58,544 nt of DNA from an uncultured Verrucomicrobia subdivision 3 bacterium (lineage in GTDB: Bacteria; Verrucomicrobiota; Verrucomicrobiia; Limisphaerales; UBA11358). The stretch is from the NCBI GenBank assembly GCA_903827955.1, contig CAIKKJ010000101.1:1-58544 (forward strand), given 5' to 3'. Under the pieces are notes generated by a model, which did not search any database, had not been told where the DNA came from, and was given only the letters and a program-made list of their open reading frames with translations. Made by a program: the position numbers and the translations under genes. Numbering within the stretch: the first letter of the stretch is position 1; each line of letters opens with the position of its first letter. Shown here piece by piece: positions 1 through 58,544 of this stretch.

Positions 1-1
1 G

Positions 2-274
2 TGGAACACCGTTTCCGCGCTCATGCCCGATGGCGACCGCAAATCACAATGGGTCATCCGCCTCGACAAAGCGGGCTTCGCGGTCAGCACCGGCTCGGCT
101 TGCACGACGGGCAAGGAAGAGCCTTCGCATGTGCTGTCCGCAATGGGTTACAAGGCGCAGCACGCTCAGCGCGCCGTGCGTTTCAGCGCCGGCTGGGAAA
201 CGAACGAAGCCGAATGGGACGCGCTGCTCAAGGCCATCGTGAAAGTGCACGGCGAGATGCAGCACAAGGCGTGA
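2..274 (+). CDS. Cysteine desulfurase, C-terminal fragment
   Basis: This is the 3' end of a gene that begins outside the window, readable in frame from base 2 to a TGA at 272-274. The segment GSACTTGKEEPSHVL is the mobile active-site loop of class V PLP-dependent cysteine desulfurases of the NifS/IscS group. The Cys in it is the persulfide-carrying nucleophile, and the following VRFSAGWETNEAEWD block matches the family's terminal RISLG-type region. The enzyme moves sulfur from cysteine to Fe-S cluster or thio-cofactor assembly in the cytoplasm. IscS, SufS and NifS cannot be told apart from this fragment. The next gene starts 2 bases after the stop, so they are probably co-transcribed. Confidence 0.85.
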   Translation, partial: WNTVSALMPDGDRKSQWVIRLDKAGFAVSTGSACTTGKEEPSHVLSAMGYKAQHAQRAVRFSAGWETNEAEWDALLKAIVKVHGEMQHKA

Positions 275-276
275 AG

Positions 277-414
277 ATGAAACCCACCACCCGCACCCGC
301 CTGTTGCTGCTCGCCATGTTTATTTTTCCCGTCGTGGTGATGGCGTTGTTCTGGTTCTTCGGCAAAGACCCGGAAGATGCGGCATCTACTTTGCCAGTGA
401 TGCCGCCGCGATAA
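277..414 (+). CDS. Small single-span membrane protein (45 aa)
   Basis: The ATG lies two bases after the desulfurase stop. The peptide has a basic start (KPTTRTR), one hydrophobic helix at about residues 9-28 (LLLLAMFIFPVVVMALFWFF) and a short polar tail. No family is recognised. Translational coupling to the desulfurase and the clean positive-inside pattern favour a real gene, but its last 29 bases overlap the end of the convergent LysR gene. It could be a chance ORF. Confidence 0.4.
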   Translation: MKPTTRTRLLLLAMFIFPVVVMALFWFFGKDPEDAASTLPVMPPR

Positions 415-1270
415 ATTTCTTCACAAGGTCGGATTCATTTTCCTTCAGCGAGACCGCGCCCACCAGAATCGGCGGCAAGGCGGGCTTCAGCGGAATCAAT
501 TTCACCCGCGCCCCGACGATGCACGCGAGACTGCTCGGCACGAGCGCGATTCCGCGTCCGGCTTCAACTGCGGCTATGATGCTTGTGCCACCTTCATGTT
601 CCTCGGCCAAGTTCGGCTTTAGACTAACGGCGGCGAACAACCTTTTTATTTCAGCGTGAGCCTCAGGATAATCCTTACGGTTCAAACCAATCAAAGGCTC
701 CGGCGCGACTTGCTGGAGCGAGATGGATTTAAACTTCGCCAGCGGATGATTGGGTGCGACTGCGACGACCATCGCGTAACGGGCGATTTCCAAGAAGGAA
801 AGTCCGCGCAACATTTTGGCCGGCGGACGAACGGTGAGCGCGACTTGCAATTTCTTCGTGTCGAGTTGCGAGAGCATTTCTTCGGAAGACAGATCGTGCA
901 ACGTCACGCGCACGTGCGGGAACTCGCCCTGAAACGCGCGCAACATCGGCGGCAGAATCTGCACCGTGAGCGACGGCGCATAGCCGACGTGGATTTCGCC
1001 GCTGCCGTCTTTAGCCACGGCGCGGGCTTTGTTCACCGCCGCCTCGGCGTGCAGCAACACTTCACGCGCCTCGGCCAGAAACACTTTTCCTGCCGCCGTG
1101 AGCCGCACGGATTTGGCGCTGCGCTCGAGCAATTGAAAACCGATTTCGTCTTCGAGGTCGCGGATCTGGCGGCTCAAGCCCGGCTGCGAGACATGCAGCT
1201 TGCGCGCGGCGCGGGAGACATTTTCCTCCTCGGCCACGGCAACGAAGTAACGGAGATGGCGAAGTTCCAT
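386..1270 (-). CDS. LysR-family transcriptional regulator
   Basis: A 294-residue protein of typical LysR length. The N-terminus MELRHLRYFVAVAEEENVS leads into a winged helix-turn-helix with AARKLHVSQPGLSRQIRDLE as recognition region. A periplasmic-binding-like effector domain follows from about residue 90. I chose the ATG at 1268-1270 because family members start at this MELRHLRYF block; an in-frame upstream extension to 1345 would run into the pirin promoter. It is divergent from a pirin gene 84 bases away, a common arrangement in which the regulator controls its neighbour and itself. The effector is unknown. Confidence 0.9.
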   Translation of the reverse strand: MELRHLRYFVAVAEEENVSRAARKLHVSQPGLSRQIRDLEDEIGFQLLERSAKSVRLTAAGKVFLAEAREVLLHAEAAVNKARAVAKDGSGEIHVGYAPSLTVQILPPMLRAFQGEFPHVRVTLHDLSSEEMLSQLDTKKLQVALTVRPPAKMLRGLSFLEIARYAMVVAVAPNHPLAKFKSISLQQVAPEPLIGLNRKDYPEAHAEIKRLFAAVSLKPNLAEEHEGGTSIIAAVEAGRGIALVPSSLACIVGARVKLIPLKPALPPILVGAVSLKENESDLVKKFIAAASLAK

Positions 1271-1354
1271 GCGATTTGCAGTATAACTATAAAGCATGGT
1301 CAGGCAAGAAACATGGTATTTCCCCAAATCGCGAACCGCGCGCATAGTGTCGGC
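1271..1354. promoter_or_regulatory. Divergent LysR/pirin control region
   Basis: This 84-base gap separates the starts of the LysR and pirin genes. It contains an AT-rich dyad-like stretch at about 1280-1296 (GTATAACTATAAAG). That could serve as a -10 element and also fits the loose T-N11-A shape of LysR boxes. The assignment is positional; no footprint or consensus proves it. Confidence 0.4.
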
Positions 1355-2050
1355 ATGAAAACGATTCTACGTTCAAATGAAAGAGGTCACGCCAGCCACG
1401 GCTGGTTGGACAGTTACCACACGTTCAGCTTTGCTGACTATTATAACCCGCAGTGGATGGGTTACCGCAGCCTGCGCGTCATCAACGACGACCTCGTGAT
1501 GCCGGGCATGGGCTTCGGCACGCATCCGCACCGCGACATGGAGATCATCAGCTACGTCTTGAGCGGCGCCATCGAGCACAAGGATTCGATGGGCAACTGT
1601 CGCGTCATCCGCGCCGGTGAATTCCAATACATGGCCGCCGGCACCGGCGTGCAGCACAGCGAATTCAATCCGTCCAAGACGGAACCGCTACGTCTGTTGC
1701 AAATCTGGATCCAGCCGGACACGAAAGGCGTGAAGCCGCGTTATGCCGAGAGAAATTTTGCCAAGACGGAAACGGGCAAGCTGCATCTCGTCGCTAGCAA
1801 GACGGGTCGCGATGGTTCGATGGAAATCCATCAGGACGCCAGCTTGTTGCTCGGCAAACTGGACGCCGGCCAGTCAGTAAAGCACTCGCTTGGCAAAGAC
1901 CGCCATGCGTGGGTTCACGTCGCGGAAGGCGAAGTGGAAGTGAACGGCACCAAGCTCACCGGCGGCGATGCCGTGGCGGTGAGCGAGGAACAAAGTTTGA
2001 ACATCAGCGCCAACAAACCGTCACAGGTGCTGTTGTTTGACTTGAACTAA
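1355..2050 (+). CDS. Pirin family protein (bicupin)
   Basis: A 231-residue pirin of standard length. The N-terminal cupin carries the metal ligands: His57 and His59 in GFGTHPHRDME, and His101 with Glu103 in GTGVQHSEF. These match the iron-binding set of human pirin and E. coli YhhW almost position for position. The pirin C-terminal cupin follows from about residue 150. Relatives include quercetin 2,3-dioxygenases and redox-sensing coregulators, so the substrate cannot be assigned. The longer in-frame reading back to 656 is antisense to LysR and was rejected. The start is the ATG in the divergent promoter gap. Confidence 0.92.
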   Translation: MKTILRSNERGHASHGWLDSYHTFSFADYYNPQWMGYRSLRVINDDLVMPGMGFGTHPHRDMEIISYVLSGAIEHKDSMGNCRVIRAGEFQYMAAGTGVQHSEFNPSKTEPLRLLQIWIQPDTKGVKPRYAERNFAKTETGKLHLVASKTGRDGSMEIHQDASLLLGKLDAGQSVKHSLGKDRHAWVHVAEGEVEVNGTKLTGGDAVAVSEEQSLNISANKPSQVLLFDLN

Positions 2051-2053
2051 AAC

Positions 2054-2111
2054 TGGTGGGTCGGGTCGCGCTGCGACCCGACGGCCAGCCGCAGCGCGGC
2101 TGGCCCCACCA
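2054..2111. repeat. Branched palindromic element, three-way junction
   Basis: An outer stem TGGTGG (2054-2059) pairs with CCACCA (2106-2111). It encloses two perfect hairpins: a 9-bp stem with GCT loop at 2061-2081 (TCGGGTCGC/GCGACCCGA) and a 10-bp stem with AGC loop at 2083-2105 (GGCCAGCCGC/GCGGCTGGCC). It lies between the pirin stop and the next start. There is no T-run, so it is not a standard terminator. A larger element of the same design is at 58122-58266. It is probably a REP-like or MITE-like extragenic repeat. Confidence 0.75.
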
Positions 2112-2131
2112 ACTCAAATTTATTATGAATT

Positions 2132-2398
2132 ATGAAACGCACATTGCAAATTCTCGCGTTGGTGATCGCCCTCGGTGGCGGCGTCACTTGGGCGGTGACC
2201 GGCGCGAACCGCGCCTGGACCAAAACCGAAGTCCAGATCAAGACGCTGGATGAAGTCACCGGCATTGAAGGCATCACCTATCATAAGAAATTCCAGCCGG
2301 GCGTGGATTTTCTCGGTGCGGCATTCGGCGGCGCGGCGCTGCTAGCGAGCGCATCTTTTTTCTTTCGTAAACCAAAAACAAATCAACCAAACCAATAA
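2132..2398 (+). CDS. Small two-span membrane protein, unknown
   Basis: An 88-residue protein with a hydrophobic N-terminal helix (LQILALVIALGGGVTWAVTG, about residues 5-24), a polar stretch, and a second hydrophobic segment near residues 61-76 (FLGAAFGGAALLASASFFF). The first helix may be a signal anchor. No family is recognised. It lies 17 bases upstream of the YceI gene and is probably in the same operon. In many genomes YceI proteins neighbour small membrane proteins, but that does not define a role here. Confidence 0.6.
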   Translation: MKRTLQILALVIALGGGVTWAVTGANRAWTKTEVQIKTLDEVTGIEGITYHKKFQPGVDFLGAAFGGAALLASASFFFRKPKTNQPNQ

Positions 2399-2415
2399 CT
2401 AACCAAACACACATC

Positions 2416-3024
2416 ATGAAACTGACACACATCATCCCCCTCCTCACCCTCACAACGGCGGTTTATGCCGCGCCGCAATCCTTCGACTTCAAAGATCCGA
2501 AGGGCGTGAACAACGCGGTTTTCAAACTGGACGCACCGCTCGAATCCATCAACGGCAGCGCCAGCGGCATCAGCGGCAACGTTTCGTTCGACGCGGAAAA
2601 TCCTGGAGCGACGACAGGCAAGGTTGTCGTTGCGGCGGAGTCATTGACCGTGCCGAATCCGATGCAGAAGGAACATTTGCACAGCGCCAACTGGCTTGAT
2701 GTGGCGAAGTATCCTGAAATCACTTTTGAGGCTAAGTCGCTCGCGAACGTGAAGACCACCGACAATGTAACTACTGCAGATGCGACGGGAATCTTCACGC
2801 TCCACGGCGTCTCGAAGGAAATCACAGTGCCGATCAAGCTCACTTACCTCAAGGGCAAGTTAAGCTCGCGCGTGCCGAAGCTGGAAGGTGATCTGCTCGT
2901 CATCCGCGGCAATTTCGTCATCAACCGCAATGACTTCAACATCCAGAAAGGCCAGTCCGAGGACAAAGTTTCCCCGACGATTGATCTTTCATTGAGCATC
3001 GCCGGCGCATCACCCACCAAGTAA
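2416..3024 (+). CDS. YceI family periplasmic lipid-binding protein
   Basis: A 202-residue protein with a signal peptide (MKLTHIIPLLTLTTAVYA, cleavage near residue 18). The body is a YceI lipocalin-like barrel: SFDAENPGATTGKVVVAAESL, the HLHSANWLDVAKYPEITFE block and FTLHGVSKEITVPIKL are family hallmarks. YceI proteins bind polyisoprenoids or fatty amides in the periplasm, and some are linked to stress responses or cytochrome b561 partners. It sits in a probable operon with the small membrane protein before it and the flavodoxin-fold gene 26 bases after it. Confidence 0.92.
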   Translation: MKLTHIIPLLTLTTAVYAAPQSFDFKDPKGVNNAVFKLDAPLESINGSASGISGNVSFDAENPGATTGKVVVAAESLTVPNPMQKEHLHSANWLDVAKYPEITFEAKSLANVKTTDNVTTADATGIFTLHGVSKEITVPIKLTYLKGKLSSRVPKLEGDLLVIRGNFVINRNDFNIQKGQSEDKVSPTIDLSLSIAGASPTK

Positions 3025-3050
3025 AAATCAAAACCAACCAATCAAAAATT

Positions 3051-3623
3051 ATGCCTACTGTATCTGTCATCTACTTCTCCGGCGGCGGCCACACGACCAA
3101 GCTCGCAGAAGCGGTCAACAAAGGCGCAGCCTCTGTCGCTGGCGTCACCACCAACCTCATTGCCATCAGCGGCGACGACATCGCCAAGGGGCGTTACAAA
3201 AACGACGATGTGTTCACCAAGCTCGATGCGAGCGATGCGATCATTTTCGGCAGCCCGACTTACATGGGCGGCCCGGCGGCGCAGTTCAAAGCCTTCGCTG
3301 ATGCCACCGCCAGCAAGTGGTTCAGCTCTGCCTGGAAAGATAAAGTCGCAGCGGGCTTCACCGTCTCCATGAGCCCGAGCGGCGACAAGCTGAGCACGCT
3401 GCATTACCTGTTCACGCTGGCGATGCAGCAGGGAATGATCTGGATTGGCCAGCCGGAAATGCCGTTGCAACCGAATGGCGTAAATCGCCTTGGTAGTAAC
3501 AGCGGCGTGATGGCACAAGCCGGACAGGAATCGCCGGATGTCGCGCCCAGCGAGGGCGACAAGCTCACCGGCGAAATCCTCGGCAAACGCGTGGCGGAAT
3601 ACGCGGTGAAGCTGAAGAAATAA
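3051..3623 (+). CDS. Flavodoxin/WrbA-like NAD(P)H:quinone reductase
   Basis: A 190-residue cytoplasmic protein with a flavodoxin fold. The FMN phosphate loop is FSGGGHTTKLAEAV (about residues 9-22), and GSPTYMGGPAAQFKAF near residue 67 is the WrbA/flavodoxin isoalloxazine-contacting loop. Length fits the WrbA-type quinone reductases, which reduce quinones by two electrons to avoid semiquinone radicals. It is last in the apparent small-membrane-protein/YceI operon and is followed by a terminator at 3640. Flavodoxin-like NAD(P)H reductases with other substrates are possible. Confidence 0.85.
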   Translation: MPTVSVIYFSGGGHTTKLAEAVNKGAASVAGVTTNLIAISGDDIAKGRYKNDDVFTKLDASDAIIFGSPTYMGGPAAQFKAFADATASKWFSSAWKDKVAAGFTVSMSPSGDKLSTLHYLFTLAMQQGMIWIGQPEMPLQPNGVNRLGSNSGVMAQAGQESPDVAPSEGDKLTGEILGKRVAEYAVKLKK

Positions 3624-3639
3624 TTCTCCTTAAAACAAG

Positions 3640-3675
3640 AACGCCACCGTTGAGAAATCAGCGGCGGCGTTTTTT
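3640..3675. terminator. Intrinsic terminator between convergent genes
   Basis: The arms AACGCCACCGTTGA (3640-3653) and TCAGCGGCGGCGTT (3658-3671) form a stem with two imperfect pairs and a GAAA loop, followed by a T-run on the plus strand. The other side is T-rich when read on the minus strand, so it may also end the glycosyltransferase transcript. Confidence 0.8.
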
Positions 3676-3685
3676 GATATAGAAA

Positions 3686-4435
3686 TTATTTTTTCGGGAA
3701 CAACTTGGAACTCCACAGTCCCATCTTCGACAGCCGAAACTTGGTGCCGACCCAGAGGCAGCCGAAGCCGTATTTGCAACTGCGCTGAAAGTTGATAGAC
3801 GATGCCTCCTTGAAATACTTCGTCGGGCAACTGACTTCACCAATCGTAAAGCCGTGCCAAAAAATTTGCGCGAGCATCTGGTTATCGAATACGAAGTCGT
3901 CCGAGTTATAAGAGACATCCACCTTCTCCAAGAGTTCGCGCGAGAACGCGCGGTAGCCGGTATGATATTCGGAAAGCTTTGCGCCGAGCAAAATATTTTC
4001 CATCGCCGTAAGGAAACGGTTGGCGATGTATTTCCACAACGGCATTCCGCCTTGCAGCGAATAATTTCCCAGAATGCGGCTCGCGAGCACGCACGGATGC
4101 AGGTCGTTGGCAATCATCGAGGCCATCGCGGGAATCAGCTTCGGCGTGTATTGGTAATCGGGATGCACCATGATGACGATGTCCGCACCCGCTTCGAGCG
4201 CGAGCCGGTAACACGTCTTTTGATTGCCGCCGTAGCCTTTGTTCGTCTCGTGCACATGAACCTTCACGCCGAGGAGTTGTGAGGCGACCTTCACGGTGTC
4301 GTCGGGACTGTGGTCGTCCACGAGGATGATTTCATCCACGATGCCCTGCTGCAAAACTTCGTCCACGGTTTTGGTGACGGTTTTCGCAGCCTTGTAGGCC
4401 GGCATGACGACTACGATTTTTTTTCCTGAATACAT
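3686..4435 (-). CDS. Glycosyltransferase family 2 (dolichyl/polyprenyl-P type)
   Basis: A 249-residue GT-A enzyme. The start MYSGKKIVVVMPAYKAAKT opens the nucleotide-binding fold. IILVDDHSPDDT gives the first acidic motif, and IVIMVHPDYQYTPKLIPAM is typical of DPM1-like GT2 members. GYRAFSRELLEKV is the conserved acceptor-side block. There is no C-terminal membrane domain. It lies 47 bases downstream of the 12-heme cytochrome and ends before a terminator, so it may be the last gene of the electron-transfer operon. A role in glycosylating surface components is a guess. The longer in-frame reading to 5083 is antisense-shadow sequence over the cytochrome gene. Confidence 0.88.
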   Translation of the reverse strand: MYSGKKIVVVMPAYKAAKTVTKTVDEVLQQGIVDEIILVDDHSPDDTVKVASQLLGVKVHVHETNKGYGGNQKTCYRLALEAGADIVIMVHPDYQYTPKLIPAMASMIANDLHPCVLASRILGNYSLQGGMPLWKYIANRFLTAMENILLGAKLSEYHTGYRAFSRELLEKVDVSYNSDDFVFDNQMLAQIFWHGFTIGEVSCPTKYFKEASSINFQRSCKYGFGCLWVGTKFRLSKMGLWSSKLFPKK

Positions 4436-4482
4436 TTGCCGCGCATCATGCCGAAATGCCGCGCGGTCAAAAAGCGAAAATT

Positions 4483-6201
4483 TTAGTAGGTATAATTCCG
4501 GTGGTTTTCGCCGTGGCATTTCAGATTGCAAGTGCCCTTGAACGTGCCAGTGGAAAGATAGTTCAACTGGCCGAGCGAATTCGTGGTGACGTAGGTCGGG
4601 TTGAAGTTGATGAGATGCGGCGCGTTGGCTACGCCATGCGAGTCGTGACACGTCGTGCAGGCGGTTTTCTTGTCCACGACGTGCTTGCTGTGGTAACGAA
4701 AGCTGGCACTGCTCAAAACCTTTGTGCGGTCGTGGCATTTGTAACAAAGTGCGTAGGCGGCAGGGCTTTCGGATTGGTTGTCGGCCGTGACGAGATTGCG
4801 CTCCAGCAGCGGACGATATGCCGAACCGTGCGGGCCGTTCGCGCCACTGCCGCCAGCGTTCGGACCGCTGTCGCTGTTGTGACAATCGGTGCAATACATC
4901 ACGCTGGAAGTTTTCCAGGGTGAAATCAGGCTCGGCACGCTCGTCCCGTTTTTGCCGACGGCTTCCACGGGATGAAAACTCAGATTTGCCGGCGCAAATT
5001 CTAGGCGCGTGTTCGTCTGGACATATTGGCGGGGAACGACCGCTGCGCCGCGTTGCGTGCTGTCGGCATGGCAGCGGAAACAAAGTTCATATTCGTTTTG
5101 CAACGGCTTGATGACACCGCCCGCCGCCGTGACACCGGTGAGATTGGCCAGTGCGCCGGAAGCCTTTGGAGCCATGGCGCTCGCCGTATTTGCCGCGTGC
5201 GAATCATGACAGTCGGAGCAGGTCACGTGGCGTGTCGGGGGATTAATCGGGTCTTCCGTAGATGTATGCGACCTGCCGTTGAGCATGACGGGATGCACGC
5301 TCAACTTTTGAAAATCCGCGTTCACATTTTTTTTTGCGGTTGTTCCGCTGTGGCAATTCACACAATTTTGCTCCAAGGCCGCCGCCTGCAACAGCCGGCT
5401 GCCGGACGCCGCTGCATGGTTCACATGGCAATTTTCACACGCCAGCGCAGAGATGGTTTGCGCGGAAACCGGCTTCGCCTTCGCGCCGGAATTTTTCGCC
5501 ACGCGCGCCGTGACCGATTGTGGCGCGACTGCCGCCGACAGCGCATGCGGTGAACCTGACCATTGCGTTGGCTGATGACACGTCACGCACAAGGCCGAGG
5601 CGTTATTATCCATCACCAGAAACTTGCCAAACTGATTGTCGTGCGGGTTATGGCAGGAGGTGCATTGCACCCGATAAATGCCGCCGACTGATTCGAATTT
5701 TACCGCGTGGTTCACCGATGCGCGTGGGTTGAGCGTGTTGTCCACCGCTGCACAAGCATCGTAGTCCAGCGACACCGGATGATCTTGTGATAAATCCGTG
5801 CCGAGATTATTCGCGCCGGACGGCATGGTGGTCACGCCGCCCTGCAAAGTGATGGCGCCCGCGCCGCTACTGATATCCCCGAGCGCCACTGTGCCATCGT
5901 GACAGCTCAAACAAAGCCGCGACGAACCGTTGGGTTGGGGAACGGTAATGTTCATGTTTGTCAGCCGCGCGCTGCCATAGACGACGTAGTTAGACACGGA
6001 CGACATCGAGTGATTCCACAACGGTGTCGCGCCGTTGGCATGATGCGGCGTGTGGCAGAAGACGCAGACATTTTTTTCCGACGTGGCTTTTATGGTGCCG
6101 GGGCCGTTGACCGTAAGGTCGTGCGGCGAGTTGACAACACTGGCGGCGAACGCGGCGGTGCTCAACATCAACCAAAGCAAAATGTATGTTTTTAATTTCA
6201 T
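4483..6201 (-). CDS. Secreted dodecaheme c-type cytochrome
   Basis: A 572-residue protein with a signal peptide (cleavage near residue 20 after TAAFAA). It has eleven CXXCH motifs, starting at residues 46, 97, 180, 205, 255, 280, 328, 374, 437, 486 and 515. One CX3CH (CNLKCH) at 558-563 gives up to twelve haems. The N-terminal part (CVFCHTPH, then TPLWNHS, then LCLSCHDGTVALGD) repeats the pattern of the tetraheme cytochrome at 11668. Many CXXCH sites are followed by N/D-x-H, as in doubled-CXXCH proteins. It is co-transcribed with the preceding NHL gene through an ATGA overlap. The likely location is periplasm or cell surface, as an electron carrier of the conduit. There is no lipobox or membrane helix after the signal. 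Confidence 0.9.
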   Translation of the reverse strand: MKLKTYILLWLMLSTAAFAASVVNSPHDLTVNGPGTIKATSEKNVCVFCHTPHHANGATPLWNHSMSSVSNYVVYGSARLTNMNITVPQPNGSSRLCLSCHDGTVALGDISSGAGAITLQGGVTTMPSGANNLGTDLSQDHPVSLDYDACAAVDNTLNPRASVNHAVKFESVGGIYRVQCTSCHNPHDNQFGKFLVMDNNASALCVTCHQPTQWSGSPHALSAAVAPQSVTARVAKNSGAKAKPVSAQTISALACENCHVNHAAASGSRLLQAAALEQNCVNCHSGTTAKKNVNADFQKLSVHPVMLNGRSHTSTEDPINPPTRHVTCSDCHDSHAANTASAMAPKASGALANLTGVTAAGGVIKPLQNEYELCFRCHADSTQRGAAVVPRQYVQTNTRLEFAPANLSFHPVEAVGKNGTSVPSLISPWKTSSVMYCTDCHNSDSGPNAGGSGANGPHGSAYRPLLERNLVTADNQSESPAAYALCYKCHDRTKVLSSASFRYHSKHVVDKKTACTTCHDSHGVANAPHLINFNPTYVTTNSLGQLNYLSTGTFKGTCNLKCHGENHRNYTY

Positions 6202-7220
6202 GGCTGGCCGATGTATTTGAATTCCTGCACGCGGTGATTCATCGAATCCGCAACATAAATCCGGTTGTCCGCACCGATGACCATTCCGGCCGGTAAATCA
6301 AACCTGCCAGACGCGCCGCCGCCGCCACCAACCGTAAGCAGCAACTGCCCGGCCGGGGCGAAAATCTGGATGTTGTCAAACAGCGCGTCGGCGACGTAAA
6401 TGCGCCCGGCGGCATCCGCCGCCACGCCTTTGGGCCGCGCGAAATGGCCGGGGGTGTCGCTGTTCCCGCCGAACTGCAAAAGAAATTTTCCGTCCGCTGA
6501 AAAAATCTGCACGCGGCAGTTCATTGAGTCGGTCACCAACCAGCGTCCCTGCCCGTCGGCGGCGATGTGCGTGGGAAAATTGAACTCGCCATCCCCGGAG
6601 CCGCGCCGACCGAACGAGAATAAAAATTTTCCAGCGAGGTCGAAAACAAAAACTGCGTGAGCCTGGGAATCCACGACGGCAAGCTGCGTTCCCGTAATCG
6701 CCAATCCGGCCGGGCGGACGAGCGCGTTGGTGATTTCAAAACCAAGCCGTCCATCCGCACTGAAAGCGAGAATTTTTCCGAGACTGGAATCGGCGACATA
6801 AAAAACCTCATTTCGCCTGGCAACCGCCACGGGCATGGCAAACTGTGTTTTTCCCGCGGCGGTATAGCGCCGCCAGATTTTGTTTTTAAAATCAATCAGA
6901 CACACGGTCTTCGCGCCAGTGTCAGTCACGCAGAGGTTGCCCTTTTCATCCAGCGCCAGGCCGCACGGTTTGCGCAGCGCGAGGCTCTCGCCATTTTCGC
7001 CGGTGAGCCAGTGGCCGACGCGTGTGAAGACAGATTCACTTTGCCCGATATCACGCGGCGATGAATAGCTACCAGCGTAGGCGATGCGCGGTTCGTCCGG
7101 TGGTGATGGCCAGACGGGCGCAGCAATTGCCACGAGGGGTTTTGGCGCGCTGGCGCATGAAACGAACAGCACGGCCAGCAAGCCAAAAGCAAAATTATAA
7201 ATCTGTTTCCAAGGTTTCAT
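6198..7220 (-). CDS. NHL-repeat beta-propeller lipoprotein (second copy)
   Basis: A 340-residue protein with a lipoprotein signal ending in LFVSCAS (Cys22), then a PPDEPRIAY motif shared with the other NHL lipoprotein at 10300. The rest consists of NHL blades such as PCGLALDEKGNLCVTDTG, PKGVAADAAGRIYVADA and PAGMVIGADNRIYVADSMNH, which predict a six-bladed propeller. It lies 2 bases after the barrel gene and overlaps the 12-heme gene by 4 bases, so it is tightly coupled. NHL proteins recur in porin-cytochrome clusters, possibly as scaffolds at the membrane. Ligand and partner are unknown. No haem motif is present. Confidence 0.88.
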   Translation of the reverse strand: MKPWKQIYNFAFGLLAVLFVSCASAPKPLVAIAAPVWPSPPDEPRIAYAGSYSSPRDIGQSESVFTRVGHWLTGENGESLALRKPCGLALDEKGNLCVTDTGAKTVCLIDFKNKIWRRYTAAGKTQFAMPVAVARRNEVFYVADSSLGKILAFSADGRLGFEITNALVRPAGLAITGTQLAVVDSQAHAVFVFDLAGKFLFSFGRRGSGDGEFNFPTHIAADGQGRWLVTDSMNCRVQIFSADGKFLLQFGGNSDTPGHFARPKGVAADAAGRIYVADALFDNIQIFAPAGQLLLTVGGGGGASGRFDLPAGMVIGADNRIYVADSMNHRVQEFKYIGQP

Positions 7221-7222
7221 GG

Positions 7223-9256
7223 TCAGAAGTTGCGGCGCATCCGCAAATAGACGAATTCCCGCTGGCGTTTTTCGGCGACATATTCTTGGTCATCATGCTC
7301 GAAGCCGAGGTGAAGTTCCAGTTTGCCGATGTTCCAGTTTAAGTAGGTGCGGGCGGCAAACAAATTTTGGTCATAACCCAGACCGGCTTGTCGCTGGTAG
7401 CCGGCCTCGATATTCCAAGTGAAGCTGGAGGTGGGATGCCAATTGTAGTGGGTCATCAAACTGTAGAAACTGCCGGTTTGCGTGGCATTGGTGGAAGTGC
7501 CGCTGCCGGGCGGGTAAACATTCCACTGCTCGCTCAATTCCACGCCGACGGTTGAGTGGCTGGAAATGGGCGTGGCGTAGCCCTGATTAAATGTCAGGCT
7601 TTGAAAGTCGTAGAGCGTGGAACGCTGGTCGGTGTAACTGCCGCTGGCGTGAAAATCGTGCCATTCGCAGTCGGCACCGATTTCGAAAGCGTTAAAATTC
7701 TGGAGTAGAAATTCGTCGGAACTGGCCTGGTTCACTGTAACGTTGTAGCTGGCGTAGATTTCGGCGCGATCATCCCAGAAACGCAGGCTGGCGCGGCAAT
7801 TGTCGGTGACGGTGGAATACGAACCAGAAGGATTAGATTGCGCAGTGTAGGAGATTGTAACCGTATCGCCGGGTTGGACGTTGCTGATGGGCGAGGTGAA
7901 AAATTGTATCTGCCACGGGTCGCTGGCCTGGTTGACGTGCCACTCGCTGGGGTCCAGTTCTAAATTGTTTTTTTTGACGCTGGTAATAGATAAGTCCCGC
8001 GGCTGTTTCAAGCGGATAATCATCGGCCCGATGGTGGGGATGCTGTGCGCTTCATCGGAGATGAACTGTTGCGAACCAGTGCTGTCCTGGCTGGTGAAAT
8101 CGCAGCCGAGATTGTTGCCCAGCGTCAATCTTCCCCAATCACCGAGGCGTTTCGTGTAGTCCTCGTTTTCATCAACGCCAATGGAGTAAGAATCCAAAGT
8201 GGAACCAAACGAGGAACTGCTCAGCTGCGAACCATGCGCGTTGAACCCGGAACACAGACTTTCGTAGAGTTGATGGCCGACGCCGGCACTAAAATTATTT
8301 TCCACCGAATCGCTGCCATTGCCGGAATAGGTGGAAAACGCGTAATTGTAAAAACTATGCAATTGCGGCGAGTGGTCGTAATTGTAGCCCACGGTGGCGT
8401 TCAGATTTTCCGACGAGGACTGCGCCGAAATTGTATCGTAAAAATATACGCCGGAATTCAACGTGCTGTGCGAAAAATGCTCCAGATCGGTTAAGGTGAC
8501 ACGGTGGTAGCTGTTCTCGCTGGTCGAGGTGACCACCTGATAGTGGTTCTGATAATTGAGCTGGCTGTATTGATAGGTGAAATCTGTTGCATCCTGTTTC
8601 CGCCGCTCATTGCGGGCATGCAAGTCCAACATGAACTGCTCGCTAATGGTTTCTTGATTGTAACCCAAACTATCGGAATTCGATTTGTGCACCGAGAGGG
8701 AAACGGGCACCGGCCCTTCGCGATAGCCGGTGGTCACCCCCAAATTTTCCGCGTCTGTGGTGGCGGAATTATAGAAGTCATAATGCACCTCGTCATGTGA
8801 CCGCGTATAATCCAACGTGGTCGCATATGGTTTTTCCCGCAGTAAGATTCCATTCAACGATCCATTTAACAGTAAAGAGTCCTGGCTGCTGCTATAACCC
8901 GTGCCGTTGATTTGCGTCCAGTCAAAACCCGGTTCCACGAGTGTAGAAAAAAAGAATAAATCCGGGTGATAAATAAAATAATCCCACCCTATCCCCACCG
9001 TCGGCGAAACATAAACGCGCTGATATGACGTGCTGCTACCGCCGGTTTTGGAATTATAAGTGGTGTCCTCCGCCTCCACATCCGTCTTGATGTAGCGCAG
9101 ATGCGGCACAAACACAAACCACAGCGGATCCTGACGCTCAATGCCCCACGGCGCGTCATTCGCCCACAACTTCGTGACGCCGGCGGCCAGCACCAGCACC
9201 GTCAGTGCACGGAGTCGCCGGCGTTGACGTTGTTGATTCTTGCGCGCGGTTTTCAT
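7223..9256 (-). CDS. Outer-membrane beta-barrel, putative conduit porin
   Basis: A 677-residue protein. The signal sequence follows an unusually basic start (KTARKNQQRQRRRLRAL) and ends near LWA. The mature part is rich in alternating aromatic and polar strands, with repeated S/T/Y/N-rich segments. The last residue is Phe (RMRRNF), the usual BAM signal of outer-membrane barrels. An insert around residues 400-465 (IIRLKQPRDLSITS to DTVTISYTAQ) looks like a separate beta-sandwich. No CXXC near the N-terminus, unlike MtrB. Its start overlaps the stop of an 11-heme lipoprotein by 4 bases and NHL and 12-heme genes follow. This supports a porin that wraps a multiheme cytochrome. Sequence alone does not prove the family. 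Confidence 0.78.
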   Translation of the reverse strand: MKTARKNQQRQRRRLRALTVLVLAAGVTKLWANDAPWGIERQDPLWFVFVPHLRYIKTDVEAEDTTYNSKTGGSSTSYQRVYVSPTVGIGWDYFIYHPDLFFFSTLVEPGFDWTQINGTGYSSSQDSLLLNGSLNGILLREKPYATTLDYTRSHDEVHYDFYNSATTDAENLGVTTGYREGPVPVSLSVHKSNSDSLGYNQETISEQFMLDLHARNERRKQDATDFTYQYSQLNYQNHYQVVTSTSENSYHRVTLTDLEHFSHSTLNSGVYFYDTISAQSSSENLNATVGYNYDHSPQLHSFYNYAFSTYSGNGSDSVENNFSAGVGHQLYESLCSGFNAHGSQLSSSSFGSTLDSYSIGVDENEDYTKRLGDWGRLTLGNNLGCDFTSQDSTGSQQFISDEAHSIPTIGPMIIRLKQPRDLSITSVKKNNLELDPSEWHVNQASDPWQIQFFTSPISNVQPGDTVTISYTAQSNPSGSYSTVTDNCRASLRFWDDRAEIYASYNVTVNQASSDEFLLQNFNAFEIGADCEWHDFHASGSYTDQRSTLYDFQSLTFNQGYATPISSHSTVGVELSEQWNVYPPGSGTSTNATQTGSFYSLMTHYNWHPTSSFTWNIEAGYQRQAGLGYDQNLFAARTYLNWNIGKLELHLGFEHDDQEYVAEKRQREFVYLRMRRNF

Positions 9257-10257
9257 TTGGGAACAGCAGATGGTTTAAGCAACTTCACGTTTGTGCCGAC
9301 ATGCGGATCGTGGCACAGCACGCAGGACTTGCCTTCCGCACCAGCATGGCCTTTGACGACTTTCAAATCCTTGTCGTCATGGCAGTCGCCGCAAAGCTTG
9401 AGAATGTTTTTGGCGAGCAGCTTGGTTTCCGCGGATTGATGCGGGTTGTGGCAGCCGGTGCAGTCGTCCACGACATCGTGCTTAAATTTTGCCTTCTCCA
9501 AGAAATTGTCATGGCAATCCCAGCACAGCGCGGGCGAAGTTTTTTTGACGAGCTTTTTATTGTTCGACGCATGCGCAACATGGCAGGACAGGCAATCACC
9601 ATCGCCGACGGGTTGATGGACAAATTTTTTCTTGGCGACGTCATCATGACAATCGGCGCACGTATCCTTCACCGATTTTTTCAACAGCCCCTTGAAATTC
9701 GTCGCGTGCGGCGCGTGGCAGTCCAAGCAATCGCCTGATTCGACGGCCTGATGCTTGAATTTCAGCTTGGCCAGCGGATCATCATGGCAGACCAGACAAA
9801 GTGCCGAACCGGTCTTGACGAGCAATTTCGGATTCTTCGACTGGTGTGGATCGTGGCAGCTTTTGCAATCGCCTTCGCTGACCGGCTGATGCTGCACTTT
9901 CACGCCCGTCAAGAAATCCTTATGGCACTTGAAACAGAGCTTGGGCGGCGGCGCGGCCAGTTCCTGTGAAAAATCCGATTTGTGGCAGAGGCTACAATTG
10001 TTATCCGCAAACGGTTTATGCAGCTGAAATTTTTTTACTGGCGCGGCGGCTACAACGGTTGGCGCGTTCACCGACGCGACCGCATTGGTCTTAAGGTTCG
10101 CCGTAGCCTGGGCGGCTAACTGTTGCTCGCTGGGCACGCCGTCGAAAAAAAATGTCAGCCACTGACGCTTGCTTGCCGAACTGCACCCGACGGTGAGTAA
10201 CAGCACGCCGCTCGTCACCACTGCCGCGCGCAAAAGATTTTGGCTGAAATTCATCAA
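9253..10257 (-). CDS. 11-heme lipoprotein cytochrome (doubled CXXCH)
   Basis: A 334-residue protein with lipobox LTVGC (Cys25). It has eleven CXXCH sites, starting at residues 88, 108, 131, 154, 177, 200, 222, 245, 266, 289 and 312. Haems come in pairs about 20-23 residues apart, in a repeated unit of the form H-x-PV-x-x-GDC-x-x-CH-x-x-H followed by LC-x-x-CHDD, so the protein is built from about five tandem modules. The linker before the first haem contains WLTFFFDGVP. This compact, regular layout suits a haem wire inside the barrel encoded next. The ATGA overlap with that gene indicates co-synthesis. The lipid anchor could face the periplasm or the surface. Confidence 0.92.
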   Translation of the reverse strand: MMNFSQNLLRAAVVTSGVLLLTVGCSSASKRQWLTFFFDGVPSEQQLAAQATANLKTNAVASVNAPTVVAAAPVKKFQLHKPFADNNCSLCHKSDFSQELAAPPPKLCFKCHKDFLTGVKVQHQPVSEGDCKSCHDPHQSKNPKLLVKTGSALCLVCHDDPLAKLKFKHQAVESGDCLDCHAPHATNFKGLLKKSVKDTCADCHDDVAKKKFVHQPVGDGDCLSCHVAHASNNKKLVKKTSPALCWDCHDNFLEKAKFKHDVVDDCTGCHNPHQSAETKLLAKNILKLCGDCHDDKDLKVVKGHAGAEGKSCVLCHDPHVGTNVKLLKPSAVPK

Positions 10258-10299
10258 GTTGTGCTGCGTTGCCAGAGCGCCTGCCCGGCAAATCGTCGG

Positions 10300-11385
10300 T
10301 TATTTTTTTTGACCGAAGGCATAGACGCTCACTTTATGCGGACCAAATTGGTTGATCACATAGACGAGGAATTGCGCTTTGAATCCCGGCGCGACCATGT
10401 TGCTGAAATATTTCAGGTTGTCGTAATCCACCAACACTTTGGCCGGCAGATTGTCAAACTTCGGGCTGATCGTCGGGTCGCCAAAGAACATCAGCAGCTG
10501 CTTCTGGTCATCAAACATCTGGACGACTTGCGACATGGCATCGACCGCGTAAAGCCGGTTCTCCTGATCCACGGCAATGCCCTTGAGCCGGGAAAATTGC
10601 CCGAGCCCGTCGCCAAACTCGCCCACGGAATAGATGAATTTTCCCTCCGCATCGAAAACCTTCACCCGAAAATGTCCGGTGTCGGCCACATACAACCGGC
10701 CGCGCGAATCCAAGGCCAGATTGGTGGGCGTCTGGATTTCGATCTCGCGGTTGGTCGCATCGTTGCCACGCGGTATGTCAAAAAGTTTCTCGCGCGTCAC
10801 CTTGTCATAGACGTGAACATTGTGCGTCTGCAGGTCCGCCACATAAATTCGGGTTTGATTCACCACCACGTCACGCGGTTTCAATTCACCAACCTTGCCG
10901 ATGGCACCGACGAAATTTTCTTTGGCGTCAAAAATCACCACTTGATTGCGCCCGGTGTCGGCCACATACAAACTGCCGTCGGTATCCACGGACATATTCA
11001 GCGGCATCTTCAACTCACCTTCGCCTTGTGCATCCAGCATGCCCATGCGGCGCTTGGCCAAATCCACTTCGACTACGCCCCCGAGCTCGGTATCGCAGAT
11101 ATACAACTTCCCCTTGCCCGACGCTGCGCCGTAAGGTTTGCCTAAGCCGGTCTCAGGCACCTTCCGCCCGGTCACATAGGAAAGAAATGAATTATCATTG
11201 CCGCCGTTCAATTGTTTCTGGGTGCAAAAGGAAAAAAGATACTGGAGACGCGGCTCGTCCGGCGGGGTCGGAAAATAGAAAACCGGGGTCTTCTTGCCCT
11301 CCGTCGAAGCACAGCCGCCCAGCAATCCAAGCCCGAAACCACTGATAGTGAAAGCGATAAAGAATTTTGCGAAGTTTTTTTTCAT
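10300..11385 (-). CDS. NHL-repeat beta-propeller lipoprotein (first copy)
   Basis: A 361-residue protein with lipobox LLGGC (Cys25). The PPDEPRLQY motif matches that in the second NHL lipoprotein. NHL blades include PLNMSVDTDGSLYVADTGR, PTNLALDSRGRLYVADTG and LKGIAVDQENRLYAVDA. It is the first gene of the five-gene conduit operon, 42 bases before the 11-heme gene. The role is inferred from context: an envelope scaffold or sensor linked to the porin-cytochrome complex. Divergence from the second copy suggests old duplication and different partners. No haem motif. Confidence 0.88.
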   Translation of the reverse strand: MKKNFAKFFIAFTISGFGLGLLGGCASTEGKKTPVFYFPTPPDEPRLQYLFSFCTQKQLNGGNDNSFLSYVTGRKVPETGLGKPYGAASGKGKLYICDTELGGVVEVDLAKRRMGMLDAQGEGELKMPLNMSVDTDGSLYVADTGRNQVVIFDAKENFVGAIGKVGELKPRDVVVNQTRIYVADLQTHNVHVYDKVTREKLFDIPRGNDATNREIEIQTPTNLALDSRGRLYVADTGHFRVKVFDAEGKFIYSVGEFGDGLGQFSRLKGIAVDQENRLYAVDAMSQVVQMFDDQKQLLMFFGDPTISPKFDNLPAKVLVDYDNLKYFSNMVAPGFKAQFLVYVINQFGPHKVSVYAFGQKK

Positions 11386-11611
11386 AGCATGATCTGGCGT
11401 TAATTTATAGTGTTGCCCCCGCCGATAATTTCATTTTACCAATCCACTTGGTATTCTGCTCAGCCCATTCCATCGGCGCTAAATTGACGCCGCCAAGCTA
11501 CTCGTCCGACCGGCTGGCAACTACACCTATTTTGCCTTTGTATGGGCATTTTTTAGCCAGTCCCGCCCAATCATTTTTTCGCAACCATCCACATTGTAGT
11601 GTCAGTGAAAA
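11386..11611 (-). promoter_or_regulatory. Probable promoter region of the conduit operon
   Basis: A 226-base gap between the terminator of the tetraheme gene and the first NHL gene. Read on the minus strand it is AT-rich close to the gene and contains CTATAAATT about 20 bases before the ATG, a possible -10-like box or leader. No convincing -35, operator or riboswitch was found. The terminator upstream means the operon needs its own promoter in this gap. Confidence 0.35.
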
Positions 11612-11640
11612 CGAGGCCCCGGATTTTTTCCGGAGCCTCG
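11612..11640 (-). terminator. Intrinsic terminator after the tetraheme gene
   Basis: CGAGGCCCCGG (11612-11622) pairs with CCGGAGCCTCG (11630-11640), with one mismatch. Read on the minus strand the stem is followed by TTTTC. It separates the tetraheme cytochrome from the NHL-first operon. Confidence 0.75.
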
Positions 11641-11667
11641 TGTGTGTAAACTGGAGGACAAATCTCC

Positions 11668-12429
11668 TTATTTCTTATGGCATTCCAAGCAGAGCGCGCC
11701 GCCTTCGAGATCCACAATCAGCGAATGGCTGACCGTGGCGGAGGCGCCGGTGGTGCGATGGATGTCATGGCAGGAGGCACATTCGACCGTCTTGGAAGCA
11801 CCCTTGAGCATCTTGGGCAGTAGGTCGTAGGTGGTCGCTTGCAGTTCGTCGTCACCGCCGCTCACGCACGCCGTGTAGCTCACGCCGAGCGGGTGCATTT
11901 GGGTCAGGTCAGTGAAACCGACATAAGGGCCGGCACCGCTAGCAAACGTCCCGGCTTTCGCGGTCTCAATCGAGAAGGTCGGTGCATAAACCGCCGCGCC
12001 AGACAAGGAGTTGGTTGCATTTTTCCCGTTGCCACCTGCCGTCTGATTGATGGCCACCGAGCCATCATGGCAGCTCAAGCAGGCAATGGACGAACCGAGG
12101 GTGATGCTGCCACCTTTGTAGCTCGCGCTGCCAGCGGAATCGTAGGTGATATAGCTACTGGCTTGCGATGAAGGCGCGTGGTTCCACAGCGGCGCTTTGG
12201 CCGAAGCATAGGTCTGTGCCTTGTGCGGAATATGGCACACTTGGCACGGATTGTTGTAGGTGTTGGTTTCCCCGCCCCAGACGAACCGGGCGAGACCGTT
12301 GGTTTTTGCCGGCCCGTATGAGCCGGTTGGCGAGAAGTCGTGACCGCTGCCAATGATGGTGGCCTTGCTGACCGATGGCATTAAAGCCATCGTCGCTCCC
12401 AAGGCCAGGAGCATGGTTAGTTTTTTCAT
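11668..12429 (-). CDS. Secreted tetraheme c-type cytochrome
   Basis: A 253-residue protein. I set the start at the ATG at 12427-12429 because it gives a clean signal peptide (MKKLTMLLALGATMALMPSV, cleavage near SKA). The longer reading to 12591 adds a non-signal leader. CXXCH motifs begin at residues 62, 117, 217 and 247, the last lying at the very C-terminus (CLECHKK). The order CQVCHIPH, APLWNH, ACLSCHDGSVA and MHPLG parallels the first part of the 12-heme protein. It also recalls in layout the OmcE-type tetraheme cytochromes that polymerise into filaments in Geobacter. It has its own terminator, suggesting separate, perhaps high, expression. Filament formation is only a hypothesis. Confidence 0.9.
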   Translation of the reverse strand: MKKLTMLLALGATMALMPSVSKATIIGSGHDFSPTGSYGPAKTNGLARFVWGGETNTYNNPCQVCHIPHKAQTYASAKAPLWNHAPSSQASSYITYDSAGSASYKGGSITLGSSIACLSCHDGSVAINQTAGGNGKNATNSLSGAAVYAPTFSIETAKAGTFASGAGPYVGFTDLTQMHPLGVSYTACVSGGDDELQATTYDLLPKMLKGASKTVECASCHDIHRTTGASATVSHSLIVDLEGGALCLECHKK

Positions 12430-12499
12430 AGTTTTATTTTGCACGTGCTTTGTTCCTGTTTGGTTAAACAGCCCGGCGTCACCGGACACCGGACCGTTC

Positions 12500-12542
12500 C
12501 AACGAAAAACCAAGCACCGAGCTCGATGCTGATCCTTCGTTG
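12500..12542. other. Long imperfect hairpin before the tetraheme gene
   Basis: CAACGAA (12500-12506) pairs with TTCGTTG (12536-12542). Inside it AGCACCGAG pairs with CTCGATGCT (12513-12530, one mismatch). It sits in the 142-base gap between hemA and the tetraheme cytochrome. It has no T-run, so it is not a clear terminator. It could be a structured leader or an operator. The conserved motifs of a GEMM cyclic-dinucleotide riboswitch are not visible. Confidence 0.45.
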
Positions 12543-12571
12543 AAATTTTTTTGTTCATACAAATTCTTTCC

Positions 12572-13648
12572 TCAAGCGGTCGCGTGGGCAAACACCCAGC
12601 CGGGTTGCGCTTCCACCGTTTCCGGCGATTTTTTTCCGAGCGGCGAATCGAACCGTTTCATCAATTCCGCCGCGTGTTCATCAATGATGGCCTGACAAAA
12701 TGAAAGTTCTTGCTCGCGGTTTTTGGTGTTCTCGCGGACGACCGCTTCCAGATCGTCAATGTCGTAGAGAAAAACATTCGGCAGCTCCGCCACCATCGGG
12801 TCAATGTCGCGTGGCACGGCAATATCCACGAGCACCAGCGGACGATTGCGCCGCGCGGGCAAAATTTTCGCCACGTCGTCGCGCCGCAAAACGATGTCTG
12901 CGCAGCCGGTTGAACTGACTAAAATGTCCGCCTCGGTCAGCGCCGCCGCCGAGTCCTCGATGCGCACCGCGCGGCCGCCGAATTCCGCCGCCAGTTTTTC
13001 CGCGCGCTCCACGGAGCGGTTTGCGACGAGCACCGTTTTTGCGCCGCGCTTGGCGAGATGCTTCACGCAGGCCTCGCCCATTTTTCCCGCGCCGAGAATC
13101 ATCACGGTCTTGCTGCTCAAGTCGCGGTCGAAAACTTTTTCCGCCAATTCCACCGCCACGCTGCCCACCGAAGTCGCGCCGCGCCCGATGGCGGTGTTGG
13201 TGCGGATTTTTTTCACAACGGCGAACGCGTCCTGAAACAGCCGGTTCATCTTTTTGCCAACCAACCCGGCGTCTTTCGCGGCTTGATACGCATTTTTCAC
13301 CTGGCCGGTGATTTCGGTTTCGCCGATGACCAACGAATCGAGCCCGCTCGCAACCGCGAACAAATGTTTCGCCGCGTCCGCACCTTCCTTGACGTAAAGG
13401 TGCGGCGTGAAATCGAAATCGCTGTTCGTGAGTTCCTGAAAGAGTTATTGCACGCGCCCGTGAATCCACGGCGACACGCCGTAAATCTCCACGCGGTTGC
13501 AGGTCGAGAGCAGCACCACCTCGGAAAGATTACCGCGCAGCTTCAGGCGGCAGCCGCTGCATTGCAGCCGCGAGCGTTGCACCGCCAGCTTCTCGCGCAC
13601 TTCCACCGGCGTGGTCTTGTAACTCAATCCTGCGACGAAAATTTTCAT
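12572..13648 (-). pseudogene. hemA: Glutamyl-tRNA reductase, interrupted by in-frame TAA
   Basis: HemA makes glutamate-1-semialdehyde from Glu-tRNA, the first step of C5 tetrapyrrole synthesis. The N-terminal part (13648 down to 13448) has MKIFVAGLSYKTTPVEVREKL and STCNRVEIYG with the catalytic Cys. A TAA at 13445-13447 follows GRVQ. The same frame then continues without any shift: LFQELTNSDFDF, then LFAVASGLDSLVIGETEITG, the NADP-binding VMILGAGKMGEA and VLVDIAVPRDIDP. Read through, the product is about 358 residues, within the short end of the family. One base change (for example CAA or GAA to TAA) explains it. The rest is well conserved, so this is a recent mutation, a sequencing error or readthrough. 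No nearby ATG would restart the second half; the first usable codon is a TTG at 13361-13363. Confidence 0.88.
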
Positions 13649-13718
13649 TTGATTTTCAATTCTCTTATGAACTTCCACTTTCTACATTAGAACAATAAAT
13701 TAGAGCCGCATCCCGCGC

Positions 13719-15419
13719 TCAACCTTCCTTGCTGTTCGCTTGACAATTTTTGCTGCTTTTACATTCCAGCGGATGCTCGTGCTGCTGGAATTTCTCGGAG
13801 ATCTTTCCGTCAATGCACGCTGTGTTTATGGGGTAAACGTCCGGATCGAACATGACGTGGTAGAAGTGCCAGACCACGATGGCGAGACTCGCCAGCACGG
13901 CCTCGTAGTAATGAATCGTCGTTGCCACCTCGACCGCCCAGCGTGGCAGAAATTGCGTCACATCCACCTTCAGCCAGATCATCAGACCGGTGACACCCAT
14001 GATGACCGTGCCCCAAACCACCGCCCAATACTCCAGCTTCTCCGCGTAGCCGAAGCGCCCGATTTTTGGCCGGTGTTTTTGAAAACCCGCCAGCCAGCCG
14101 ACCGCCAGCCAGAGGTCGGCCAAATCTTTTTTCACCGGAAACAAATCGCGCACAAGCTGGCGTCCATCGCGCGTGGCAAAAATATAAATCAGGTGATACG
14201 CCCCGACGCCGATCATCGCCACGCCTGCCACGCGATGCAGCCAGCGCCGGAACGATTCGTGCGAACCCAGCGCGTGCGCCAGCCACGAATCCGGAAATCG
14301 CAACGCAAATCCCGTCACCGCCAGCACGATGAAACTCGCCGCCAAAATAAAATGCTGGCTCCGCTGCGCCGCGCTCATCCGCAGCACCGGCCGCGCCGTC
14401 GCGCGCAAACGCGCCGCCGTTTTTTTCAGGAACGCAATCCCGTTATGCAACGCCATGCCGCCGATGGTGAAAAAAATCAGCAGCAAATAAATTTGCCGCA
14501 CCAGCCGGTTCACCCGGCTGCCCCAGTCCGCACCCATCCCCTGCCCGTCCGCTGCAACGTGGATTTTTCCCAGCGCAAAATTTTTGCCCGTGCCCGGATG
14601 GCAGCGTCCGCATGTCTCCACCAGATGCGCCGCGTTGATGGTCGAGTTCGTGTCCGCCGACGGCAAAATTTTGTGCCAGCCGTGGCAGCTCGCGCAGTTC
14701 GCCGCAACCGTTGAACCGAGCTGGCCGGCCAGGCCGTGATAGCTTTCAAAAAAAGTTTTCACGCGGTCCGACGGCAGGTTGTAACGCGCGTTGATGCGTT
14801 CTGACGAATGGCAACGGCTGCACACATCCGCCGAGATTGTCATCGAGCCAGCGTTTTTCAGGGAACGGATTTGATGCTCGTAATGACAGCCCGTGCAAGT
14901 CGGCGCATCATGCGAACCGGCGGCAACGGCCTTGCCATGCACACTCGTCGCCCACTCACGCGCTTCCCGGTCATGGCACGCGCCGCAGGTCGCCGCCTGC
15001 CGCGCAAAATAAATCGGCGAGGTCGGCGAATTGTTCGCTATGATCTCATGTGAATCATGGCAGTCCTTGCAGACCGCGGCCTCCTTGTGTCCGGCTTTTT
15101 GCGCAAGCCCGTGCGCGCTCGCATTGAAGCTGGCCGTCTGCCGCTCGTGACAGGACGCGCAGTTCACCTGCGACACCAGCCGGTTGTCGTCGGGATGTTT
15201 CGCCGTCACGTCCGCATGGCAACTGACGCAGGAATTTGTGCGATGCGCCGAGAGCTTGAACTTGGCGTAATCAACGAAGAGCGAAAAAGATTTTCCCGCA
15301 GAATTGGTTCTGGCAAACGAGCTGTCGGCGTGGCAGTCAAGGCAGTCGCTGTCCTTCACGCCCGCCAGCAACGGCGCGGTCGCGAGGCAAAAAAACAGCG
15401 CGAAGACAACACGGCTCAT
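13719..15419 (-). CDS. Nine-heme cytochrome c fused to cytochrome b (CbcL-like)
   Basis: A 566-residue inner-membrane protein. The signal ends near LLAG. Nine CXXCH motifs begin at residues 26, 64, 87, 117, 145, 175, 200, 242 and 270, several followed by SxH or HGK-type segments. A membrane domain of about five helices follows (near 308-330, 356-376, 396-415, 464-484 and 501-521). It carries b-type ligand candidates His356, His395, His409, His503 and His518. Nine c-haems plus a di-haem b domain in one chain is the design of Geobacter CbcL, a menaquinol oxidase used for low-potential extracellular acceptors. The quinol role is inferred. Close to hemA and downstream of pyc, all on one strand. 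Confidence 0.88.
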   Translation of the reverse strand: MSRVVFALFFCLATAPLLAGVKDSDCLDCHADSSFARTNSAGKSFSLFVDYAKFKLSAHRTNSCVSCHADVTAKHPDDNRLVSQVNCASCHERQTASFNASAHGLAQKAGHKEAAVCKDCHDSHEIIANNSPTSPIYFARQAATCGACHDREAREWATSVHGKAVAAGSHDAPTCTGCHYEHQIRSLKNAGSMTISADVCSRCHSSERINARYNLPSDRVKTFFESYHGLAGQLGSTVAANCASCHGWHKILPSADTNSTINAAHLVETCGRCHPGTGKNFALGKIHVAADGQGMGADWGSRVNRLVRQIYLLLIFFTIGGMALHNGIAFLKKTAARLRATARPVLRMSAAQRSQHFILAASFIVLAVTGFALRFPDSWLAHALGSHESFRRWLHRVAGVAMIGVGAYHLIYIFATRDGRQLVRDLFPVKKDLADLWLAVGWLAGFQKHRPKIGRFGYAEKLEYWAVVWGTVIMGVTGLMIWLKVDVTQFLPRWAVEVATTIHYYEAVLASLAIVVWHFYHVMFDPDVYPINTACIDGKISEKFQQHEHPLECKSSKNCQANSKEG

Positions 15420-15496
15420 GCCGTCAGCTTCGCGCCGTCACCCGCCGGATGCTCGACGTGGCTTGTGGAAAATTCTCCGTCTTTTGACCGGACGTC

Positions 15497-18400
15497 TTAA
15501 GCCGGACGGATTTTCAACATCAGATCCTTGCTCTCGACGGCATCGCTCACGCCGACGGCAATTTCGTCCACCGTGCCAGCACACGGCGCGTAAATGGTCG
15601 TCTGCATTTTCATCGCTTCGAGCACCGCGAGTTTGTCGCCTTTCGCCACTTTCGCACCGACGCTCACCGACAACACGGTGACGAGGCCAGGAATCGGCGC
15701 GCCGACTTCGTTTGGTTTGGCCGAGTCAGCCTTGACGCGCGCCTTCACCGTGGGCTTCACCGAACGGTCCACGATGGAAAGCTGCCGGCCCATGCCGTTC
15801 AACTCAAAGTTCACGTTGCGTTTGCCCTCGGCATCCACAGCACCAATGTTGACCATGCGGATGAACAGGGTTTTTCCAGGCTCGATTTCAATGGCGACTT
15901 CCTGGCCCGGCTTCATCCCGTAGAAAAATGCCGGCGTCGGTAGCACGGATAAATCGCCGCTGGCGTTCACCTTCTTCGTGAAGTCCGCAAAGACTTCGGG
16001 ATACATGACGTGGCTGAACACGTCATCCATCGTCGCCTCGCGCTTGAGCTTGGGCGAAAGTTCCTCGGCAATTTTTTTGAAATTCAGCGGCTTCAATTCC
16101 GCGCCGGGTCGACCTTTGATCGGCTTGCGGTTTCCCAGAACAACGTGCTGAACTTTTTTCGGCCAGCCGCCCATCGGTTGACCGAGACCGCCGCTCAACA
16201 TGTCGATCACCGATTCGGGGAACGGCACGCTGCCCGGTTCGAGATTCACCACGTCGGCGGGTTTGATGCCGCGCGTGACGAGAAACATCGTCATATCGCC
16301 CACGACTTTGCTGCTCGGCGTGACTTTCACGATGTCGCCGAACAGTTGATTTACCTCGGCGTAAGTCCGCGCAATTTCCGGCCAGCGGCTCGCGAGTCCC
16401 ATCGCGGCGGCCTGCTCCTTCAAGTTCGTGAACTGTCCGCCGGGCATCTCGTGCAGATAAACTTCCGCGCTGCCGGCTTTCGGCGACGTGTCGAACGGCG
16501 CGTAGTAATTGCGCACCTGTTCCCAGTAATCAGAAAACTCGTTGAGCGCATCCAAATCCAAACCGGTTTCACGCTTGGTGAATTGCAGCGCAGCGACGAC
16601 GGAATTCAAATTGGGTTGGCTCGTGGAACCGCTCATCGAGGCGATGGCGAGATCAACAACGTCAACTCCGGCTTCTGCGGCGGATAAAATTGACGCGGCA
16701 GAAATCCCGCTCGTGTCGTGCGTGTGGAAATGAATCGGAATTCCAATCTCGTCCTTCAACGCTTTCACCAGCGCACTCGCGGCGGCGGGTTTGCACAGGC
16801 CGGCCATGTCTTTGATCGCGAGGAAATGCGCGCCCATCTTTTCCAATTCCTTCGCAAGCTTGACGTAATACTTCAGCGAGTATTTGCTGCGCTGCGGATC
16901 GAGAATATTTCCCGTGTAGCAAATCGCCGCTTCGCAGATGCCGTGAGTTTCGTTCACAGCATCCATCGCCACGGTGAGGTTCGGCAGATAGTTCAGCGAG
17001 TCGAACACGCGGAAAATATCCATGCCCGCTTCCGCCGCGTGTTTCACGAAACCGGCGACGGCGTTGTCGGGATAGTTCGAGTAACCGACCGCGTTCGAGC
17101 CGCGAAACAACATCTGGAAACAGATATTCGGAATTTTTTCGCGCAGCGTGCGCAGCCGCATCCATGGGTCTTCGTTCAGAAAACGCATCGAGGTGTCGAA
17201 CGTCGCGCCGCCCCACATCTCCATCGAAAACAGATTCGGCGTGCGGCGCGCGACGGCGGCGGCTACGGCGATCATGTCATAGCTGCGCATGCGCGTGGCG
17301 AAGAGCGATTGATGAGCGTCGCGGAAGGTCGTGTCGGTGACAAGCAGTTGCTTTTGCTTGAGCGTCCACTGCGCGAATTTTTTCGGGCCGAGTTCGAGCA
17401 GCAACTGGCGCGTGCCCTTCGGCGGCGTCTGCTTGTGGTCGTAAGCCGGCACACGCGCGGCGGAGAAAATTTCCTTCGGCACGAAACCTTTCGCGTGTGG
17501 ATTACCGTTCACCGTCACGTCGCCGAGGAACGTGAGCAGCTTCGTCGCGCGGTCGCGCTTGGTTTTTAACTTGAACAGCTCCGGCGTCGTGTCAATCAGC
17601 GTGGTCGAGGCCTGGCCGCTGCTGAAGATCGGATTGTGAATGACGTTTTCGAGGAACGGTATGTTCGTCTTGACGCCGCGGATGCGGAATTCGCGCAGTG
17701 CGCGGTCCATGCGATGCAACGCCGTCTGAAACGTCGGCGCGCTCGCGGTCAGTTTGACGAGCAGCGAATCGTAAAACGGCGTGATGACTGAACCGGCGTA
17801 ACCCATGCCGCCGTCGAGACGAATCCCGAATCCGCCTGCGCTGCGATACGTCAATATTCTGCCGTAGTCCGGCTGAAATTTATTTTCCGGGTCTTCCGTC
17901 GTGATGCGGCACTGCACGGCGAATCCGGTGCGACGGATTTCATTCTGCGCCGGAATGCCGACTTCCGCGCCGTGCATATTTTTGCCGTCAGCAATCAAAA
18001 TTTGCGAACGCACAAGGTCGAGACCTGTGATGACTTCCGTGACCGTGTGCTCGACCTGGATGCGCGGGTTCATCTCGATGAAGAACCATTCCTTCGAGTC
18101 CTGGTCGTAGAGAAATTCCACCGTGCCGGCGTTGTCGTATTTGATTTCCTTGCATAGCCGCGCCGCTGCGTCGCATAACTCGTGGCGAACTTTTTCATCA
18201 AGCTCAACGCTCGGCGCGATTTCGATGACCTTCTGATGGCGACGCTGCACCGAGCAATCGCGTTCGTGCAAATGAACAACGTTGCCGTGTTTGTCGCCGA
18301 GAATTTGCACCTCGATGTGCTTCGCCCGCGGAATGTAGCGCTCCAGAAACACAGCCGGATTTCCAAACGCGCGGCCCGCTTCGCCCTGCGCTTCATCGAG

Positions 18401-18967
18401 CAAGTCAGCTAAGTCGCCGGGTTTGTGAACCACGCGCATCCCGCGTCCGCCGCCGCCGAACGCGGCCTTGATGATCAGCGGGAAACCGATTTCCTTGGCC
18501 GCCTTCAAAGCTTCGCCGCGATCCGTGATGGCGTCCTCCGTTCCCGGCAGCACCGGCACGCCGACTTTTTGCGCCAGCGCGCGGGCGGCGGTTTTGTCGC
18601 CCATGTTTTTCAATAGCTCCACGCGCGGGCCGACAAAAATAATTCCCGCGTCCTCGCACGCCTTGGCGAAGTTCGCGTTCTCGGACAAAAATCCGTAGCC
18701 GGGATGAATCATGTCCACGCCCTTTTCCTTGGCGAGCGCGATGATGCTGGGGATGTCGAGATACGCACCAACCGGGCCTTTGCCCTCGCCGACGACGTAA
18801 GCCTCGTCCGCCTTGAAGCGATGAATCGCGAGGCGATCTTCCTGCGCATAAATCGCGACGGTGCGGAAGCCGAGTTCGGTGGCCGCGCGAAAAACGCGGA
18901 TGGCGATTTCGCTGCGGTTGGCGACGAGCAATTTTCTCTGGCGTGTTGGTGTGGCGTTGGAACTCAT
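15497..18967 (-). CDS. pyc: Pyruvate carboxylase
   Basis: A 1156-residue single-chain enzyme, the usual length. It carboxylates pyruvate to oxaloacetate with ATP and biotin, an anaplerotic and gluconeogenic step in the cytoplasm. Order of domains: biotin carboxylase (about 11-460, with KAAFGGGGRGMRVV and the HLHERDCSVQRRHQK segment), carboxyltransferase (about 540-830, LLVTDTTFRDAHQSLFATRM and the HFHTHDTSGI metal site), the PYC allosteric/tetramerisation region, and a biotinyl domain with VLEAMKMQ (Lys1120 takes biotin). It lies between the two cytochrome c/b genes with gaps of 69 and 77 bases, so it may share their transcript. That placement is unusual and may reflect co-regulation with respiratory growth. 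Confidence 0.97.
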   Translation of the reverse strand: MSSNATPTRQRKLLVANRSEIAIRVFRAATELGFRTVAIYAQEDRLAIHRFKADEAYVVGEGKGPVGAYLDIPSIIALAKEKGVDMIHPGYGFLSENANFAKACEDAGIIFVGPRVELLKNMGDKTAARALAQKVGVPVLPGTEDAITDRGEALKAAKEIGFPLIIKAAFGGGGRGMRVVHKPGDLADLLDEAQGEAGRAFGNPAVFLERYIPRAKHIEVQILGDKHGNVVHLHERDCSVQRRHQKVIEIAPSVELDEKVRHELCDAAARLCKEIKYDNAGTVEFLYDQDSKEWFFIEMNPRIQVEHTVTEVITGLDLVRSQILIADGKNMHGAEVGIPAQNEIRRTGFAVQCRITTEDPENKFQPDYGRILTYRSAGGFGIRLDGGMGYAGSVITPFYDSLLVKLTASAPTFQTALHRMDRALREFRIRGVKTNIPFLENVIHNPIFSSGQASTTLIDTTPELFKLKTKRDRATKLLTFLGDVTVNGNPHAKGFVPKEIFSAARVPAYDHKQTPPKGTRQLLLELGPKKFAQWTLKQKQLLVTDTTFRDAHQSLFATRMRSYDMIAVAAAVARRTPNLFSMEMWGGATFDTSMRFLNEDPWMRLRTLREKIPNICFQMLFRGSNAVGYSNYPDNAVAGFVKHAAEAGMDIFRVFDSLNYLPNLTVAMDAVNETHGICEAAICYTGNILDPQRSKYSLKYYVKLAKELEKMGAHFLAIKDMAGLCKPAAASALVKALKDEIGIPIHFHTHDTSGISAASILSAAEAGVDVVDLAIASMSGSTSQPNLNSVVAALQFTKRETGLDLDALNEFSDYWEQVRNYYAPFDTSPKAGSAEVYLHEMPGGQFTNLKEQAAAMGLASRWPEIARTYAEVNQLFGDIVKVTPSSKVVGDMTMFLVTRGIKPADVVNLEPGSVPFPESVIDMLSGGLGQPMGGWPKKVQHVVLGNRKPIKGRPGAELKPLNFKKIAEELSPKLKREATMDDVFSHVMYPEVFADFTKKVNASGDLSVLPTPAFFYGMKPGQEVAIEIEPGKTLFIRMVNIGAVDAEGKRNVNFELNGMGRQLSIVDRSVKPTVKARVKADSAKPNEVGAPIPGLVTVLSVSVGAKVAKGDKLAVLEAMKMQTTIYAPCAGTVDEIAVGVSDAVESKDLMLKIRPA

Positions 18968-19036
18968 GTTGCAGCGCAGATGAAACCCAAAAACACGCCT
19001 TCAATCAATGCGGGAAATTAGCAAACCGCCAAAAAC

Positions 19037-21202
19037 TTAATGCCCCAGTCGCGAAGTCATGGCGAAGATGATGAGCGCAAGCAACACCAAGCCCAGGATG
19101 AACGCAAAGTAACCGAACGACTTCGCGATGTTTTTCCAGCGGAACCATTCGTCGCGCACGCGGTAGTCGTCCAGCTTGCCGGTCGCCACGAGGCGGTCAT
19201 ACCAGCGTTTGCGCTCGTGCAACATCTCGGTTTTGGAGACGCGGCCGGAGAAGATGACCGTGTCCATAGGAAATTTCTCGATGCGGAAATGCGTGTTGAA
19301 AAAGTGGATGCTGAAAATGAATCCCGCCGCGAGCAGCGCCTCGTCCGAGTGCAGGATGAGCGCGATGTTGATGACCCAGCCGGGCAGAAAGCGCGTGAAA
19401 AATTCCGGGAACCACATGATGAGTCCCGACGCGCCGATGATCGCCACGCCCCAGAACACCGCGAAGTAATCGAACTTCTCCCAATACGTCCAGCGGTCGA
19501 ACTGCGGCTTGGGGCCTTTACCGAAGAACCATTTGTTGTGGTCAATCAGGTCGCGCAAGTCCTGCATGTTTGGCACCATCGAGTCGGGGCCGAACATCAC
19601 GGTGAAGAAGCGTTTGAGCTCCAGCTTGCCGGTTTCGGGATTGCGCAATCTGCCGCGCGTCTTCCACGACCGACCGATAAGCGAAGTCAGGTGCAGCGTG
19701 AAATACAGGAAGGTGATGATGGCACCGAAGCGGTGCAACATCCGCGCCGTCTCCGGTCCGCCGAGGATGCTGAAAATAAACTTCGCCCAGTCGGTGTAAT
19801 AAAATTTCAGCGGCATGCCGGTGATGACCAGCGTGAGGAAACTCGTCACCACGAGGAAATGCAGGAACCGTTCGAACGGCTGGAAGCGCGTGAACCATTC
19901 GTCGCCTTCCTGCGTCTTGATCTTCGCCTCGCGGAACGTTTTTGAGTCATGCAGATACAGCCACACCGCGCGCACCAGCCACGCGACCGTGTGGATGCCA
20001 AAGAATCCAAACGTGCCGATGAGCAGACCGGTCATTGCGAGAAACACGACGTGCAGCAGTGGATAATTCTTTTGGTCGAGCGGATTGGCGTGCGGACGGT
20101 ATTCTGTGAATTTCTGCGTCGCGCTCGGATGACATTTCTGGCAGGTCACCAAAATATTGTTCGTGGAAAGATGCGATGCTGGATTGGAGATCGGCAGCAC
20201 GTCATGGAAACCGTGGCAGTCGTAGCACGCCGCGACTTCCGAGGCGTCATTGGCCTTGCCCAACATCATCGCCTTGCCGTGATACGTCTCGCGGTAATGT
20301 TCCAGCCGGTCCTCGTGACACTTGCCACAGCGCTGGTCGCTCAACGATTTGAAATTCTTGCCCGTTGGATTGACAATCTGATGCGCGCTGTGGCAGTCAA
20401 TGCACACCGGCCCGCGCGAATCGCCCTTCGCAAGCAACTGGCCATGGATGCTCTGGTCGTAAGTCTCCTCAATGCCGACGTGACATTTGCCGCAGGTCTT
20501 GGCGACGTTCGCGTGGTTGATCGGCGAATCGCGGTCAATGTTGCGCTTGATCTTGTGCGCACCGTGGCAATCGTTGCACGACGGCGCGACGATCAAACCC
20601 ATCTTAAGCAGCGCGCGGCCGTGGATGCTGTCCATGTATTGTGATGCGGCTTCGGGAAATTCAATCTGGTATTCCTTCGTAAGATTCGTGTTGCTGTGAC
20701 ACTTCGCGCACGTCGCGGGCAAGTTTAGTTTATACACCGGCGAGTCACCATGCTTCACCGGCACAATCTCATGCGAGCCGTGACAATCCCAACACTGTGC
20801 CGCGCCGCTCGCGCCCATCGAATGGCTCATGCCGTGGATGCTCGTCGCGTAATCCTTCTGCTCCTTCTCGTGGCAGCCCGCGCAGTTCGGCGGCGAAACT
20901 TTTTTGTCGTGCTGCAATTCCTTGATGCCGTCGTGACAATCAACGCAGTCAAGCGCGCTATGAACGGACTTCGCGAAACCGTTCGTGGGAAACAGCGCCA
21001 TCGGCATGGCGTGACCGTTGACGATGCGTTTATTCGCCGGGTCGGTGTGGCAATCGAGGCAGTCGGCGCTGGCGAATTTGGCGGGCGCATTCGTTGCCGC
21101 CATGGACGTCGCGGCCCAGAAAAATAAAAACGTCAACAAAACCTTGGGAGTAATCTGAAACCGATTCTGCTGGCGGCTGAAGTTCACACCAGCAACATCC
21201 AA
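19037..21202 (-). CDS. 11-heme cytochrome c fused to cytochrome b (CbcL-like)
   Basis: A 721-residue protein. A hydrophobic signal spans about residues 18-36. Eleven CXXCH sites begin at residues 48, 86, 107, 137, 165, 209, 237, 267, 292, 326 and 354. The SIHG/AYHGK-type distal His segments repeat between them (DYATSIHGM, DSIHGRALL, DQSIHGQLL, YRETYHGKA). The C-terminal half has a b561-like membrane domain with RFLHFLVVTSFL, RMLHRFGAI, FTLHLTSLIG, ILHSDEALLAAG and a last helix near the end. Same design as the 9-heme protein at 13719 but longer in both parts. Likely an inner-membrane quinol:cytochrome oxidoreductase. The start is the first ATG in frame; a slightly shorter start would not remove the signal. 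Confidence 0.87.
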   Translation of the reverse strand: MDVAGVNFSRQQNRFQITPKVLLTFLFFWAATSMAATNAPAKFASADCLDCHTDPANKRIVNGHAMPMALFPTNGFAKSVHSALDCVDCHDGIKELQHDKKVSPPNCAGCHEKEQKDYATSIHGMSHSMGASGAAQCWDCHGSHEIVPVKHGDSPVYKLNLPATCAKCHSNTNLTKEYQIEFPEAASQYMDSIHGRALLKMGLIVAPSCNDCHGAHKIKRNIDRDSPINHANVAKTCGKCHVGIEETYDQSIHGQLLAKGDSRGPVCIDCHSAHQIVNPTGKNFKSLSDQRCGKCHEDRLEHYRETYHGKAMMLGKANDASEVAACYDCHGFHDVLPISNPASHLSTNNILVTCQKCHPSATQKFTEYRPHANPLDQKNYPLLHVVFLAMTGLLIGTFGFFGIHTVAWLVRAVWLYLHDSKTFREAKIKTQEGDEWFTRFQPFERFLHFLVVTSFLTLVITGMPLKFYYTDWAKFIFSILGGPETARMLHRFGAIITFLYFTLHLTSLIGRSWKTRGRLRNPETGKLELKRFFTVMFGPDSMVPNMQDLRDLIDHNKWFFGKGPKPQFDRWTYWEKFDYFAVFWGVAIIGASGLIMWFPEFFTRFLPGWVINIALILHSDEALLAAGFIFSIHFFNTHFRIEKFPMDTVIFSGRVSKTEMLHERKRWYDRLVATGKLDDYRVRDEWFRWKNIAKSFGYFAFILGLVLLALIIFAMTSRLGH

Positions 21203-21259
21203 AGAATCTGCCCGCCCCGCTCAACTAACGTTGCGGAAGGCTTCGCATTTCTTGACTGG

Positions 21260-22462
21260 TCAAATGCCGGACTGAATTTTTTCCACGAAGTCCACCGCCT
21301 TACGGCAGAGCGGTTGCCAGTCCAGTTCGGCGCGGACGCGGGCCGAAGAACTTTCGGCGTGCGGCTGCCAGCTTGCAGTTGGCGCGTCGAGCCAGTCGAG
21401 AATTTTGTTTCCGAAACTCACGCCGTCAAACCCCGCGAACTTCACCAGCGGATCGTTTTTGAAATAGCCCTGCACGCTTTTCAACGGCGTGCAAACCGTC
21501 GGCAAACCGGTCGCTACGTATTCCACGATCTTCGCCACAAACGCGCAGTGCGTCCCGGCGGATTCCTCGTAAGGCACGATGCCGACCGTAGCGCTGGCGA
21601 GCTGCTTGGAGACTTCCGCGTAGGGCGTGAAGCCGGGAACGTCGGATTTGAATCCGGGAATCGTCTGCACACGTTGCAGAAATTTTTCCAGCCCAGTGGT
21701 GCGGCGGCCAACGAAACGGAAAATGGTTTCCGGCTTGCGCGCCACGACCGTTTTCACAGCGTCAAAAGCAATCTGCCCCAAATGATGCGCGTCAAACGAG
21801 CCGTGCATGACGACCACCGGCGACTGTCCCGGCAACGGCAGTTGCCCGCGCAACGGAAACGCCTGGGCGTCGTAGCCGTAATAAATCGGGCAGATTTTTT
21901 CCCGGGCGTAGCCGCGCGCCGCGAGGCGACCGGTGAACTCATCTGAAATCGCGCACACGCCGTCCACAGCGTAGCGCACCGGCAGCGACATTTCGTAGCG
22001 CATCAACGCGTGGACGAGCGGCTTGGGTGCGACGTAGCTCGGCCACGTCTCCATGAACCCGGTGAGCAGGTCGGGAAAATTCATCACCACGGGAACGCCG
22101 AGTTTATTTTTCAACTTCCCGGCAGCGACGGCGGAAATGGCGTGCTGCGAAAAAATTAAATCGAACTTCGTTTCCTGCGCAGCAGTGGCAACCATGCGTT
22201 CAAGGAAAAAAGGATACGCGAGATATTTAAAATTCCGTAGCTTCGCGTAACGGCCCATTTCCCACTTCTGGAATTGATGCAGCGTGACGTTAAATTTTTT
22301 CACCACGTGGTCCGCGTCAGGAATTTTTGGGCCGAAGACGTGAACTGCGTGACCGCGCCGCGACATTTCCTCGACGAGATAGACAGCCTCCGCCGAACCG
22401 CCGCCGGACGGCGGATAAAACGGTTCGTGCGTGAGAAACGCGATGCGGAGTTTGGACGGCAC
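21260..22462 (-). CDS. Glycosyltransferase family 4 (GT-B)
   Basis: A 400-residue GT-B enzyme. The N-terminal acceptor domain begins RIAFLTHEPFYPPSGGGSAE, and the glycine-rich start is typical of GT4. The C-terminal donor domain has VGIVPYEESAGTHCAFVAKI and VEYVATGLPTVCTP, the E-x7-E type donor-binding region. It probably adds a sugar to a surface polysaccharide or glycolipid. It is the first gene of the long minus-strand run, 57 bases before the 11-heme cytochrome c/b gene. A functional link to the cytochromes is not evident. Confidence 0.9.
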   Translation of the reverse strand: MPSKLRIAFLTHEPFYPPSGGGSAEAVYLVEEMSRRGHAVHVFGPKIPDADHVVKKFNVTLHQFQKWEMGRYAKLRNFKYLAYPFFLERMVATAAQETKFDLIFSQHAISAVAAGKLKNKLGVPVVMNFPDLLTGFMETWPSYVAPKPLVHALMRYEMSLPVRYAVDGVCAISDEFTGRLAARGYAREKICPIYYGYDAQAFPLRGQLPLPGQSPVVVMHGSFDAHHLGQIAFDAVKTVVARKPETIFRFVGRRTTGLEKFLQRVQTIPGFKSDVPGFTPYAEVSKQLASATVGIVPYEESAGTHCAFVAKIVEYVATGLPTVCTPLKSVQGYFKNDPLVKFAGFDGVSFGNKILDWLDAPTASWQPHAESSSARVRAELDWQPLCRKAVDFVEKIQSGI

Positions 22463-22566
22463 GGACAGACGCTAGGAATTTTGCCGCGCGGGTTCAATCC
22501 AATTTCCCGGTGAAAATGTTTTGACTTGGCGCGTGAAAAACTTAGACTTCGCTTCCGTTTGTGGAT

Positions 22567-22642
22567 GGGGTCATAGCTCAGTTGGTAGAGCGTCTGAATG
22601 GCATTCAGAAGGTCAGGAGTTCGACCCTCCTTGGCTCCACCA
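22567..22642 (+). tRNA. tRNA-Ala (anticodon GGC)
   Basis: A complete cloverleaf: acceptor GGGGTCA/TGGCTCC, D-arm GCTCAGTTGGTAGAGC, anticodon stem TCTGA/TCAGA with loop ATGGCAT (anticodon GGC), T-arm AGGAG/CTCCT with TTCGACC, discriminator A and an encoded CCA. It decodes GCC/GCU alanine codons. It lies in the gap between divergent-facing units, opposite to the strand of its neighbours, and no integrated element is attached to it. Confidence 0.96.
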
Positions 22643-22744
22643 TCCTTCGCCAAACGTTAAAAAGTAAGTTTTGCTTCAGAATTTAAACTTGGGTTCGTTT
22701 TCTACAGTCAGCGGGCCAGCAATTTTTTGCCTCCATTCGGAAAA

Positions 22745-22776
22745 TAAAAAAGCCAGCGGACATGATGTCCGCCGGC
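22745..22776 (-). terminator. Intrinsic terminator of the aminotransferase gene
   Basis: AGCCAGCGGACA (from 22751) pairs with TGTCCGCCGGCT (to 22776) around an ATGA-like loop. The minus-strand transcript continues into TTTTTTATTTT. It lies 20 bases past the stop of the gene at 22797. Confidence 0.85.
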
Positions 22777-22796
22777 TGAATTTTTGGATGACCAAA

Positions 22797-23885
22797 TCAG
22801 AGTTGCGTCATCGCCTTGTCGAGCGCGGCGTAAAGCTGGTTCATCGTGGCTTCCGTTTCGTCGCCCATGTTCGAGAGACGGAACGTCGTGCCTTTGATTT
22901 TTCCGTAGCCGCCGTCAATCAGGAATCCGGAATCTTTCACGAGTTTCTGCAACTTCGCCACGTCCACCGTGCGACCGCCGGGACGCGCGCCGTTGCTGAC
23001 GCAGGTGAGCGTGATGGATTCAAAGCCGGGTTCGGGGAACAGATTGAAACCGTGTTTCGCCGCCCAGTCGCGGGTCATCTGGTTGGTCTTCTTGTGACGC
23101 GCGTAACGGGCTTCCAAACCTTCCGCGTAAAAATCGTCCAGCTTGCTGCTCAAGGCGTAGATGTGCGGAATGGCCGGCGTGCTGGGCGTCATGCTCTGCT
23201 CGGCGTTCTTCTGAAATTCCACGAAGTCAAAATAGTAGCCGCGATCTTTGGTCGTGGCCGCCTTCGCGAGCGCGGCGGGCGACGCCACAAACACCGCGAG
23301 TCCCGGCGGCAACGCAAACGCCTTCTGCGTGCCGGCGAGCAGCACGTCAATGCCGAGTTCGTCAAAATTTATCGGCACGGCGGTCATTGAGCTGACGGCG
23401 TCCACGATGAACATTACGTCGGGATATTTTTTCTTGAGCGCGGCGATTTCCGCGAGCGGCGACATCGTGCCGGTCGAAGTTTCGTTGTGAATCAGCGTGA
23501 GCGCATCGAATTCGCCCGTGGCCAATTTTTTATCAATGGCTTCCGCGCGGATTGGTGAACCCCACTCGACTTGCAGCGCCTCGGCCTGCTTGCCGCATTT
23601 CTTGGAGACATCAAACCACTTGTCCGAGAACGCGCCGTTCATGCAGTTCAGAACTTTTTTGTGGACGACGTTGCGGATGGCGCCTTCCATCACGCCCCAC
23701 GCCGACGAGGTGGACAAATAGACGAGCTGTTTCGTCGAGAGCAGCGTCTGGAGTTGCGGCTGGATTTTCGCGTAAAGGTCTTTGAAGCCCTGGCCGCGAT
23801 GACCGATCATCGGCGAACAAAGCGCCTTGAAGGTTTTTTCGCTGACGTGAACGGGACCGGGAATGTGCAATTTGACTTGTGCCAT
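22797..23885 (-). CDS. Class V aminotransferase (Ser/Ala-glyoxylate type)
   Basis: A 362-residue PLP enzyme. The start MAQVKLHIPGPVHVSEK matches the N-terminus of alanine-glyoxylate/serine-pyruvate aminotransferases and the related large subunit of soluble hydrogenase. STSSAWGVMEGAI binds the cofactor phosphate, FIVDAVSSMTAVP holds the PLP Asp, and GTQKAFALPPG has Lys188 that forms the Schiff base. Substrate may be serine, alanine or phosphoserine; the motifs do not decide. The start ATG at 23883-23885 is preferred over the upstream in-frame extension. A terminator follows. Confidence 0.88.
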   Translation of the reverse strand: MAQVKLHIPGPVHVSEKTFKALCSPMIGHRGQGFKDLYAKIQPQLQTLLSTKQLVYLSTSSAWGVMEGAIRNVVHKKVLNCMNGAFSDKWFDVSKKCGKQAEALQVEWGSPIRAEAIDKKLATGEFDALTLIHNETSTGTMSPLAEIAALKKKYPDVMFIVDAVSSMTAVPINFDELGIDVLLAGTQKAFALPPGLAVFVASPAALAKAATTKDRGYYFDFVEFQKNAEQSMTPSTPAIPHIYALSSKLDDFYAEGLEARYARHKKTNQMTRDWAAKHGFNLFPEPGFESITLTCVSNGARPGGRTVDVAKLQKLVKDSGFLIDGGYGKIKGTTFRLSNMGDETEATMNQLYAALDKAMTQL

Positions 23886-23983
23886 AAGTTCGTGAATTTT
23901 TTCACAAGGCTGCGGCCTCGGCAAGTTTTATCGCCGCGAACTTGCAACGGGATGAAGCGGAAAGCGCGCCGGTGGTGCGCAAT

Positions 23984-24847
23984 TTATTTCCCGTTGGTGA
24001 CCGCAGGTGCTTCCACCGGCAACTGCACCGCCGGTATTTCGCCGGGCTTGGGACGGCGCACACCGCCGGTGACGAGGACCTCGCCGTTGTTGTTCACCGT
24101 CAGGCGCGGACGGGTATTCAAATCGTCGTAAGTTTCGCGGCGGATGACTTCACCATCCGGGTTAACCACGCAGTAGCTGAACGCCTGCGCGCCGGACTGC
24201 CAGAGCGTGTGCAAAATACTGTTGCGGTCCACCTGCCCCTCGGGATGGCTGAACGAAACCGTCTGGCCAAGCACCGAAGTTTTCAGGATGCGCGACTCCG
24301 CCGCGTCGCTTAACTGCACATACAACCGCATGTGCGAACGCACATAACTCGCCTGCTCCAAAGTGAATTTACGCATCTCAGGTGCGCCATTCGTCGCCGG
24401 CACGCCAAACTCCTGGGCCCATAATTTTGCTCCCGTGATGATGTCGAAGCTGACCGGCGCGCTGGGGGTTTCTACCGACCAGTCCTTGATGCGCAGCGTG
24501 GCGGTGATCTTGTAACGCCCCGGAATGCTCATCACAAAATGCGGCGCGAGATCCACCCGCTTCGTCGCCTCTTGCGAGGATTCGAGGTCAAACGCGCCCA
24601 GCACCGGCACGTCGGAATTTTTGATCACCACGCGACCAGCCGTCGATTCCACGCTGAAGGTCAGCCAATTGGCCTCCGCGCCAAGATGGATTTGGCGGCC
24701 GGAGCGGTTGGTGATTTTCGCCGTGACCACCAGCGGTTCGCCGGGCAGAAACTGTTCCTGATTCAACGCCAGTTCCAGCGTCACCTGCGCCGACGCGCGG
24801 AAAAACGCCAGCAATGCCAAAGCCGCCACAAAGGAAAATGTTTTCAT
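23984..24847 (-). CDS. Secreted protein of unknown function (beta-rich)
   Basis: A 287-residue protein with a signal peptide (MKTFSFVAALALLAFFRASA). The first part (LNQEQFLPGEPLVVTAKITNRSGRQIHL) reads like an immunoglobulin-like domain of the BsuPI/DUF11 kind, which often occurs in envelope proteins. The remainder contains LWQSGAQAFSYCVVNPDGEV and a proline-rich tail. No catalytic motif is visible. It stands alone between the aminotransferase and the divergent TrmH gene. Role unknown. Confidence 0.7.
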   Translation of the reverse strand: MKTFSFVAALALLAFFRASAQVTLELALNQEQFLPGEPLVVTAKITNRSGRQIHLGAEANWLTFSVESTAGRVVIKNSDVPVLGAFDLESSQEATKRVDLAPHFVMSIPGRYKITATLRIKDWSVETPSAPVSFDIITGAKLWAQEFGVPATNGAPEMRKFTLEQASYVRSHMRLYVQLSDAAESRILKTSVLGQTVSFSHPEGQVDRNSILHTLWQSGAQAFSYCVVNPDGEVIRRETYDDLNTRPRLTVNNNGEVLVTGGVRRPKPGEIPAVQLPVEAPAVTNGK

Positions 24848-24950
24848 CAGATGATGGACAAGTTAAACCGCCGCGCGTTCGAGGCAATCTCAAATATGCC
24901 GCCATCTTTTATCCTTTGCGATTCGCCCGCGACCCGCAAACATCTGCGCC

Positions 24951-25778
24951 ATGTTTAGCGTGGAAAAAATTTCGTCGCTCGATCTGCCGGCGCTGGCGCC
25001 ATATCGCACGCTGCGCCGCTCCGCCGAGCACGTGGCGCAGGGAATTTTTGTAGCCGAGGGCGACAAGGTCGTGAGGCGTTTGCTCGAAAGTCATTTTGGC
25101 GTGGTGTCCGTGCTGCTACCGGAAAATCTATTGGCGGAATATGAACCGCTGTTGCGCGCACGGCCGGAAAAGGAAATCTCCGTCTTTGCCGTCACCAAAA
25201 AATCCATCCTCGAAGAACTCATCGGCTTCGAAATGTTCCAGGGCGTGCTGGCCGTCGGCAAAATTCCCGAGGCTATCACGCTCGAAAAAGTTCTGGCGCC
25301 CCGCCCGCGCCCAAGCTTGTTCGCCGCCGTGGAAGGGTTGACGAACGCGGAAAACATCGGCCTGCTCGTGCGCAACTGTGCGGCGTTCGGCGCGCACGCG
25401 CTCATCGTAGGCGAGACGAGCAGCAGCCCGTTCCTGCGCCGCGCGGTGAGAAATTCGATGGGCACAATTTTTCAACTGCCCGTGGTGGAGACAACAAGTT
25501 TGGGGTCCGCGCTACAGCAATTTCGCGCCAGCGGTGTGCGCTGCCTCGCGGCGCATCCGCACACGGAACAAAAATTTTTGGCACAGGCAGATTTCACCGG
25601 CGATTGCTGCCTTGTCTTTGGCAGCGAGGGCGGCGGGATTTCCAACGAAATTTTGACCGCATGCGACGAAGCCGTGGCCATCCCAATGGCAGGCGGCGTG
25701 GACTCGCTGAATGTTGCCGCCGCCGCCGCTGTTTTTTTCTACGAAGCGCAACAGCAGCGGAATAAAAATCCGAAGTGA
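24951..25778 (+). CDS. TrmH/SpoU family RNA 2'-O-methyltransferase
   Basis: A 275-residue protein. An N-terminal substrate-binding domain (FVAEGDKVVRRLLES, about 27-110) precedes the SPOUT knot with all three SpoU motifs: LTNAENIGLLVRNCAAFG (motif 1), CLVFGSEGGGIS (motif 2) and IPMAGGVDSLNVAAAAA (motif 3). It methylates a ribose in tRNA or rRNA with SAM. The domain order is like RlmB and TsnR-type enzymes; the exact target cannot be read from the sequence. It converges with the seven-heme cytochrome gene only 6 bases away. Confidence 0.92.
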   Translation: MFSVEKISSLDLPALAPYRTLRRSAEHVAQGIFVAEGDKVVRRLLESHFGVVSVLLPENLLAEYEPLLRARPEKEISVFAVTKKSILEELIGFEMFQGVLAVGKIPEAITLEKVLAPRPRPSLFAAVEGLTNAENIGLLVRNCAAFGAHALIVGETSSSPFLRRAVRNSMGTIFQLPVVETTSLGSALQQFRASGVRCLAAHPHTEQKFLAQADFTGDCCLVFGSEGGGISNEILTACDEAVAIPMAGGVDSLNVAAAAAVFFYEAQQQRNKNPK

Positions 25779-25784
25779 TTTTTC

Positions 25785-27245
25785 CTACGGCCCGCCGTTG
25801 TGGCAGTCGGTGCAAGCGCCGTCGTAGTCGCCGCCCGGATGGGTGAATTTTTGCCCAGCCGGCGCGAGTTGGTTCAATTCCTCTCCTGCCCCTTGGGCAA
25901 GAATCGTGTGGCAAGAGTTGCAGTCATTCGCCTTGATGGAAAACTTTTTATCTTCCGTTTTGTGCAAACCATCATGGCAGCGGAAACAACCGGGCCAGAT
26001 CATGTGACCGACGTTGTCGGGATAGCTCGCCCAACTCGCCTTCATCTCCGGGAAAAAGTTGTCGGAATAAATTTGCTGCACGGCGGCAATGGCGTCCTGA
26101 ATGCGGGCGTCGTTCGGATAACGAACCTTCAGTGCGTCCGCAATGCTCGCCCGCGCCTGCACCTCGTTCGTGTAAGTGCGCGTCAGCACAAACATGGCAT
26201 TCGTCTTGATCCACGGCAGTGCGGGATCAATCTTGTTCAGCGCCATCGCCTGATTTACCGCGCGCTCCGGCGAAAGATAGCGGTGCGACGGACGGTTGTG
26301 GCAGTCCATGCAATCCATTTTGCGGATGTCCATCTTGGCGACGTCGTTCGTGAAATTTTTCGTTTTGAAAACGGTGACTTTGCCGCTCGCATCCGTCACG
26401 CGCACCCACGGAATTTTTTGGCGCACATTATCGGTGGCGACATATTCGACAGTGTTGCCGGGCAAATTATGCCAGTGAATGCCGCCGACCGGGCCGCGCG
26501 TGGGGTCGCTGCCGCCAATTTTCAACAGCAGGCGAATCGAGTAAGGCGAATTCGTCTTGTCGCTTTGGAAATAGGTGAACGTGCGGTCGAGGTTCCCGAC
26601 AAATTGCTGCGGCCAGTGACATTCCTCGCAGGTGTCACGCGACGGCCGCAAATTCTTGATCGGCGTGCCGATGGGCGTCGGATATTTTTTGAACGCCACG
26701 GAGTAAAGTTGATAGGAGCCGGAAATTTTTGATTTCACGAACCACGAAACGCCCTTGCCAACGTGACATTCCACGCAGGCCACGCGCGCGTGCGGCCCGT
26801 GGTCGTGCGTGACTTTTTCCGGTTGCATGACCTTATGGCACGTCTCACCGCAGAACGTCGGCGACTCGGTGAAATTAAACGCGTTGTAAGAACCAATCGC
26901 CGACAGCAGCAGAAAAACTACGCTGCCACTGACAAAAGTCACCATCACGCGCCGGTCACGCGGCCGCGTCAGATCAATCTGCAACAACGTCGGCCCGACG
27001 CCGTGCGCCCGCCGTTTGCGTTCGCGCCACGCGCCAAAAAACATTAGCGCGAGGCCTCCAATCAAAAATCCCGGCACCACCATGTAGGTGAGAATGCTGA
27101 CATACGGATTGGCGAAGTGCGAAATCGCGTCGAGCGTAAACAGCAGCAGAAAGGAGAACAGCGCACCGATGGCGGCAACCATGCCGACAAAACTGGTCCA
27201 ATTGCGGAACAAGGACGGCGGATGACTGGCGGAATCGTTTTTCAT
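25785..27245 (-). CDS. Seven-heme NapC/NirT-type cytochrome (ImcH-like)
   Basis: A 486-residue inner-membrane protein with three predicted helices (about 17-38, 49-71 and 100-120) followed by a periplasmic domain. The first haem site is CX3CH (CGETCH, 132-137), followed by KVM and then SPHARVACVECHVG-like spacing (here GPHARVACVECHVGKG). Further CXXCH motifs begin at residues 157, 206, 312, 420, 442 and 478, seven haems in all. Three helices, seven haems and a C-G-x-T-C-H first site match the Geobacter ImcH group of NapC/NirT quinol oxidases, which pass electrons from menaquinol to periplasmic carriers. The monoheme cytochrome gene just upstream is a likely partner. Confidence 0.9.
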   Translation of the reverse strand: MKNDSASHPPSLFRNWTSFVGMVAAIGALFSFLLLFTLDAISHFANPYVSILTYMVVPGFLIGGLALMFFGAWRERKRRAHGVGPTLLQIDLTRPRDRRVMVTFVSGSVVFLLLSAIGSYNAFNFTESPTFCGETCHKVMQPEKVTHDHGPHARVACVECHVGKGVSWFVKSKISGSYQLYSVAFKKYPTPIGTPIKNLRPSRDTCEECHWPQQFVGNLDRTFTYFQSDKTNSPYSIRLLLKIGGSDPTRGPVGGIHWHNLPGNTVEYVATDNVRQKIPWVRVTDASGKVTVFKTKNFTNDVAKMDIRKMDCMDCHNRPSHRYLSPERAVNQAMALNKIDPALPWIKTNAMFVLTRTYTNEVQARASIADALKVRYPNDARIQDAIAAVQQIYSDNFFPEMKASWASYPDNVGHMIWPGCFRCHDGLHKTEDKKFSIKANDCNSCHTILAQGAGEELNQLAPAGQKFTHPGGDYDGACTDCHNGGP

Positions 27246-27323
27246 TTTGGCAAAAAATCGGGGGAGTGGCCGGCGGCGCGAACGCCGCCGGCAGTTAGAA
27301 CAACAACTAAACCGACCGGGGAA

Positions 27324-27653
27324 CTATTTTTTTAAAGTCCGAACGTAGGCAACCAGCGCCTTGAGTTCGTCGTCGGACAACGCTTCAAACGGCTTCATAA
27401 GCGTCTTGCCGTCATCGGACTTCTTGCCTTCCTTGAGCGACTTGAACGCCGCATCATCCTTGATCTCGCCCTGCACCTTGGCATCGGTCAAGTCTTTGCA
27501 GCCAAGCTTCGCGCCCATCTTGGTATCGCCTTTGCCGTCCGCGCCGTGGCACTTGGCGCAATTGGCGTCCCAGTTTTCCTTGGCTTCGGCGCCCTTGGTG
27601 GTGAGCGCGGCGGTGAGGCCAAACATCGCAGTGAGCAGAATTAGTTTTTTCAT
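27324..27653 (-). CDS. Monoheme class I cytochrome c, periplasmic
   Basis: A 109-residue protein with a signal peptide (cleavage near KGAEA, residue 24). The haem site is CAKCH at residues 32-36 (NCAKCHGADGKGD). A distal Met candidate lies in LMKPFEALSDDE, and the C-terminal helix LKALVAYVRTL is typical of class I cytochromes. It is the likely periplasmic electron shuttle for the ImcH-like protein whose gene starts 78 bases downstream on the same strand. Cytochromes of the c6/c555 sort look like this. Confidence 0.92.
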   Translation of the reverse strand: MKKLILLTAMFGLTAALTTKGAEAKENWDANCAKCHGADGKGDTKMGAKLGCKDLTDAKVQGEIKDDAAFKSLKEGKKSDDGKTLMKPFEALSDDELKALVAYVRTLKK

Positions 27654-27764
27654 ATTCGATTTGGTTGTGGCGCGTGGGCGCCGGTTTCAAACAAAGCTTC
27701 GGCGGGAATGAAAAATTCAACCAACCATCTTTTGTCCAATCCACGGCATTTTTTGAGCGGTCGA

Positions 27765-27800
27765 AAAACAAAAATCCGGCCTCGATCAGATCAAGGCCGG
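27765..27800 (-). terminator. Intrinsic terminator of the acetylesterase gene
   Basis: CCGGCCTCGAT (from 27776) pairs with ATCAAGGCCGG (to 27800) with one mismatch. The minus-strand RNA then reads ATTTTTGTTTTT. It lies just beyond the sialate O-acetylesterase stop. Confidence 0.85.
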
Positions 27801-27820
27801 GCGGTAAAAATCATTTTCGC

Positions 27821-29299
27821 TCATTTCCACGGGTCGTCCGTGCGAAACGGCTCAGCGGGCAAACCGGCACCATTGTAAAAATTCGGCTGCGCGATTTCTG
27901 TCCATGCAAACCGCACGGCGACGGGTTGCACGACTTCCTTCGCCGAAACTTCCAACGTGTTACCAATGATTTTCGCCTCGGCGGCCACAAATTTTCCACC
28001 CGCACCGGCAATCGTGAAAAACGTCAGCGGCTGCCCGTCTTTGTTCACCAATCCGCCGTCAGTATTGTCGAATTTCAAAACCGCCTTGCCGGCGAGAAAG
28101 GTCGCACGACGGAAAACCGGACCGCTGCTCGCGATTTTTTTCCCATAAGTTTCGCCCAGCGCCAGCAATGCGAGCCGGTGGCCGACCTCCGATTTGTTGC
28201 GTGGATGAATGTCGTCGAGGTTGTCCACCAAATCAGTCGTCACGACCATGCCCGCATGTTTGATGCGCCGCGCCGCGTGGGATTGGAGCGTCCAAAACTC
28301 GGCCAGTTGTTCCGGTGTATTGGCGCGGGCGGTCTTCGCACCGTAATATTTGAACGGCGCGATCTGCACAAAATAAAACGGGAAACTGCCCTCGCCCCAG
28401 ATTTCACGCCAACCCCCGACAAGCGCAGCCATTTTGTCGGCGTATTCGCGGTAGTCATTGTTTGCGTTCGTGCCCATCAGGTTGGATTCGCCCTGATACC
28501 ACAGCGCCCCACGCAGGGCGAAACCAGCGATGGGCGCGATCATCGCGTTGTAAATTGCTGTCGGCTTGGTGTTGGAAATTTTATACGTGCTGGAAATGGT
28601 TGTCGCGGCGAATTTCTTCTGCGACGCAACTTTTGCGAAGCCGACGGGCGGCGTCCACGGCTCGATGCGCGTGCCGCCCCACGACGATTCGATGAGGCCG
28701 ACCGGCACGTTCAAGTTCGTGTGCACCTCGCGGCCAAAAAAATAGGCGGCGGCGGAAAAGCTGATGCCATCGAGCGCATTGGAACTGCATTCACGCCAGC
28801 CGTTGAATTTGGTCAAGTCCGTTTGCGGCGTGGCGGCGAGCGTTTTTTCAACTTTGAAAATGCGAATGCTTGGAAAATTCGCCGCCGCGAGTTCCGCCTC
28901 GGCGTTGAACGTCGGCTTCTGGCCGGGCTGTTTGCCGATGGGTTTTTCCATGTTCGACTGGCCGGACGCGAGCCAGACTTCGCCCACCAAAATGTTCGTG
29001 AGGCTTTTCGTTTCGCCGGCTTCAACCGTCAATGTTTGCGGGGCAAAACTGGCTTTCAATTTCCCCAGCCTGACCAGCCATTTGCCGTCGACAGCGGCGC
29101 GGGTGTTTTTGGTCTGGCCGGAAAACGTCACGGTGACCTTTACGCCCGGCGTGGCCCAACCCCAGACCGGCACGGCCAGCTGCTGCTGCAAAACCATGTT
29201 GTCGCCAAACACAGCAGGCAGTTTCAAATCGGCACGGATGGAAAAAGCCGATGACATGATGGCGGCGGCGAGCACCAACGAGAGACGAGAGAATTTCAT
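27821..29299 (-). CDS. Sialate O-acetylesterase-like SGNH hydrolase
   Basis: A 492-residue secreted protein with a signal peptide (cleavage near SIRA). The first ~100 residues form the usual beta-domain (LPAVFGDNMVLQQQLAVPVWGWA). The SGNH core follows: EVWLASGQSNMEKP with Ser115 as nucleophile, GLIESSWGGTRIEPW as the Gly/Asn block region, WYQGESN, and DDIHPRNK carrying the catalytic Asp/His. It removes acetyl groups from sialic acids or, in plant-glycan degraders, from acetylated sugars. Verrucomicrobial genomes often have many such genes. It is divergent from the secreted LamG/cache-like gene. Confidence 0.93.
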   Translation of the reverse strand: MKFSRLSLVLAAAIMSSAFSIRADLKLPAVFGDNMVLQQQLAVPVWGWATPGVKVTVTFSGQTKNTRAAVDGKWLVRLGKLKASFAPQTLTVEAGETKSLTNILVGEVWLASGQSNMEKPIGKQPGQKPTFNAEAELAAANFPSIRIFKVEKTLAATPQTDLTKFNGWRECSSNALDGISFSAAAYFFGREVHTNLNVPVGLIESSWGGTRIEPWTPPVGFAKVASQKKFAATTISSTYKISNTKPTAIYNAMIAPIAGFALRGALWYQGESNLMGTNANNDYREYADKMAALVGGWREIWGEGSFPFYFVQIAPFKYYGAKTARANTPEQLAEFWTLQSHAARRIKHAGMVVTTDLVDNLDDIHPRNKSEVGHRLALLALGETYGKKIASSGPVFRRATFLAGKAVLKFDNTDGGLVNKDGQPLTFFTIAGAGGKFVAAEAKIIGNTLEVSAKEVVQPVAVRFAWTEIAQPNFYNGAGLPAEPFRTDDPWK

Positions 29300-29374
29300 G
29301 CACCTATTTTGGGCAACCCGCGTGCGTTGGCAAAACTATTTTGCCAGCGCGCATCCGTTTGCTACGCTGCGGCC

Positions 29375-30424
29375 ATGCGAATTTTTTCCTGGTTGTGCGG
29401 CGTCTGGCTGGCGGCAGCCGTTTCCGGTGCGGAACTGCATTTTAATTTTGGCGATTACGCCGAAGGCAGCCTGCCGACGAATTTTCAGTCCACGTTATTC
29501 GGCTCCGGCCAGCCCGGCGCGTGGAAAGTCATCACCACGGAAGTGCCCTCGGCATTTGCCCCGTTGAGCGGCCCCGCGCCGGCGGTCAACCACAGCAAAG
29601 TCCTCGCGCAGACGAGCGAGGATATGTCGGATGAACATTTTCCGATGTGCCTCTACGACGGCGAGGTGTTCCGTGATTTCAATTTCAGCACAAAATTCAA
29701 GATTGTCAGCGGCATCACCGAACAGATGGCAGGCGTGGTGTTCCGGTTTTTGAATTCGTCGAATTTTTACGTCGTGCGCGTCAGCGCCGCGGGACACAAC
29801 GTCCGTTTTTACAAGGTCGTCAACGGCATCCGCTCCGACCCTATCGGACCGGTGCGCAACGTCCCCACCGGCGAATGGCATCAGCTCGGCGTCCGCTGCG
29901 AAGGCAACCAGATCACAATCTACCTCGACAACAAGCTCGTGATGCCCGCACTAAGCGACAACACGTTCACCGAAGGCAAACTTGGCTTCTGGACGAAGTC
30001 GGATTCCGTCAGTTATTTCACCGAGGGCACGGTTACCTACACGCCGCGCATTCCCGCCGCGCAACAGATGATAGACAGCGTCCTCGAACAGCAATCGCGC
30101 CTGCTTGGACTGCGCATCTACACGCTGGAGAAGAACGGTGCCACACGCATCATTGCCAGCAAGGACAAGTCGGAAGTCGGCCAGCCTGGCACCGACGCCG
30201 AGCTGCAGGCCATCCAAAACAACACCATCTCCTATGCCCGCGAGGATGGCATTAATTATCTGACCATGCCGTTGCGCGACCGCAACGGTGAAACCATCGG
30301 GGCCATGCGCGTGAAAATGAAATCCTTTTTCGGCGAGACGGAAAACACCGCCATCACCCGCGCTACCATGATCCGCAAACTTTTGGAACAGCTCTGCACC
30401 AACGGCGACGATCTGCGGAAATAA
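29375..30424 (+). CDS. Secreted LamG/DUF1080-like protein with cache-like tail
   Basis: A 349-residue protein; the ATG at 29375 gives a signal peptide (MRIFSWLCGVWLAAAVSG). Residues ~25-225 form a jelly-roll of the 3-keto-disaccharide hydrolase/LamG kind (GVVFRFLNSSNFYVVRVSA, VPTGEWHQLGVRCEGNQITIYLDNK). Residues ~240-345 (LGLRIYTLEKNGATRIIASK, then EVGQPG, then LTMPLRDRNGETIGAMRVKM) resemble an extracellular cache sensor domain. No kinase or transmembrane output domain follows. The combination is odd. Possibly a periplasmic sugar-binding or sensing protein. It lies 21 bases before the MBL-fold gene. Confidence 0.72.
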   Translation: MRIFSWLCGVWLAAAVSGAELHFNFGDYAEGSLPTNFQSTLFGSGQPGAWKVITTEVPSAFAPLSGPAPAVNHSKVLAQTSEDMSDEHFPMCLYDGEVFRDFNFSTKFKIVSGITEQMAGVVFRFLNSSNFYVVRVSAAGHNVRFYKVVNGIRSDPIGPVRNVPTGEWHQLGVRCEGNQITIYLDNKLVMPALSDNTFTEGKLGFWTKSDSVSYFTEGTVTYTPRIPAAQQMIDSVLEQQSRLLGLRIYTLEKNGATRIIASKDKSEVGQPGTDAELQAIQNNTISYAREDGINYLTMPLRDRNGETIGAMRVKMKSFFGETENTAITRATMIRKLLEQLCTNGDDLRK

Positions 30425-30445
30425 TTTCAGGTCAGCCAAACTCTC

Positions 30446-31234
30446 ATGGGCTTTGAATTCACTTTTCTTGGCAGCGGCACCTCGCAGGGTGTGCCGCTTA
30501 TCGGCGTGGATTATTCTGCAGCGTATTTGGCGAACCCAAAAAACTGGCGGACGCGCCCCGCGATTTACGTCGCCACGGACAAGGTGAAACTCGTGGTGGA
30601 TACGCCGCCGGAATTCCGCATCCAATGCCTGCGCGAAAACATCAAGCACCTCGATGCCGTGCTCGTCACCCACGCCCACGCCGACCACATCCTCGGCATG
30701 GATGACTGCCGCCGCTTCTGCGATCTGCGCGGTGATACCACGCTGCCCATCTACGCGAGCGAGGCCACCATGATTCATTTGCGCCGCGTTTTTATTTATG
30801 CCTTCCATCCCGGCCCGTGGCCACGAGGTTATTTCAAGCCGGAAGAACACGTCATCACCACCCCGTTTGAAATTGGCGATTTGAAAATCACGCCGCTCGA
30901 TTTACCGCACGGACGGATGACGACAACGGGTTTTCTGTTTGAGCAGTCCGGAAAAAAGCGGCTCGCCTACATGAGCGACTGCCAAGGCATTCCCGACGAC
31001 GTGATGGAAAAAATTCGCGGCGTGGAAATCGTCGTGCTCGATGCCCTGCGCCACAAACCGCACCCCACGCACATGTGCCTTGATGAGGCGCTCACGGCGG
31101 CGCGGCGCATCAACGCACCCCGGACTTTTTTCACACATCTTACCCACGATTACGACCACGATCAGTCGCAGGCTGAACTTCCCGCCGGCATCCAGCTCGC
31201 CTGGGATGGCCTGAAGGTGACCAGCGAAGCCTGA
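30446..31234 (+). CDS. MBL-fold metallohydrolase, PhnP-like
   Basis: A 262-residue cytoplasmic enzyme. The start [17 protein letters not shown] is the family's GSGTSxG signature. [19 protein letters not shown] has the di-metal HxHxDH motif, [16 protein letters not shown] supplies another His, and [11 protein letters not shown] supplies the bridging Asp. PhnP-type and RNase Z-related phosphodiesterases share this layout and cleave cyclic phosphodiesters or similar compounds. No phn genes are nearby, so the substrate is open. Confidence 0.92.
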
Positions 31235-31297
31235 CGGAAACATGAGGCGATTTTTCACGACACGACAAACAGCACTGACAGGCTGTAAAATCCGTTC

Positions 31298-32470
31298 ATG
31301 AAACGAATCCTGCCTGCCTGCCTGGTCTTGTCATTGCTGATGTGGTGGCCACCAAACCAGTCGTTCGCGCAAGCGGATGACATGGAAAATAATTTCACCC
31401 CGGCCAATCCACCGGAGCTCAAGCCCATCACCAGCCATCAAACCCCCGCTTACAAGGCCGCCAAAAATTTCCAGCACGGCGTAAACCTTGGCGATTATCT
31501 CGAAGCCGGCCGCTGGGGCCTGAAAGTGGACGCGGATGAATTCGCCGCGATGAAACGCGAAGGCTTCGACCACGTCCGCGTGCCCATCGGCTGGCATCGC
31601 TATGCTGGCGCAGCGCCGGACTTCACGCTCTCGCCGGAAATTTTTTCGCGCGTGGACTTCGCCGTGACGAACGCCTTGAATAACCAGCTCGCCGTGATGA
31701 TCAACATCCATCACTTCGATGCGATGGATGAAAATCCGACGCAGGCCACCGCCGAATTTTTGAAAATCTGGCAGCAGATCGCGGCGCACTACAAAAATTT
31801 CCCCGCAGCACTTGCGTTCGAGCTGGACAACGAGCCGCACGACCATGCGACGACGGAATTGATGAATCCGATCTACGCGCAGACCATCGCCGAAATCCGC
31901 CAGACCAATCCGCAGCGCACGCTCGTCGTCGAACCGGGCGGCTGGGGCGGCAGCGGCGAACTCAAAAATCTCGTGCTGCCGCCGGATGACAACCTAATCG
32001 TGTCCGTGCATTGCTACGAGCCATTTCATTTCACGCACCAGGGCGCGAGTTGGGTCGGTGCTGATTTCAAACAGACCGGCATTGTGTTTCCCGGCCCGCC
32101 AACCACGCCGTTGCAGCCGGATCTGACACTGAACCCGAAAAACTACGTCCTGAACTGGATTGAAAAATACAACACCTTGCCGGCGAAAAAAAATCCCAGC
32201 GGCCCGGTCGCCTTTGCCGCCAAGCTGAAATATCTCCATGATTGGTCGGACTATTACGGCCGGCCGGTTCACCTCGGCGAATTTGGCGCGATCGTGAATG
32301 CGGACACGGCTTCGCGCGCCAATTTTTATTCCGCATTCCGCCGCGCTTGCGAAAGTGAAAACCTCGGCTGGTGCATCTGGGACTGGAGCGCGAATTTCCG
32401 CTACTGGGACAAAAAAAATCACGCTCCACAGCCCGGCATGCACGACGCGCTCTTTGCAAAAAAACCATGA
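31298..32470 (+). CDS. Glycoside hydrolase family 5 (cellulase-like)
   Basis: A 390-residue secreted protein with a signal peptide (cleavage near SFA/QAD). The TIM barrel starts at NFQHGVNLGDYLEAG, with REGFDHVRVPIGWH, the acid/base Glu179 in FELDNEP, SVHCYEPFHF, and the nucleophile Glu328 in HLGEFGA. A C-terminal WCIWDWSANF closes the active site. Members cleave beta-1,4-glucans, mannans or related glycans outside the cytoplasm. The last codon overlaps the next gene's ATG in an ATGA. Confidence 0.95.
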   Translation: MKRILPACLVLSLLMWWPPNQSFAQADDMENNFTPANPPELKPITSHQTPAYKAAKNFQHGVNLGDYLEAGRWGLKVDADEFAAMKREGFDHVRVPIGWHRYAGAAPDFTLSPEIFSRVDFAVTNALNNQLAVMINIHHFDAMDENPTQATAEFLKIWQQIAAHYKNFPAALAFELDNEPHDHATTELMNPIYAQTIAEIRQTNPQRTLVVEPGGWGGSGELKNLVLPPDDNLIVSVHCYEPFHFTHQGASWVGADFKQTGIVFPGPPTTPLQPDLTLNPKNYVLNWIEKYNTLPAKKNPSGPVAFAAKLKYLHDWSDYYGRPVHLGEFGAIVNADTASRANFYSAFRRACESENLGWCIWDWSANFRYWDKKNHAPQPGMHDALFAKKP

Positions 32471-33273
32471 CGCCGTTTTACGACACCCACGCGCACCTCG
32501 ACTACGACGATTACCAATCGGATTTCGCCGACGTGCTCGCGCGGGCGCAGGCGGCGGGTATCACCAAAATTATTTCCATTGCCACCGATCTGGCCAGCAG
32601 TCGTCGTGCGCTTGCGCTCGCGGAAAAACACGACCAGATTTTCGCCGCCGTCGGCTGGCATCCGAGCAACGCCCACGAAGCACCCGCCGATATCCGCGCC
32701 GAACTCAGCGAACTCGCGCGGCATCCGAAGGCCGTGGCCATTGGCGAATGCGGCTTGGATTATTACCGTCTGCCCAGCGCGAGCGGCGGCAGCGCGGCGG
32801 ATGATTTGGCTTACAAAAAAAAACAGGCGGACATTTTTCAGCAGCAGCTCGAAGTCGCCGCGGAAATGCAATTGAACTGCGTCATCCACCAGCGCAGTTC
32901 GTTCGATGACCTGTTCGCGCAAGTCCAGCCGTTCGCAACCAAGACGCGTGGCGTGTTCCATTGCTTCGGCGAAAGCATCGAACGGCTGGAAAAAATTTTA
33001 GCACTCGGCTGGCTCGTGAGTTACACCGGCATCGTCACGTTCAAGAACGGCCAGAATATCCGCGATGCCGTGGCGGCAACGCCGCTTGACCGCTTCATGC
33101 TCGAAACCGACTGCCCGTATCTCGCGCCCGTGCCGCATCGCGGCAAACGCGGCGAACCGGCGTTCGTGAAGGAAATTTCCGAGACCGTCGCGCAAGTTAA
33201 ACTGTGTTCGCTCGACGCGTTGAGTGCGGCGACGTGCCGCGTGGCGCACGATTTTTTTCCCAAAATGCGCTGA
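32467..33273 (+). CDS. TatD-family metal-dependent hydrolase
   Basis: A 268-residue TIM-barrel amidohydrolase. Metal ligands: DTHAHLDYDDY at the start, IGECGLDYY, the His in CVIHQRS, GVFHCFGE and LETDCPYLAP. TatD enzymes are Mg-dependent 3'-exonucleases active on DNA or RNA in the cytoplasm. The ATG at 32467 overlaps the GH5 stop (ATGA), so the pair is co-translated although the functions look unrelated. The longer in-frame reading to 32371 lies inside the GH5 gene. Confidence 0.93.
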   Translation: MTPFYDTHAHLDYDDYQSDFADVLARAQAAGITKIISIATDLASSRRALALAEKHDQIFAAVGWHPSNAHEAPADIRAELSELARHPKAVAIGECGLDYYRLPSASGGSAADDLAYKKKQADIFQQQLEVAAEMQLNCVIHQRSSFDDLFAQVQPFATKTRGVFHCFGESIERLEKILALGWLVSYTGIVTFKNGQNIRDAVAATPLDRFMLETDCPYLAPVPHRGKRGEPAFVKEISETVAQVKLCSLDALSAATCRVAHDFFPKMR

Positions 33274-33576
33274 TGTCCTATTCTCAGTCACGCGTCCCAT
33301 TTCGCGGCAAATCATTTTTTGCCGGTTCAAAGCCACTTCCGGCAGGCCGTTCCGCTTTTAGCGGTAGTGCCGGAACACTTCTGCCGGGGAAAAAATTCCG
33401 CCATTTTTCCCCAGCAAATTAGCGGTAAAAAATTCCGAGGACGGAACAGTTTACCGCTGATTTTTCAGGCGAAAATTATCTTCAAGGCTGGCATCGCACT
33501 TGCGAAAGGTGATGGCGTGAGTTGAAACAGTTTTTACCAGATGTTTCACCACGATTAACAAAACAATTTTAACGCG
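33274..33576. other. 303-base gap with three inverted repeats
   Basis: No gene is seen here. Three dyads occur in sequence. CGGCAAA/TTTGCCG is at about 33305-33324. A nested stem at 33339-33387 has outer arms CCGGCAG/CTGCCGG and inner arms GTTCCG/CGGAAC. Another nested stem at 33421-33458 has outer arms AGCGGTAAA/TTTACCGCT and inner arms TTCCG/CGGAA, followed by GATTTTT. The last fits an intrinsic terminator for the TatD transcript. TAGCGGTA occurs twice (about 33359 and 33419). The rest may hold the promoter of the lipoprotein gene. Confidence 0.55.
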
Positions 33577-33972
33577 ATGAAAAAATCACTTTTGCTTCCG
33601 CTGGCAGCCTTGCCGCTCATGCTCTCCTCCTGCGCCACACCGCAGCCGCCGCAGGCCTATCACGCGACCGACAGTTCGGCGCTCGTTGTGGATGTGATGG
33701 ACAACCACAACAGCCGGATCATCATGCCGACGCCGTCCGGCCCGATTGCCAACAGCGAGGTCGTGAACGTGGCCAAAAATCTGCCGCAGCACCAGACGGC
33801 GGTCATCATTTTGGAAAATTACACCGAGGCGCAGATCGGCGACCAGTTCCGCGATCGCGGCACGCCGTGGTTCATCGGCCTGCGCTGCCTCGGCTACGAA
33901 CACATCGTGTTCCTGCAAGGCAACGGCGCGGCGAATCCCGAAGGCCTGGCTACGCTGGCGGCCTACGACTGA
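33577..33972 (+). CDS. Small lipoprotein of unknown function
   Basis: A 131-residue protein with a lipoprotein signal ending in LMLSSCATPQPPQ (Cys19). The body contains SALVVDVMDNHNSRIIMPTP, AVIILENYTEAQIGDQFRDR and WFIGLRCLGYEHIVFLQGNG. No family is recognised with certainty. It has its own terminator downstream and a structured region upstream, so it is probably monocistronic. Confidence 0.75.
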   Translation: MKKSLLLPLAALPLMLSSCATPQPPQAYHATDSSALVVDVMDNHNSRIIMPTPSGPIANSEVVNVAKNLPQHQTAVIILENYTEAQIGDQFRDRGTPWFIGLRCLGYEHIVFLQGNGAANPEGLATLAAYD

Positions 33973-33997
33973 TTTGGTTCATGGGTTAAGGTTGGCG

Positions 33998-34038
33998 GCC
34001 CGCCGGTGGCTTGGAAGGAGACACCGGCGGGCTGTTTT
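33998..34038 (+). terminator. Intrinsic terminator after the small lipoprotein
   Basis: GCCCGCCGGTG (33998-34008) pairs perfectly with CACCGGCGGGC (34022-34032), and TGTTTT follows. It ends the unit at 33577-33972. Confidence 0.8.
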
Positions 34039-34180
34039 ATGCGAAACGCAATTTTTTCAGAATTTAAACTCACCATGCCTTTTCATGTTCACGGCGCGAT
34101 CCTCGCCGCCCGGTTGCAATCAGAAATTTTATTTACGTTTGCCCTGCTCGCGGTTCGCCGTATATTGCGGGCGCAAAACC

Positions 34181-34444
34181 ATGACGCGGCAGCAAATCCT
34201 CGACCTCTACTTTCTCGACGCGCGGCACCAGCTTGTCGCCATCGCCGCGTTTCTTGACCGCGCCGAACGCGCCAGCGGCAAGGACGATTTTCGGCTGCAA
34301 GCGTTCCGTGCCGCGCTGGCCGAACTTTCCACCAAGAAAAAAGGCAAAGCCAAAAAAGTGTTGCTCGCGTTCAGCGACCCGACGACCAAGCCGATTACCA
34401 AAGCCCAAGACAAAGGTGCGTGCGGAGCTTCCGCCAGAAAATGA
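34181..34444 (+). CDS. Small conserved-looking protein (87 aa), unknown
   Basis: Begins MTRQQILDLYFLDARHQLVA, with a helical predicted N-terminal half (AAFLDRAERASGKDDFRLQ), then a lysine-rich stretch (STKKKGKAKKVLLAFSD). The composition and the QQILDLYFLDARHQLVAIAAFLDR pattern suggest a small helical cytoplasmic protein. It lies in a region of short genes, and the frame is open further upstream, but the ATG at 34181 gives the sensible start. No function can be named. Confidence 0.55.
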   Translation: MTRQQILDLYFLDARHQLVAIAAFLDRAERASGKDDFRLQAFRAALAELSTKKKGKAKKVLLAFSDPTTKPITKAQDKGACGASARK

Positions 34445-34618
34445 ATGTGCCGCAATTCAATTTTGCAGCCTTTGTTGCAGCCTTTGCTTGGGACAAATCC
34501 GCCATCTTTTCCGTCAAACAAATGTGCTGGACAACCTTTTACGTCCAGCCCAACCTCGAATCCATGAAACTTAAAAGGCTGCAAATACTGCGGCCAACTT
34601 AAATGTTAAGGCCACAGT

Positions 34619-35011
34619 ATGAAATCGTGTCCTCAATGTAATACGAAATGTCTGAATAAAGCACCCAATTGCGATTGCGGCTACATATTTCAATGCGGAG
34701 CGGATACTACCACACCAGAATCAGCATTACCTGAGTCAGCAGAGAAATTGCACTTCAGGCAAAGCGTTGAAGAGTATCACAAGAGGTCGGAGGTGCCATT
34801 GACGTTTTGGGAGAGTGTATACGCAGCTTTTTCCGGTGCTGGTCTCGGATTGTTAGGTCTATTGTTTATTTGGCCGCGAGCGAATCGGTTTGAATCAGAG
34901 GGATACTCACTGAAGTCCAAAAAGAGTTGGCGACTTTATTGGTTCGCCTTTGGCATTAGGTTGGCGGCAGTAGCAATGGCTATTTTTGCTATTTTTGTGG
35001 CATCTCATTAG
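34619..35011 (+). CDS. Zinc-ribbon membrane protein, unknown
   Basis: A 130-residue protein. The start MKSCPQCNTKC with CDCGYIFQC is a short treble-clef or zinc-ribbon. After a polar linker come two hydrophobic helices (about 70-86, FSGAGLGLLGLLFIWP, and 108-127, FGIRLAAVAMAIFAIFVA). Base composition is AT-richer than the surroundings. It is 13 bases upstream of another orphan of similar composition, so both may have arrived together. Function unknown. Confidence 0.6.
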   Translation: MKSCPQCNTKCLNKAPNCDCGYIFQCGADTTTPESALPESAEKLHFRQSVEEYHKRSEVPLTFWESVYAAFSGAGLGLLGLLFIWPRANRFESEGYSLKSKKSWRLYWFAFGIRLAAVAMAIFAIFVASH

Positions 35012-35024
35012 AGTATGACGATTT

Positions 35025-35456
35025 ATGTGTGAGTTTTTCAAAGACGCAGCAGGAAGCTTGGTTGGTGGCGCACTAGCCGTTGGCACAGGTTATTGGTTGT
35101 TCTGGGTTCAGCGGCGTAGCAGTGCCAAGGATGATTTTCTGGCTACGATAGATGACCTCAAAGCCAAACTTGAGGTTTCACGCGGCATTGACGCTTCATG
35201 CGACAAGACTCACGTATTTTACAATGAGAGCACCGAAGTTTTGAGGCGGGCAGTTTACAAGGTTAGACGCCACTTGCGGAGCAGTCTGCGCGCACGTTTG
35301 CAGAAGACATTTCAGGATTTTGAGGGTCAGAAGCAATGGTTTGAATCTCCAGAGAGAGTTGTGGCGCTTAAAGTTCATCTCAAAGGCTTGGGAAATCCTC
35401 ACCCACAGACTTTTCTCGATGATTTTTTGGATAGGTTTTATGACTGTGTGGCCTAA
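35025..35456 (+). CDS. Membrane-anchored protein, unknown
   Basis: A 143-residue protein with one N-terminal hydrophobic helix (AAGSLVGGALAVGTGYWLFWV), then a basic, helical soluble part (QRRSSAKDDFLATIDDLKAKLEV, here noted in pieces: QRRSSAKDDF and LATIDDLKAKLEV) and a C-terminus rich in aromatic and acidic residues. Composition is AT-richer than nearby housekeeping genes. It is probably co-transcribed with the zinc-ribbon gene. No family recognised. Confidence 0.55.
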   Translation: MCEFFKDAAGSLVGGALAVGTGYWLFWVQRRSSAKDDFLATIDDLKAKLEVSRGIDASCDKTHVFYNESTEVLRRAVYKVRRHLRSSLRARLQKTFQDFEGQKQWFESPERVVALKVHLKGLGNPHPQTFLDDFLDRFYDCVA

Positions 35457-35549
35457 CCGCTAGATAAGCTTCTAAAAACTTCGCAACCTTGGGCAATCTG
35501 AAATAGGAATTTCATCCGCGTTCGATTCGTTTATCCTCCGGCCAACATC

Positions 35550-36356
35550 ATGCGCTACATCGAACCCCACGCCCACATGGTCAGCCGCACGACGGACGAT
35601 TACGAACGCATGGCACTCGCCGGCTGCGAGGCCGTCTGCGAACCGGCGTTCTGGGCGGGCTTTGACCGGAGTTCCGTGGACGGCTTCCGCGATTATTTTT
35701 CCCAGCTCACCGAGCACGAGCCGAGGCGCGCGGCCAAGTTCGGCCTGAAACATTTTTGCTGGCTCTGCATCAATTCCAAGGAGGCCGAGGACGTGAAGCT
35801 CGCGGAGGAAGTCATCGCGCTGGTGCCGGAATTTCTCGACCGCAACAATGTCCTGGGCATCGGCGAGATCGGGCTGAACAAAAACTCCAAAAACGAACTG
35901 CGTGTCTTTGAAATGCAGGTGGAACTCGCGGCGAAATACAACCAGTTGATTTTGGTTCACACGCCGCATCTCGAAGACAAGCTGAAGGGAACGAAACTGA
36001 TTCTCGATGTGCTCAAAAACGACAAACGCATCCGGCCGGAGCGCGTGATCATTGACCACGTCGAGGAGCACACGGTGGAAATGGTTTTGGACTGCGGGAT
36101 GTGGGCGGGCATGACGCTGTATCCCGAAACGAAATGCACCCCGGCGCGGGCGATTGACATTTTGGAAACCTACGGCCGCGAAAACATCTGGATGAACAGT
36201 GCGTGCGACTGGGGCGTAAGCGATCCGCTGGCCGTGCCGAAAACGGCGCTGGAAATGAAAAAACGCGGGCACGTCGCGTCGGCCATCGAGCAGGTAATTT
36301 TCAAAAACCCGAAAAAGTTTTTAAGCCAGTCGCGGAATTTCAAGCTGGGCAAGTGA
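35550..36356 (+). CDS. TatD-related hydrolase (EboB-like)
   Basis: A 268-residue TIM-barrel amidohydrolase. MRYIEPHAHMVSRTTDDYE gives the HxH metal pair. The block AGCEAVCEPAFWAGFDR, then LGIGEIGLNKN, ILVHTPHLEDKLKGT, IIDHVEEHTV and NSACDWGVSDP, follows the pattern of the TatD-like proteins of ebo clusters rather than true TatD nucleases. The other ebo genes (prenyltransferase, sugar-phosphate-like enzymes) are not present here, so it stands alone. The substrate is unknown. It ends 4 bases from the convergent S53 protease gene. Confidence 0.8.
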   Translation: MRYIEPHAHMVSRTTDDYERMALAGCEAVCEPAFWAGFDRSSVDGFRDYFSQLTEHEPRRAAKFGLKHFCWLCINSKEAEDVKLAEEVIALVPEFLDRNNVLGIGEIGLNKNSKNELRVFEMQVELAAKYNQLILVHTPHLEDKLKGTKLILDVLKNDKRIRPERVIIDHVEEHTVEMVLDCGMWAGMTLYPETKCTPARAIDILETYGRENIWMNSACDWGVSDPLAVPKTALEMKKRGHVASAIEQVIFKNPKKFLSQSRNFKLGK

Positions 36357-36359
36357 TTT

Positions 36360-39014
36360 TCACGGCACGAGGAGCAGCCGGTAAAACCGCTGGCTGTCGC
36401 CACCGATTCCCACGTCGGAAATTCCACAGATGTTGGTCGCCGCCGTGACGTTTCCCAGCAATTGCCAGTTCAACGGCGCGAGGTTGGTCGTGTAGTCCAC
36501 TTCGTAGTTCAAACCCACGAGCGCGTTCCACGAAATCTGCAAATTGCCATTACTAACGCTGGCCGTGGAAAAAGCCACGGGCGGCACGGGCGTCACCGCC
36601 ACGTCGTCGAAGCCGAAATAATTCGGGTCGTTGCGCGCGTAAAATCGGAGCTGCGTATTCGTGTCGGTGGCGGTGACGAGGAACTGGTAATTCGTCCAGG
36701 AAAAGGCCGGCGGGTTGATGCGGTTGAGCAACACGCTGCTGCCATTCCAGCGCGCGGCAAATTGCTGACCGCTGCCGGACGCGGGATTATCCAGCCAGAA
36801 TGAGAGTTGGTAAAGCTGGTTGGAAACTGTCGGCAGGTTTTGGGTGAGCGTCGCCAGAAATCCGCCTTCGCCGAGGAACGCGCCGAAATTTCCAGAGTGC
36901 ACCAGTCCGGGAAAATCGCTTTCGGTAGCGACGGCATTGTAAATCAGGCTACTGCTGCCTGAGCCGACCACCGTGTCGCCAAACAATGTCCACGCGGTGA
37001 AATCACCGGTCTCAAACCCGCCATTTTCCACAATGGACTGGCCGACGGCGAGAATCAGCCCCACGGTTTGCACCCGCAGCGTGGCCAAATTTGTCAGCGT
37101 CAGCACGGCGATAAAATTTGCCGGCGGCAACTGTTTCGCTCCGGCCAGTTGTAGCTGCAAATCAACCGAACCGTTCGCCGACAGCGTGCCGCTGTTTGTC
37201 GACACAGCCAGCCACGCCGGCAGTGCACCGCAACTCCAGTTTAAATTGGCCGGGCCGAGATTGGTCAGTGTGACGGTCCAATTGGTCGCGCTGAACGGTC
37301 CGCCGACGAGGCCGCTGGAAATAAAAACTGTTTGCGGGCTGACACCGAGAAAATCGGGCGTGAGTAGCGCGTTGATCAAGTTGGTGCCGCGCGGCGTGCC
37401 CCAGCCGGTGCAAAGGTCGAAGCCGGGCGTGGCGTGATATTTATTTGAGCTGTAAAAGTTGGTGTTGTTGCCCGTGGTGATGTCGTTGAACACGTTTGAA
37501 TAATTCGCGTTACGACTCAACGCATAGATCGCCGGGTTCAAAAAACCCACGGGCGGTTGCAACTGCTGCGCGGCTTGTTCATTGATCAGCGCGGTAAAAC
37601 CCGCCCACAACGGTGCGGCGCAGCTCGTGCCGCCGACGTGTCCATTCGTGCCGTTGCCGTAGGTGATGAAGACATTGTCCGCGGTAAGCGCGACATCAGG
37701 CAAATTGCGCATCAACGGAGCGCCCTGGTTCGTCGCGGTATCCAGGCCGATTTGCCAGTATGGAACCGGCACCACGGTGCTGCTGCCGCCGCTGCTGCCA
37801 TAGCTTTGTTGCGATAACGGATCGTAGCCCCAGTTCCAAACCGTCTCAGAAACATAGTTGCCGCCGGCGGTGCTCAAGGTCGTGCCACCAACCTCGGTGA
37901 TGTTCGGGCTGTCGGAGGGAAATTGTATTCCGCCGATCAATGCGTCGGAATCGCCGGTCGCGTTGTAGAATGACTGTCCTTGCACAGCCATCTGTTGAAA
38001 AATTATTTCCGCCGCTGGATCCGGCCCGCCGCCGCCCCACGAACAACCAATCTGGCTCGCGGCATTGTCGTTCGCAATCTGGCTCAATAAATCCACCCAC
38101 GGACTGGGATTCGGCGCTTCATAGACAAAGATATTTGACACGCCCGGCGACATCGCCAGCACCATTTCAATATCGAGCGACACCTCGATGCTGCCGCCGC
38201 CGGGTGTGGGCACGCCACCGTCCACTGGCACGACAACCAGCGCTGGCGGGTTGTTGGTGAGGCCGATGAGATTTTCGTAATTGGTGATGTCTATGTCGTA
38301 ATAACCGTCGAACTGTAACAACGCCACGTTTTGCCCCACCCCAGCCAACGGCGAATCGGGAACATACGCGCGGCGAAAATCATCACCAACGAAGCTGCCG
38401 CCCGGACCGGAACCACCGCGCGGCGAAGCGTTGGCGGACAGCGCACTCGGGCGCAGTTGTAAATTCGGATGTGGCAGCGAAAAATTATCCAGTCCGCTGA
38501 CGTGAAAAACCGGCAGCGGGGAATCCACGCTCGGCTCCACGTCCGGCGCGAAAAAATCCCGTTTCTCCTTGGGATGCTTGAATGAATTCAGTCGCAGATG
38601 AAACGCGCGTTCCACGGCAGGAACTTTCCCCGTCACATCCACCAGCAACCGGTTTGGATGCGTCTTGGAAATTTTGAAGCCGCTGTCCTGCGCGAATTTG
38701 ACTACTTTCGCATAGTCCGCCGGCGTCGCCCCAAATCGCGCGGCGAATTCCGCCGGCGTCAGATAATGATGAAACTGCGGACTGGCCGGATTGTAGAGTT
38801 CGCGCAGCAGATTGGTCAGCCCCGCCGCGTCGCGCAACGGCAGCGCAAGCGCGAGGTGCAGTTCGTTCGTGGCCGCCAGCCGACTAAGCGCGGAAACTTT
38901 TTTTTGCGCCACCGCCGCCGGAACATGGCCGGGGGCCAGCGTTTTTTGCGCGGCAACGGCCGAGGCGAACGGGAGAATGACGGCCAGCAAGGTGGCGATT
39001 GGGATAAATTTCAT
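36360..39014 (-). CDS. Secreted S53 (sedolisin/kumamolisin) protease
   Basis: An 884-residue protein with a signal peptide (MKFIPIATLLAVILPFASAVA). An S53 pro-domain spans about 30-190 (PASPQFHHYLTPAEFAARFG, VTGKVPAVERAFHLRLN). The catalytic domain has the Glu/Asp pair in GGSIEVSLDIEM and the nucleophile Ser in GGTSCAAPLWAG, with a Ca-site-like region near FDLCTGWGTP. After about residue 560 come an immunoglobulin-like segment (TNWTVTLTNLGPANLNWSCG), a carbohydrate-binding-like module (NGGFETGDFTAWTLFG) and a terminal domain ending RFYRLLLVP. S53 enzymes are acid-active endopeptidases. The start at 39012-39014 is the one that opens on the signal peptide. Confidence 0.93.
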   Translation of the reverse strand: MKFIPIATLLAVILPFASAVAAQKTLAPGHVPAAVAQKKVSALSRLAATNELHLALALPLRDAAGLTNLLRELYNPASPQFHHYLTPAEFAARFGATPADYAKVVKFAQDSGFKISKTHPNRLLVDVTGKVPAVERAFHLRLNSFKHPKEKRDFFAPDVEPSVDSPLPVFHVSGLDNFSLPHPNLQLRPSALSANASPRGGSGPGGSFVGDDFRRAYVPDSPLAGVGQNVALLQFDGYYDIDITNYENLIGLTNNPPALVVVPVDGGVPTPGGGSIEVSLDIEMVLAMSPGVSNIFVYEAPNPSPWVDLLSQIANDNAASQIGCSWGGGGPDPAAEIIFQQMAVQGQSFYNATGDSDALIGGIQFPSDSPNITEVGGTTLSTAGGNYVSETVWNWGYDPLSQQSYGSSGGSSTVVPVPYWQIGLDTATNQGAPLMRNLPDVALTADNVFITYGNGTNGHVGGTSCAAPLWAGFTALINEQAAQQLQPPVGFLNPAIYALSRNANYSNVFNDITTGNNTNFYSSNKYHATPGFDLCTGWGTPRGTNLINALLTPDFLGVSPQTVFISSGLVGGPFSATNWTVTLTNLGPANLNWSCGALPAWLAVSTNSGTLSANGSVDLQLQLAGAKQLPPANFIAVLTLTNLATLRVQTVGLILAVGQSIVENGGFETGDFTAWTLFGDTVVGSGSSSLIYNAVATESDFPGLVHSGNFGAFLGEGGFLATLTQNLPTVSNQLYQLSFWLDNPASGSGQQFAARWNGSSVLLNRINPPAFSWTNYQFLVTATDTNTQLRFYARNDPNYFGFDDVAVTPVPPVAFSTASVSNGNLQISWNALVGLNYEVDYTTNLAPLNWQLLGNVTAATNICGISDVGIGGDSQRFYRLLLVP

Positions 39015-39133
39015 GCAGTCGCGATGCAAATTGAGAACGCAGGAAAATAGCACCACTCCGCCGCGAAGTCAGGAAATAATTACCTTTTTATGGGATTATT
39101 GATTCACAAATCATCCGGATAATTGACTTTTTT

Positions 39134-39829
39134 TTACGCCGGCGAAACCAGCACCACAAACTCGCCCTTCAAACTACGTTTCTGCGCGACCGCCAAAAGC
39201 TGCGCCGGTTTGCCGCGCAAAAACTCCTCAAATTTTTTCGTCAGCTCGCGCGCCAGCACCACGTCGCGTTCGGGATAAACGGCATTCAGTTCGCCCAGCA
39301 GTTTTTCGATGCGATACGGTGATTCATAAAAAATCAACGTGCCGGGAACGGCCTTCAACGATTCCAACTGATTGTGTCGCTGGCCGGATTTATGCGGGAG
39401 AAAGCCGACGAAATGAAATTCCTCCGCCGGCAAGCCGCTGGCCGTGAGCGCGCCGACCAAGGCACAAGCGCCAACGACCGATTCCACACGAAAACCGGCG
39501 GCGATGGTTGCCTTCACCACACGTTCGCCGGGGTCGCTGATGCCGGGGCTGCCCGCGTCCGTGACCAGCGCAATTTTTTCGCCGCGCCGGAGACGTTCGA
39601 TGATTTCCTCGCTGCGTTTCGCCTCGTTAAACTGGAAATAGCTCAAGAGGGGCTTGGAGATTTCAAAATGTTTCAGCAACTGCCCGCTGCGTCGGGTGTC
39701 CTCCGCCGCCACGACATCGCATTCCCGCAGCACCCGCAAGGCGCGCAACGTGATGTCCTCCAGATTGCCAATCGGCGTGGCGACAAGGTAAAGCGTGCTG
39801 GCGGTGAGCGGCGGCAAGGTGGCATCCAT
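39134..39829 (-). CDS. rsmI: 16S rRNA (cytidine-1402 2'-O)-methyltransferase
   Basis: A 231-residue tetrapyrrole-methylase-fold enzyme. YLVATPIGNLEDITLRALRV, CDVVAAEDTRRSGQLLKHF, ALVTDAGSPGISDPGERVV and FVGFLPHKSGQRHNQLESL are RsmI signatures. It modifies C1402 in the decoding centre with SAM. I used the ATG at 39827-39829; a GTG at 39853 would add eight residues of poor quality. It is alone between the S53 protease and galK. Confidence 0.93.
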   Translation of the reverse strand: MDATLPPLTASTLYLVATPIGNLEDITLRALRVLRECDVVAAEDTRRSGQLLKHFEISKPLLSYFQFNEAKRSEEIIERLRRGEKIALVTDAGSPGISDPGERVVKATIAAGFRVESVVGACALVGALTASGLPAEEFHFVGFLPHKSGQRHNQLESLKAVPGTLIFYESPYRIEKLLGELNAVYPERDVVLARELTKKFEEFLRGKPAQLLAVAQKRSLKGEFVVLVSPA

Positions 39830-39944
39830 GCGGTGAATAAAACAGAAACGCACGGCGAAAGAAAATGGATTCGTGCACGGCTTGATCGGATTTTTTTAGC
39901 TCGACAATATTTTTGGCTGAACGGCCAAAGCCGGCTTACTCACC

Positions 39945-39977
39945 AAAAAAATCCCCCGTCGGCAAGCCAACGGGGGA
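39945..39977 (-). terminator. Intrinsic terminator of galK
   Basis: TCCCCCGT (from 39952) and ACGGGGGA (to 39977) form a strong stem, continued inward by GGC/GCC. Read on the minus strand a run of seven T follows. It lies just after the galactokinase stop. Confidence 0.9.
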
Positions 39978-39995
39978 GAAGTATTTCAAATCAGT

Positions 39996-41168
39996 TCAAC
40001 CTTTGATGATGGTCGCGCCCGCTGCCGGACGGGAACTGAAGATAGCCGCTTCAATTCCAGTTTTTGCCTTGTATTCACTGGCGATTTTTTGAGTGATGCT
40101 GGCAACGGCATCTGCTTTCACCAGCGCCACGCAGCAGCCGCCAAAACCGCCGCCGGTCATGCGGCAGCCATAGACGCCACCCGTGCGGCCGATGTCTTCG
40201 GCGATTTCCACGACGATATCGAGTTCCTTGCAGCTCACCTCGTAATCATCGCGTAGCGAACTGTGGCTGGCATACATGAGATTGCCCACGCTCGGCCAAC
40301 TGGAAGCGCGAATGCCTTCGGCGGCGTGAACGGTTCGTTCAATTTCGCCGATGACGTGGCGGGCACGGCGATAGACGACTTCGCTCAACTTGCCCCTGCC
40401 CTGCTCCAATTTTTCTGGCGTGCAGTCGCGGAAAGATTTCACGCCAAGGTTGCGCGCGGCTTCTTCGCATTGCGCGCGGCGTTCGGCATATTCGCCGCCG
40501 GACAATTCGTGTTTCACGTTCGTGTTGATGATGAGCAGCGCCACGGACGGATCACTCATCGGCACGAGTTCGGTCTGGCGCGTGCGGCAGTCGAGCAACA
40601 GCAAATGACCTTCACGTCCGAGCGCGGAAATAAATTGATCCATGATGCCGCAGGGAACATTTGCGAAATCATGTTCCGCCTTCTGCGCGAGCAACGCTTT
40701 TTCAACCGGGTCAATGGCTTTGCCAGTGACAGCTTCGATCAAAGTCGCCGTGCAAACTTCCAGCGCCGCACTGCTGCTTAAACCGCTGCCCAGCGGCACG
40801 GTGGAATGGACGAGCACATCGAGGCCGCCGGGATTGACCCCACGCGCCTGAAATCCGGCGAAGACGCCGCGCGGATAATTGCCCCACTTGGGCGTGGCGG
40901 GATTGATAGTCTGCGACAGATCAATCGTCGCGGCATCTGGCTGCGAAGTGCTGCGCAAGGTGACAACGCCCGCGCCATCGAGTCGTTTATCCGCCGCCAT
41001 GATGGTGTAAAACTCAATGGCCATGGGCAGAACGAAGCCGTCGTTGTAATCGGTGTGTTCGCCGATGACGTTGACGCGGCCCGGCGCGGCGGCGATGAAG
41101 CGCGGCGCGCGGCCGTAGGTTTTTTGAAATTCAACGGCGATGTAGGCTGACAGTTCTTTGAGCGTCAT
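39996..41168 (-). CDS. galK: Galactokinase
   Basis: A 390-residue GHMP kinase of normal length. Signatures: APGRVNVIGEHTDYNDGFVL near residue 29 (galactose-binding), VPLGSGLSSSAALE (ATP phosphate loop) and CRMTGGGFGGCCVAL at the C-terminus. It phosphorylates galactose to galactose-1-phosphate, the entry to the Leloir pathway. The gene follows a small membrane protein and an SSS symporter on the same strand, a likely galactose uptake and use unit, although a hairpin-T structure at 41171 may reduce read-through. No galT or galE is present in the window. Confidence 0.96.
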   Translation of the reverse strand: MTLKELSAYIAVEFQKTYGRAPRFIAAAPGRVNVIGEHTDYNDGFVLPMAIEFYTIMAADKRLDGAGVVTLRSTSQPDAATIDLSQTINPATPKWGNYPRGVFAGFQARGVNPGGLDVLVHSTVPLGSGLSSSAALEVCTATLIEAVTGKAIDPVEKALLAQKAEHDFANVPCGIMDQFISALGREGHLLLLDCRTRQTELVPMSDPSVALLIINTNVKHELSGGEYAERRAQCEEAARNLGVKSFRDCTPEKLEQGRGKLSEVVYRRARHVIGEIERTVHAAEGIRASSWPSVGNLMYASHSSLRDDYEVSCKELDIVVEIAEDIGRTGGVYGCRMTGGGFGGCCVALVKADAVASITQKIASEYKAKTGIEAAIFSSRPAAGATIIKG

Positions 41169-41170
41169 AA

Positions 41171-41206
41171 AATAAAATTGCGCCGGAGAAAATAATTCTC
41201 CGGCGC
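41171..41206 (-). terminator. Attenuator-like hairpin before galK
   Basis: GCGCCGGAGAA (41180-41190) pairs perfectly with TTCTCCGGCGC (41196-41206). The minus-strand RNA then reads AATTTTATTTT, which runs into the galK ATG. It may end the symporter transcript or set a lower galK level by partial termination. Confidence 0.8.
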
Positions 41207-41226
41207 GGTGAAGGCAATTCGCCAGT

Positions 41227-41442
41227 TCAGGCGGATGGCGGATTTTTGCCGCCGCGCACCGCGCCGAGCAGCATCAGCGCACCAAACACCAGCAGCACGA
41301 TGCCCCAGATGAGGTTGATATTGTGGTCTGTGCCGGCAACCGGAATGGTGGAGGCGGCGGATTTCAGCGCACCGTAAACCGTCAGCAGCGCGCCGATGAC
41401 TGTGAACATGAGGCCAATCGGCCAGCGGATATCGAGTCCCAT
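41227..41442 (-). CDS. Small two-span membrane protein by the SSS symporter
   Basis: A 71-residue protein with two hydrophobic helices (LMFTVIGALLTVYGAL and LIWGIVLLVFGALMLLGAV). It sits 32 bases downstream of the symporter on the same strand. Small proteins of this kind are often found next to SSS transporters in Verrucomicrobia-like genomes. A stabilising or regulatory partner is an inference. No family is recognised by name. Confidence 0.7.
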   Translation of the reverse strand: MGLDIRWPIGLMFTVIGALLTVYGALKSAASTIPVAGTDHNINLIWGIVLLVFGALMLLGAVRGGKNPPSA

Positions 41443-41474
41443 AAATTTATTTTCCTTTCAGTTGGGTTGTTGGT

Positions 41475-43400
41475 TCACCAGAAAATGAAGTTCAAGATGA
41501 CGCACACGATGAGCAGCACGATGCCGACGACCGCTGGACGTTGATAGACCGGAATGTTGTTGTCCACAATTTTTGGCGTAAGCGAATAGACGAGCCCCTT
41601 CAAATCAGCGTCAGATTTCTGCGATTTGGTGGCGAGTGAAATCACAAGTGTCAGCACGAAGCACGCCGTGAAGGCAAACGTCGCGAGCCAGAAATTTTGC
41701 GCCATGTCGCTGGGGAAAGTCTGATGCACGCCGAGATAACCGCCTTTGACGCCGGGCACATTGCCCTTGGCAATGGTCATCGCATGGAACAAAGCCGAAC
41801 CGGCGATGCCGCCGAATAAACCGAGGAATGCGCCCGTGCCGGTGGTGCGTTTCCAGAACATACCTAGCAGGAACGTGGCGAAGAGCGGCGCGTTTACAAA
41901 GCCGAACACCAGTTGGATGATGTCCATCGCGTTGTTATACATCGAGGCGAAATAGGCCGCACCGATGCTCAAGATGATGCCGACGACGGTGATGACCTTG
42001 CCCATCCAGAAATAATGCGAGTCGCTTTTGCCTTTCGCAAAATATGCCTGATACAAATCGTAAGTGAACACGGTGTTGAACGCGGTGACGTTGCCGGCCA
42101 TGCCGGACATGAAAGACGCCAACAATGCGGTAAGCGCCAAGCCAAGCAGACCGGGCGGGCAATATTTTTTCACGAGCGAAAGGATGACGCCATCGTAGTC
42201 GTATTCGGCAATGCTGTTATAGAGGCCGCTTTGGATTTGCGTGTCCGTCAATTGATTTGGCGCGCCCTTGAAACCGGCGACGGTGGAAATCAGGACGGAA
42301 ACTTTTTCCGCGTTCACCTTTTTGCCAAGCGCTTCACCGACGGCGGCGACACCGGCAGCCGGATTCGCGGCGTCGGCGTTTTTGACTGCGGCTACGGCCT
42401 TGTCGTAGTTCGCCTGCGCCACAATCGGCGGCGGCACGCGATAACCTTTGTCGGGCATTGAGGTCAGCGCGATGGCAATCATGCCGGGCAAGATGACGAG
42501 GAACGGAAAAAACATTTTCGGCACGGCGGCGACGAGTGGCGTGTTGCGCGCGGCGGTCATGTTTTTCGCGGCCATCGCGCGTTGCACGACGAGGAAGTTG
42601 GTGCACCAGTAGCCGAAGCTCAACACGAAGCCGAGGCCGAAGATCATCGCAAACCAGTCCACGCCCATCGGATTTGCCGCCGGCCCGCCGAGGAGCGGTT
42701 GCCACGCGCTGGACCAGGCGTTTTCCTTAAAACCATTTTCCGTGGAGACACCGTGCAGTGCGGTCGTCATTTTGTCCCAGCCGCCGACATCTTTAAGTCC
42801 CAGCCAGACGACCGGCGCGAAGCCAAGCACGATCATGAAGAACTGCAAGACTTCGGTGTAAATCGCCGAGGTAAGACCGCCCTTCAAAACGTAGAGCAGC
42901 ACCACGCCGGAGCAGACCCACAGGGCAACGTTGTAATTCCAGCCGAGAAGTTGGTTCAACAATTTCGCCAGCGCGTTCATCGAAATGCCGGAGGCGAAAA
43001 TGGTCATCACGGCGAACGCGACGGAGTTCAGCGCGCGCACGCGCTCATCAAAACGCATTTTCAAATATTCAGGAACCGAGCGCGCTTTGGAGCCGTAGTA
43101 AAACGGCATCATGAACACGGCGAGAAAGATCATCGCGGGAATCGCGCCCACCCAGTAGAAGTGCGCGGTGGCGATGCCATATTTTGCGCCGCTCGCGGCC
43201 ATGCCTACGAGTTCGAGTGCGCCGAGGTTCGCAGAGATAAACGCTAAGCCGGTGACCCACGTTGGAATCGAACGCGCGGACGTGAGAAAGTCCGACGAGG
43301 TCTTCATGTAGCGCGCCAGTTTCCAGCCAATACCAATCACAAATGCGACATAGGCGATGAGAATGGCGTAATCTATCCGATGGAGTTCGATGGATTGCAT
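41475..43400 (-). CDS. Sodium:solute symporter (SSS family)
   Basis: A 641-residue membrane protein with about 14 hydrophobic helices. It opens HRIDYAILIAYVAFVIGIGW and has the SSS core around ISANLGALELVGMAASGAKYG and GGLTSAIYTEVLQFFMIVLG, and the sodium-symporter LTALLASFMSGMAGNVTAFNTV block. Long loops follow helix 7. These proteins import sugars or similar solutes with Na+. Galactokinase downstream suggests galactose or glucose as substrate. Confidence 0.92.
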   Translation of the reverse strand: MQSIELHRIDYAILIAYVAFVIGIGWKLARYMKTSSDFLTSARSIPTWVTGLAFISANLGALELVGMAASGAKYGIATAHFYWVGAIPAMIFLAVFMMPFYYGSKARSVPEYLKMRFDERVRALNSVAFAVMTIFASGISMNALAKLLNQLLGWNYNVALWVCSGVVLLYVLKGGLTSAIYTEVLQFFMIVLGFAPVVWLGLKDVGGWDKMTTALHGVSTENGFKENAWSSAWQPLLGGPAANPMGVDWFAMIFGLGFVLSFGYWCTNFLVVQRAMAAKNMTAARNTPLVAAVPKMFFPFLVILPGMIAIALTSMPDKGYRVPPPIVAQANYDKAVAAVKNADAANPAAGVAAVGEALGKKVNAEKVSVLISTVAGFKGAPNQLTDTQIQSGLYNSIAEYDYDGVILSLVKKYCPPGLLGLALTALLASFMSGMAGNVTAFNTVFTYDLYQAYFAKGKSDSHYFWMGKVITVVGIILSIGAAYFASMYNNAMDIIQLVFGFVNAPLFATFLLGMFWKRTTGTGAFLGLFGGIAGSALFHAMTIAKGNVPGVKGGYLGVHQTFPSDMAQNFWLATFAFTACFVLTLVISLATKSQKSDADLKGLVYSLTPKIVDNNIPVYQRPAVVGIVLLIVCVILNFIFW

Positions 43401-43545
43401 AGAGTGTGGTGAAGGATTTAGCGATTTTCACCGGCAGTGTCAAATTGATTGGACAAGAAAGCGCCCTGGTTCGCATCACGAATTCTCGTGGTGGTTGGAT
43501 TTGCTTTTGGCGGTTGAATATGGTTTATTCTGGTCGCAAAATTTT

Positions 43546-43944
43546 ATGCCTACAAAAATTGAAACGAAAACGAACGAGCTTTGCACCGCCATCCTGGAAC
43601 AGATCCAAACCGGCGGCATCAAGCAGCGCATTGACACTTTCCTCTCCGACGCCACCGCACGCGGTGCGTATGAAACTCTGATGAGCAAAGGCCAGGCGCT
43701 CCAGGAAAAACAGCACCACGGTCAGCCGCTCGACCCGACGGAAATCGCCGCGTTTGAAAAAGACCGCGATGCGCTGTTGAAAAACCCTGTGGCTGCCGGC
43801 TTCCTTGATGCACAGGAAGAAATGCATGAGCTGCAAAGCTCGGTGAAGAAGATGGTCGGCAAGACGATCGAGCTTGGCCGCATTCCCACGGCGGAAGATC
43901 TGGCCGAAGGCGGTTCGTGCGGCTCCGGCTGTGGCTGCCACTGA
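43546..43944 (+). CDS. YlbF-family protein with Cys-rich tail
   Basis: A 132-residue helical protein of the YlbF/YmcA kind (ELCTAILEQIQTGGIKQRI, then NPVAAGFLDAQEEMHELQSS). In Bacillus these proteins form a complex with YaaT that carries an Fe-S cluster and affects RNA processing and development. The end, GGSCGSGCGCH, has three Cys and one His in a likely metal-binding tail. I picked the ATG at 43546, since the upstream in-frame extension crosses the promoter region of the divergent symporter. It is monocistronic and ends in a strong terminator. Confidence 0.8.
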   Translation: MPTKIETKTNELCTAILEQIQTGGIKQRIDTFLSDATARGAYETLMSKGQALQEKQHHGQPLDPTEIAAFEKDRDALLKNPVAAGFLDAQEEMHELQSSVKKMVGKTIELGRIPTAEDLAEGGSCGSGCGCH

Positions 43945-43961
43945 AAAAATTAAACTCAAAA

Positions 43962-44000
43962 AACGGCGCAGGATTTTTTCCTGCGCCGTTTTTATTTTTT
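43962..44000 (+). terminator. Intrinsic terminator after the YlbF gene
   Basis: AACGGCGCAGGA (43962-43973) pairs with TCCTGCGCCGTT (43979-43990) and is followed by TTTATTTTTT. The stem is perfect. Confidence 0.92.
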
Positions 44001-44023
44001 GCGGCATCTGCCGATAACCGCCA

Positions 44024-44059
44024 CAAAAAAATCGGGCGGACGTTTGACGTCCGCCCGAT
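44024..44059 (-). terminator. Intrinsic terminator after the beta-repeat protein
   Basis: ATCGGGCGGACGT (44031-44043) pairs perfectly with ACGTCCGCCCGAT (44047-44059). The minus-strand RNA continues into a run of T. It lies just beyond the stop of the gene at 44077. Confidence 0.92.
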
Positions 44060-44076
44060 GCGAAAAGAACGTTAAA

Positions 44077-47000
44077 TCACGGATAGATGAGGCGGTAGAA
44101 AACCGAGCCGTTGGCCGGATTGATGTTGATGGCGGTAGAGCTGACATTAGTAGAACCGGAAACCGTAGACCACGCGGCGCTGGCTGGGTTCAAACCGTTG
44201 GCCAGCGTGTTGGTCTGCACCTGTAAACGCCAACCGGTGTGATCCGCCGGCCACGAAAGTGTGAGCACATTACCAATGACGCTGGCGGTAATGTTGGTGG
44301 GATTGGTGTTGACGCTGGGAATCACTTGGATGGTTCCATTTACGGCCAGCCTATTTGTCCAACTCGCACCGCCACCAGTCACGACCATAGAGGCACCACC
44401 GACCACGGCTTTGTTGAACAGCGTGAACGTGTCGCCCACTTGCAGAACTGAGCCCAGATTAGTCACGGTGATTTTGCCATTGCCGGTGTTGGTCAAAACA
44501 CCACTGACGGAAATCAAATCACTTTGCGAACCGGAGCGATTGACGCGGAAAAATCCGCCGCCGTTGGTCAAAGTCAAATCGCCGCCAACTGCAAGGGTGC
44601 CGAGGCTGGACGCCGCTCCGCCGCCGATGCTGGCGTTGGTGGTGACAATGACTGAGCCAGCGATGCTGCCAGAACCAGCCAGCACGCCCGCGCTGACGGT
44701 GGTCAGACCGGAGTAGGTATTTGCTTTGTTGAGATAGAGCGTGTTCGTGCCGTTCTTGACGAAACCAATTGCATTTCCACCGTCACTGATGATACCAGAC
44801 AGGGTAGTTGCCCCAGTGTTATTGACCGTGAAGGTGCGGTTGGAAGTGCTGCTGCCGTCCACGCCTGCGAGGTTGATTGGACTGGTGAAGGTGATGTTGT
44901 TGGTGCCGCCGATGATAAGCGTGGAGTTGTTGGTGCCGCTGGGGTATTGGACGGTATTTGCAATCGTGCGTGCGCCACCAGATGCAAAGATGGTGCCGCT
45001 GCCGGTGGTGCCGCCGTTTTCAGGCGCGAGATTCAACGGACCGGCGCCGAGGGCGTTGTCATTGCCCGCTCCTAATGCACCGGAGGTGAGAGTGGTGCCG
45101 CCAGCATAAGTGTTGATACCATTCAGATACATGGTGCCGTTGCCGCGGGTGATGATACCGCCGTCGCCGGAAATAACTCCGTTGTAGGTCTGGCTACCGC
45201 TCCCGCCGTAGTAAGCGAACGTGGTGCCGTAGTATTGCGCCTGATCGGAAGTATTGCCTGCGAGCATGATATCAGAATTGCAAACCGTGTTGGTGCCGTA
45301 GGCGCGGAACCGGATCTGGCCGGCGGCATACGGTGATTTTGGCGTGAGGGTGAGCACCTTGTTCGCCGTGCCGGAAATATCACCCAGAAAAACCCCCGCA
45401 AACTGGCCGGTTCCATCGAACTGAATGGTGAAATCGTCATTCACAATCACATTGCCGTTGAAACCAGTCGAGGCGCTAGCAGTGGGTTCGACTTCAATTT
45501 TGCCGCCGGCCAAAGCGAGCGTGAGCGGGCCGGTGCCGAGGCCATTGACGTTTTTCAAATCCAGATAAGCACTGGCGTTACTGATGACGGTTCCGCCAGA
45601 GTAGGTGTTAGGGTTGTTGATGGAAGTAAATCCGCTACCTTTGTAAATCAACGAACCAGTGCCGGCGAAACTGCCAGTGCCGCTAAAGTTATACACGGTG
45701 CTGCCATCAATGGTCACCGATGACGCGCTCAAAAAACTGCCGGTCAAGGTTACTGCCGAATTGGCCGCGCCAACATCATTAAAGGTCACTGCGTCGCCGT
45801 AATTAAATGTAGCGGGATTGACCGGATCCAAGAAGTTGGCAGAGGTGTTCAAGTCCCAAGCCGAACCGGCTCCGGCCCAAACGAGATTTTTGGCCGTTCC
45901 CAGTGTCAGCGCATTGGTGGTGGAATTGACGCTGAAGCCGCCCGCACCGGAAACGGTGACGTAGTAGCCGTTCGCGCTAGTGGCCACATCGGCGGCACTG
46001 GCATTGTTGATGATGAGCGTGCTGCTGGGGACTCCGGAAATGTTGCCGCCATTCAACAAGTTCGTTCCGTGGCGATGCCATTGGTAAGTCAGGTTCACGC
46101 CGGTGGCGACGACGTTGTAAATGCTGGAGCCGCCAGTAGCCACGGTAACTGGAACGGGCTGCGTGGTGATGATCGGTGCGGTGGCAACCGGCGTGGCCAC
46201 GCCTTCAACCTTGATGGAGGAAATCTCTATCGTAGTTGCCTGATTGCCCGTCTCGCGCCAACCAATGGCCAGCGAGTCAAATCCGCTGGTCAGCAATGTG
46301 GCGTTGGTGGCGATGCCGCCGAAGTTGGTGAGCACAATGCCGCCGGTGCCCGTGCCGGCATACAGTGTGTTCGTGATGGCGAGGCTGTTGAAATCATTCG
46401 TGAGCAGCGTAATGATCAGCACCTCGGTGTAGGTCGCACCGGCGGTCAAAGTGAGAGTGGAAGCCGTCGTCGCGCCGACGGTTGCCGCCGCTGGATTCGC
46501 ATAGCTGCTTGTGCCGCTACCGCTGGTCACAGCTTCCTGATTGTTGTTGCCAGCACCGGTCTGCGCAGCACGGGTCATTATGCGATGACTGCCGGCGTTG
46601 AAACCAATTTGACCGACGTAGCCTTGCCAGTTTTGCGCGGCACCTGTGACCGCTGTTGTGTTTGCGCTGGTAGCATTGCCGTTAAGTCCGTTCGTGACCG
46701 GCTTGGTGATCCCGTTGACTGATCCGCTGCCATACAAACCAAACCCCAGCGAACTGGCTTGCGTCAGAAGACCGGAAGTGTTGGTGAAAGTCACCGTCAA
46801 CTGGATGTAATCTCCGTTGGCGGTGAGCGCCACGGGATTGGTGGAGAATAGCGCCTGCACTTCGGTGCTACCGCTAGTGGTGGCGGCTATGCCGAACTTC
46901 AAGTCGTTTGCAGCTAAAGAACAACCCACCCATGACTTCGAGGAAACAAGCTGATAAGCGGTAGAGTTGGCCGTGGGGTTGGCCGGTGCGCTATTGGTCA

Positions 47001-47112
47001 ACGTGCTGCCGTTTGAAAAGTTATCGGTGAAAAATGTGGTGGCCATGACTCCAGTCGGCATCGCGGCGATGATGGCGGAGAAACACAGTTTTGAAACAAG
47101 GTTGCGATTCAT
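44077..47112 (-). CDS. Autotransporter-associated beta-strand repeat protein
   Basis: A 1011-residue secreted protein with a signal peptide (cleavage near VMA/TTF). Residues ~30-300 form a jelly-roll, followed by an immunoglobulin-like stretch (ITTQPVPVTVATGGSSIYNV, residues ~315-400). The long repeat region carries PATR motifs: NTYSGGTVISNASAYL, NTYAGGTTLTSGALGAG and NTYSGLTTVSAGVLAGSG. The last ~80 residues (NVLTLSWPADHTGWRLQVQT to VFYRLIYP) form a terminal domain that resembles the end of the S53 protease. No autotransporter barrel is present. Probably a surface or matrix protein. It is in an operon with the prepilin-like gene 52 bases upstream. Confidence 0.9.
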   Translation of the reverse strand: MNRNLVSKLCFSAIIAAMPTGVMATTFFTDNFSNGSTLTNSAPANPTANSTAYQLVSSKSWVGCSLAANDLKFGIAATTSGSTEVQALFSTNPVALTANGDYIQLTVTFTNTSGLLTQASSLGFGLYGSGSVNGITKPVTNGLNGNATSANTTAVTGAAQNWQGYVGQIGFNAGSHRIMTRAAQTGAGNNNQEAVTSGSGTSSYANPAAATVGATTASTLTLTAGATYTEVLIITLLTNDFNSLAITNTLYAGTGTGGIVLTNFGGIATNATLLTSGFDSLAIGWRETGNQATTIEISSIKVEGVATPVATAPIITTQPVPVTVATGGSSIYNVVATGVNLTYQWHRHGTNLLNGGNISGVPSSTLIINNASAADVATSANGYYVTVSGAGGFSVNSTTNALTLGTAKNLVWAGAGSAWDLNTSANFLDPVNPATFNYGDAVTFNDVGAANSAVTLTGSFLSASSVTIDGSTVYNFSGTGSFAGTGSLIYKGSGFTSINNPNTYSGGTVISNASAYLDLKNVNGLGTGPLTLALAGGKIEVEPTASASTGFNGNVIVNDDFTIQFDGTGQFAGVFLGDISGTANKVLTLTPKSPYAAGQIRFRAYGTNTVCNSDIMLAGNTSDQAQYYGTTFAYYGGSGSQTYNGVISGDGGIITRGNGTMYLNGINTYAGGTTLTSGALGAGNDNALGAGPLNLAPENGGTTGSGTIFASGGARTIANTVQYPSGTNNSTLIIGGTNNITFTSPINLAGVDGSSTSNRTFTVNNTGATTLSGIISDGGNAIGFVKNGTNTLYLNKANTYSGLTTVSAGVLAGSGSIAGSVIVTTNASIGGGAASSLGTLAVGGDLTLTNGGGFFRVNRSGSQSDLISVSGVLTNTGNGKITVTNLGSVLQVGDTFTLFNKAVVGGASMVVTGGGASWTNRLAVNGTIQVIPSVNTNPTNITASVIGNVLTLSWPADHTGWRLQVQTNTLANGLNPASAAWSTVSGSTNVSSTAININPANGSVFYRLIYP

Positions 47113-47164
47113 ATTGATTCAGAAGTTTAGGTATTTTGAATACAGACGATTCATTTTTAATATT

Positions 47165-48037
47165 TTATGGACGCAACAAACTGACAGCATAACGCCAGTT
47201 CTGGCCGCCGCTTGCTCCGCCGGCGGCAATCTGCGCCCAGACATTTGCATTAAATGCATCCGGCTCGTTTTTTACTCCCTGCCAGGCAACATGGCCGTCC
47301 CCAAAACCCGCATCAACGCCGCCGGCATTATTTCCGCCGCTCTTGTGCGAGATTTGTGACAGCCCTTTGAACATCACGTCCACCACCATGCTTTTGGTCT
47401 GATCAATCGAGGTCAGTTTGAAACGCGGAACACAAATCATGGCCTTGAGGTCAGCGGACGAAACCGTGTAATCAGGCCATTGAGGAATATCTTTCGGCCC
47501 GATTGCCGTGGTGACCGTGGCCAAAGTTCTTGGCTGGGGATAATAACTAAAACCAGAGCGAACATAACCCGGATTGGAAGCCGCCGGGTCGCCGCCAAAT
47601 GGCCAGAGGGTCTTTTGAGAATAAAATTCCCAAGTCACGTTATCTGCCGGGTTGTTGAGGCTGGGGCAGTAATACATCTTCCCATTTGCCAACCCCGAGG
47701 CCCAGAGCGAACCTAAATTATATGGCCCACCGTCAGAATCGTAGTTCGGCGGGTTCGCCGTGGCATTCACCGGCGTGTAACGGAACATCTCGTAGGGATA
47801 TTGCGGATTGCCATCCCGCCATTTCAGCGGCGGCATAAAGTCGTTGTTATCAATGGAAAAAACGTTCACCCCAACCCCGATCTGGTGGAGATTGTTCACG
47901 CACTGGGTTCGCTTGGCGCGCTCTTTGGCACTGGCAAGCGCTGGCAATAGCATCGCCGCGAGAATGGCGATGATGGCGATCACCACAAGGAGTTCAATCA
48001 ACGTGAAGGCGAATTTGGTTTGACGCGTCAGATTCAT
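47165..48037 (-). CDS. Prepilin-type N-cleavage/methylation protein
   Basis: A 290-residue protein beginning [19 protein letters not shown], the prepilin peptidase signal with a Phe at the cleavage site, followed by a hydrophobic helix to LPALASA. The rest is the large globular domain common in Planctomycetes and Verrucomicrobia, with the terminal [11 protein letters not shown] motif. These pseudopilins are numerous in such genomes, and the role is unclear (secretion or surface structures). It is upstream of the PATR protein and divergent from the XylR-like regulator. Confidence 0.92.
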
Positions 48038-48192
48038 AGTTCTTAAAACGGTAATGGGGAACAGTCTTACCTTACTTCATGATATCTCGACTGTGAACCC
48101 TTGCGACCTGCAATCTTGTTTGAAATAAATGCACTTCGCTTCGGGAAAAGCTTGAATTGTTTCGGCATTGCGCTTTAAGTAGTCGCAACTCA

Positions 48193-49335
48193 ATGGCCAA
48201 AAAACAAAAGCGCGTGCTGCTCGCCCTCGGCTGGTATGACTACCGGCTCCACAAGGGCATTGAAAAATATGCGCAGGAACATGGCTGGCACCTCTACGCC
48301 GACTACACGCGCGAAAAAGTCATCCCGTGGGGCTGGCAGGGCGACGGTATTCTTGCCTGGCTCGGCGCAGGTGACGATTTGGCGGAATTCGTCAGCGCCG
48401 CTAAACTGCCCACCGTGGACTTTAGTTTTCGCCGACCGCAATTGAAATTCTCGCGTGTGCTCGAAGATCACGCCCACGCCGCCAAACTCGCGGCGGAACA
48501 TTTCATCACGCGTGGCTTCACCAATTTCTGTTTTTACAGCGACGCCAACAACTGGTCCTACGAAGAGCGCGGCCTCGGTTTCATCAAGGCGCTCTCCGCA
48601 GAAGGCCACAACTGTTCCTGGCTCCGGTGGCTCGAGTCCCCAGCCTACGCCACCGGCAAACAGGAATGGCAACGCAAACGCAAATGGCTCGCCACGCAGA
48701 TGAAAGCCGCCGGCAAGCCGCTCGCCGTCTTCGCCGCGAATGACCAACAGGCACTGGACGTTTTGGAATCCTGCGAAAGCGTGGGCATCAAAATCCCAGA
48801 GGAAGTCGCCATCGTCGGCACGGAAAGTTATCTACTGGCGCCCGACGCCATGCGCACACCGATTTCCAGCGTGGACACAAATTTGGAAGTCCTCGGCTAT
48901 CGCGGCGCGGAACTTCTTGATCAATTGATGCACGGCGGCAAGCCTTCAGTCGAACCCGTGCGCATCCCAGCCGCCGGCGTCGTCGTCCGCAAGAGCAGCG
49001 ACATCCTCACCATCAAACATCAAGGCGTCGCCCGCAGCCTGCGCCACATTTGGGAACACGGCCACGAACCCATTTGCATCAAAGATCTCGTCGGCGTCTC
49101 CGCCATGTCGCGCCGCGGCCTGCACAAGGCATTCCTGGAACACCTCGGCCGCACCCCCGGTCAGGAACTCCAGCGCGTCCGCATTGAGCGCGCCAAAAAA
49201 TTCCTCACCAAGACCGACCAGAAAGTCGAGACCATCGCGCTCGACTGCGGCTACCAGAGCATCAATAGCTTCTGCGTCGCCTTCAAGCGCGCCGTGGGCA
49301 TGTCCGCCAAAAAATTTCGCGAGAAAATGCGGTAG
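48193..49335 (+). CDS. XylR-type AraC-family regulator
   Basis: A 380-residue protein. Residues ~5-265 form a type I periplasmic-binding-like sugar sensor (VLLALGWYDYRLHKGIEKY, GDGILAWLG, VFAANDQQALDVLESC, IVGTES). Residues ~280-378 are an AraC helix-turn-helix pair (ALDCGYQSINSFCVAFKRAV, VGMSAKKFREKM). The domain order is that of E. coli XylR. The inducing sugar is unknown. It is divergent from the prepilin-like and PATR genes across a 155-base gap, suggesting that it may control them. Confidence 0.9.
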   Translation: MAKKQKRVLLALGWYDYRLHKGIEKYAQEHGWHLYADYTREKVIPWGWQGDGILAWLGAGDDLAEFVSAAKLPTVDFSFRRPQLKFSRVLEDHAHAAKLAAEHFITRGFTNFCFYSDANNWSYEERGLGFIKALSAEGHNCSWLRWLESPAYATGKQEWQRKRKWLATQMKAAGKPLAVFAANDQQALDVLESCESVGIKIPEEVAIVGTESYLLAPDAMRTPISSVDTNLEVLGYRGAELLDQLMHGGKPSVEPVRIPAAGVVVRKSSDILTIKHQGVARSLRHIWEHGHEPICIKDLVGVSAMSRRGLHKAFLEHLGRTPGQELQRVRIERAKKFLTKTDQKVETIALDCGYQSINSFCVAFKRAVGMSAKKFREKMR

Positions 49336-49378
49336 TGAACCCGCTTGCATTTTTTTGCACTTCGGAAAAACTCGGCGC

Positions 49379-49975
49379 GTGAACGAAAAGTTTTTATTGG
49401 CCGCCGCCCGCTTTGACGCGGAAAACTCACGCGACCCGAATTCCGAAAACGGCCAACCGCGCGAACGCCTCTACGCCGAACGCCTCACGGAATGGGTTCA
49501 CAAACTTTGCCCAAGCGCCACCGAACCGCTGCGCCTGGCTGCGCGCTGCCAGCACATCTGCCGCTGGGAAAGTCCGCGCGAAAGTTATCCCCAGACCCGC
49601 CCTGGCTATCTGAAATGGCGCGCCGACCTCAAAAAATTTCACGCCGAAAAATCCGGCACCATCCTCCGCGAGGTTGGCTACGACGAGGAGACCATCCGCC
49701 GCGTGCAGGACTTGAATCTCAAGAAAAATTTTCCCGCCGATGCCGAAGTGCGCGTGCTTGAAGACGCGTTGTGCCTGGTCTTTTTGGAATTCCAGTTCAC
49801 CACGCTTGCCGCGAAAAGTGATGACGAAAAAATGATCAACGCCCTGAAAAAATCCTGGGGAAAAATGACTGAATCCGCCCGCGCCGAAGCTTTGAAGCTA
49901 AATTACGGCACACGGGAAAAATCGCTCATCGAACGCGCGCTGAATTCCCAACCGGCACCGGAAAACCAACTTTGA
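49379..49975 (+). CDS. DUF4202 family protein
   Basis: A 198-residue protein with a GTG start at 49379. MNEKFLLAAARFDAENSRDPN opens a sequence typical of DUF4202, followed by CQHICRWESPRESYP and LRDLNLKK-like (here VQDLNLKKNF) and DALCLVFLEFQF. The conserved His, Trp and Glu suggest a helical metal-binding fold, but function is unknown. It overlaps no neighbour and ends at a bidirectional terminator. Confidence 0.85.
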   Translation: MNEKFLLAAARFDAENSRDPNSENGQPRERLYAERLTEWVHKLCPSATEPLRLAARCQHICRWESPRESYPQTRPGYLKWRADLKKFHAEKSGTILREVGYDEETIRRVQDLNLKKNFPADAEVRVLEDALCLVFLEFQFTTLAAKSDDEKMINALKKSWGKMTESARAEALKLNYGTREKSLIERALNSQPAPENQL

Positions 49976-49983
49976 AAACAAAT

Positions 49984-50019
49984 CGCCGTCACCGAACTTG
50001 CGTTCGGTGACGGCGTTTG
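49984..50019. terminator. Bidirectional terminator, DUF4202/peroxiredoxin
   Basis: CGCCGTCACCGAAC (49984-49997) pairs perfectly with GTTCGGTGACGGCG (50002-50015). T-rich sequence lies on both sides, between two convergent genes. Confidence 0.85.
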
Positions 50020-50035
50020 AAAAATGCGGGCGAAT

Positions 50036-50512
50036 TTATTGCAACTTCGCAAGCGTCGCCTTGACGGCTTCAAAGTTCGGCAAATCTTTCGGCGTCGCGG
50101 TCTGCTCGCTGTATTGCACCACGCCGTTTTTGTCGATGACGAAGGCCGCGCGCGCGGAAGTATCGCCCACGCCGGCGAGCATCGGAAACACCACGTCGTA
50201 AGCTTTGGTAACGGTCTTGTTCAAATCGCTGGCGAGCGTGATGGTGATTTTTTCCTTCGCAGCCCACGCAGCCTGCGCGAATGGACTGTCCACACTGACG
50301 GCGATGACATCCGCACCGAGGCTGGCGTAGGCGTCGAGACCGGCGGAAAGGCTGCACATTTCAGCGGTGCAAACACCGGTGAAAGCGAGCGGGAAAAACA
50401 GCAGGACGGTGTTTTTCTTGCCGAAGTTGTTGCTCAACTTGACTTCCACATCGGCGGGCGATTTGGATTTGAGCGTGAAATCAGGGGCTTTGGAGCCGAC
50501 AGCGATAGGCAT
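50036..50512 (-). CDS. Peroxiredoxin (AhpE/redoxin type)
   Basis: A 158-residue thioredoxin-fold peroxidase. LLFFPLAFTGVCTAEMC has the peroxidatic Cys in P-x3-T-x2-C context (FTGVCTAE). ADVIAVSVDSPFAQAAWA and YDVVFPMLAGVGDTSARAAFVID follow the AhpE/1-Cys group. It reduces peroxides in the cytoplasm. A second Cys (EMC) close by is not the usual resolving position. It is separated by about 95 bases from the bcp gene. Confidence 0.93.
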   Translation of the reverse strand: MPIAVGSKAPDFTLKSKSPADVEVKLSNNFGKKNTVLLFFPLAFTGVCTAEMCSLSAGLDAYASLGADVIAVSVDSPFAQAAWAAKEKITITLASDLNKTVTKAYDVVFPMLAGVGDTSARAAFVIDKNGVVQYSEQTATPKDLPNFEAVKATLAKLQ

Positions 50513-50607
50513 AATATTTTGTTTTTGGTTTGGTTGTTAAAACGAACTGGTGCGAATTCTGGAAATTCAGGCCGCCGGTGTCAAACTTGATTTAGAATAA
50601 ATCTAAA

Positions 50608-51081
50608 TCACAAGGCGGCCAGCACTTCCGCCGCATGCTCCTCCGGCTTCACCGTCGGCCAGATTTTTTTGATCTTGCCGTCCGGGCCGATGAGAAACGT
50701 CACACGATAAACGCCAAGATATTTCCGGCCCATGAAACTTTTTTCGCCCCACACGCCGTAGGCCTCGACGATTTTTTTATCCTCGTCCGCGAGCAGCGTG
50801 AAGGGCAGCTTGAATTTTTCCACAAACTTGTCGTGCGACTTCACAGAGTCCGGGCTGACGCCAAAAACCACCGCGCCCTTTTGCTTGAACTGCGCGAACT
50901 CATCGCGGAAAGCGCAGGCTTCCTTCGTGCAACCCGGCGTGTCGTCGCGCGGATAAAAATAGAGAATGACATTTTTGCCGAGATAATCGGCGAGGGAAAT
51001 TTTTCCGCCGCCGCTGGTCGCCACGGAAAATTTCGGAGCGACCTCACCAACCTTCAATTTCAATTCAATTTCTTTGGCCAT
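50608..51081 (-). CDS. bcp: Thioredoxin-dependent thiol peroxidase (BCP)
   Basis: A 157-residue peroxiredoxin Q. FYPRDDTPGCTKEACAFRD is the BCP signature with peroxidatic Cys and the resolving Cys five residues on. VVFGVSPDSVKSHDKFVEKF and LADEDKKIVEAYGVWGEK confirm it. Start at MAKEIELKL because this fits family length; an upstream in-frame ATG adds eleven residues. It detoxifies hydroperoxides with thioredoxin. Confidence 0.95.
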   Translation of the reverse strand: MAKEIELKLKVGEVAPKFSVATSGGGKISLADYLGKNVILYFYPRDDTPGCTKEACAFRDEFAQFKQKGAVVFGVSPDSVKSHDKFVEKFKLPFTLLADEDKKIVEAYGVWGEKSFMGRKYLGVYRVTFLIGPDGKIKKIWPTVKPEEHAAEVLAAL

Positions 51082-51135
51082 AAATTTGAACCACGAATAA
51101 ACACGAATGGACACAAATAGAAAAGCAATTCGTAT

Positions 51136-51747
51136 TTATTTATGTTCATTCGTGGTCCCCGGCTTCACCGGCAGACTGGCGGGATGCGCGCCGAGTTGTT
51201 TTGCGCCGTCGAAAATATAGAGCAAGCCGGACGCACCGGTGAATAATCCCGCACCCAGCTCAAGCAATCGCAGCCACGCCGCGCCTTGCGCCTGATCCCA
51301 TTCGAGGAGGAGCCAGATGACGACGGCCATTTGCAACACCGTGGCGATTTTTCCCGTGAGCCGCGGACGCACAATAATTTCTCCGACCACAAGCCGCACG
51401 ACGACCGCGCCGAGGCCGAGCAGCAAATCGCGGCCGATGATCGTGCCGGTGAGCCAGAGCGGGAGCTGGCCGAGACGCGGGGAATTATCAAAGCTCAACA
51501 GCACGATGGCCGAGACGAGCAGTAATTTATCCGCAAGCGGATCGAGAATCGTGCCCAGCTCGCTCCACTGGTGGTAGCGCCGCGCGATGTAGCCATCCAC
51601 GCCGTCGAGAATCGAGGCGACGGCGAAGGACAAAAGTCCGGCGAGCCGAAACGCCTCGTTGCCGGTGCGAACGTAGTAAATCATCTCCACCACAAAAAAC
51701 GGAATCAGCAGAATCCGCAGGATGGTGATTTTGTTCGCCGTCGTCAT
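51136..51747 (-). CDS. CDP-alcohol phosphatidyltransferase (PgsA-like)
   Basis: A 203-residue inner-membrane enzyme with several hydrophobic helices. The CDP-OH-P motif is DGVDGYIARRYHQWSELGTILDPLADK (given in two pieces: DGVDGYIARRYH and GTILDPLADK), the D-G-x2-A-R-x8-G-x3-D-x3-D signature. It transfers a phosphatidyl group from CDP-diacylglycerol to an alcohol; glycerol-3-phosphate (PgsA) is most likely. The ATG at 51745-51747 gives the usual short N-terminus. Confidence 0.93.
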   Translation of the reverse strand: MTTANKITILRILLIPFFVVEMIYYVRTGNEAFRLAGLLSFAVASILDGVDGYIARRYHQWSELGTILDPLADKLLLVSAIVLLSFDNSPRLGQLPLWLTGTIIGRDLLLGLGAVVVRLVVGEIIVRPRLTGKIATVLQMAVVIWLLLEWDQAQGAAWLRLLELGAGLFTGASGLLYIFDGAKQLGAHPASLPVKPGTTNEHK

Positions 51748-51826
51748 GGCCACGGAATAATGGCACAAAATGATTTCCTCCGCAGCCGCGAAAAAACTTT
51801 TTCCAGCGCACGGAAAATTCTAGGCT

Positions 51827-52966
51827 GTGGGCGTGTCTCTCAAAATTGGCGACCAGATTTCCCTGACCATCCACGACCTCGCGTTCGGCGGCGAAGGCGT
51901 GGGGCGCATTGATGAATTTGTGGTGTTCGTGCCCTTCGTCATCACCGGCGAAACGGCGGAGGTGGAAATCATCGAAGTGAAAAAGAATTTTGCCCGCGCG
52001 AAATTGCTGCACATCACCACGGCCTCGCCGCAGCGCGTCGCGCCGGAATGCCGTTACTACACGCAATGCGGCGGCTGCCAATATCAGCACATTGATTACG
52101 CGGCGCAGTTGCAATTCAAGCACAAGCAGATTTCGGACTTGTTCGAGCGTGTCGGAAAAATTTCGCCGGAACGCGTCGCGCCGGTGCTCCCCTGCCCGGC
52201 ACCGTATCATTATCGCAACCGCATCATGATCCGCAGCCAATGGAACGGCCCGGCCAAGAAGCTGGAGATCGGTTTCATCCGCGCGGACAACAATTTTGTG
52301 CAGGATATCGAAGAATGTAAAATCGCGGAGCCGCCGTTGAACGAGCAAATCACGCACGTCCGGGCGAATCCGCCGCCGCGTGGCGGGTTGAAAGTCGTTT
52401 TGCGCGTGCAGCCGGAAGGCTGGGTCGTGCCGAAGGATTCGTTTTTCCAAAATAATTTTTTTCTGCTGCCAGAGTTGGTCAGCACGGTGAAGAATTTTCT
52501 CAAGGACAGCGGCGCGCGGCATTTGATTGATCTGTATTGTGGCGTGGGCTTCTTTGGCATCGAAGCGGCGGGCGCGGTGAAAAGTTTTGTCGGTGTGGAA
52601 TATGACCAGATGGCCATCCGTGCGGCGCGGGAAAACGCAGCGTCACGCAAAATTAACAATGGTGAATTCATCGCCGCCAAATCAGAGGAAGCGCTGCCGG
52701 AGCTGCTGAAAAAATTTCCCGTGGACCAGACCGCCGTGCTGCTCGACCCGCCGCGCAAAGGTTGCTGGCCGTCGCTGCTGGAATTACTGCGCGCGACGCG
52801 GCCGGCCCAGGTGATTTACGTCTCGTGTCATCCGGCGACGATGGCGCGGGATTTGAACGTTTTGTGCGCGGACGGTGTCTTTGAACTGGCGCGGGTGCAA
52901 CCGCTGGACATGTTTCCGCAAACGCAGCATGTCGAATGTGTGGCGGATTTGCGCCGCCGAAACTGA
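51827..52966 (+). CDS. RNA uracil-5 methyltransferase (RumA/TrmA-like)
   Basis: A 379-residue enzyme with an N-terminal TRAM domain (GDQISLTIHDLAFGGEGVGR), a Cys cluster (CRYYTQCGGCQYQH and CPAP) that suggests a [4Fe-4S] cluster as in RumA, and a SAM fold (LIDLYCGVGFFGIEAAGA, GVEYDQMAIRAARENA). The catalytic motif reads VSCHPATMARDL, where most relatives have SCNP, so His replaces Asn after the nucleophilic Cys. It methylates U in 23S rRNA or tRNA. Two GTG codons (51827, 51833) could start it; I used the first. Confidence 0.92.
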   Translation: MGVSLKIGDQISLTIHDLAFGGEGVGRIDEFVVFVPFVITGETAEVEIIEVKKNFARAKLLHITTASPQRVAPECRYYTQCGGCQYQHIDYAAQLQFKHKQISDLFERVGKISPERVAPVLPCPAPYHYRNRIMIRSQWNGPAKKLEIGFIRADNNFVQDIEECKIAEPPLNEQITHVRANPPPRGGLKVVLRVQPEGWVVPKDSFFQNNFFLLPELVSTVKNFLKDSGARHLIDLYCGVGFFGIEAAGAVKSFVGVEYDQMAIRAARENAASRKINNGEFIAAKSEEALPELLKKFPVDQTAVLLDPPRKGCWPSLLELLRATRPAQVIYVSCHPATMARDLNVLCADGVFELARVQPLDMFPQTQHVECVADLRRRN

Positions 52967-53008
52967 ACTTGCCAACGCGCTGCCATTGCCGCCAAACTGG
53001 AAAACCCG

Positions 53009-55948
53009 ATGCCAAAAGAAAATCAAACCGACCCAAGGAAAAGTTTTGTGCCCCTGCTGCTGCCGTGGCTGCTGGGCGCGGCAATGTTCGGCGTGTATTG
53101 GTTCACGCTGAACCGCTGGATCACACTGGCCAACGTCGGCCAGGTGGCGCAAGTGGCGGGCTACATCTGGCAACCGCAGCTTTACAGTCCGCTGCTGTAT
53201 CTGGCCACACTGCCGTTCCACTGGATTTCGCCGGCCAAACTTCCGCTGGCTTTGAATTTATTTTCTGCCGGCTGTGCCGCGTTGGTGCTGGTGCTGCTGG
53301 CGCGCTGCGTGGCGCTGTTGCCGCAGGACCGCACGGAACCGCAACGGCAGCGCGAGAAAAGCGACTTCAGCTTTCTCACCGGCTGGCAATCTTTTTTCCC
53401 GCCGCTGCTCGCGGTGCTTATGCTGGGCTTGCAACTGACTTTCTGGAAACACGCCACCAGCTTCACCGGCGAGACCTTTGACCTGTTAATCTTCGCTTCA
53501 ATCCTCTGGCTGCTGCTGGAATACCGGCTGGATGAAAAAGAATGGCGGATGATCACGGCGGTGGTGGCCTGCGGCGCGGGCATCGCCGAAAACTGGATGT
53601 TCCTCGGCTTCTTCCCGATTTTTCTGGCCGCGATCATCTGGACGAAAAAACTGGAGTTTTTCAACGTGCGTTTCCTCATCCGGCTGACCTTGTGCGGGCT
53701 GGCGGGAATGTCGCTGCTGCTGTTGCTGCCGTTGGTGGCAAAGTTCACCTCCGAGTTCAAGATCGGCATCTGGGATGCGATGCGGCCGAACATTCGCATT
53801 GACTGGCAGGTTTTGAAATCCATCAAGGAAAGCGATGTTCGCGTCCACCTCGCGCTGGCGGGACTGTCCACGCTGCTGCCATTGCTGCTGATGTCCATCC
53901 GTTGGAGCTCCAGCTACGGCGACAACAGCCGGATTGGCACCGCACTGGCCAGCACAATGGTGCACTTCGTCCACGCGGCGGTTTTTTCTGTCTGCGTGTG
54001 GGTGCTGCTTGACCCGCAATTCAGCCCGCAGCAACTCTTGAACACGCCGGCGCTCACGCTGAATTTCCTCGCCGCGTTGAGCATCGGCTATTGCTGCGGC
54101 TACTGCCTGCTGGTGTTCGGCCGCAAGCCGGTGGCTTCTCGCCGCGATTCAAATCCGTTGCCCATTTTTCCGCCGGCATTGATGTGGCTGTGCCCGGTGA
54201 TCATCGGCTTCACCGTTGTCTGCGCCACCTTGACCGTCGGCACCTTGATTTACAAAAACCGCCCAATCATCAAACAAATCAACAGCGACACGCTGCTGAA
54301 ATTTGCCCAATTCACCACGGAAAGCTTGCCCAAAAAAGGCGCGATTGTCCTGTGCGACAGCGACACCCCCGGCCAGGATCAACCGCTGCGCGCCATTCTG
54401 ATTCAGGCCGCCGTGGACCGTGAAAACCGCGCTCAGGATTTCGTCCTGCTCGACACCATGGCGCTCAACTGGCCGCCTTACCACCAGCACGTCCACTTGA
54501 AACACGGAGCAAAATTCCCCCTTACCGTCAAACCGGACGACGCGAACGGCATCAGCCCATTGAAGCTGCTGACATTGCTCGACTCGCTCGCCAAGTCAAA
54601 CGCACTTTGCTACCTGCATCCGAGCTACGGTTATTATTTTGAGGAGTTCTACCCGGAAGCGCACGGCTTGGCCTATCCGCTGAAAAAACTACCCGAAGAC
54701 ACCATCCTGCCGCCGCCGCTGGAAAAAAATCTGGCCGCCGAAAATGAAATTTTCTGGGACAAGGTCGTGGCCGAACTGGAACCGGCCGTGCAAAAAGCTC
54801 TCGTCAAGCCCGCCCCCACCAAGCCAAAAAACATTTTTGAATGGCTGTTGATGCATCTGCATCCCGCGCCGGAAACTGATCAAAACGCCATCCTCGCCGG
54901 CATGTTCTGTTCGCGCAGCCTCAATGACTGGGGCGTGCAACTGCAACGAGCGGGCGAACTGGAAAAAGCCGCGAAACGGTTCCAGCAGGCCAAACATCTC
55001 AATCCCGACAACATCGTCGCCGACATCAACCTCGCCTTCAACGAAAGTTTGCGCGCCGGTCGGCCGCTAGAAATCAACCCCGCCCGCGTCAACGCCGACC
55101 AGTTCGGAAAATACCGCAACTGGAACGAAGTCGTCACTGCCAACGGCCCGTTCGATGACATTAGCTTCAGCTTTGAAGCCGGTTACCAGTTCACCCAAAA
55201 CGGATTTCTCCGGCAAGCTGCCAACCAGTTCACCCGCGTCCGCCAGCTCGCCCCGGAAAACCTCGCCACGCGGCTCCAGCTCGCCCAAATCTATGTCTTC
55301 AACCATCTGGCCGACCGCGCGTTGGAAGCCATCCACGACCCGCTTACACAACCATTGAAGTTCGGCCTGAACGAAAAAAATTCCACCGGTCTCAATGTTC
55401 TTGCCGCTTCCGCTCATTTCCAAAAAAACGAAGTCGCCGACGGCACCGACCTGCTAGAAATCGAAATCAGCCGCCATCCCGAAGACGATGCGTTGCTCAC
55501 CGCCGCCACTCAAGTCTATTTCACCCGGGGACTTTTCACCAACGCTCTACACATCATCAACCACAAACTTACGCGGACACCAGACGACGTCACCTGGCTG
55601 TTCGGCAAGGGCTACGCCTGCATTCAGCTCGGTGCCTACGAAGATTCCATCAAGGCCATGACCCGCGTTCTCGCGCTTCAGACCAACGATGCCAGCGCCC
55701 GTTTCAACCGCGCCCTCGCCTATTTCAAAAGCGAAAATTATGACCAGGCGCGGCTGGATTACAGCGCCTTGCAAGCCACTTACACCAACTCATTCGCCGT
55801 CGCCTACGGCCTCGGCGAAATTGCCTGGCACAAAAAAGAAAACTCCGAGGCGCTCCGCAATTACGAAATTTACCTCGCCAACGCCCCGACCAACTCGCCG
55901 GAATTCATAGCCGTCCGCGACCGCGTGGCCCAGTTGCGCGGCAAATGA
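53009..55948 (+). CDS. DUF2723 membrane protein with TPR C-terminus
   Basis: A 979-residue protein. The N-terminal 420 residues hold about ten hydrophobic helices (VPLLLPWLLGAAMFGVYWF, LPLALNLFSAGCAALVLVLL, IGYCCGYCLLVFG and others) and the ATSFTGETFDLLIFA-type loop of DUF2723, a group related to protein O-mannosyltransferases (GT-C fold). From about residue 620 TPR helices follow (NDWGVQLQRAGELEKAAKRF, AINQFTRVRQL-like, DDVTWLFGKGYACIQLGAYE). Lipid-linked sugar donor glycosylation of secreted proteins is likely. It overlaps the following GT4 gene by 4 bases, indicating one operon. Confidence 0.88.
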   Translation: MPKENQTDPRKSFVPLLLPWLLGAAMFGVYWFTLNRWITLANVGQVAQVAGYIWQPQLYSPLLYLATLPFHWISPAKLPLALNLFSAGCAALVLVLLARCVALLPQDRTEPQRQREKSDFSFLTGWQSFFPPLLAVLMLGLQLTFWKHATSFTGETFDLLIFASILWLLLEYRLDEKEWRMITAVVACGAGIAENWMFLGFFPIFLAAIIWTKKLEFFNVRFLIRLTLCGLAGMSLLLLLPLVAKFTSEFKIGIWDAMRPNIRIDWQVLKSIKESDVRVHLALAGLSTLLPLLLMSIRWSSSYGDNSRIGTALASTMVHFVHAAVFSVCVWVLLDPQFSPQQLLNTPALTLNFLAALSIGYCCGYCLLVFGRKPVASRRDSNPLPIFPPALMWLCPVIIGFTVVCATLTVGTLIYKNRPIIKQINSDTLLKFAQFTTESLPKKGAIVLCDSDTPGQDQPLRAILIQAAVDRENRAQDFVLLDTMALNWPPYHQHVHLKHGAKFPLTVKPDDANGISPLKLLTLLDSLAKSNALCYLHPSYGYYFEEFYPEAHGLAYPLKKLPEDTILPPPLEKNLAAENEIFWDKVVAELEPAVQKALVKPAPTKPKNIFEWLLMHLHPAPETDQNAILAGMFCSRSLNDWGVQLQRAGELEKAAKRFQQAKHLNPDNIVADINLAFNESLRAGRPLEINPARVNADQFGKYRNWNEVVTANGPFDDISFSFEAGYQFTQNGFLRQAANQFTRVRQLAPENLATRLQLAQIYVFNHLADRALEAIHDPLTQPLKFGLNEKNSTGLNVLAASAHFQKNEVADGTDLLEIEISRHPEDDALLTAATQVYFTRGLFTNALHIINHKLTRTPDDVTWLFGKGYACIQLGAYEDSIKAMTRVLALQTNDASARFNRALAYFKSENYDQARLDYSALQATYTNSFAVAYGLGEIAWHKKENSEALRNYEIYLANAPTNSPEFIAVRDRVAQLRGK

Positions 55949-57126
55949 CCGGCGCCATGCGCGTCACCCACATCATCACCCGGCTCGTGATTGGCGGCGC
56001 GCAGGAAAACACCCTCGCCACCATCCGCGGCCTGCGGGCGAAATCCGGAATTGAAGTAAATTTAATTTCCGGCCCGACCGTCGGCCCCGAAGGTTCGCTC
56101 GAAGATGATGCGGCAAACATTCCCGGACTGCTCACGCTTGTTCCCGAACTCATCCGCCCCGTCCATCCGCTGAAAGATTTTATCGCGCTCCGCAAATTGG
56201 AAAAAATCCTGCGCGAACAAAAACCCGACCTCGTCCACACCCACAGCGGCAAGGCGGGCATCCTCGGGCGCCTCGCCGCGAAACGCGCCGGCGTGCCGGT
56301 CATCATTCATCACATCCACGGCCCGTCGTTCGGAAATTTCCAGGGCGCGTTCGCCAACTTTGTTTTCACCGCCGCCGAACGTCACGCCTCACGCGTCACG
56401 GATCATTTTTTCTGCTCCGCAGGCGCGATGACGAAACTCTATCTCGCCGCCGGAATTGGCAAGCCGGAAATGTTCACACGCATCTTCAGCGGCTTTGATT
56501 TGGAACCATTTCTGAATTCCACCAACGACCTCGCTTTGCGAAAAAAACTCGGCCTCGCAGAAAACCATTTCGTCATCGGCAAAATCGCACGCCTCTTCAA
56601 ACTCAAAGGCCACGCCGACCTGCTCGCCGCGTTCGCCAAAATTCTCCCGCACGTTCCGCACGCGCGCCTGCTGTTCATCGGCGACGGCGCGCTGCGCGGC
56701 GAAATTGAAAATCAGATCCGCGCGCTCGGTCTCGACGGCAAAGTCATTTTCACCGGCCTCGTCCCGCCTGGCGACGTCGCACGCTACGTCGGCCTCATGG
56801 ATTGCCTCGCGCATCTTTCGTATCGCGAGGCGTTGTCGCGCGCCTTGCCGCAGGCGTTGGCGGCCGGCAAGCCGGTCGTTGCCTATGATTTCGACGGCGC
56901 GGATGAAGTTTGCTTGGAAAACGAAACTGGCTTCATCGTCCGCACCGGCAATACTGACGCGGCGGCGGAAAAATTGCTGCTGCTTGCCCGCAATTCCGAA
57001 CTGCGCTCCAAGTTTGGTTTAAATGGAAAAAACTTCGTCCGTGAAAATTTCTCCGTCGAAAAAATGGTGGACGACCAATACAATGTTTACCTGAATCTGG
57101 CCGCCAAACGCGGCATACGCGCGTGA
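55945..57126 (+). CDS. Glycosyltransferase family 4
   Basis: A 393-residue GT-B enzyme. RVTHIITRLVIGGAQENTL is the N-terminal start with the glycine-rich loop. The donor site is FVIGKIARLFKLKGHADLLA and LSYREALSRALPQALAAGKP, with the E-x7-E-like acid pair. VHTHSGKAGILGRLAAKRAG is typical of GT4 enzymes of surface polysaccharide. Coupled by ATGA to the DUF2723 gene and by GTGA to the next gene. Confidence 0.92.
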   Translation: MTGAMRVTHIITRLVIGGAQENTLATIRGLRAKSGIEVNLISGPTVGPEGSLEDDAANIPGLLTLVPELIRPVHPLKDFIALRKLEKILREQKPDLVHTHSGKAGILGRLAAKRAGVPVIIHHIHGPSFGNFQGAFANFVFTAAERHASRVTDHFFCSAGAMTKLYLAAGIGKPEMFTRIFSGFDLEPFLNSTNDLALRKKLGLAENHFVIGKIARLFKLKGHADLLAAFAKILPHVPHARLLFIGDGALRGEIENQIRALGLDGKVIFTGLVPPGDVARYVGLMDCLAHLSYREALSRALPQALAAGKPVVAYDFDGADEVCLENETGFIVRTGNTDAAAEKLLLLARNSELRSKFGLNGKNFVRENFSVEKMVDDQYNVYLNLAAKRGIRA

Positions 57127-58118
57127 CTTTCCCCTTCAACTTTTTCACTACCGCCTTCGCAGGTGCGTTTCTCACCACGCTCCTCGCGTTACCGCTCTGG
57201 CGTCGCTGGTGCCTGCGGACCAACCTGCTCGACGATCCGCGGGATGGAAAAAATTACGACGCGCCAAAAATCCACGACACCGCCACGCCCCTCGCCGGCG
57301 GTTTCGCCGTGCTCACGGGAATATTACTTCCGCTGCTCGCTGGCACGATCTTCATCCAGCTTGGCTTGGTAAAAATCTCCTTTGCTGGCCTGATCGCGCA
57401 CGGACTGGACAAACGCGGACTGGAACTCGCCGCCATCGCGATCGGCGGCATTGCCATCACGCTGCTCGGCTGGATCGATGACAAGCACGAATTAAAACCG
57501 CTGCCGAAATTAATCGGCCAGTTTCTGGTGGCACTGCTCGTCGCCACTGTTTGCAAGCGCATCACGCTGTTTGTTCACAGCGATATTTTCAGCTACACCA
57601 TCACAGTGCTCTGGGTGCTCACGGTCATCAACGCCTTCAACTTCATGGACAACATGAACGGCCTGTGCGCCGGCCTCGGCGCGATTGGCGCGTTTATTTT
57701 TGCGCTCATCGCGGCGGCGGGCGGCGAATACCTCGTCGCGCTCACGGGCTTCCTGATGTGCGGCGCGCTCGTCGGATTTTTACCGTGGAATTTTCCGAAC
57801 GCTCGTTCGTTTCTCGGCGATGCCGGCAGCCACCTCGTCGGCTACCTGCTCGCAGTGATGGCAATTCTTCCGCATTTCTATACGAAGAAAAACCCGCATC
57901 CGCTTGCCGTGCTGGCGCCGCTGCTCGTGCTGGCGATTCCGTTGATTGACATCGCGCAAGTCAGCCTGCTCCGCACGCTGAACAAAAAACCGTTTTGGAT
58001 TGGCGACACGAACCATCTTTCGCACCGGCTCGTCCGCGCCGGCTGCAGCAAAACTTCCGCCGTGCTACTGCTCTGGCTCGCCGCCGCCGCACTCGGCGCG
58101 CTGGCGTGCTGCTTGTGA
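57123..58118 (+). CDS. WecA/MraY-type polyprenyl-P sugar-1-P transferase
   Basis: A 331-residue membrane enzyme, GTG start overlapping the GT4 stop. About ten helices. LGWIDDKHELKPLPKLIGQ and INAFNFMDNMNGLCAG carry the acidic motifs of the MraY/WecA family (FMDNMNG replaces the usual NxxDGxDG form), and NARSFLGDAGSHLVGYL is the conserved loop. It transfers a sugar-1-phosphate to undecaprenyl phosphate, the first step of glycan assembly. It is the last gene of the glycan operon before a palindromic repeat. Confidence 0.9.
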   Translation: MTFPFNFFTTAFAGAFLTTLLALPLWRRWCLRTNLLDDPRDGKNYDAPKIHDTATPLAGGFAVLTGILLPLLAGTIFIQLGLVKISFAGLIAHGLDKRGLELAAIAIGGIAITLLGWIDDKHELKPLPKLIGQFLVALLVATVCKRITLFVHSDIFSYTITVLWVLTVINAFNFMDNMNGLCAGLGAIGAFIFALIAAAGGEYLVALTGFLMCGALVGFLPWNFPNARSFLGDAGSHLVGYLLAVMAILPHFYTKKNPHPLAVLAPLLVLAIPLIDIAQVSLLRTLNKKPFWIGDTNHLSHRLVRAGCSKTSAVLLLWLAAAALGALACCL

Positions 58119-58121
58119 CTG

Positions 58122-58266
58122 GGTAGGGATGGCGCGCTGCGCCGTCCCCGCCCGGAGCGAAGCGCAGGGCGGAACGAACGTGGTTGGATAGGCGTCCTCA
58201 CAGTGCGATTCCGTCGCCTGACGCTGCGCTCGGCGACGGGGAACGGCGCAGCGCGCCGTCCCTACC
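58122..58266. repeat. Long palindromic element with terminal inverted repeats
   Basis: The left end GGTAGGGATGGCGCGCTGCG (from 58122) and the right end (to 58266, ending GCGCGCCGTCCCTACC) are nearly complementary over about 27 bases, and each also folds on itself around GCGC. Between them lie GCCC/GGGC and CCGTCGCC/GGCGACGG hairpins. The organisation resembles the smaller element at 2054, including the GCGCTGCG core. It fills most of the gap between the WecA-like gene and the YmdB-like gene. No transposase is near. Confidence 0.75.
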
Positions 58267-58327
58267 AATTTCCGCCGCTGCCATTTTCTTGCGTGTGTTT
58301 CGTGTGTTTCGTGTTTAAATCTCCGCC

Positions 58328-58544
58328 GTGAAAATCCTGTTCATCGGCGACATCGTGGGCGAACCCGGACGGCGCGCCGTCAAGACATTGCTCCCGAAAC
58401 TGCGGGAGCAGCACGCGCTTGATTTCGTCATCGCCAACGGAGAAAACTCCGCCGGCGGCAACGGCATCACGCCGGACATCGCCACGGAACTTTTTGGTTA
58501 TGGCGTAGACGTCATCACCACCGGCGATCATTTGTGGGATCAAA
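58328..58544 (+). CDS. YmdB-family metallophosphoesterase, 5' part
   Basis: The gene runs off the right edge after 72 codons. GTG start at 58328: MKILFIGDIVGEPGRRAV, then DFVIANGENSAGGNGITPD and VDVITTGDHLWDQ. The GDIVG and NGEN/GDHxWD motifs supply the metal ligands of YmdB (TIGR00282), a cAMP phosphodiesterase linked to biofilm and RNA control in Bacillus. The rest is outside the window. Confidence 0.93.
   Translation, partial: MKILFIGDIVGEPGRRAVKTLLPKLREQHALDFVIANGENSAGGNGITPDIATELFGYGVDVITTGDHLWDQ

Follow-up and report, generated by a model that had tools for sequence, protein, structure and literature searches.

A premature stop codon in a cytochrome-linked second hemA gene of an uncultured Verrucomicrobia subdivision 3 bacterium

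Can a bacterium that carries dozens of haem-binding sites afford a stop codon in hemA, the gene for glutamyl-tRNA reductase (GluTR), the first enzyme of haem synthesis? The question is raised by a 58,544-nucleotide stretch of DNA (the window; NCBI GenBank assembly GCA_903827955.1, contig CAIKKJ010000101.1) from an uncultured Verrucomicrobia subdivision 3 bacterium. A preliminary description of the window, which gave no strand for the gene, had reported both halves of hemA as conserved and in the same frame, with a TAA at 13445-13447 as the sole break, and had remarked that loss of the first step of haem synthesis would be surprising unless another hemA exists. The probable explanation is a recent nonsense mutation in a redundant, cytochrome-linked hemA paralogue.

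Reverse-complement translation gives one full GluTR (HemA) frame on the minus strand (13648-12572), interrupted by a single internal stop (Table 1). The translation begins MKIFVAGLSYKTTPVEVREKL, reaches STCNRVEIYGVSPWIHGRVQ directly before the internal stop, resumes with LFQELTNSDFDF and ends in AHATA before the terminal stop. Read through, it matches the orthologue model at 725 bits over model positions 1-357, with '1 TAA' inside, and the match to the GluTR N-terminal domain (156.8 bits) spans the stop; translation and model match thus confirm the reported structure of the gene. The read-through frame aligns with HemA (TIGR01035; PF05201) over its full length and keeps the STCNR active-site motif, whose cysteine (C50) is invariant in the aligned copies of both hemA lineages discussed below; it differs from HemA in its stop at codon 68 of 358. 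Intact orthologues of the window copy score 369-372 bits against TIGR01035 (cut-off 209.55) and align with both solved GluTR structures, 1gpj (Methanopyrus) and 4n7r (Arabidopsis).

Table 1. Features of the interrupted hemA and its neighbourhood (positions in the window).
Feature	Position	Strand	Basis
Multihaem cytochrome c / cytochrome b561 fusion, 9 CxxCH; syntenic neighbour upstream of hemA	13719..15419	-	
Accessory hemA (putative glutamyl-tRNA reductase paralogue), interrupted, 358 codons	12572..13648	-	translation, model match, orthologues
Open N-terminal stub, 67 aa; conserved CxxC (C30, C33) and STCNR active-site motif (C50)	13448..13648	-	
In-frame TAA, codon 68	13445..13447	-	sense codon in relatives
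In-frame remainder 3' of the stop, 290 codons; conservation like intact orthologues	12572..13444	-	
Small multihaem cytochrome, 4 CxxCH; downstream of hemA	11668..12429	-	
Porin-cytochrome-like run	4483..11385	-	domain matches, synteny
MtrC/paired-CXXCH cytochromes in the run	4483-6201, 9253-10257	-	
NHL-repeat proteins in the run	6198-7220, 10300-11385	-	
677-aa protein without Pfam match, between cytochrome and NHL-repeat genes	7223-9256	-	

The haem-rich setting is as first described: multihaem cytochrome genes stand on both sides of hemA, and the large window genes listed hold 52 CxxCH motifs. From its position, the 677-aa protein may be the outer-membrane porin of a porin-cytochrome complex. 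For clusters of porin and multihaem cytochrome c genes in freshwater Verrucomicrobia, He et al. (2017, PMC5615132) proposed a possible role in extracellular electron transfer; the window, which comes from the same phylum, likewise holds a cluster of multihaem cytochrome genes, along with a large protein that may be the porin. The genes next to hemA are full length and match those of relatives, for which reason decay of the cluster as a whole was rejected, and the flanking cytochrome genes are common to the orthologue loci.

The apparent loss of haem synthesis vanishes because a second, uninterrupted hemA, together with hemL and hemB, is present. When the genome that contains the window was searched for GluTR, two matches of equal strength emerged, the window copy and a copy on contig C110. 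The latter, a housekeeping hemA, is intact (341 aa; TIGR01035, 347.8 bits) and has a ccsB-like gene on one side and hemC on the other, in a ccsA-hemA-hemC cluster. Both hemL, which scores above its cut-off, and hemB are intact in the same genome. The genome thus has a normal C5 route (HemA, HemL, HemB, HemC) through the housekeeping hemA. No ALA synthase reaches the model cut-off of 338.55 bits in this genome; two matches of 271 and 137 bits fall below it, for which reason this alternative route was rejected, and they are most simply read as related aminotransferase-fold enzymes.

The window hemA is the accessory copy and belongs to a second hemA lineage, noted from the window copy and the loci L033-L062 and L065-L094. 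Orthologues of it are widespread in Limisphaerales and stand next to multihaem cytochrome genes. In a midpoint-rooted protein tree, accessory and housekeeping copies separate, with support of 0.73 on the accessory side and 1.0 on the housekeeping side. An orthologue of the window copy occurs in about 35 other genomes of the genus; most close orthologues share 81-90% protein identity with it, and their source assemblies belong to Verrucomicrobia subdivision 3 / Limisphaerales. Of the 30 accessory loci of the genus, the window's own included, 28 have within about 1.5 kb a reading frame that contains three or more CxxCH motifs, versus none of 26 housekeeping loci. Accessory copies carry an N-terminal CxxC (exceptions: L089 and L125) that is seen in no housekeeping copy examined; this motif and the linkage to multihaem cytochromes set nearly the whole clade apart from HemA as otherwise known. 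Several members of the genus that are more than 90% complete (such as G013, G030 and G039) have the housekeeping copy only, and the accessory hemA is therefore dispensable.

How did the stop arise? Codon 68 is among the less constrained positions, outside the catalytic residues. Every relative examined has a sense codon there, and the residue varies freely (Gln, Ala, Arg, His, Pro, Ser, Glu, Lys or Gly). Since five close relatives carry CAA or CAG (Gln), the simplest origin of the TAA would be one C-to-T change, CAA to TAA. Within the genus, the window copy is the only one with a stop in its GluTR N-terminal domain, and none of 44 accessory-type copies across the order is interrupted over its aligned length. 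The disabling change is thus absent from orthologues, as in a young pseudogene. A frame that is open and conserved on either side of the TAA could also suggest that the codon is read through or recoded to give a full-length protein, but this is the least probable of the explanations considered: the UUA anticodon is absent from all 46 tRNA genes typed with the Rfam tRNA model in the roughly 95% complete assembly, TAA terminates five other window genes, and a stop at codon 68 recurs in no relative examined. Neither a TAA-decoding tRNA nor conserved readthrough was found.

The age of the stop is constrained by the state of the remaining gene, measured by pairwise dN/dS and counts of private codons. 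Against relatives, the window hemA has a dN/dS of 0.099, compared with 0.063-0.131 for intact copies; dN is normal both before and after the stop, and of 212 positions that do not vary among close relatives the window gene has changed one, much as intact copies have. Constraint like that of intact orthologues leaves three options for the stop: a very young mutation, a strain variant or a consensus error. Relaxed constraint after inactivation is absent, which is expected whether the change is very recent or an error. With decay limited to one codon, the gene fits a recent mutation no better than it fits an error of assembly or a strain variant present in a minority.

The main rival, which is possible though less probable than a real mutation, is that metagenome assembly produced the TAA, as a consensus error or by choosing a minority strain variant, and that most or all cells have an intact gene. 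The assembly is in 213 contigs and hence fragmented (95% complete, 3.4% contamination), and the relatives used for comparison are themselves metagenome assemblies. Against this, there is no homopolymer at the site, no other gene among the 24 large window genes listed is interrupted, so that the contig is not obviously error-rich, and a real loss is tolerable here, the broken gene being redundant. The base is probably real in the organism. Like other recently inactivated redundant paralogues, the window hemA combines a single nonsense change with a constrained gene and an intact paralogue elsewhere; it differs from them in that its change is known from assembled sequence alone.

If the nonsense mutation is real, a Gln codon CAA would very recently have become TAA, and the product would be a 67-residue fragment that lacks the NADPH-binding domain and the remainder of the catalytic domain. 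The window copy should then be dead, and the C5 pathway would make haem from the intact housekeeping copy onwards. In-frame restart codons from codon 96 on, together with conservation of the part downstream of the stop, might instead allow a restart of translation and a truncated C-terminal protein, comprising the NADPH-binding and dimerisation parts, in a non-catalytic role. This is very improbable, given that no convincing ribosome-binding site precedes these codons, that the active-site Cys50 would be lost and that such a form is seen in no relative examined. Under a recent nonsense mutation, the stop matters little, as one of two hemA genes is removed.

The accessory GluTR family is of more interest than the stop, which is probably real but ordinary. 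One tentative and rather unlikely proposal is that the accessory HemA copies form a GluTR subfamily of their own, which serves the porin-multihaem-cytochrome (extracellular electron transfer) loci of Verrucomicrobia by supplying or regulating their haem, perhaps under redox or metal control through the N-terminal CxxC; in that case, the window genome would represent a natural knock-out. Literature searches turned up no direct precedent for a second GluTR linked to cytochromes, and the phrase 'glutamyl-tRNA reductase' does not occur in He et al. (2017, PMC5615132). A partial parallel comes from cytochrome-rich Shewanella, which is reported to have two ferrochelatases (hemH; PMC6664582). There too, an enzyme of haem synthesis is present twice in a bacterium rich in cytochromes, but in Shewanella the last step (hemH) is duplicated, whereas here it is the first (hemA).

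Two further loci vary the pattern. In another class of the phylum, the hemA at 1474-2568 of locus L152 (genome G342) is flanked on both sides by multihaem cytochrome genes; its active-site motif reads WTCNR in place of STCNR, and it has no CxxC. In genome G014 (94% complete), the only hemA seen is of the accessory type (L125; G014:C8:119500-128500), adjoining a multihaem cytochrome and without the CxxC, and no housekeeping copy was found in that assembly.

If the gap in G014 is not missing sequence, the accessory enzyme alone would have to supply haem in that organism. More broadly, the way in which a second GluTR accompanies multihaem cytochrome loci in many genera suggests that haem supply may be duplicated along with the machinery of electron transfer.
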